Shown: piece by piece, positions 1 through 24,181 of the stretch
Position numbering within the stretch: the first letter of the stretch is position 1
How the letters are laid out: every line of letters starts with the position of its first letter
Translations under genes and position numbers: made by a program
The notes under the pieces: model-generated
What the model was told of the DNA's origin: nothing
Seen by the model: only the letters and a program-made list of their open reading frames with translations
The model's database searches: none
Virus record (IMG/VR): IMGVR_UViG_3300044614_003071
Coordinates: 1 to 24,181 of that record
Strand: one strand, 5' to 3'
Origin: a virus
Length of the DNA: 24,181 bases

Positions 1-2
1 CG

Positions 3-1808
3 GATGAATTTCTGACAGCAGTTGAAAAGGGCGAGAAGTTCCGTCTGCGTTTTCCAGTTGATGCTCCGCCTAGTGACGCAGACAAATGGGTTGACGCAAA
101 AGAATTGTGGATGAAGATGATCAGTAACGCTTGGCTCAGAGCGGAGCCGGGTCTACTTTTCTGGGATAAGATCAAAAAATATAACGCTGTAGATTGCTAT
201 CATGAGGAAGGTTTTGATACAGTTAGCACTAACCCTTGTAGCGAAATTACATTGTCAAAATTCGACTCTTGTCGCTTAATGGCAATGAATTTATACAGTT
301 ATGTTGTTGATCCATTCACAAATGGTTCCTATTTTGATTATGATTTGTTCGAACAGCATAGCGAGATCATCCAGCGTCTGATGGATGACATGATTGACCT
401 TGAAGAAGAAAAAATTCTTCAAATTATTGCCAAGATTAAAAAAGACCCAGAAGAAAAGGGTATCAAAACTAGAGAATTAGAGCTTTGGCAAAACATTCAT
501 GATCGCTGTACCAAAGGTCGCAGGACTGGAACTGGTGTAACAGCTATGGGTGACACTCTGGCTGCATTAGGACTAAAGTACGGTAGTGAAGAGTCTATTA
601 TTGAAGTAAATAAGATCATGAAAACTTTATGTTTAGCTTCCTTCAGAAGCAGCATGGAGATGGCCAAAGATATTGGAACATTCCCAATCTGGAATTGGGA
701 AAAGGAGAAAGACTCTGAATTCCTTGCTATGATCAAAGAAAATGATCCTAAACTGTATAAAGAAATTTCTGTTCATGGTCGCAGAAATATTGCAAATTTA
801 ACTATTGCTCCTACAGGAACAGTTAGTATTCTGACCCAAACTACAAGTGGTGTAGAGCCGTTATTTATGCTATTCCCTTACACTCGTAGGAAGAAGATTA
901 ATCCTACAGATAAAAATGCTAAGGTAGATTTTGTAGACCAAAACGGTGACTCTTGGCAAGAGTTTACCGTGTACCATCCAAAGGTTCAAAAGTGGATGGA
1001 GATTACTGGCGAAAAAGACCTAACCAAATCACCTTGGCATGGTTGCTGTGCAGAAGAAATTAATTGGGTGGATGCTGTTAGGCTACAAGCAGCAGCTCAA
1101 AAGTATATTGATCATGCTATTTCAAAAACTGTAAATCTTCCAGCAGATGTAACAGTTGAAGAGGTAGCCAAGATTTACGAAGCAGCTTGGAAGTATGGTG
1201 TAAAGGGTTGTACGATTTATAGATCGGGCTGTCGAACGGGAGTATTAGTAGACAAAACTAAGGAAGAAAAATCAAAAAATAAGATTCAAAAGAATGATTC
1301 TCCCAAAAGACCAACTTCTATAGATGCAGAAGTCCATCTTAGTAAGGTAAAAGGCGATGACTATTATGTAGTCGTTGGTTTGCTCGAAGGCGATCCATAC
1401 GAAGTATTTGCTGGTACCAATTCCAGTGAAGGCAAGTATATTATTAAAAAGGGCACTAGCACTGGTAAACTAAAAAAGAAAGCCAGAGGGCAATATGTTC
1501 TAGCAGCTGGAGAGGAAACTTACACACTTACCAATATTCACAATCATGAAAATGGTGATAGTCTGTGTCGTATGCTCAGTACAGCATTAAGACATGGTGC
1601 TGATATCAATTTTGTTGTTCACCAACTTGAAAAGACTGAGGGAGATCTATCTAGTCTTAGCAAGGTTTTGGCAAGAAGCTTAAAGAAGTATATCAAGGAT
1701 GGGTCTGCAGTTTCTGGTGAAAACTGTGGTCAGTGCGAGACTGGCAAACTTGAAAGACAAGATGGTTGTGTAATTTGTAAGTCCTGCGGCTGGACTAAAT
1801 GCGGCTAA
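3..1808 (+). CDS. nrdJ: Class II (adenosylcobalamin-dependent) ribonucleotide reductase, 3' part
   Basis: Reduces ribonucleotides to deoxyribonucleotides for phage DNA synthesis in the host cytoplasm. The frame is open to the left edge, so the true start lies outside the window; the first in-frame TTG (105) is not a credible start. Visible signatures are NPCSE at 231-245, whose cysteine is the family's thiyl-radical residue, the GRRTGTG segment near 514, the APTGTVS phosphate-binding loop near 807, a TSCPD-type domain in the C-terminal third, and a C-terminal CxxC...CxxC zinc-ribbon-like tail (about 1726-1805) that would carry the redox-active swinging cysteines. The combination of NPCSE, TSCPD domain and cysteine tail points to the B12-dependent class. 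No class I small subunit is present in the window. The stop is followed at once by the hairpin at 1825-1863. Confidence 0.9.
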   Translation, partial: DEFLTAVEKGEKFRLRFPVDAPPSDADKWVDAKELWMKMISNAWLRAEPGLLFWDKIKKYNAVDCYHEEGFDTVSTNPCSEITLSKFDSCRLMAMNLYSYVVDPFTNGSYFDYDLFEQHSEIIQRLMDDMIDLEEEKILQIIAKIKKDPEEKGIKTRELELWQNIHDRCTKGRRTGTGVTAMGDTLAALGLKYGSEESIIEVNKIMKTLCLASFRSSMEMAKDIGTFPIWNWEKEKDSEFLAMIKENDPKLYKEISVHGRRNIANLTIAPTGTVSILTQTTSGVEPLFMLFPYTRRKKINPTDKNAKVDFVDQNGDSWQEFTVYHPKVQKWMEITGEKDLTKSPWHGCCAEEINWVDAVRLQAAAQKYIDHAISKTVNLPADVTVEEVAKIYEAAWKYGVKGCTIYRSGCRTGVLVDKTKEEKSKNKIQKNDSPKRPTSIDAEVHLSKVKGDDYYVVVGLLEGDPYEVFAGTNSSEGKYIIKKGTSTGKLKKKARGQYVLAAGEETYTLTNIHNHENGDSLCRMLSTALRHGADINFVVHQLEKTEGDLSSLSKVLARSLKKYIKDGSAVSGENCGQCETGKLERQDGCVICKSCGWTKCG

Positions 1809-1824
1809 TTTTCTTGCAAAATTA

Positions 1825-1863
1825 AAAGAGGTTCGCCATAATTAAAACATGGCGAACCTCTTT
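1825..1863 (+). promoter_or_regulatory. Perfect 15-bp hairpin burying the next start codon
   Basis: Bases 1825-1839 are the exact reverse complement of 1849-1863, with a 9-base AT-rich loop. The ATG of the metallophosphoesterase is the first codon of the 3' arm, so a transcript reading through from the reductase gene would hide it. No Shine-Dalgarno site lies upstream. The structure could be a start-occluding switch, as described for T4 genes e, soc, 49 and I-TevI. It could also act as a terminator for the reductase, but the tract after the plus-strand stem (CTCATTTC) is poor in T. Confidence 0.65.
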
Positions 1864-2376
1864 CTCATTTCAGACACACATTTTGGTCATGCTAAATTCT
1901 TAACTTTTGTTAAGGATGATGGTTCGTTGATTAGAGAATTCTCTTCTGTGGAAGAGATGGACGAAACCATGGTCGCCAACTGGAACAAAGTAGTAAATAA
2001 AAATGACCAAGTTTATCATTTAGGTGATGTATCTATAGCACGAAAAGACCTTAAAATTCTCGAGCGTCTTAATGGTAAAAAAGTCCTTATTAGGGGCAAC
2101 CATGATATTTTCAAAATAACTGATTATTTACCATATTTCAAAGATATTAGGGGAAGTCATAGGTTAGACAAAAATTTTATATTATCCCATTATCCGTTAC
2201 ATACCTCCACTATTCCAGACAACATTTTTAATTTTCATGGGCATATCCACTACAGAAAAGTTATGTTAGATGACAGAAATATCGACCCAAAATTTTATAA
2301 TTTATGTGTAGAGCATCATAATTATTCTCCAATTCCTTTTGAAATTGCGAAAAAAAATGCCTTAGAACAGGTATAA
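1849..2376 (+). CDS. Calcineurin-like metallophosphoesterase
   Basis: A 175-aa single-domain metallophosphoesterase of the size common in phages. The metal-binding motifs are in order: DTH (D9, H11), GD (D60), GNHD (83-86), SHYPLH (113-118) and HGHIH (130-134). The substrate is not deducible; relatives act on phosphodiesters or phosphomonoesters. The ATG at 1849 is chosen because MANLFLISDTHFGH is the normal beginning of this family and the motif starts within ten residues. The start has no Shine-Dalgarno site and lies in the 3' arm of a perfect hairpin, so translation is probably controlled. It follows the reductase by 40 bases and precedes the 179-aa gene by 29. Confidence 0.88.
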   Translation: MANLFLISDTHFGHAKFLTFVKDDGSLIREFSSVEEMDETMVANWNKVVNKNDQVYHLGDVSIARKDLKILERLNGKKVLIRGNHDIFKITDYLPYFKDIRGSHRLDKNFILSHYPLHTSTIPDNIFNFHGHIHYRKVMLDDRNIDPKFYNLCVEHHNYSPIPFEIAKKNALEQV

Positions 2377-2390
2377 TTACTTGAGGAAAC

Positions 2391-2398
2391 CATAAATA
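2391..2398 (+). promoter_or_regulatory. Possible late promoter -10 element (CATAAATA)
   Basis: CATAAATA matches the T4 late consensus TATAAATA at 7 of 8 positions and ends 7 bases before the ATG at 2406. The phage encodes a gp55-type factor, so this class of promoter is expected. AT-rich sequence gives such matches by chance, and a start site this close would leave almost no leader. Confidence 0.25.
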
Positions 2399-2405
2399 GA
2401 AATGT

Positions 2406-2945
2406 ATGTTTGAAAAAATAATATCATTTAGAAATTATCTGCTTACTGAAGATAATAAAGTACTGAAGCAAACGGCATCCGATATAGCTGATCGATTAAG
2501 CAGCATGTTGGATTTGACAAGCAAAGGTATTTTGGAGATAGAAAGCGATTGTGAAGATTTATTTTCTTTGATACAAACCATGGTGCATGGTAATTGGCTA
2601 AAACAACAGCAATTATATTTAGTGCCCTTGCAAACTGTGGCGTATAATATAAAGTTGATTATTGATGGCGACAAGGAAGCACAAAGCCAAGACATTGCAG
2701 CGATTATAAAAGGATGTTTAGATTTGATAAATAATCAAATTTTAAATAAGATTCAAGGTCCAGTAAATAATTTAGGAACTGAAGATAAAGCTGTGGATTC
2801 GGAAAATCTAGGTTCTGATCAGGCTGATAAATCAAAGGTAGGAGGCACTAATTTTGATAATCAATCGACAGCACCTACGACGGGTATCATGAGTTCTGAG
2901 CCACCTCTAGGCGAACCAACATGGGATTCAAGGCCAAACTCTTAA
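2406..2945 (+). CDS. Unrecognised protein with capsid-targeting-like N-terminus
   Basis: A 179-aa protein of no family I recognise. Residues 1-115 look helical. From about 118 to the end it is polar, rich in Asp, Ser, Pro and Gly, and probably disordered. The N-terminus (MFEKIISFRNYLLTED) resembles the short amphipathic targeting peptides of T4 internal head proteins, and LLTE followed by D fits the (L/I)xE cleavage consensus of the T4 prohead protease gp21. That suggests, by inference only, a protein packaged in the head. There is no good Shine-Dalgarno site; GAGGAAA lies 16 bases upstream, too far. It ends one base before the amidotransferase start, so the two are probably co-transcribed. 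Confidence 0.7.
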   Translation: MFEKIISFRNYLLTEDNKVLKQTASDIADRLSSMLDLTSKGILEIESDCEDLFSLIQTMVHGNWLKQQQLYLVPLQTVAYNIKLIIDGDKEAQSQDIAAIIKGCLDLINNQILNKIQGPVNNLGTEDKAVDSENLGSDQADKSKVGGTNFDNQSTAPTTGIMSSEPPLGEPTWDSRPNS

Positions 2946-2946
2946 T

Positions 2947-3978
2947 ATGTGTGGACTATTTGGTTTTATTGGAGATAGCAACAATCCTGATTTAACCAAG
3001 GATTTGTCTACTCATCTTTTTGTAAAAACTCAAATTAGAGGAACAGACGCTAGTGGTTTTTATTGTGCCGAAGACTTTAAAAATAAAAATATCAATTATT
3101 TTAAAAAACCTGTTCAGGCAATCGAATTTATAAATCTACCAGAGTACAAATCTTTATGGGAAAACAACCTTAATCTAGGACTTTTCCATTGCAGAGCAGC
3201 TTCGAGTGGAGTGGGCATACCAGCATATAATCAAAATAATCATCCGTTTGTCAGTAAAGATCTTAAGAAAGCAGTCATACACAATGGTGTAATACCAAGA
3301 GATGAGTATGATTTTTTCAAACAATATTATGAAGTAGAAACGGAATGCGACAGTGAAATGTTTTTGAGAATACTTGAACAAAAAAATGACTTCATTAATA
3401 ATGCCAGAAACTTTTTCAATTTTTCTAAAAATGCGCATTATGCTGTGGTGTTTGGAGAAACTGAAGACACTAACAGGACTTTGCATCTTTTCAGGAACGA
3501 ACATAGACCTTTGGTAGTGATTGATTTAATTGACGAATTAAATCAAATATTTTTCTGCAGCACTATGCCGATATTTTTTGAAGCACTTGATTTGTTGAAT
3601 AATAAAATAAAAAAATATAAGTTATACGAATTACCTGCCGACAATTATATGGTTATAAAATATAACGATAAACAAAAGTTTGACATAGAAGAATTTAAAA
3701 TAAAATCTAAAGAAGATTTTACGGTTAAAAACAATTTAAAATTTCACAACATAGATTCTAATAATAGCGATTGGAAAAACAAAATATCATCGAATGATGA
3801 AGCTTTACATCAAGTAATCGGAAGACATTTAGATAGCATACTGGGGAATTGCCATTATTTAAATATGCAATTAAATGAGGGTAAGTCGTATAATCAATCG
3901 AAATACTCAGTAATATTCAATATTTTGAAAGATGCAAGTAAAAAAATGGACTTTTTAATTAAGCATCTGGATGAATGA
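2947..3978 (+). CDS. Freestanding class II glutamine amidotransferase
   Basis: A 343-aa N-terminal-nucleophile amidotransferase that would release ammonia from glutamine. Cys2 directly follows the initiator Met (MCGLFGFIGD). Other family landmarks are RGTDASG (31-37), HCRAASSG (81-88, with Arg83 as the glutamine-carboxylate binder), NNHPF (97-101), HNGVI (112-116) and ETECDSE (131-137). Beyond about residue 230 there is no sugar-isomerase, PRPP-transferase or asparagine-synthetase domain, only a charged helical tail. The acceptor must therefore be on another protein or is unknown. The start is fixed by the need for Cys at position 2. The 3' end overlaps the convergent nuclease gene by 20 bases. 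Confidence 0.85.
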   Translation: MCGLFGFIGDSNNPDLTKDLSTHLFVKTQIRGTDASGFYCAEDFKNKNINYFKKPVQAIEFINLPEYKSLWENNLNLGLFHCRAASSGVGIPAYNQNNHPFVSKDLKKAVIHNGVIPRDEYDFFKQYYEVETECDSEMFLRILEQKNDFINNARNFFNFSKNAHYAVVFGETEDTNRTLHLFRNEHRPLVVIDLIDELNQIFFCSTMPIFFEALDLLNNKIKKYKLYELPADNYMVIKYNDKQKFDIEEFKIKSKEDFTVKNNLKFHNIDSNNSDWKNKISSNDEALHQVIGRHLDSILGNCHYLNMQLNEGKSYNQSKYSVIFNILKDASKKMDFLIKHLDE

Positions 3979-4504
3979 AAAAGTCATCTGCCATTTCTAA
4001 AAGATAATCTAGAGCTACACCTGTCCACTCTCTGTATTTTATAGCGTATTTGAATTCTTTTTCGGGCATGTCTGCTGTGAGAATAAAACTTATCCATGGT
4101 TTTCTAGTACGTTTCCAGCACAACATGGGTTTTCTTCCAGCACGATTGGCATCTTCCATGGCTTGGGATAGAAAAGAATCTAATTCTTTGCTACCATCCA
4201 TAAAAACACTTCCTATATCGATGCTATCGTAACCGCCTTTGCTTTCTATGGCGAATTTAAAACCTTTGGGAACAATCAGGTCGCCAGAGAAAATTTCCAT
4301 AGCGTGTTTAGGAAGAGATGCTTGTGCCCAACGAGCACCAGATGAAACTGTGCGACTAAATGCTGACTTAAAACGAGCCGTTAAAACCTTAGTTAATTCA
4401 AGTTCAGTTCGATTACCTTTTCGTTTGCCGTTGACTTTTTTTTTCTTTTTATTTTTAGAAATATCTTCTATTTGAAAATCATCTAAATCATCAAAATTGT
4501 GCAT
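3959..4504 (-). CDS. PD-(D/E)XK nuclease, Holliday-junction-resolvase-like
   Basis: A 181-aa protein. After a lysine-rich N-terminal stretch (about 18-30), GNRTELELTKVL (30-41) resembles the first helix of Hjc-type resolvases with its acidic residue. GDLIV (74-78) followed by AIESKGG (85-91) gives the D75 ... E87-x-K89 catalytic pattern. The likely role is cutting branched DNA before packaging or during recombination; another PD-(D/E)XK specificity is possible. It lies 27 bases downstream of the VWA gene in the same leftward unit. The ATG lies within the 3' arm of the perfect hairpin at 4496-4526 and no Shine-Dalgarno site is seen. The family is fairly sure from the motif; the resolvase role is inference. 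Confidence 0.72.
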   Translation of the reverse strand: MHNFDDLDDFQIEDISKNKKKKKVNGKRKGNRTELELTKVLTARFKSAFSRTVSSGARWAQASLPKHAMEIFSGDLIVPKGFKFAIESKGGYDSIDIGSVFMDGSKELDSFLSQAMEDANRAGRKPMLCWKRTRKPWISFILTADMPEKEFKYAIKYREWTGVALDYLLEMADDFFIHPDA

Positions 4505-4526
4505 ACTTTGTTATAGTATGCACAAT
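4496..4526 (-). promoter_or_regulatory. Perfect 12-bp hairpin burying the nuclease start codon
   Basis: Bases 4496-4507 are the exact reverse complement of 4515-4526, with a 7-base loop. In the leftward transcript the stem begins five bases after the VWA stop, and the nuclease AUG (4504-4502) lies in the 3' arm. The loop and its border read TATAACAA in the transcript sense, a weak match to the T4 late element. No T-tract suits a terminator in this direction. The geometry matches the 1825-1863 hairpin. Confidence 0.65.
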
Positions 4527-4531
4527 ATAAT

Positions 4532-5779
4532 TTAGACGAAGTCATTCAGATCATATATTTTGGAAGAAGGAGGAATAAACTCTTTAACGCTATTTGGTGT
4601 TAAAAACCAAAACCAGTTTTGTGGATTTTCAGGAGAGACAGCGTCCCCATACCCATCCGTCATAATCCAAACAGCATCTGGTTGGTGCTCTTTGTAATTT
4701 TGTTTAATATAAGTGTCAATTATCTTGAAGGAAGTGCCACCTCCGCCATGTATTTTTCTTGAAACGGCAGTAGTTAGTGTTACTTGGGTATCAAAGCACA
4801 GAAGTTCAACGTCAAAATATTTGGCTGGTAAAGACTCTGCTGCATTGAAAAATCTGTCCTTGAGATGCCAACAGGAACCGCTGGTGTCCAAGAAAAAAAG
4901 AACTTTGAGTCGGCCTTTTTCTATTTCGAAATCCTCTACTTCAAATTCTGTAGGTAGGAAAAAGCTTGTTTCCAAAAATATGAAACGTCTATGTTTACGT
5001 GCCCATTGATCTTGTTCCTTTGAAACGGAACGCATCATTTTCTGAGACCAATTGGTTACAGCGGTTTCCCACTTCCGTTTGACAGATTGTTTTTCTTTAG
5101 TAGCAATGTGCAGAGCGTTACCGGTAGAATTTCCTGCTTGGCTTTTAGGAGCGTGTTTATCATAAAACTTTTTGAGAGATTCTTTTTCTTCTTGAGTCAA
5201 ATCTTCATTAAGTTTTTTGAAAAATTCTTTTTCTTCACCATCTAAAAAATCATGAGAATCTAAAAGTTTTGAACCTTTTCCATCATAATTCTCTGGAAAA
5301 ATTCTGTTAAGTAGATTGAGGTAATATTCAGCAGTTTCATCTGTTGGTATGTCAAAATTGTTTACTTTTTTGTTTTTGAAAATAGTATCTACCCAACACA
5401 GTTCTTCCCAGTCGCTTATTTCCTCTCTGATAAAACCAAAACGATTAACCAGAGTATGATTTACTACCACATCCATAGCATAATTAGCTTTTAAATTATC
5501 TTTTGTATCTTTAAATCTTTTGCCATGCTGGAGAATAAGATGTAGAGACTCATGGCAAATTACAAATATTTTTTTATAAGTAGAAGAATTCTTCCAAAAT
5601 TCAGGGTTGAATAAAAAGTTTATAAAATTACCGCTTTTGTCAAAAGTAACACAAGCGGTATCTATTTTATCAGAAAGATATGGTTTGCCCATTTCGCCAA
5701 CCTTATAAAACAAGGAGTGATGATCAAGCAAGGCATAACAAATTTTTTTCCATTCATCGTCGCTAATTTCAACATTCAT
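4532..5779 (-). CDS. VWA-like protein with HExxH metallopeptidase-like domain (DUF2201 type)
   Basis: 415 aa from the chosen ATG. The N-terminal part carries CHESLHLILQH (H76-E77-x-x-H80, plus H85) followed by NYAMD, the layout of the putative metallopeptidase domain of DUF2201 proteins. A charged helical linker follows. The C-terminal part is a von Willebrand factor A fold with a complete metal-ion-dependent adhesion site: DTSGS (298-302), GGGGTSF (345-351) and TDG (374-376). It is the partner of the AAA ATPase upstream. I chose 5779 because its ATG overlaps the ATPase stop (ATGA) and GGAAGG lies upstream; an in-frame ATG at 5818 has no Shine-Dalgarno site and would overlap the ATPase by 43 bases. 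The substrate or target is unknown. Confidence 0.85.
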   Translation of the reverse strand: MNVEISDDEWKKICYALLDHHSLFYKVGEMGKPYLSDKIDTACVTFDKSGNFINFLFNPEFWKNSSTYKKIFVICHESLHLILQHGKRFKDTKDNLKANYAMDVVVNHTLVNRFGFIREEISDWEELCWVDTIFKNKKVNNFDIPTDETAEYYLNLLNRIFPENYDGKGSKLLDSHDFLDGEEKEFFKKLNEDLTQEEKESLKKFYDKHAPKSQAGNSTGNALHIATKEKQSVKRKWETAVTNWSQKMMRSVSKEQDQWARKHRRFIFLETSFFLPTEFEVEDFEIEKGRLKVLFFLDTSGSCWHLKDRFFNAAESLPAKYFDVELLCFDTQVTLTTAVSRKIHGGGGTSFKIIDTYIKQNYKEHQPDAVWIMTDGYGDAVSPENPQNWFWFLTPNSVKEFIPPSSKIYDLNDFV

Positions 5780-7215
5780 ACCCGCAGAATCCTTCCAAAA
5801 ATACCTGCTTGTTGGCATTTAGTAAACATTTTACCTATAGATTTATGTTCTTGAATCAAACATTCCAATATAGAAGGAGAGTAATTTTGTCTTGTAGTAT
5901 TTTTAATGGATTGCAAGCAATGATTTATAATATTAGGCAGCAATTTCAATTCTGGACGAAGCAGAGTTGTAGCCCAGCTGAGCTTGGTGATATGTGCTAA
6001 AGCGAGCATACATGATAAAGCATCAGACTCATCCATTTCTTTAAAAACACTAGATTTTATGCTATTAAAATTTTTGTCTAATTCATCCGTGCTGAGACTT
6101 GTTATGTCAAAGAAGGTGCTAAAATTTATGGTTTTTGGCTTATCTGCATAGTGTGCTGGTGCAGGCGTTTCGGGAATAGAGTCTTTGACTAAAGTATTTT
6201 CGTCTGTGTTGACAAAACGATGAAGCATTTTGACAAGCTTTTCATCTTGTCCAGCTATAACGATCTCCCGCATAATATTCCATAGGTCTTTATTTGTTTC
6301 GGAAGCGGAAGTGACAAAACGGCACACTGTGGAATTGTCTGCCATGAGACAAGATATACGTTCTTTTGGCATCAAAGGAACGTAGAACTCCATAAAATCT
6401 GGAGTAGATAAAATATACTTTATGCTGGAAAAATAATTATTGTCATTGGCTAAAAAAGCTTTAGCTCCTACTTTGTCGTTTTTTGTAAATAATTTTTTTA
6501 ATTTTGCTTCGATAGGTCCATTCTTTAAACCTTGTAACAGTTTGTTGATATTGGTAGAAACCGGCAAAATATCTTGCAAAGAACCACCAATAGAGAATTC
6601 ATCCAAAGCATATTCTAACCGTCTAGGAGAGACTTTATTCTTCTCTTCTTCAGGTAGTTCTTCCCACCATTCGACTGCAGCTGTAGCAGTATCTGAACCA
6701 TATTTTCCGGCGAACCAGTTAAGATTGGGTTTATATGGAATGTTTTGAATAATATGAAAACGGTCTTTTTGAGCCGGGTCTATTTTTTCTACATCATATA
6801 CATCATCTTCTTCGGGATTTATAGCAGCCCATACACATTTAAGGTTTGGAAATACCAAACCGTTAATAGACTTGAATTGCATCAATTCCATAACAGCGTT
6901 TCTGACTTTTTTGACAGAACGATTGAATTCATCAAAAAATATAGCAACAACATTACCATTAGCCAAAGCCTTAGGTCGAACTAATTCTAAATAAGTTTGT
7001 CCTTCAGCATTAGTGGTTTTTTCGGGAACACCAACTAGATCTACCCAAGGATCGAGAGTACTGGCGCTAAAGTACAAATATGTATCGCCATGTTTGAGAC
7101 CATTACGCTCAAAGCATGACTTAATCTGGGCCGTTTTACCTACACCATGTTTGCCTACAAACAAGACATTACGATTGTGCTGAAACCAAAAATCTAATTT
7201 GCTATCAGACAGCAT
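5776..7215 (-). CDS. MoxR-type AAA+ ATPase
   Basis: A 479-aa ATPase. Walker A is GKHGVGKT (21-28), Walker B is VVAIFFDE (89-96), sensor 1 lies in WAAINP (129-134) and a DR pair at 151-152 is the likely arginine finger. The N-terminal half is the nucleotide-binding core. The C-terminal half, about 200 residues, is unrecognised and probably helical. In cellular systems MoxR ATPases pair with VWA proteins (RavA-ViaA, NorQ-NorD, CbbQ-CbbO) to remodel or insert cofactors into client proteins, and the VWA partner is the next gene here. GGAGG precedes the ATG by four bases. The 60-base leader holds a tandem 11-base repeat. The client is not evident. Confidence 0.87.
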   Translation of the reverse strand: MLSDSKLDFWFQHNRNVLFVGKHGVGKTAQIKSCFERNGLKHGDTYLYFSASTLDPWVDLVGVPEKTTNAEGQTYLELVRPKALANGNVVAIFFDEFNRSVKKVRNAVMELMQFKSINGLVFPNLKCVWAAINPEEDDVYDVEKIDPAQKDRFHIIQNIPYKPNLNWFAGKYGSDTATAAVEWWEELPEEEKNKVSPRRLEYALDEFSIGGSLQDILPVSTNINKLLQGLKNGPIEAKLKKLFTKNDKVGAKAFLANDNNYFSSIKYILSTPDFMEFYVPLMPKERISCLMADNSTVCRFVTSASETNKDLWNIMREIVIAGQDEKLVKMLHRFVNTDENTLVKDSIPETPAPAHYADKPKTINFSTFFDITSLSTDELDKNFNSIKSSVFKEMDESDALSCMLALAHITKLSWATTLLRPELKLLPNIINHCLQSIKNTTRQNYSPSILECLIQEHKSIGKMFTKCQQAGIFGRILRV

Positions 7216-7232
7216 GAAGCCTCCGTGCTCTG

Positions 7233-7254
7233 GGTGAGCTAAAGGTAAGCTAAA
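7233..7254. repeat. Tandem 11-bp repeat in the AAA gene leader
   Basis: GGTGAGCTAAA and GGTAAGCTAAA stand head to tail, differing at one base, 18 bases upstream of the ATPase start codon and just beyond its GGAGG site. It could bind a regulator or be a chance duplication. No clear -10/-35 pair is seen around it. Confidence 0.4.
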
Positions 7255-7275
7255 GAAAACTAAATTGCAAGTCTT

Positions 7276-8019
7276 TTAGGGGTAAATTTGAAGTTGGTAT
7301 CGTGGTGAAAGGTAATTGTTGTCACCAATGTCAAGTTGGAACCAAATATCGTAAATTCCCACATCCATACAATCGGTATCTAAGTAATAATAGCCGTACA
7401 TTTTTTCGCTGAATTGAACTGGCTGTTTGCAAGCAATCATTCTTAAATCTTGTTCTTGGGGTATACAAGCGCCACACTTTTGTTCGATGCTTACAAGCAT
7501 ATTTCCAAGAATTGCCAAGTTTTCGTAATATCTTTGCAAATCAGTTCCTTTAGGCACATTTGGTGTTACTTGGATAATAAGATACTGTTTGCTTCCCTTT
7601 CTAATTTGGCTAGGTCTGAAAACAAAGTTAAAGTCATAGACAACAGGGACTGGTGTACTGTACCAAAGATTTGGATAAATCTGCCAAAGGTTGGATACTT
7701 CACTAGTTCCGAGATTATCATTAACGTAATTAACAGTCCAAACATCAGTATAGCGTCCAATTACATAGACACCGTCTTCGGTATAAATATCGACATAGTA
7801 ACGTCCAGTGCCGTCATTTACAACTTGGTCACCGGGAATGGTTTGAACAAGTAATCGAGAGCCAATCAGGGCTGGATCAGCATTCTGAGGTAATCTGAAA
7901 ATGTTTACTTCTTTAATTTGGTAAACATCAGAAAATAAATTAGAGTTGTAAAAGTACAACCTTAAACGAACAGTTTCATTTAAGGTTGGGTTTTGATAGC
8001 GTTCTTTGACCTGCGACAT
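7276..8019 (-). CDS. Beta-rich probable virion protein
   Basis: A 247-aa protein I do not recognise. It is rich in Tyr, Val, Asn and Asp with short alternating stretches typical of beta-sandwich folds. The segment around residues 73-95 (GRYYVDIYTEDGVYVIG) resembles a repeat of an Ig-like strand pattern and recurs in style near the C-terminus (MDVGIYDIWFQLDIG). It has no transmembrane segment or signal peptide. It lies downstream of the gp26-like gene and the 55-aa gene in the same direction, and an AAGAGA Shine-Dalgarno-like site precedes the ATG. A baseplate or head-surface role is an inference from context only. Confidence 0.7.
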   Translation of the reverse strand: MSQVKERYQNPTLNETVRLRLYFYNSNLFSDVYQIKEVNIFRLPQNADPALIGSRLLVQTIPGDQVVNDGTGRYYVDIYTEDGVYVIGRYTDVWTVNYVNDNLGTSEVSNLWQIYPNLWYSTPVPVVYDFNFVFRPSQIRKGSKQYLIIQVTPNVPKGTDLQRYYENLAILGNMLVSIEQKCGACIPQEQDLRMIACKQPVQFSEKMYGYYYLDTDCMDVGIYDIWFQLDIGDNNYLSPRYQLQIYP

Positions 8020-8021
8020 GA

Positions 8022-8189
8022 TTATCTCTTTCTGTTAGCTTTTCGCCTCTCCTTATCTATCTCTTCTTTTTCTGTATTTTTTTGTTTTACGAAGCGATCT
8101 ATCATGAAACGCCTCTCATAGATAGAAAGGTTCATGCATTGATCCTTATACATGTGCAGGTGATATTGAAAAAAGAAAATCTCCTCCAT
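8022..8189 (-). CDS. Small 55-aa protein next to the baseplate gene
   Basis: An overlooked short gene that fills the otherwise empty 187 bases between the gp26-like gene and the 247-aa gene. The product begins MEEIFFFQYHLHMYKD, continues with NLSIYERRFMIDRF (20-33), and ends in a very basic tail (ERRKANRKR). It is aromatic and helical at the front and charged behind, like the small proteins that accompany baseplate or tail-chaperone genes in T4-like phages. The stop is two bases from the next start. The ATG at 8189 has no clear Shine-Dalgarno site; an internal ATG at residue 19 does (AAGGA) and would give 37 aa. Function unknown. Confidence 0.6.
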   Translation of the reverse strand: MEEIFFFQYHLHMYKDQCMNLSIYERRFMIDRFVKQKNTEKEEIDKERRKANRKR

Positions 8190-8206
8190 GAGATTTTGCC
8201 ATAAAA

Positions 8207-9205
8207 TTAAGCTAGGGTCTTGTCCTTCTTCTTGCGCCGAGGGAAGAAAAAGGCTGCTTCCAAAGGGAGGTCCACCTCAAATTCTTCATTGCTTAGAGGG
8301 GAAATAATGGTAACCTTGGTATCTACGCCAAAAGGTGGTTCATTTACCAAATTCCTTAGATAGTTAAGGTCTTGGATAGGTAGATTCCTTAGAATAGCCT
8401 GAATTTCTGCTTTGTCGGTGATATCAGCAACGCTTTCAAGAAGTTGAGCACTACGGAAAATCAAAGTGTCATCGGTCGCAGAGTCGCCATAATTCTTAAG
8501 TCTTCGTTCACGATATTCTTGAATTTCATTTTCATCCTTACCAGTGCTCAACCTGTAAGTAAATGGAAGGTTGGACTTAGGCATGACATCTTCTAAATTA
8601 GGGCCATAATCTTGTGGGCACATATCTTTAGGCAATCCATCCAAATCGATAACAGTTGTGAACTTTCTATCGGTGTTAGGATCTTTTACTTCTACTTCAT
8701 ATTCGGTGCCATAAGAAATACCTCTGAGATAAATCAAAAGGAATGTTCTATCAGCACTCAATAGATTTTCTGGCTTGAAATTTTCTTTAATGCAACGACT
8801 AAAAATCATATTGATAGCTTGGCCCTTACGAACAAACCTAGGGGTTGCCAAAATTTGTTCCTCTTCGCCAGTCATGGGGCGAATATGAATTTTACCATCG
8901 ACAGGTCCGTCAGTCCCATCATAAAATTTGCCAGCGGACGGCAAAACGATTTCTTCGTAAATATTCGACTGGCTACGCAGCTGATCCAAAATGGCATTCA
9001 ATTGTGAATTGCTTGAGCCGAAAGATTGAGAATTAGATAGACTGGGTTGCTGTACATGTTGAGGAGCAGAAGGAACAAAGGGAGTTTCCGATTCTGATTT
9101 CTTTCCCTGCATTCTTGCAAGAAGTTCCGGCGGAATATTACCAGTAATTTGCAAACCTGCGGAATCAGTGCCTTCTGGCGATTGTGGTCTAAATGGCTCA
9201 GTCAT
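8207..9205 (-). CDS. T4 gp26-like baseplate protein (T4_baseplate family)
   Basis: 332 aa. After a disordered N-terminal region of about 75 residues rich in Gln, Ser and Pro comes the family core: EIVLPSAGKFYDG (80-92), IRPMTGEEEQILATPRFVRKG near 107-127, and FLLIYLRGISYGTEYEV near 155-171, which is the characteristic signature. A positively charged C-terminus follows (RRKKKDK). In T4, gp26 takes part in assembling the baseplate hub; whether this protein is a structural part or an assembly factor cannot be told. It is longer than T4 gp26 (about 208 aa). AGGAG lies nine bases upstream of the ATG, in the divergent gap shared with the gene at 9244. Confidence 0.78.
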   Translation of the reverse strand: MTEPFRPQSPEGTDSAGLQITGNIPPELLARMQGKKSESETPFVPSAPQHVQQPSLSNSQSFGSSNSQLNAILDQLRSQSNIYEEIVLPSAGKFYDGTDGPVDGKIHIRPMTGEEEQILATPRFVRKGQAINMIFSRCIKENFKPENLLSADRTFLLIYLRGISYGTEYEVEVKDPNTDRKFTTVIDLDGLPKDMCPQDYGPNLEDVMPKSNLPFTYRLSTGKDENEIQEYRERRLKNYGDSATDDTLIFRSAQLLESVADITDKAEIQAILRNLPIQDLNYLRNLVNEPPFGVDTKVTIISPLSNEEFEVDLPLEAAFFFPRRKKKDKTLA

Positions 9206-9243
9206 TCTATTGCTCTCCTAAATAATGATTATAATAATAGAGT
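9206..9243. promoter_or_regulatory. Divergent promoter gap
   Basis: This 38-base gap must carry the start signals for both the leftward baseplate gene and the rightward gene at 9244. It holds ATTATAATAAT, readable as TATAAT-like on both strands. No convincing -35 element is visible within the gap. Confidence 0.4.
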
Positions 9244-9612
9244 ATGGTAAAAAATCTTTCTATAAAAGAAGTAGAAGATTTTGTTTTTTCTAATAAAATT
9301 ATACAATTAAAATTAGAAAAATACAAATTTCTATTTCAAACTTATAACATGGCATTAAGTGTGCCATTCTTACAGCATTTGAAAACAAGAACAGTTTTAG
9401 AATTTATTGATTTATTAGACCAAGAAGATATAAAAATCATATCAGATATATTGAAAAAAGAAATTCAAATAACTAAACCTAAATTTAGCAAGGTAAAAAA
9501 TTTTGGTTGTTATATAGAAAATCTTGAATTTTTACTTGACGATGTCTCTAATTATACAGAGGTATGTTTGTCAAGAAAAGGTAATAATATAAAGGTGCTT
9601 TTATGGCGTTAG
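9244..9612 (+). CDS. Hypothetical 122-aa protein
   Basis: I do not recognise this protein. It is lysine-, leucine- and isoleucine-rich and probably mostly helical (residues 5-80), with a short C-terminal part of beta character ending VCLSRKGNNIKVLLWR. It has no signal peptide, membrane segment or cysteine cluster. It is the first of four small rightward genes that overlap one another; its end overlaps the next start by 10 bases, implying coupled translation. The Shine-Dalgarno site is weak at best (AGAG close to the ATG). The real-gene call rests on the tight packing. Confidence 0.65.
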   Translation: MVKNLSIKEVEDFVFSNKIIQLKLEKYKFLFQTYNMALSVPFLQHLKTRTVLEFIDLLDQEDIKIISDILKKEIQITKPKFSKVKNFGCYIENLEFLLDDVSNYTEVCLSRKGNNIKVLLWR

Positions 9613-9938
9613 GCATGGTATTGTTAATGTTACTTGGTGGTGTAGGCATGTGTGCCATCATCGTAGAAGGTGAAATATTTGTACCAGTCAAAAATTTCCT
9701 AAAGAAATTTATGCCTGAATTTTTTATGAAAATGTTAAACTGCCACCAGTGTTGTGGATTCTGGAGTGGACTTTTGTTAAGTCTTTTTTTCATTCATCCA
9801 TGGCATGAAACCAGCGTTTTGAACAATTTTTATAATTTTGGTTTGAATTTCGCTAGTGCATGTGCAGTGTCACTGCTTAGTGTATTTTGGGCTACAATCA
9901 TGGTTTTTATAGAAAGCAAAACTACTATAAATGGATAA
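9603..9938 (+). CDS. Small membrane protein with CxxCC(G)FW motif
   Basis: 111 aa with about three membrane segments: residues 2-21, roughly 50-64, and 80-103. Between the first and second lies a cysteine cluster, NCHQCCGFWSG (45-55), which resembles the CPYCxGFW motif of DUF1360-type small membrane proteins found in bacteria and phages. The function of that group is not known; a metal- or redox-binding loop at the membrane face is a reasonable guess. AAAGGTG lies five bases upstream of the ATG. It overlaps the preceding gene by 10 bases and the following one by 8. Confidence 0.7.
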   Translation: MALGMVLLMLLGGVGMCAIIVEGEIFVPVKNFLKKFMPEFFMKMLNCHQCCGFWSGLLLSLFFIHPWHETSVLNNFYNFGLNFASACAVSLLSVFWATIMVFIESKTTING

Positions 9939-10179
9939 TTCTTGTTTTTGGTGTCAAAATTGCCAAAGAAAGTTCTTTGTATCTTCAGAGTATTTGCTCA
10001 CTCTTCCAAGAAGTCCGCTTATGAAAAAGCCTCCTTTTTTGGATCATGAGAAGACGATGGATAAAAGAAGTGAATTGAAAATGGAAAATCGAAAAAAGAT
10101 GGTTAAGTGTGCAGTTTGTGGTCATGTTATGAAAGAGGTGGAAAATGGCGGAAGTAAAAGTCCCGATATCAGTTCTTGA
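9931..10179 (+). CDS. Small zinc-ribbon-like protein
   Basis: 82 aa with two cysteine pairs: CFWCQNC at residues 5-11 and CAVCGH near 61-66, separated by a basic helical stretch. This spacing could bind one zinc ion as a treble-clef or ribbon-type finger. It may bind nucleic acid or a protein partner; nothing more specific can be read. The start overlaps the membrane-protein stop by 8 bases, and the last 35 bases overlap the following gene in another frame. No strong Shine-Dalgarno site is seen, so coupling to the upstream gene is likely. Confidence 0.65.
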   Translation: MDNSCFWCQNCQRKFFVSSEYLLTLPRSPLMKKPPFLDHEKTMDKRSELKMENRKKMVKCAVCGHVMKEVENGGSKSPDISS

Positions 10180-10564
10180 TGTTAAAAATGCTTTAAAAGA
10201 CGAAAACTTCAGGAAAAGTTTGCCTGAAAGTTTAAATGAAGATGTTCAAAAGTTTTTGGGTAATCCAAATTGTTCTTGTAATTTGAAGATTTATCAAAAA
10301 CTTATGGCAGAAGCCAAAGAACAGCTTGTATCATATTTTCCTGATAAGTTTGTGCCTAGTGCTGAACAAATGGCACCTAATAATCCATTAGCGGCAACCG
10401 ATGTGCGAAAGCTTGCTCAAAATCGATTCAGCGTGATAAACTGCACGGTTTTTGAATTAGAAGAAACCATGCAAAAGTTGCCTCCGGGTAGGAAGCAAAT
10501 CACTATGACTCGTTGGGAAGATCAGGTTACAGTTCTTATCAATGAATTAGAAGTTGCCTTTTGA
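10145..10564 (+). CDS. Hypothetical 139-aa protein
   Basis: Not recognised. The N-terminal half is helical with a CSC pair (43-45). The C-terminal half contains NRFSVINCTVFELEETMQ and a strongly alternating final segment, TRWEDQVTVLINELEV, typical of a small alpha/beta fold. GAGGTGG lies three to four bases before the ATG, one of the better Shine-Dalgarno sites among the rightward genes. The start lies inside the upstream zinc-ribbon gene and the end overlaps the convergent TPR gene by 18 bases. Confidence 0.7.
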   Translation: MAEVKVPISVLDVKNALKDENFRKSLPESLNEDVQKFLGNPNCSCNLKIYQKLMAEAKEQLVSYFPDKFVPSAEQMAPNNPLAATDVRKLAQNRFSVINCTVFELEETMQKLPPGRKQITMTRWEDQVTVLINELEVAF

Positions 10565-11269
10565 TACAATCTGAGTAGCCGAAATTAAGCGTTCTATTTG
10601 TGATAATTTTTCTTTAGGATATTCATCATACTTTTTTAACCAGACAGGGTCATCGTCATAGATGTCCCTGTCTTTGCCTTTTATAACAGCATTCTCATAC
10701 GCTTGCTTTGCAAGGCCATTTTTATTCTGAGTAAGCAACATATCTCCCAGCAAACACCAAGCTTCAGCATAAGTCGGATGTTTGTGAAGCAAATTGGTCA
10801 ATTTTGCTTGTGCTTCCTTATATCTCTTTAATATGAAAAAACATACTATAGAAATATAATAATCTAGCATATTATAACTTCCATGTTCAAATATGTGTTT
10901 CTCGGATTCAAGAACAAATTCTTCATATTTTTTTTGTAAGTATAAATTTTTAAGATTTTCTTCTTTTATAAGGGGATAAACAAAAGGTTTGTTTTTCAAT
11001 ATAATGAGCGGACTCTTATTCTCACTTTTAAAATTATAAATTCTATTCTCTTTAATCATCCATTCACCGTCCGAAATACAACTAAAATTGCACTTCTCAA
11101 GACTTTCCATGCCTTTTATCGCCTCTCCATCTTCAAGAACTATGTATTTTGCATTTTCAATGTTTAATTCAGAAATATTTTCATATTCAAATACCTGACG
11201 AAACCTCTTCTGAATGGCTGTTCTCCACTCAGATGTACAATTTTTTTTAATTGTTATATATACTTTCAT
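10547..11269 (-). CDS. TPR-repeat protein
   Basis: A 240-aa protein. Residues about 115-205 form helical tetratricopeptide-like hairpins; the clearest is HPTYAEAWCLLGDMLLTQNK followed by GLAKQAYENAVIKG. The segment DRDIYDDDPVWLKKYDEYP resembles stretches that follow TPRs in some phage proteins linked to glycosyltransferases, but no transferase domain is present here. The N-terminal 100 residues are of mixed alpha/beta character and unrecognised. It is a lone leftward gene between two rightward islands. There is no Shine-Dalgarno site, and the ATG is preceded by a T-run. Confidence 0.7.
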   Translation of the reverse strand: MKVYITIKKNCTSEWRTAIQKRFRQVFEYENISELNIENAKYIVLEDGEAIKGMESLEKCNFSCISDGEWMIKENRIYNFKSENKSPLIILKNKPFVYPLIKEENLKNLYLQKKYEEFVLESEKHIFEHGSYNMLDYYISIVCFFILKRYKEAQAKLTNLLHKHPTYAEAWCLLGDMLLTQNKNGLAKQAYENAVIKGKDRDIYDDDPVWLKKYDEYPKEKLSQIERLISATQIVSKGNF

Positions 11270-11301
11270 AAAAAAATTCTGGCTATTTGATATATTATTT
11301 T
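11270..11301. promoter_or_regulatory. Divergent promoter gap
   Basis: This 32-base gap separates the leftward TPR gene from the rightward sigma-factor gene. It holds TGATATATTATTTT on the plus strand, giving TATATT/AATATA elements on both strands. No Shine-Dalgarno site is present for either gene. Confidence 0.3.
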
Positions 11302-11820
11302 ATGTCCTCAGAATATTTAAACAACAAAAGCTTTGAATCTATTATTATAAGGTTTCAACATGCCAAGAAACAACAAATAAAGTTTCAAATCCTCATGGAA
11401 GATATTAATCATCAAAGGCAGAAAGCCAGTAAAAAAAACAGTGTTGCCATACCTTTGGTATTAGGAGCACAAGATCTTGAAAAAGCCGGGAACGACCTGA
11501 CTGCATCCCAAAAGATACTTGCAGATGCTTTTTATACTCTATCGAAAAACATTGTTAGGTATGCAAAGTTTAGCAATATAGATGAAGATGATGCTGTTCA
11601 AGAAGGTGTTCTTATATGTTTTGAACGTGTAGAAAAGTTTGATCCTAGCAAGGGTAAAGCTTTTAATTACATGACAACATGTATACTAAATCACTTTAGG
11701 CAATTATGGCGAACTGCAAAAAACTATACTGAATTGAAAAAGAAATATAGCAAGATTTTTGCGCTTAAGAACGGTATGACCCTGCAGGGCAGAAAGAAAG
11801 AAAGAAAAAAGAGTCACTAA
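11302..11820 (+). CDS. 55: T4 gp55-type sigma factor for late transcription (172-aa form)
   Basis: A minimal sigma-70 family factor that would recruit host RNA polymerase to phage late promoters. It aligns by eye with T4 gp55: EYLNNK (4-9) against YVNNK; DAVQEGVLICFERVEKFDPSKGKAFNYM (97-124) against the gp55 region-2 core ending HNFDETKYKNPHAY; and KNYTELKKKYSKIF against KKERKEVAKKYSYF. The ATG at 11302 is preferred; the longer frame begins with TTG at 11287. No Shine-Dalgarno site is visible. The zero-frame product ends abruptly in a basic tail soon after the region-2 core and lacks the acidic-hydrophobic clamp-binding tail of T4 gp55 (SLDFLYE). An in-frame slippery heptamer three codons before the stop leads into the next open frame. 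Confidence 0.82.
   Translation: MSSEYLNNKSFESIIIRFQHAKKQQIKFQILMEDINHQRQKASKKNSVAIPLVLGAQDLEKAGNDLTASQKILADAFYTLSKNIVRYAKFSNIDEDDAVQEGVLICFERVEKFDPSKGKAFNYMTTCILNHFRQLWRTAKNYTELKKKYSKIFALKNGMTLQGRKKERKKSH
11805..11811 (+). promoter_or_regulatory. Predicted -1 ribosomal frameshift site (A AAA AAG)
   Basis: The codons AGA AAA AAG of the sigma-factor gene contain A AAA AAG in the correct X XXY YYZ phase, the heptamer used in E. coli dnaX. The zero-frame stop is two codons later. A -1 slip reads GAG TCA CTA ATA GTT ATA ATG and continues in the open frame to 12074. AGGG lies 15 bases upstream and may act as the stimulatory Shine-Dalgarno element. No strong downstream hairpin is seen. Confidence 0.6.
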
Positions 11821-11828
11821 TAGTTATA

Positions 11829-12074
11829 ATGGTTATTATGAGAAATAATTTTGTAGAGATATTAGAGCGTCAAGAAATACTTGATATTCTGGAAAAAAGC
11901 GGTTTAGGTGTACAAATAGAAGCACTTTTGCTTAATGAAAATAAAGTATATACTAAAAAAGGCCGTTTAAACAAAAGTGGAGCTTGCAGAGTTTTAGGTC
12001 TTAAGCCTAAACAATTAGATGAATTTCTATGCAAATGCAGACACATGATTAAAGCAGAACAAATTTTAGATTAA
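11829..12074 (+). CDS. Open frame downstream of the sigma factor; probable -1 frameshift extension
   Basis: Read alone this frame gives 81 aa from an ATG with no Shine-Dalgarno site. The same frame is open upstream across the slippery heptamer at 11805-11811, so a -1 slip would add 87 residues to the sigma factor and give 257 aa. The segment is helical: FVEILERQEILDILEKSG, then a basic stretch KGRLNKSGACRVLGLKPKQL that reads like a helix-turn-helix, then a final helix. A region-4-like or partner-binding role is possible but not shown. Its stop codon overlaps the stop of the convergent tube gene in TTAA. Alternatives are a separate gene, or a sequencing indel in the A-run that splits one gene. 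Confidence 0.6.
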   Translation: MVIMRNNFVEILERQEILDILEKSGLGVQIEALLLNENKVYTKKGRLNKSGACRVLGLKPKQLDEFLCKCRHMIKAEQILD

Positions 12075-12628
12075 GAGGAAGCAGTTCCTCCGAAAGTAAT
12101 ATATGCTCTATCGTATCTTAACGCAAGGTCAATAGTGGATATTGCGCTGTCTTGATAATCTAACTCGCCAAAATTTATGTCTTGTGGCCAAGCATTTTCG
12201 AATCGCCATTGCTCAAGCCAATTGCCACCACCATCATACATGGTCAGGAATGCCGTTTTTTTGAGCCCCTGAGCCGCAAAACCATACTTAGCCTGTTCTG
12301 GCCAATAGAACTCTCTAATCCACCTATAAATCGAATTATCAGAAAGCCTGCAATTGCCTTTGCCGATATTGATGCCACCCGTGTCATAAAGAGTTAAGGA
12401 AATAGGCTTCCATTCAGATTTTCCCGGCATATAAATTGTTTCGCTCTGATGTTCCAGCTGTATTTCTTTAAAACTTAGATTTGGCCTTTGCGCTTTTGAT
12501 GGAGGTTTAGCGTCAAGTGTTGCCCCTTCAGGAACTCTTATAATATTGTCTAAACTAAATAACCAACGGAAATTCCGTTTAAAAACCAAATCCGAATTCC
12601 ACATTCCCATTTTAATTGCTTGTGGCAT
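12071..12628 (-). CDS. Second gp19-type tail tube paralogue
   Basis: 185 aa, homologous to the tube protein at 12712-13341. Shared signatures are FKRNFRWLF (16-24), RPNLSF (48-53), MPGK (66-69), MYDGGGNWLEQW (129-140), WPQDINFGELDY (146-157) and ALRY. The insert between the PGK and MYDGGG motifs differs. T4 also has a second gp19-fold protein (gp54, the tube initiator), so this could form a specialised tube ring near the baseplate or the tail end; it could equally be a second major tube subunit. AGAGG lies seven bases before the ATG. A terminator and a late-type promoter directly upstream suggest separate expression from the first tube gene. Confidence 0.8.
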   Translation of the reverse strand: MPQAIKMGMWNSDLVFKRNFRWLFSLDNIIRVPEGATLDAKPPSKAQRPNLSFKEIQLEHQSETIYMPGKSEWKPISLTLYDTGGINIGKGNCRLSDNSIYRWIREFYWPEQAKYGFAAQGLKKTAFLTMYDGGGNWLEQWRFENAWPQDINFGELDYQDSAISTIDLALRYDRAYITFGGTASS

Positions 12629-12643
12629 AATAAACCTCTTATA

Positions 12644-12651
12644 TGTTTATA
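12644..12651 (-). promoter_or_regulatory. Candidate late promoter -10 element (TATAAACA)
   Basis: Leftward TATAAACA matches the T4 late consensus at 7 of 8 positions and ends 15 bases before the ATG of the second tube gene. The expected start site would leave a short leader that still includes AGAGG. It stands immediately downstream of the terminator at 12656-12691. Confidence 0.45.
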
Positions 12652-12655
12652 TAAG

Positions 12656-12691
12656 AAAAAAGCCCTCGAAATTTACTTCGAGGGCTTTTTT
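12656..12691 (-). terminator. Bidirectional rho-independent terminator after the tube gene
   Basis: A perfect 15-bp stem, 12656-12670 paired with 12677-12691, has the core GCCCTCGAA/TTCGAGGGC and a 6-base loop. A-runs and T-runs flank it on both sides, so it works in either direction. It lies 20 bases past the tube gene stop in the leftward sense. Confidence 0.92.
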
Positions 12692-12711
12692 TAATTTCAA
12701 AAAATTGCAGA

Positions 12712-13341
12712 TTAGACTGAGCAACCTCTGTAGCAGGGGTTTGGCTGCTGATCGCCGCAGATGTTTCTCCACTTGGCAAAGGTGTAACGAAGAGTCAATT
12801 CAATATTACACTCATCAGATGCACTGTAATCCAAGTCGCCAAAGTTAACACTCTGGGGCCAGCATGTGTAAAGTGTCCATTGCTCAAGAGGAACGCCACC
12901 ACCATCATACATGTATAGAACACCAGTGCCACCATAACCACCGGCACCGTTGCCGTAGCTGGACATTCTTGGGTTAAGCCAGCTACCAGCTTGATTATTA
13001 GCAGCAGTTGGTTGGCCGAGGAAGTCATAAACTGAACCAATCCAGTTGTAAAGGTTAAGAATTGTGTCGCTCTTGACAGGTGTGATGTCATAGTAAGTAA
13101 CAGTGACGGTTTCAAATGTCGCCTTACCGGGAATAAACATCTTGCCTTGCAAGAAATTGATTTCAGTTTCATCAAAACTGACGTTTGGTCTTGCTGCAAG
13201 CTTAACATAACTAGAAGGGATATTTCCTAGATTGTTACCGCCTGCACAGACATCTTGTACTTCAAATGTCCAACGAAACTTCCTCTTGAAGATGATATTG
13301 TTTGAGGTTCCGATTGGACCGATACCCATTAGTTGTGCCAT
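12712..13341 (-). CDS. 19: Tail tube protein, T4 gp19 family
   Basis: 209 aa; forms the inner tube of the contractile tail through which DNA is ejected. The family pattern is clear: FKRKFRWTF (18-26), ARPNVSF (49-55), IPGKATF, MYDGGGVPLEQW and WPQSVNFGDLDY, ending with a strand ELTLRY. It is longer than T4 gp19 (163 aa), with an added glycine- and asparagine-rich segment in the middle (about 112-138) and a cysteine-rich C-terminus. AAGGAG lies six bases before the ATG. It follows the sheath gene by 43 bases, the T4 order 18-19, and ends at a strong terminator. An adjacent paralogue makes it uncertain which of the two is the main subunit; position next to the sheath favours this one. Confidence 0.88.
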   Translation of the reverse strand: MAQLMGIGPIGTSNNIIFKRKFRWTFEVQDVCAGGNNLGNIPSSYVKLAARPNVSFDETEINFLQGKMFIPGKATFETVTVTYYDITPVKSDTILNLYNWIGSVYDFLGQPTAANNQAGSWLNPRMSSYGNGAGGYGGTGVLYMYDGGGVPLEQWTLYTCWPQSVNFGDLDYSASDECNIELTLRYTFAKWRNICGDQQPNPCYRGCSV

Positions 13342-13384
13342 AATTATCTCCTTTGATTAAAATTAACCTAACTATAGTTTCTTA

Positions 13385-15952
13385 TTAACCGTTAGCGGTT
13401 AGTGCTCCAGTGCGATATAGAGTAAATTCGATGTAAATGAATTCTACTGCTCTGGTTGGCACAATACCAATCTGGGCTCTTAATTCATTTCTATCAATAA
13501 CATCGGGTGTGTTGAGAGTTTCATCTGCCACAACTTTATACGCTGTAATGCCTTGATTAACTTGAACATTGTTCAAGACACCTTCGCACAACAAGGCGAA
13601 CTGCTGACGAAGCGATTCGGTGTGTGGTTGGAACAGCAATCCTCTGCAACCTTGACGGATTTCTTTCTCAACATAGAACAACATGCGACGGACATTGATT
13701 CTGTCCAAAGCAGAAGGTAGTCTCTGTAGTGTCTTTTGACCCCAGATAACAAAGTCTGCCACATTCGCATAAGTTACAATCGGGTTGATTGCATTGCCAT
13801 TGCCATACATGGCGTCTTTTTCGGCCAAAGTAGGCTTAGCAGCAACACCAATGCAACCGGGTACAACACCACGTAGTAAGCCTGCGGGAGCAAACCATGG
13901 GAAGCTTTGATTGTCGCTACGAATAATAGCGGCAACAACGCCAACACTAGGTGGTACTAATACATCAACTAGATTGTAGTTGTCATAAATGTTAATCCAA
14001 GGCCAGTAGAGAGCAGCAAAATCAGAATCAAATCTCTGATTGTTAAGTTGGCTCTGACCATTCTGCCACTGAATAACATCAGTAGGTGATAATCCAAAAG
14101 GAGGATCAATAATAGCCAAGCAATCCTGACGGTACTGCTCACACATATCAATCATAGCCTCAATTACAGCGGTGCTGGATGCACCGGGTACTGCAACTAA
14201 GTTGATGTCAATTTGCTCAGGATCGCTTAGTGCATAAATGCCGCTTAAGTTGACAGGGCTGCCAATCAAAATCTCATCAATTGCAGCAGCATCTCCTGCT
14301 GGATAACCGTCAGAACCGCCAACTAAGCGAAGCTGATTAATAGCAGCAGTTGTCATAGGAGAACTAGCAGGTGGTGCTAAAGTTGCATCATTATCCAAAA
14401 TACGAATGTAGTTACTTCTGTCATTAATGTATGTTTGGACATAATAAGGTGAATCAGGGTTCTTTGTTAGATTGCCCCAGCTCTCAACTTGACTTGAGAA
14501 GCCAGTGTTACTATTATAAATGAAAACATCAAGTGTAAATGTAGAGCCCTGAGTATAGTTGGTACAAGTAACGAAGGTGTCATTACCTTCAATGCCGGGG
14601 CTGTCTGCAAATACCTGAAAAGTGTAGTAAGAAGTATCAGCAGGATCAGTGTTAGGCACGCCAATCCAGAATGCATTGGCGGATTCTGCGTTTGTATTGT
14701 CAGCAACACCAGTTAAGGTTAAGCCTGTAGATCCAGTCAAGTTCATATCGAATATGGCTGCAAGTGTTCCGCCTCTGACATTAATCTTGGCACTACGGCC
14801 ATAAAGACCACCACTTTCGGTTGTGTCAGCGGTTAGAGTAGTCACACCAATAGTGCTATTCACATTTGCAACGAATTGATAACAAGGTGGGGAAGAAACT
14901 GGGATATTATTGACACTAGGTGTTAAAGTAATTAAAGCTGTATTCAAATCTGCAACAAGATCGGCGCTAGAAGTATAATTCATTCCGCTTAACACGACGG
15001 AAAAATCATATAGTCTGAAAACGTTATCAACAGCAACGCTACCAGAGCCATCAACTACAACTTGTAGTGTGTACTTGCCTGTGGGGAAGTCCCAAATACC
15101 AGCAGTGCCGTGAGAAGCGTCAATAGGATAGTTTGGAGCAAGACCACTCTTCAGAGGAGCAGTACTACCAGTTGATAAACCTAGAGTGTTATTTACGTTC
15201 TGGAAAACACCCGGGCTAATGGTATTTGTAGAAACCGCACCACCAACAAGGTTGTTGATAACAGAAATAACTTCCATGGAATTCTGAGGTCCATAAGACC
15301 ATACTGTCGAAAGACCAAGAGCTACCTTAGAAGCAGTTGTGTAGGTGAAAAATTCGATACCATCTATCGCTGGATTAAGCTGGGCGTTCAAAATGGCAAC
15401 AATCTGTTCAATAGTATAAGACGCAATTGCCTGTCCTTCATCGCCAACAGACCAAGGTAGACGCAAAGATTTGCTGCTTAAAACGCCGTTTAAAGCCCAC
15501 TTGAAGTATTTGTCAGTGTTATTGCTTAAAGTGACCATATCTTTGTAAAAACGGACAACATCAGTAGGATTAAAAAGTGCACCATGAACCTTTAATAGTT
15601 GTCCAGCGGAAGGTACTTCTGTATTGGCTGTCAAAGCGTAGTACTGACTGTTCGGATCGGTATCAGCGACACGAACAATATAAACGCTATTAGTTTGGCT
15701 CAAACAAAGTTTTGCCGCATAAATCAAATAAGGCGGGTAATCAAGACCAAGATGAGGTACGCCAAAAACCGTCATAAGCTCAGTTTGAGATGCGACCAAG
15801 GTAGGAGTATTGATAGGTCCCTTACTGCAGTATCCTACCAAACCTACAGAGTTTGTTGACTGAGAAATGCTCAAAACAGTCAAATCAGTTTCAGTGAAGC
15901 GCACTGATGGGCTGATTGTATTAGAGGGTGGAAAAGACTGTAAAAGTGCCAT
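13385..15952 (-). CDS. 18: Contractile tail sheath protein, T4 gp18 family
   Basis: An 855-aa sheath subunit that polymerises around the tail tube and contracts at infection. The N-terminal arm has SVGLVGYCSKGPINTP typical of sheath proteins. The C-terminal core has WPWINIYD, FAPAGLLRGVV, RRMLFYVEKEIRQGCRGLLFQP and the final AVEFIYIEFTLYRTGA, the conserved sheath terminus. The middle (about residues 120-520) is Ser/Thr/Asn-rich and variable and accounts for being about 200 residues longer than T4 gp18 (659 aa); such insertions lie on the outer surface in known sheaths. AGGAG lies seven bases before the ATG. A perfect TATAAATA overlaps the start codon, discussed under findings. Confidence 0.93.
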   Translation of the reverse strand: MALLQSFPPSNTISPSVRFTETDLTVLSISQSTNSVGLVGYCSKGPINTPTLVASQTELMTVFGVPHLGLDYPPYLIYAAKLCLSQTNSVYIVRVADTDPNSQYYALTANTEVPSAGQLLKVHGALFNPTDVVRFYKDMVTLSNNTDKYFKWALNGVLSSKSLRLPWSVGDEGQAIASYTIEQIVAILNAQLNPAIDGIEFFTYTTASKVALGLSTVWSYGPQNSMEVISVINNLVGGAVSTNTISPGVFQNVNNTLGLSTGSTAPLKSGLAPNYPIDASHGTAGIWDFPTGKYTLQVVVDGSGSVAVDNVFRLYDFSVVLSGMNYTSSADLVADLNTALITLTPSVNNIPVSSPPCYQFVANVNSTIGVTTLTADTTESGGLYGRSAKINVRGGTLAAIFDMNLTGSTGLTLTGVADNTNAESANAFWIGVPNTDPADTSYYTFQVFADSPGIEGNDTFVTCTNYTQGSTFTLDVFIYNSNTGFSSQVESWGNLTKNPDSPYYVQTYINDRSNYIRILDNDATLAPPASSPMTTAAINQLRLVGGSDGYPAGDAAAIDEILIGSPVNLSGIYALSDPEQIDINLVAVPGASSTAVIEAMIDMCEQYRQDCLAIIDPPFGLSPTDVIQWQNGQSQLNNQRFDSDFAALYWPWINIYDNYNLVDVLVPPSVGVVAAIIRSDNQSFPWFAPAGLLRGVVPGCIGVAAKPTLAEKDAMYGNGNAINPIVTYANVADFVIWGQKTLQRLPSALDRINVRRMLFYVEKEIRQGCRGLLFQPHTESLRQQFALLCEGVLNNVQVNQGITAYKVVADETLNTPDVIDRNELRAQIGIVPTRAVEFIYIEFTLYRTGALTANG

Positions 15953-15970
15953 ATTTATACTCCTATAATG

Positions 15971-16174
15971 TTAATCGTTCAATACTCTTTGCTTTATATA
16001 ACCAGACCTCTCTGCATCATCTATATATTGAGTATGTAAATTATCTTCAATTAATATTTTATTTTTTCCTTTGCCGATACCGGGTAGATTGACGACCGAA
16101 TATGAATTGGTTGTTCTTTTTGATTTAACAATCAATTGCACAGGAGATCTCTTCAAATTCGTTATTTCAATCAT
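15971..16174 (-). CDS. Hypothetical 67-aa protein upstream of the sheath
   Basis: A small basic protein of probable beta character: IEITNLKRSPVQLIVKSKR, then SVVNLPGIGKGKNKILIED, then a short helix. Its ATG overlaps the gp15-like stop (ATGA) with AGAAGGGG upstream, so it is translationally coupled, and it ends 18 bases before the sheath start. In Mu-like phages a comparably small protein (DUF2635) stands just before the sheath gene. The position and size are similar, but homology cannot be claimed from sequence alone. Confidence 0.7.
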   Translation of the reverse strand: MIEITNLKRSPVQLIVKSKRTTNSYSVVNLPGIGKGKNKILIEDNLHTQYIDDAERSGYIKQRVLND

Positions 16175-17169
16175 TGTACCCCTTCTACCGACTCTTCTAG
16201 CCTCTTAATTACTTCCGAAATTTCGGATTCATTAAGAGAATTTACAAAGTCCACTTTAGTATTGAGAACAGCTTTGTTCCTCGTAATTGGCTGGTTAACA
16301 TACGTTTCAGCCGTAATACCAAATTGAAACTTTATAACTCTTAGAGCCGCATCTCCCGGTTCTGTTTCTAAATTGTTAGCTATGCTATCCAACTTGACAC
16401 AAACTTCCCAAAGAACGCCTCTAACCTTTATATATGCAACAGGACTAAATTTAGTCAGTATTTGTTCCAGTATTTGATTCATATCTTCAAGTTGCAATGT
16501 CCATGCATACATTGTATAGCCAATATTAATAGGAATACCTCTGGCTAATCCAAATACTGTGTCTCTTTCAAAACGCTCAGATTCAACAAAAGTAGGCTTA
16601 TTTTGATTGTCCTTCAAAAAAGTTATAGCCTTGTGATAAGTGTATCTGTTAGCATCAACACTATAATCAGTACTACTAATTGCTAACATTGGTAATCTAA
16701 TTCTGTCTACCACCAAGGTTAAATCTTTTCTCACATTTTGCTGAACTATTGCTGCAACTGCTCTTTCTTGAGTTGCCCAAATAATTGGAACTTGATGTGC
16801 TTTGCCATCATCATCTAATACTACTAAATTTCTAAACAAATCCATAATTGCTTCATCACAGCTGCGGATGGAACGAGCATAACGGTAAACAACATTTCTG
16901 TTAGGAGGATTTAAATTATTTACAATTTGACCTGTTTGCATCGGGTCAGAATTGTTTTCGCTCCCAAGCATATATTTCTTGTCAAGAAAATCATCAAACC
17001 AATCTGAGGGTGCCCCCATATTGTTTAATTGGTTATTTTGATTATCAGGAGGCTGATCACAAAATCCCGGTGGCGGATCAATATTTTCTGAACGCCACAT
17101 AGGTGACTGCTCTTGGCAGTTATTCAGTGTAGGATCATAAGAATTTGGATTTGGACCTATAGGTTGCAT
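16171..17169 (-). CDS. 15: Tail sheath stabiliser/completion protein, T4 gp15-like
   Basis: 332 aa. The first 85 residues are disordered and rich in Asn and Pro. The core from about residue 90 follows the T4 gp15 plan by eye: RYARSIRSCDEAIMDLFRNLVV, then VPIIWATQERAVA (against VPITYASKEHFM), RIRLPMLAISSTDYSVD, INIGYTMYAWTLQLEDMNQILEQIL (against IYELSIFTRYEDDMFQIVEQIL), a final VIKFQFGITAETYVNQPI strand pair, and a helical tail. In T4 gp15 caps the tail and joins it to the head. The upstream position relative to sheath and tube also matches T4. No Shine-Dalgarno site is seen before the ATG. Confidence 0.78.
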   Translation of the reverse strand: MQPIGPNPNSYDPTLNNCQEQSPMWRSENIDPPPGFCDQPPDNQNNQLNNMGAPSDWFDDFLDKKYMLGSENNSDPMQTGQIVNNLNPPNRNVVYRYARSIRSCDEAIMDLFRNLVVLDDDGKAHQVPIIWATQERAVAAIVQQNVRKDLTLVVDRIRLPMLAISSTDYSVDANRYTYHKAITFLKDNQNKPTFVESERFERDTVFGLARGIPINIGYTMYAWTLQLEDMNQILEQILTKFSPVAYIKVRGVLWEVCVKLDSIANNLETEPGDAALRVIKFQFGITAETYVNQPITRNKAVLNTKVDFVNSLNESEISEVIKRLEESVEGVQ

Positions 17170-17202
17170 AGTATAATTTAGTTATCATCGAGAATACAAA
17201 AA
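17170..17202. promoter_or_regulatory. Divergent promoter gap
   Basis: These 33 bases separate the leftward gp15-like gene from the rightward gene at 17203. On the plus strand they contain TATAAT at 17172-17177. Neither start has a Shine-Dalgarno site, so both transcripts may have very short leaders. Confidence 0.4.
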
Positions 17203-18045
17203 ATGAAAATACTATACCGCTCAATTTTTCAAGAAAATTATCTAAGACCTGTTGCAATACCACAAGAAGGATGGGCAGGAAGCCAAAATGAATTTAAAAA
17301 TAAAAATATAGTTCAACCATTTATGTGTAAACCCTTTTTATCAGCAGCAACTTATGGATATGAAATTTTATATCCATATAAAACTAAATTAGAAGTTACA
17401 AACAATGGGAAAGAGTTGGAATTCAAAGCTGAAGATAACTGGAAAGAAGATGAAATTTATTTGAAAAAATTAAAAGGCACTCCAGCAGGACAAATAGCTC
17501 CAAATTTTTTTGGACTTAATATTGGTCATGACATAGAAGTTTCAAATTCGCAATTGCTAAGAATAAACACACATCCAGCTTATTACACCGGAACTACAAA
17601 TATATGCGCTGTGCCGGGACATTTGGAAACAGCATGGTGGTCTTCTCTGTTATTCATAGTTTTCAAAGCACCATTGCCAAATCAGTCTGTAATTTTTACT
17701 CACAATTCTCCAATTGGTGTTTTTTATCCCCTAAACCAACAGAAGAAAATTGAATTGAGTCGAATGAACAAAAATAAAGCAGACAAAAGAGCACGCATGG
17801 CAAGCGGTCTACACAGTAAGAGAGAAAATATCAGTGAGAATTACAAAGATGCAAAAGATAATCAATTCGATAATTTATATAAAATAATTTCGTCATGCAA
17901 AAATACTATGGATGCTCAAGATTTTGAAAAATTCATGAATAAGATAAGCAATTCATTGGGTGACATTAAGAAATGTCCATTTGCACTTATAAAAAAAGGG
18001 CCACCAAATGGTGACCCTTCTGAGATCCAAAATAACAAAAATTAA
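17203..18045 (+). CDS. Hypothetical 280-aa protein
   Basis: Residues 1-190 look like one globular, beta-rich domain: PFLSAATYGYEILYPYKTKLEV, then IGHDIEVSNSQLLRINTHP, then HLETAWWSSLLFIVFKAP and SPIGVFYPL. This layout is reminiscent of the DUF6065 group, but I cannot confirm it. Residues 190-280 are a lysine-rich helical tail. No Shine-Dalgarno site precedes the ATG. It is a single rightward gene between two leftward virion blocks. Its stop shares TTAA with the stop of the convergent 224-aa gene, and its last codons contain the terminator of that opposite-strand unit. Confidence 0.68.
   Translation: MKILYRSIFQENYLRPVAIPQEGWAGSQNEFKNKNIVQPFMCKPFLSAATYGYEILYPYKTKLEVTNNGKELEFKAEDNWKEDEIYLKKLKGTPAGQIAPNFFGLNIGHDIEVSNSQLLRINTHPAYYTGTTNICAVPGHLETAWWSSLLFIVFKAPLPNQSVIFTHNSPIGVFYPLNQQKKIELSRMNKNKADKRARMASGLHSKRENISENYKDAKDNQFDNLYKIISSCKNTMDAQDFEKFMNKISNSLGDIKKCPFALIKKGPPNGDPSEIQNNKN
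17991..18019 (-). terminator. Rho-independent terminator of the leftward neck unit
   Basis: In the leftward transcript AAGGGUCACC pairs with GGUGGCCCUU around an AUUU loop, 10 bp including one U-G wobble, followed by a seven-base T-run. It lies about 25 bases past the stop of the 224-aa gene, inside the coding end of the rightward 280-aa gene. In the rightward sense the wobble becomes a C-A mismatch and no T-run follows, so it is one-directional. Confidence 0.85.
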
Positions 18046-18716
18046 CCCATAGCAAAACCGCCGAAGCCTAAAGCGCCGGGTCCAGTAGTGCCGGGAGTAG
18101 AACCGCCAGCCATATTGCCACCCATGTCACCAGAACCGCTGCCATTGCTGGGGAACATATTGCCACCACCAGCAGCATCCCCAAACGTGCCACCGTAGGC
18201 AGTTTCAGTACCGGGAGGAATTTCATCAGGTGAAGTAGGAATTTCATTGCTAGCAACGCTTTGATCACTCTCACCTTCATTGTCGTCAGGTGGTTGTTTG
18301 CCAGTCAATCTAGCTAAGTTATTTTTAATTGCGTTTAACTGTGGCAATAAATCTTCTTCAACAATTTGTTGCTTTTCTTCATCACCATCTACTTTTTGTT
18401 TTGTTACGAAATTGATAATATCCTGAACCATAGGATAAATCTCTTCAATTGTCATACCTTCAGGAGGTGCAGTCTGATTTCTATCAGGGGCCTTGCCTTC
18501 CTCAGGAGCAGTAGCCCCTTCATCACCCATATCACCAGTGGGCATATTCATACCACTCATATCCATGCCGCCAGCAGCAGGGTCAGCAGGAGTCATCATG
18601 CCACCGGGAGGAGCAGCACCCATGCCCATATTTGGCGGAGCCATGGTATTTGTGCCGTCTTGTTCATTCATCTTTTTTTTCTTTAGTAAATCATAAAATT
18701 CAAAGAAACTTTTCAT
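18042..18716 (-). CDS. Low-complexity Gly/Met/Pro-rich protein
   Basis: A 224-aa protein of biased composition: residues 20-85 and 150-224 are rich in Gly, Met, Pro, Asp and Ala and are probably disordered; a central segment (about 88-142, from MTIEEIYPMV to ARLTGK) is helical. The N-terminus MKSFFEFYDLLKKKK is amphipathic and like the capsid-targeting peptides of T4 internal proteins, though no LxE cleavage motif follows closely. AAGGAG lies six bases before the ATG. It is the last gene of the leftward neck unit, ten bases after the 191-aa gene, and is closed by the terminator at 17991-18019. Function unknown; a virion or scaffold-like role is inferred from position. Confidence 0.72.
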   Translation of the reverse strand: MKSFFEFYDLLKKKKMNEQDGTNTMAPPNMGMGAAPPGGMMTPADPAAGGMDMSGMNMPTGDMGDEGATAPEEGKAPDRNQTAPPEGMTIEEIYPMVQDIINFVTKQKVDGDEEKQQIVEEDLLPQLNAIKNNLARLTGKQPPDDNEGESDQSVASNEIPTSPDEIPPGTETAYGGTFGDAAGGGNMFPSNGSGSGDMGGNMAGGSTPGTTGPGALGFGGFAMG

Positions 18717-18726
18717 ACTATCTCCT

Positions 18727-19302
18727 TTATAGAACTTTATATGCAGGCAAGTCGCCTACGGGTTGTATTACTGATTCGTAGTTTACGGCTTGTCCGCCAT
18801 TCAATGAATTGCCAGAAACAGCGTCTTCTTGGAATCTTTGACACAAACATTGAAGTCTAACTACTTGATACATTTTCATTTCAGAGGTTTTTCTTTCTAC
18901 AATTACCCAGTTCTCCCTTAGAAAAGGGGTGAAAAACCTAGAGCCAATTTTTGGCACATGCCCCAAGGTGTTTATAACTGACAAATAGTTGAATTCAAAC
19001 AACATATCGTCTGGAGAATCTATGCCAAAAGGCGATTGGAAATTTTGACTTGGAACAGGTTCGTAGTAACAGTATAAGCACACAGGTGTAGGACTGTAAA
19101 TCTTAGTCCGGCTTTCAAGATACAAAGGGTCTATAGTATTCATGTTTACGAATAATTCGTAATAATAAATTGGACTCCCACCCTGTTTGATTGCAGCTTG
19201 GTCCCATTCGTTAAACAGAGCATGCTCTGGTAAGCCATCATCAAATTGTTGAAGACTTCCAGTTGGTGCATAAGGTCTGCCATTAGCTGCATATACCGTC
19301 AT
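18727..19302 (-). CDS. Probable neck protein, T4 gp14-like
   Basis: 191 aa. YYYELFVN, CLYCYYEPVPSQNFQSPFG and then VPKIGSRFFTPFLRENWVIVERKT ... MYQVVRLQCLCQRF resemble, in order and spacing, the gp14 segments [28 protein letters not shown] and PFYQLG...KFIYSGE. In T4 gp14 forms part of the neck that closes the head and receives the tail. Position supports this, since it lies two leftward genes upstream of the gp15-like gene. The match is by eye and weak; another head-tail connector is the alternative. The ATG overlaps the upstream stop (ATGA) and AAGGTTGG precedes it. Confidence 0.62.
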   Translation of the reverse strand: MTVYAANGRPYAPTGSLQQFDDGLPEHALFNEWDQAAIKQGGSPIYYYELFVNMNTIDPLYLESRTKIYSPTPVCLYCYYEPVPSQNFQSPFGIDSPDDMLFEFNYLSVINTLGHVPKIGSRFFTPFLRENWVIVERKTSEMKMYQVVRLQCLCQRFQEDAVSGNSLNGGQAVNYESVIQPVGDLPAYKVL

Positions 19303-20762
19303 ATGTGCCCAACCTTTCTGAAATTGTCAAGAATGTCCTCGCAATCTTTCGTCAAATCAAGGTAAATAGGATCGCCCTCAGCATCTTTGCCGAGGAACAA
19401 AGCTGACCTAACTGCAGCCGGATCGTTGCTCGAATTGATTATGGCTCGATAACGTTCTTGAAAATCTAAAAAGTCTCTTTCAATTTGATAATTTATATCT
19501 GTAACAGGATAATCTATATCAAAAACAGCACTGCCAACTTCTGTTGGAGATAATGCTCCCTTGGCAGTAGTTGGCTTTCCTTTCATCTGTTGATTTGTTG
19601 TAATATCAGCGCAAAAGTTTAATAAATTCATAGCCTCAGGGCTATTGGAAACAAAAGGTATAGATTTGTATTGTTCAACAATCGGTCCCATTTTTTGGTC
19701 AGGACCTCTAGATGCTATAGCCATAAGACATGCAGGAACAACTGTTGATGCAACCAATAATCTCGCATCAGCACTAGGTTGAGATTCATTTAATTGGTTT
19801 GCAACGAATTGTTTAAAGTTGTCACTGCTAACTAAGCCTGTTAATGCACCCTTTTCAGCAAATTTGAATTTATCAAATGCAGTTTTATCAAGACCTTGAG
19901 AATTACTGCCCGAAGGAACTGTATTGATATATTTGCCTAGCAAAGAAAGAATGGAATATTTCTTCATATCTCCAAAGTCTTTCCAAGGTATTTTGCCGCT
20001 GCCTCTCTCTGCTTGATTTTGTACTTTATCGTAAACTTTTTCTGCTTCGTTTATGTACTTAGTTGATTTGGCTGATTGATAGGCTCTTAAACAATCATCT
20101 AATTTATTTAATAAATTACCTCTAAGCTGATTCATTTCAGCATTTTCATCATCGTCAAACTGGCCCGCATCGATAGCATCATCTACATTAGAACCAGTAG
20201 AGGCTTCTGCGCCTCCAGTTGAATCGGCATCTGAGCCAACGCCAGCGCCGCCTTTGCCTTTAAGGCCTTTTTCCATGTTCCAAACCGCCTTGTTTATGAC
20301 GAGCCAGTTCAATAGTTCAGGAACATTGTTTATTTGGTATTGAGAATGTTTTTGCCCTTTTTTTGTTACATTTGCTTTGGCAATCATATCATCAAGAGTG
20401 GCAAATTGGTCATATGGCATACTTTGCAATGACCTAGCAATATTTTTCTCTATTACGTCCGAATTTCCGACATCGCCTTGACTCAAAATGTATAAAGGTC
20501 TGGCAAATGGAAATTTAGTGCCCAAACTTTCTCCTGTTTGGTCGTTCAAAACAGTTTGCAAATCTGTTTTTTGCTGTGGAGTCATATAATCTGGATGTGA
20601 CTGTGCATGTGCCAACATTTTATGAATTAATGGATCAATGTACTTCTTCTTATACAGCATTATGGTTTGGCCAGCAGCGAAATGAAAATCTTTATTGAAG
20701 CGTTCTATCGCCTCATTAAAGAACCAGTCTGCAAAACTAAACTCAACTAATAGTTTAAACAT
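19299..20762 (-). CDS. Unrecognised 487-aa head/neck-region protein
   Basis: Mostly helical and soluble. Residues 1-165 include an aromatic N-terminus (MFKLLVEFSFADWFFNEAI). A Gly/Ala/Ser/Asp-rich linker spans about 166-205. Residues 205-487 are a second helical domain ending in FLDFQERYRAIINSSND and a C-terminal helix. No enzyme motif is visible. Its ATG overlaps the upstream stop by 8 bases and its stop overlaps the next start by 4, so it is translated in step with its neighbours, which suggests virion assembly. Only a weak TTGGAAA site precedes the start. Confidence 0.75.
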   Translation of the reverse strand: MFKLLVEFSFADWFFNEAIERFNKDFHFAAGQTIMLYKKKYIDPLIHKMLAHAQSHPDYMTPQQKTDLQTVLNDQTGESLGTKFPFARPLYILSQGDVGNSDVIEKNIARSLQSMPYDQFATLDDMIAKANVTKKGQKHSQYQINNVPELLNWLVINKAVWNMEKGLKGKGGAGVGSDADSTGGAEASTGSNVDDAIDAGQFDDDENAEMNQLRGNLLNKLDDCLRAYQSAKSTKYINEAEKVYDKVQNQAERGSGKIPWKDFGDMKKYSILSLLGKYINTVPSGSNSQGLDKTAFDKFKFAEKGALTGLVSSDNFKQFVANQLNESQPSADARLLVASTVVPACLMAIASRGPDQKMGPIVEQYKSIPFVSNSPEAMNLLNFCADITTNQQMKGKPTTAKGALSPTEVGSAVFDIDYPVTDINYQIERDFLDFQERYRAIINSSNDPAAVRSALFLGKDAEGDPIYLDLTKDCEDILDNFRKVGHI

Positions 20763-21174
20763 TTTCCAAGTTAATTGTTAGAGTAATAGCTACCGTTCCG
20801 CCAGCAGGAGGAATTGTAAAAGGAGCATTCGTAAATCTTTCAAGCCAGAGAAGATTGTTATTGGAATCAGTCACATAATAACCATACAACAACGTAGCAG
20901 TTGAATTAGATGTGAATGTGAAGGTCTGCTCACTATAACCCGCTTCAGCATAGTCAGCACCTACAGGTGTCGCTATAAGCCAGCTTGCATTCGTTACAGT
21001 AATCATGCTGTAACCATAAGTGGTCGCAGGAGGCGTTAAATCTCCCAAAGTAGTAAACGCTGTTGGCGTAGTATTACTCTGATATAGACCTAGAAGCAAA
21101 TTTGCTGTCTGGTTTTGATTCAACATTTTCTGTAAAAGGCTAACTTCCCCAACATTTGGTACTACAAGAGCCAT
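20755..21174 (-). CDS. Conserved phage virion-type beta protein
   Basis: 139 aa, starting MALVVPNVGEV. This beginning, the NLLLGLYQSNTTP segment, and NLLWLERFTNAPFTIPPAGG followed by a threonine-rich final strand match a widespread small phage protein family that I remember as unnamed and probably structural. The fold is beta-rich with no cysteines or membrane segment. The longer frame from 21270 would add a hydrophobic leader, but GGAGG at 21179-21183 sits four bases from the ATG at 21174, and the family begins MALVVP, so the shorter start is used. An ATG at 21177 is too close to the GGAGG. Confidence 0.75.
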   Translation of the reverse strand: MALVVPNVGEVSLLQKMLNQNQTANLLLGLYQSNTTPTAFTTLGDLTPPATTYGYSMITVTNASWLIATPVGADYAEAGYSEQTFTFTSNSTATLLYGYYVTDSNNNLLWLERFTNAPFTIPPAGGTVAITLTINLENV

Positions 21175-21177
21175 CAT

Positions 21178-21211
21178 ACCTCCAAATAGTATAACTATAT
21201 ATATTAATAGA
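21178..21211. promoter_or_regulatory. Divergent promoter gap
   Basis: The AT-rich gap between the leftward virion gene and the rightward gene at 21212 contains TATAACTATATATATTAATA. Several TATA-type elements can be read on each strand, so the exact promoter cannot be fixed. Confidence 0.35.
21179..21183 (-). promoter_or_regulatory. Shine-Dalgarno site that decides the start at 21174
   Basis: GGAGG in the leftward transcript lies four bases from the ATG at 21174 and one base from the ATG at 21177. This favours 21174 over both 21177 and the upstream 21270 start. Confidence 0.75.
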
Positions 21212-21868
21212 ATGGTAATTAAAAATAAAAATGGTTCCGAATATAAGGTCAGGCAACCAAACCCTATCATGAAAAATCAAGAAGTCTGGAATGATTTTGT
21301 TTTGCACAACATGGACTTCGATGGCAACGTCGTAGAAAATGCCGAACAAAAAAGCAAAAACAACAAGAAAAAACTTGTTTTAGGTTCTGAAAAAACCATA
21401 AAAACAAACGATATTCCAGTAGTTTTGCCTCCTGTAAAAAAGATAGAACAAGACGACGGTTTCATAATCCCAGATTTCAGCAAACCCGAAAATGAACCTG
21501 AACCTACACCACAACCAAAAGATGAGGTTTTAAGACCAAAATCAATTAACCAAAAATTATTAAATTACAAAAAAGATGTTATGTATTGCCTGCTAGCAGA
21601 AACTAAAGAGAACTTTGACCCTTTATATTCTGAAAAATCAATAAAAATAAATTACGTAAAAAGTTTAATTTTTGAAAATATAATCATTTCACAAAGTGAT
21701 ATTGAGTTAATTTTTTGGAGTCATTTAGACTTCTTGACAAAAAACAGCGTTGTCTATCCCAAAGATGAACACCACCGTTGGTGGAAAATAGATGTAATCC
21801 GTTCAGCACCCGATGGCAAATTCTTCCAGTGTGTGCCCACCACAATACAACCAAGCTTTAAACGTTAA
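21212..21868 (+). CDS. Hypothetical 218-aa protein
   Basis: Residues 1-36 (NGSEYKVRQPNPIMKNQEVW) look conserved, which favours the first ATG over the internal one at 21269. Residues 40-115 are a disordered Lys/Pro/Glu linker. Residues 116-218 form a compact domain ending HHRWWKIDVIRSAPDG followed by KFFQCVPTTIQPSF. I do not recognise the family. It is a lone rightward gene inside a leftward virion block, without a Shine-Dalgarno site, and its end overlaps the convergent 90-aa gene by 11 bases. Confidence 0.68.
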   Translation: MVIKNKNGSEYKVRQPNPIMKNQEVWNDFVLHNMDFDGNVVENAEQKSKNNKKKLVLGSEKTIKTNDIPVVLPPVKKIEQDDGFIIPDFSKPENEPEPTPQPKDEVLRPKSINQKLLNYKKDVMYCLLAETKENFDPLYSEKSIKINYVKSLIFENIIISQSDIELIFWSHLDFLTKNSVVYPKDEHHRWWKIDVIRSAPDGKFFQCVPTTIQPSFKR

Positions 21869-22130
21869 CATTTGTTGAAAGACCATGAGCTTTTAAAGCT
21901 GCTTTATGGTCGGCTACGGATTTATAATAACCCTTTTCATATATCTTATTTAAAAATTTGGCAAGCTCCTCAAGTTCTTCTTTGGAATTTAAATGACTGC
22001 AAATTTTATAAATGATAGGATAAAATTCACTTTGATCATTCAATTCAAATTTTTTAAGATAATCCAAAAATCCTTGTGCTTTTATGAAGTTCGAATATCC
22101 CGCAACTTCATTCGCTGCTAATGTGGCCAT
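21858..22130 (-). CDS. Hypothetical 90-aa protein
   Basis: A small helical protein: ANEVAGYSNFIKAQGFLDYLKKF, then EFYPIIYKICSHL, EELEELAKFLNKIYEKGYY and DHKAALKAHGL. The ATG at 22130 lies one base after the stop of the upstream large gene; a GTG at 22160 in the same frame would overlap that gene and is less likely. AAGGA lies about 12 bases upstream, rather far. Translational coupling to the large gene is likely. Function unknown. Confidence 0.7.
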   Translation of the reverse strand: MATLAANEVAGYSNFIKAQGFLDYLKKFELNDQSEFYPIIYKICSHLNSKEELEELAKFLNKIYEKGYYKSVADHKAALKAHGLSTNVNV

Positions 22131-22131
22131 T

Positions 22132-24181
22132 TCACTTTTTTTTCCTTGTTTTTGGAGCACGATCTTGACCTAAAAGTTTTAATGAAGCTCGGGGATTGTT
22201 TAGCATGGTAACCATATCTTCATACAAGCCTCTTCTTTTGATCTCATCATCTATAATTTTTCTTGCTGCCAATCGAACGTTTTTATACTTATTCAATAAT
22301 TGAATTTGCTTCGAAATTTCCTGCCTGTCTTCTGGAGTGTCATCAGGTGTTAAAGTAGGAGTCCATTTAAAATTATCCTTCATATCTGCACTTATATGTG
22401 ACAATAACTTGTCAGGCGCAAATTTGGCAATATTATTGGCAATTTCAAGCATTTTTTCAGGATCAGATTCCATGTCATAACTTGGGTCTTGCATATTAGA
22501 ATTGTCGAAAAAGAAATGGTCGGTAAAGTTGTCAATATATTGTCTATTGGCTACAGCATTAACTTCTTGCTTAATACGCTCCATCTCTGGAGACAAAGCA
22601 TTCCTTAGTTCTTCTTTTTTGGCCCCAACGTTAATTTGCGAAAGCATTTCCTCAGCAACTTTTTCATATTGAGAGGGCTTATCTGCAATAGCTGTTCTGT
22701 AAGCCGTAACTAATTCAGGAACAGACAATGAATCAAAATTTGTCATCCCTTGACCCAAATTCCTATTACCTGCTTCTCTCTGGAAAAGACGCTGTTTGAT
22801 TTCTTCAGCTGAAAGTTGTTTGCCCCTTTTACCAGCAAAAGTTGATGTCTTGGCTTGTATGTCCTTTAGTTCTTTTGGAGACGCTAAGCCTTTTAACTGT
22901 TCCATGAGTGAGTTATAGTCTTGATAAATCTTGGTTACAAATTGTGTATCGTCTAGACCAGCGTTGGCTTTAAAAAATTCGGTGACATCATATCTGGCTT
23001 TTTGTTTTGCCTCAATATCATCCTTGGCAGTGATTTCACCGCTTTCTTGCTTTTTCTGAGCCTTATAAACAGCAGTTTGCAAAACATAAATTGCCTGAGC
23101 CATTTCTTTATATCCTAAGATAAGATTAGAAACATGCTGTCTTTCTGCGTTGATGTCTCCCGGCACTGAACCACCTTTGGATAAAGCTTGTTTCGCACCT
23201 TTTTGCATCACATCTTCAATCTTCATGATCGCAGCACCAAACATACATGCACCAGTGGCATAACGTCTGTTGCCTTGTTTGCAGGTTAAATCCTTGGTTG
23301 ACTCATCATCCAAAACGCTTAGGAAATCACCCTTTTTGCGGGCTGAGCCAGTAAGTAAATCTTGGTCTAAGTAACGTTTTAATTCTTTCTTTACGATTCT
23401 TGCTATTACACGTGGATTGCCTCTCCATATGCGTTTTTTCTCCCTAGTATCTGGATCTCGATTTACATTGTGAACAATTCCTTTAGTATTCATATGTTCC
23501 AAAACTCTTAACTGTGCAAAAGTGTTTAGCTTGTCACCAACTCTTGCTAACAACATTTTTTCTATTGGATTTTCATATTTACCCGGCGTTACAACAGAAT
23601 TAACAATACCATTAATGAAGTTTGCAAGCGTGATAGGATTATCTTTGTCTGTGACTGCAATACCTCTTTTGGGATCATTGAGAAGCTTCATTAACCAATC
23701 ATAGCGATTTTGTTTATGTGCCAAATTAAGGAAATCGGCTCCCGGGGTCATTCTAGTGGGATGCATGCTATAAGTGGCTGCTACATCTGAACCTTGCTTA
23801 TACTCTGAAGGCTTTGCTGTTGCATAATAATGTCTTTTTGCCATATCATGCAAATCTTTTAACGTTGTCTTCTCTGTAATACCACGGTCAGACATGTATT
23901 TTTCAAATTTTTCTCTTTCCACAGGATCTTCGATAGATTTATTTTTCAAAGCTTTCCAGTTATCAACAAGTTTTTCAAATAAAACAGGGTCAAAATATTT
24001 CTGACCAATACCTTCTTGTTTGCCTAATGTATAACCAATACTAGGACTAAATGTATGGGAATCAGTTCGCTCTTCAGGTGGCAAAAGATTTACTCCATAT
24101 CCATGAATGTCCCTATAAAGTGTACTTTTTGGAATGGCAGGAATTTCAGTTTCTACATCCTTGACCGTTCCATCTTCTCCT
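22132..24181 (-). CDS. Large unrecognised protein, 5' end beyond the window
   Basis: At least 682 residues are open to the right edge with no in-frame ATG; a TTG at 24084 is not a credible start. The sequence is soluble and mostly helical, with many charged stretches, a region around CKQGNRRYATGACMFGAAIM (near 23290-23230) and a very basic C-terminus ending KTRKKK. No enzyme motif or membrane segment is seen. It heads the visible part of the leftward head/neck unit, so a virion or internal head protein is a reasonable inference. It ends in an A-run directly followed by its stop. Confidence 0.75.
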   Translation of the reverse strand, partial: GEDGTVKDVETEIPAIPKSTLYRDIHGYGVNLLPPEERTDSHTFSPSIGYTLGKQEGIGQKYFDPVLFEKLVDNWKALKNKSIEDPVEREKFEKYMSDRGITEKTTLKDLHDMAKRHYYATAKPSEYKQGSDVAATYSMHPTRMTPGADFLNLAHKQNRYDWLMKLLNDPKRGIAVTDKDNPITLANFINGIVNSVVTPGKYENPIEKMLLARVGDKLNTFAQLRVLEHMNTKGIVHNVNRDPDTREKKRIWRGNPRVIARIVKKELKRYLDQDLLTGSARKKGDFLSVLDDESTKDLTCKQGNRRYATGACMFGAAIMKIEDVMQKGAKQALSKGGSVPGDINAERQHVSNLILGYKEMAQAIYVLQTAVYKAQKKQESGEITAKDDIEAKQKARYDVTEFFKANAGLDDTQFVTKIYQDYNSLMEQLKGLASPKELKDIQAKTSTFAGKRGKQLSAEEIKQRLFQREAGNRNLGQGMTNFDSLSVPELVTAYRTAIADKPSQYEKVAEEMLSQINVGAKKEELRNALSPEMERIKQEVNAVANRQYIDNFTDHFFFDNSNMQDPSYDMESDPEKMLEIANNIAKFAPDKLLSHISADMKDNFKWTPTLTPDDTPEDRQEISKQIQLLNKYKNVRLAARKIIDDEIKRRGLYEDMVTMLNNPRASLKLLGQDRAPKTRKKK

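Follow-up and report, generated by a model that had tools for sequence, protein, structure and literature searches.

A predicted RNA hairpin over the start codon of a resolvase-like phage nuclease gene, and its possible role in silencing read-through transcripts

Why would a phage bury the start codon of one of its own genes in a perfect inverted repeat? The question is raised by a nuclease gene of a huge bacterial virus, in a record of 24,181 bases that is apparently a fragment of a larger genome; we call this whole stretch the window. The nuclease gene lies downstream of VWA and AAA genes on the same strand (Table 1), with a gap of 27 nt between the VWA stop and the nuclease AUG, and longer transcripts could enter it from upstream. 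Judged by the proteins encoded in the window, which include a gp18-type sheath, a gp19-type tube, a gp15-type sheath stabiliser, a T4-type baseplate protein and a late-type sigma factor, the phage is a T4-like tailed phage. A search of phage records for near DNA of the window found none, and among complete records the closest is LR756511, from an uncultured phage of 595 kb, whose nuclease and VWA proteins are 48% and 43% identical to those of the window. Closer than LR756511 are the IMG/VR contigs G002/G006, G003/G004 and G005 (the last being locus L010 in what follows), with VWA proteins 49-59% identical. The nuclease gene is present in 80 loci that were collected for comparison.

Table 1. 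Coordinates of the features discussed, numbered from the first base of the window
Feature	Position	Strand	Remarks
First start-occluding hairpin, 15 bp, on phosphoesterase gene (ATG 1849)	1825..1863	+	Kept in L007, L008, L009, L011
PD-(D/E)XK nuclease gene, 181 aa	3959..4504	-	Pfam PDDEXK_15; weak fold match to Hjc
Hairpin 3′ arm, 5′-AGUAUGCACAAU-3′	4507-4496	-	Contains nuclease AUG
Nuclease AUG	4504-4502	-	Letters 4-6 of 3′ arm; without Shine-Dalgarno
Hairpin loop, 7 nt, AUAACAA	4514-4508	-	Holds most of -10-like hexamer and in-frame UAA (4513-4511)
Promoter-like element ACTATAAC (predicted)	4510..4517	-	5 nt before AUG; matches fixed-position AC-TATAWTA element of relatives
Hairpin 5′ arm, 5′-AUUGUGCAUACU-3′	4526-4515	-	Begins 5 nt after VWA stop UAA (4534-4532)
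VWA/DUF2201-type metallopeptidase-like gene, upstream of nuclease	4532..5818	-	Stop 5 nt before hairpin 5′ arm
MoxR-like AAA ATPase gene, upstream of VWA	5776..7215	-	Same strand as VWA and nuclease
Late-type sigma factor gene	11302..11820	+	PHROG 234 'late sigma transcription factor', E 1e-8; Sigma70_r2

The first-pass annotation of this DNA had described a perfect 12-bp hairpin that begins five nucleotides past the VWA stop and holds the nuclease AUG in its 3′ arm, and by sequence this is exactly so. The predicted fold has an energy of -18.5 kcal/mol (z -5.7), with the AUG fully paired at a pairing probability of 1.00. No perfect stem of at least 12 bp over the AUG arose in 20,000 shuffles of the nuclease start region, and perfect stems of that length number three in the window against 0.08 per shuffled window. 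The nuclease start is fixed at 4504, because an in-frame UAA precedes it by 9 nt and a search of the ~30 codons that follow found no ATG, GTG or TTG; the N-terminus so defined agrees with that of L010 and of other relatives. The letters of the hairpin were read from one metagenomic contig and have no independent confirmation, because a 99%-identical contig (L004) ends inside VWA; the order of VWA followed by nuclease is seen again in L010 and L060.

Start signals hidden in RNA structure are well documented in T4. In the genes e, soc, 49 and I-TevI the Shine-Dalgarno sequence, the AUG, or both lie within an RNA helix (PMC3014915), which bears out the earlier statement that T4 gene 49 is under hairpin control, and there, as is proposed for the window, the start signal is sequestered on long transcripts initiated upstream. 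A switch of this type is marked by translation of the short transcript and not of the long one, a difference of about 100-fold for e. Short transcripts without the 5′ arm arise from a promoter inside or immediately upstream, as documented for e and I-TevI and predicted for the window. Start hairpins of this mechanism class are also carried by I-TevII, I-TevIII, segB and Aeh1 mobE (PMC2988022), which show the same logic on nuclease genes downstream of others, although these are mobile homing endonucleases, the intron-encoded ones with a Shine-Dalgarno sequence, whereas the window nuclease gene is resident and its neighbourhood conserved. The T4 cases differ in a further respect, since it is usually the Shine-Dalgarno sequence that is hidden and then kept in the short mRNA; the window gene has none, its AUG is what would be hidden, and its short mRNA would be leaderless. 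Initiation without a Shine-Dalgarno sequence requires an unstructured AUG (PMC3121790).

A candidate source of such a short mRNA lies within the hairpin itself. Among the 26 nuclease genes without a Shine-Dalgarno sequence, the letters before the AUG are unevenly distributed (C at -12 and T at -11, 65% each; A at -8, 62%; T at -6, 69%; A at -5, 85%), and the element that they share reads AC-TATAWTA-N4-AUG. It appears as AC-TATAAC-AAAGT-AUG in the window, AC-TATATT-ACTAC-AUG in L010 and AC-TATGAT-ATTAT-AUG in LR756511. Of nine nuclease hairpins, seven have a TATAAT-like hexamer after the 5′ arm, where 3.0 would be expected (p=0.005), although the -10-like box of the window is TATAAC rather than an exact TATAAATA and has no -35 partner. 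In a clade of four loci (L062, L067, L072 and L070) the loop CTATATAAT is invariant while the arms vary, with three pairs changed on both sides; this covariation comes from four sequences only, and 29 of 500 shuffles were as good. A matrix derived from the nuclease genes of other phages peaks near the same offset in genes of the lineage and of LR756511 that lack a Shine-Dalgarno sequence, and not in those that have one. The letters of the element are not clearly shared by the other genes without a Shine-Dalgarno sequence, partly because their ORF-called starts are uncertain; we therefore claim a leaderless element for the nuclease alone, and a fixed leaderless motif for all such genes was dropped. 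The late-type sigma factor encoded in the window offers circumstantial support for promoters of the gp55 type. In some divergent gene pairs of the window (9205/9244 and 17169/17203) and of G002 (15181/15197) no more than 15-38 nt separate the two start codons, and several of these pairs have no Shine-Dalgarno sequence on either side, which suggests that many genes of the lineage are leaderless.

We propose that the hairpin acts in cis, as an RNA switch by which read-through transcripts are silenced. RNA from the AAA and VWA genes, which we infer to run across this site, would carry both arms and is predicted to fold into the 12-bp stem; with no Shine-Dalgarno sequence and the AUG in the stem, ribosomes should be unable to start. 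A promoter whose -10-like box ACTATAAC straddles the junction of 5′ arm and loop would direct transcription to begin at or near the AUG, and the resulting near-leaderless mRNA, lacking the 5′ arm, would be translated, probably late and under the phage's own late sigma factor. In silico, the AUG is unpaired when the window RNA begins at 4504-4507 and buried in a longer read-through RNA. In the clade that has a Shine-Dalgarno sequence, a transcript that began at the base of the 3′ arm would likewise leave out the 5′ arm. That the nuclease is made only from its own transcript, through a switch with an internal promoter, seems to us slightly the better side of an even bet.

Occluded starts turn out to recur at this gene. 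We folded the region from -45 to +20 around the nuclease start at 52 distinct loci (the window and 51 relatives) and scored a start as occluded where the fold beat its shuffles by 2 sd or more, with the AUG or the Shine-Dalgarno region paired. By this measure the nuclease start is occluded in 11 of the 51 relatives, compared with 29 of 561 (5%) other genes at these loci (Fisher p=1.7e-4); roughly three in four relatives have no such hairpin at the nuclease. The enrichment is also present when only genes with a same-strand neighbour at a distance of at least 10 nt are compared (9/24 nuclease genes versus 16/216 others, p=1.6e-4), and rescoring with new shuffles gave 10 of 52, the window included, against 1 of 52 shuffled sequences. 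With one sequence per 70%-identity cluster (15 clusters) the ratio is kept, at 18% versus 6%, and p rises to about 0.06; looser clustering leaves the test without power. On the nuclease tree the trait needs at least seven changes, and the hairpins of relatives have unrelated arm sequences with pairing kept. Occluding hairpins have thus likely recurred on the nuclease with differing stems. One case, L064, passes the score narrowly with a G+C-rich fold and is weak, and two of the strongest, L126 and L129, are not explained by read-through because their upstream neighbour is divergent, and were left out as support for the read-through model. At 7930-8000 of L126 a perfect 13-bp palindrome consists of two back-to-back TATAAT-AUG starts of divergent genes; DNA symmetry of this kind can mimic an RNA hairpin and is to be excluded in scans.

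The stem of the window was itself not inherited, because L010, which has the same gene order and a 67% identical nuclease, shows no stem in its 18-nt spacer (TACACACTATATTACTAC), L060 has a different one, and other relatives are differently arranged. Conservation of the exact stem at 4496-4526, on which the first-pass annotation had made its reading partly depend, was not seen. In L060 (nuclease 71% identical, VWA-nuclease order) a 9-bp stem lies instead over the Shine-Dalgarno sequence GGGGTG, with a z of only -1.3 that excluded it from the occluded counts. In most other relatives the nuclease gene is on the opposite strand, after an amidotransferase gene and convergent with VWA; relative to nearly all of them it is inverted in place, onto the VWA strand, in the window, L010 and L060. 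No identical hairpin was found in viral contigs, nor an identical or close copy of the VWA-nuclease spacer in any collection searched.

The strongest rival explanation is translational coupling, in which the stem would block the AUG until a ribosome finishing VWA opened it, which would tie nuclease synthesis to the translation of VWA. The two genes share a strand and are 27 nt apart, the 5 nt from the VWA stop to the 5′ arm allows it, and hairpin-bearing relatives mostly have gaps of 28-31 nt after the upstream stop. It counts against the switch that a ribosome halted at the end of VWA would sit over a large part of the 5′ arm and might melt the stem. Coupling, however, would require re-initiation without a Shine-Dalgarno sequence at an AUG 27 nt beyond the stop; the gene before the nuclease is in most relatives a different one, the amidotransferase gene, and coupling gives no reason for the promoter-like box that the loop retains. 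Moreover, the truly coupled loci L120 and L123 have overlapping stop and start codons and no hairpin. On balance we regard coupling as unlikely, with perhaps a fifth part of our belief.

If the hairpin silences read-through, occlusion should be in excess at genes that have a same-strand neighbour and not at divergent genes, and this is the pattern seen in the lineage test set (the window, G002, G004 and G005). Where a same-strand neighbour lies at a distance of at least 10 nt, 12 of 66 starts (~18%) are occluded and none of 66 shuffled; for divergent genes the counts are 1 of 56 and, shuffled, 2 of 56. The contrast between the two classes has p=0.003, though the 12 include a few homologous pairs. 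Applied to LR756511 (595 kb), the test gave 8/115 against 3 when shuffled, with 2/90 for divergent genes, which is little above chance. Of 169 starts, two have a long perfect stem that includes the AUG, and both are in the window; the phosphoesterase homologue in G002 ranks low in that long-stem scan because of one G-U pair. The earlier suggestion of a genome-wide rule thus stands as a minority tendency of the lineage (12/66 versus 0/66) and is otherwise overstated, given the two long stems and the near absence of an excess in LR756511. The broader proposal, that the lineage silences read-through by combining AUG hairpins with leaderless late promoters, so that a start dead on the long mRNA works on the short one, and that this evolved several times over on a single resolvase-like nuclease, is tentative and, on present sequences, rather doubtful. 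Some long stems of LR756511 hide a Shine-Dalgarno sequence just before a minus-strand start (64578-64618 and 37269-37295), for example AATACTCCTTT...AAAGGAGTATT.

The same data bear on whether the hairpin is a chance or mutational palindrome without a role, of the quasi-palindromic kind that builds up between genes. L010 lacks the stem, most relatives are stemless and LR756511 has many intergenic stems, all of which fit such an origin, but the absence of a comparable stem from 20,000 shuffles, the recurrence at the nuclease and the restriction of the excess to genes with a same-strand neighbour make it improbable. It would be more surprising still if the inverted repeat were a DNA operator around the promoter, bound by a dimeric repressor: the 12+12 palindrome does span the promoter-like box, and I-TevI provides a precedent by repressing its own late promoter (PMC2988022), yet within the window the half-site does not recur beyond chance, and in relatives paired half-sites were not found and the hairpins are unrelated in sequence yet paired. 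Equally little credence is due to an intrinsic terminator or 3′-end stabiliser of the AAA-VWA transcript that overlaps the next gene by accident, which would suit the position just after the VWA stop and the many stems that follow stops in this phage, but the stem is A+T-rich with only a short U run after it, did not appear in the terminator scan and looks different from the apparent terminator at 12656-12691.

What the switch would control is a protein with the PD-(D/E)XK core, matching PDDEXK_15 (PF24608) at 79.5 bits against a cut-off of 27, as well as PHROG 244 (RusA-like resolvase), and with G74-D75 and E87-S88-K89 invariant. A sequence-profile search of the PDB found no relative. In Foldseek comparisons of an AlphaFold2 model (mean pLDDT 81), the 16 best matches are archaeal Hjc resolvases without exception, but they score weakly (E 4e-3, TM 0.33/0.43). 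The nuclease may thus resemble Hjc in fold, and junction cutting is plausible; as on T4 gene 49, the gene of a junction nuclease, the hairpin would lie on a possible junction enzyme, which differs from endonuclease VII in its PD-(D/E)XK fold. The first-pass annotation went further and saw selection for delaying a junction-cutting enzyme. This was not established, because hairpins are also found on the phosphoesterase and other genes and cutting is suggested only by the Hjc-like fold matches.

If the proposed switch is correct, the T4 hairpin device would extend to uncultured huge phages, where it would have been re-made repeatedly, with unrelated arms, on one nuclease gene, and what is hidden would be the AUG of a presumably leaderless gene rather than a Shine-Dalgarno sequence. 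The harm that early junction-cutting enzymes might do to phages would become testable, and a hairpin combined with a TATAAT box at the AUG could serve as a sequence rule for recognising late genes of phages that cannot be cultured.

Two further stems deserve comment. The hairpin on the phosphoesterase gene was said to have the same geometry on the other strand with unrelated sequence, which we confirm; there the AUG forms the first three letters of the 3′ arm. In the four relatives that keep this hairpin one pair has changed on both sides. It was absent elsewhere in the phosphoesterase family, and start hairpins of the MPE family outside the lineage are at the background rate (4/69, a count that includes two lineage members). 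Kept along with the hairpin in the four relatives is a promoter-like pair, TTGCAA/TTGAAA - 17 nt - CATAAT, with the -10 box at the loop. The third perfect stem of at least 12 bp in the window, AAAAAAGCCCTCGAA / TTCGAGGGCTTTTTT at 12656-12691, lies between two tail-tube-like genes and looks like an ordinary bidirectional intrinsic terminator.
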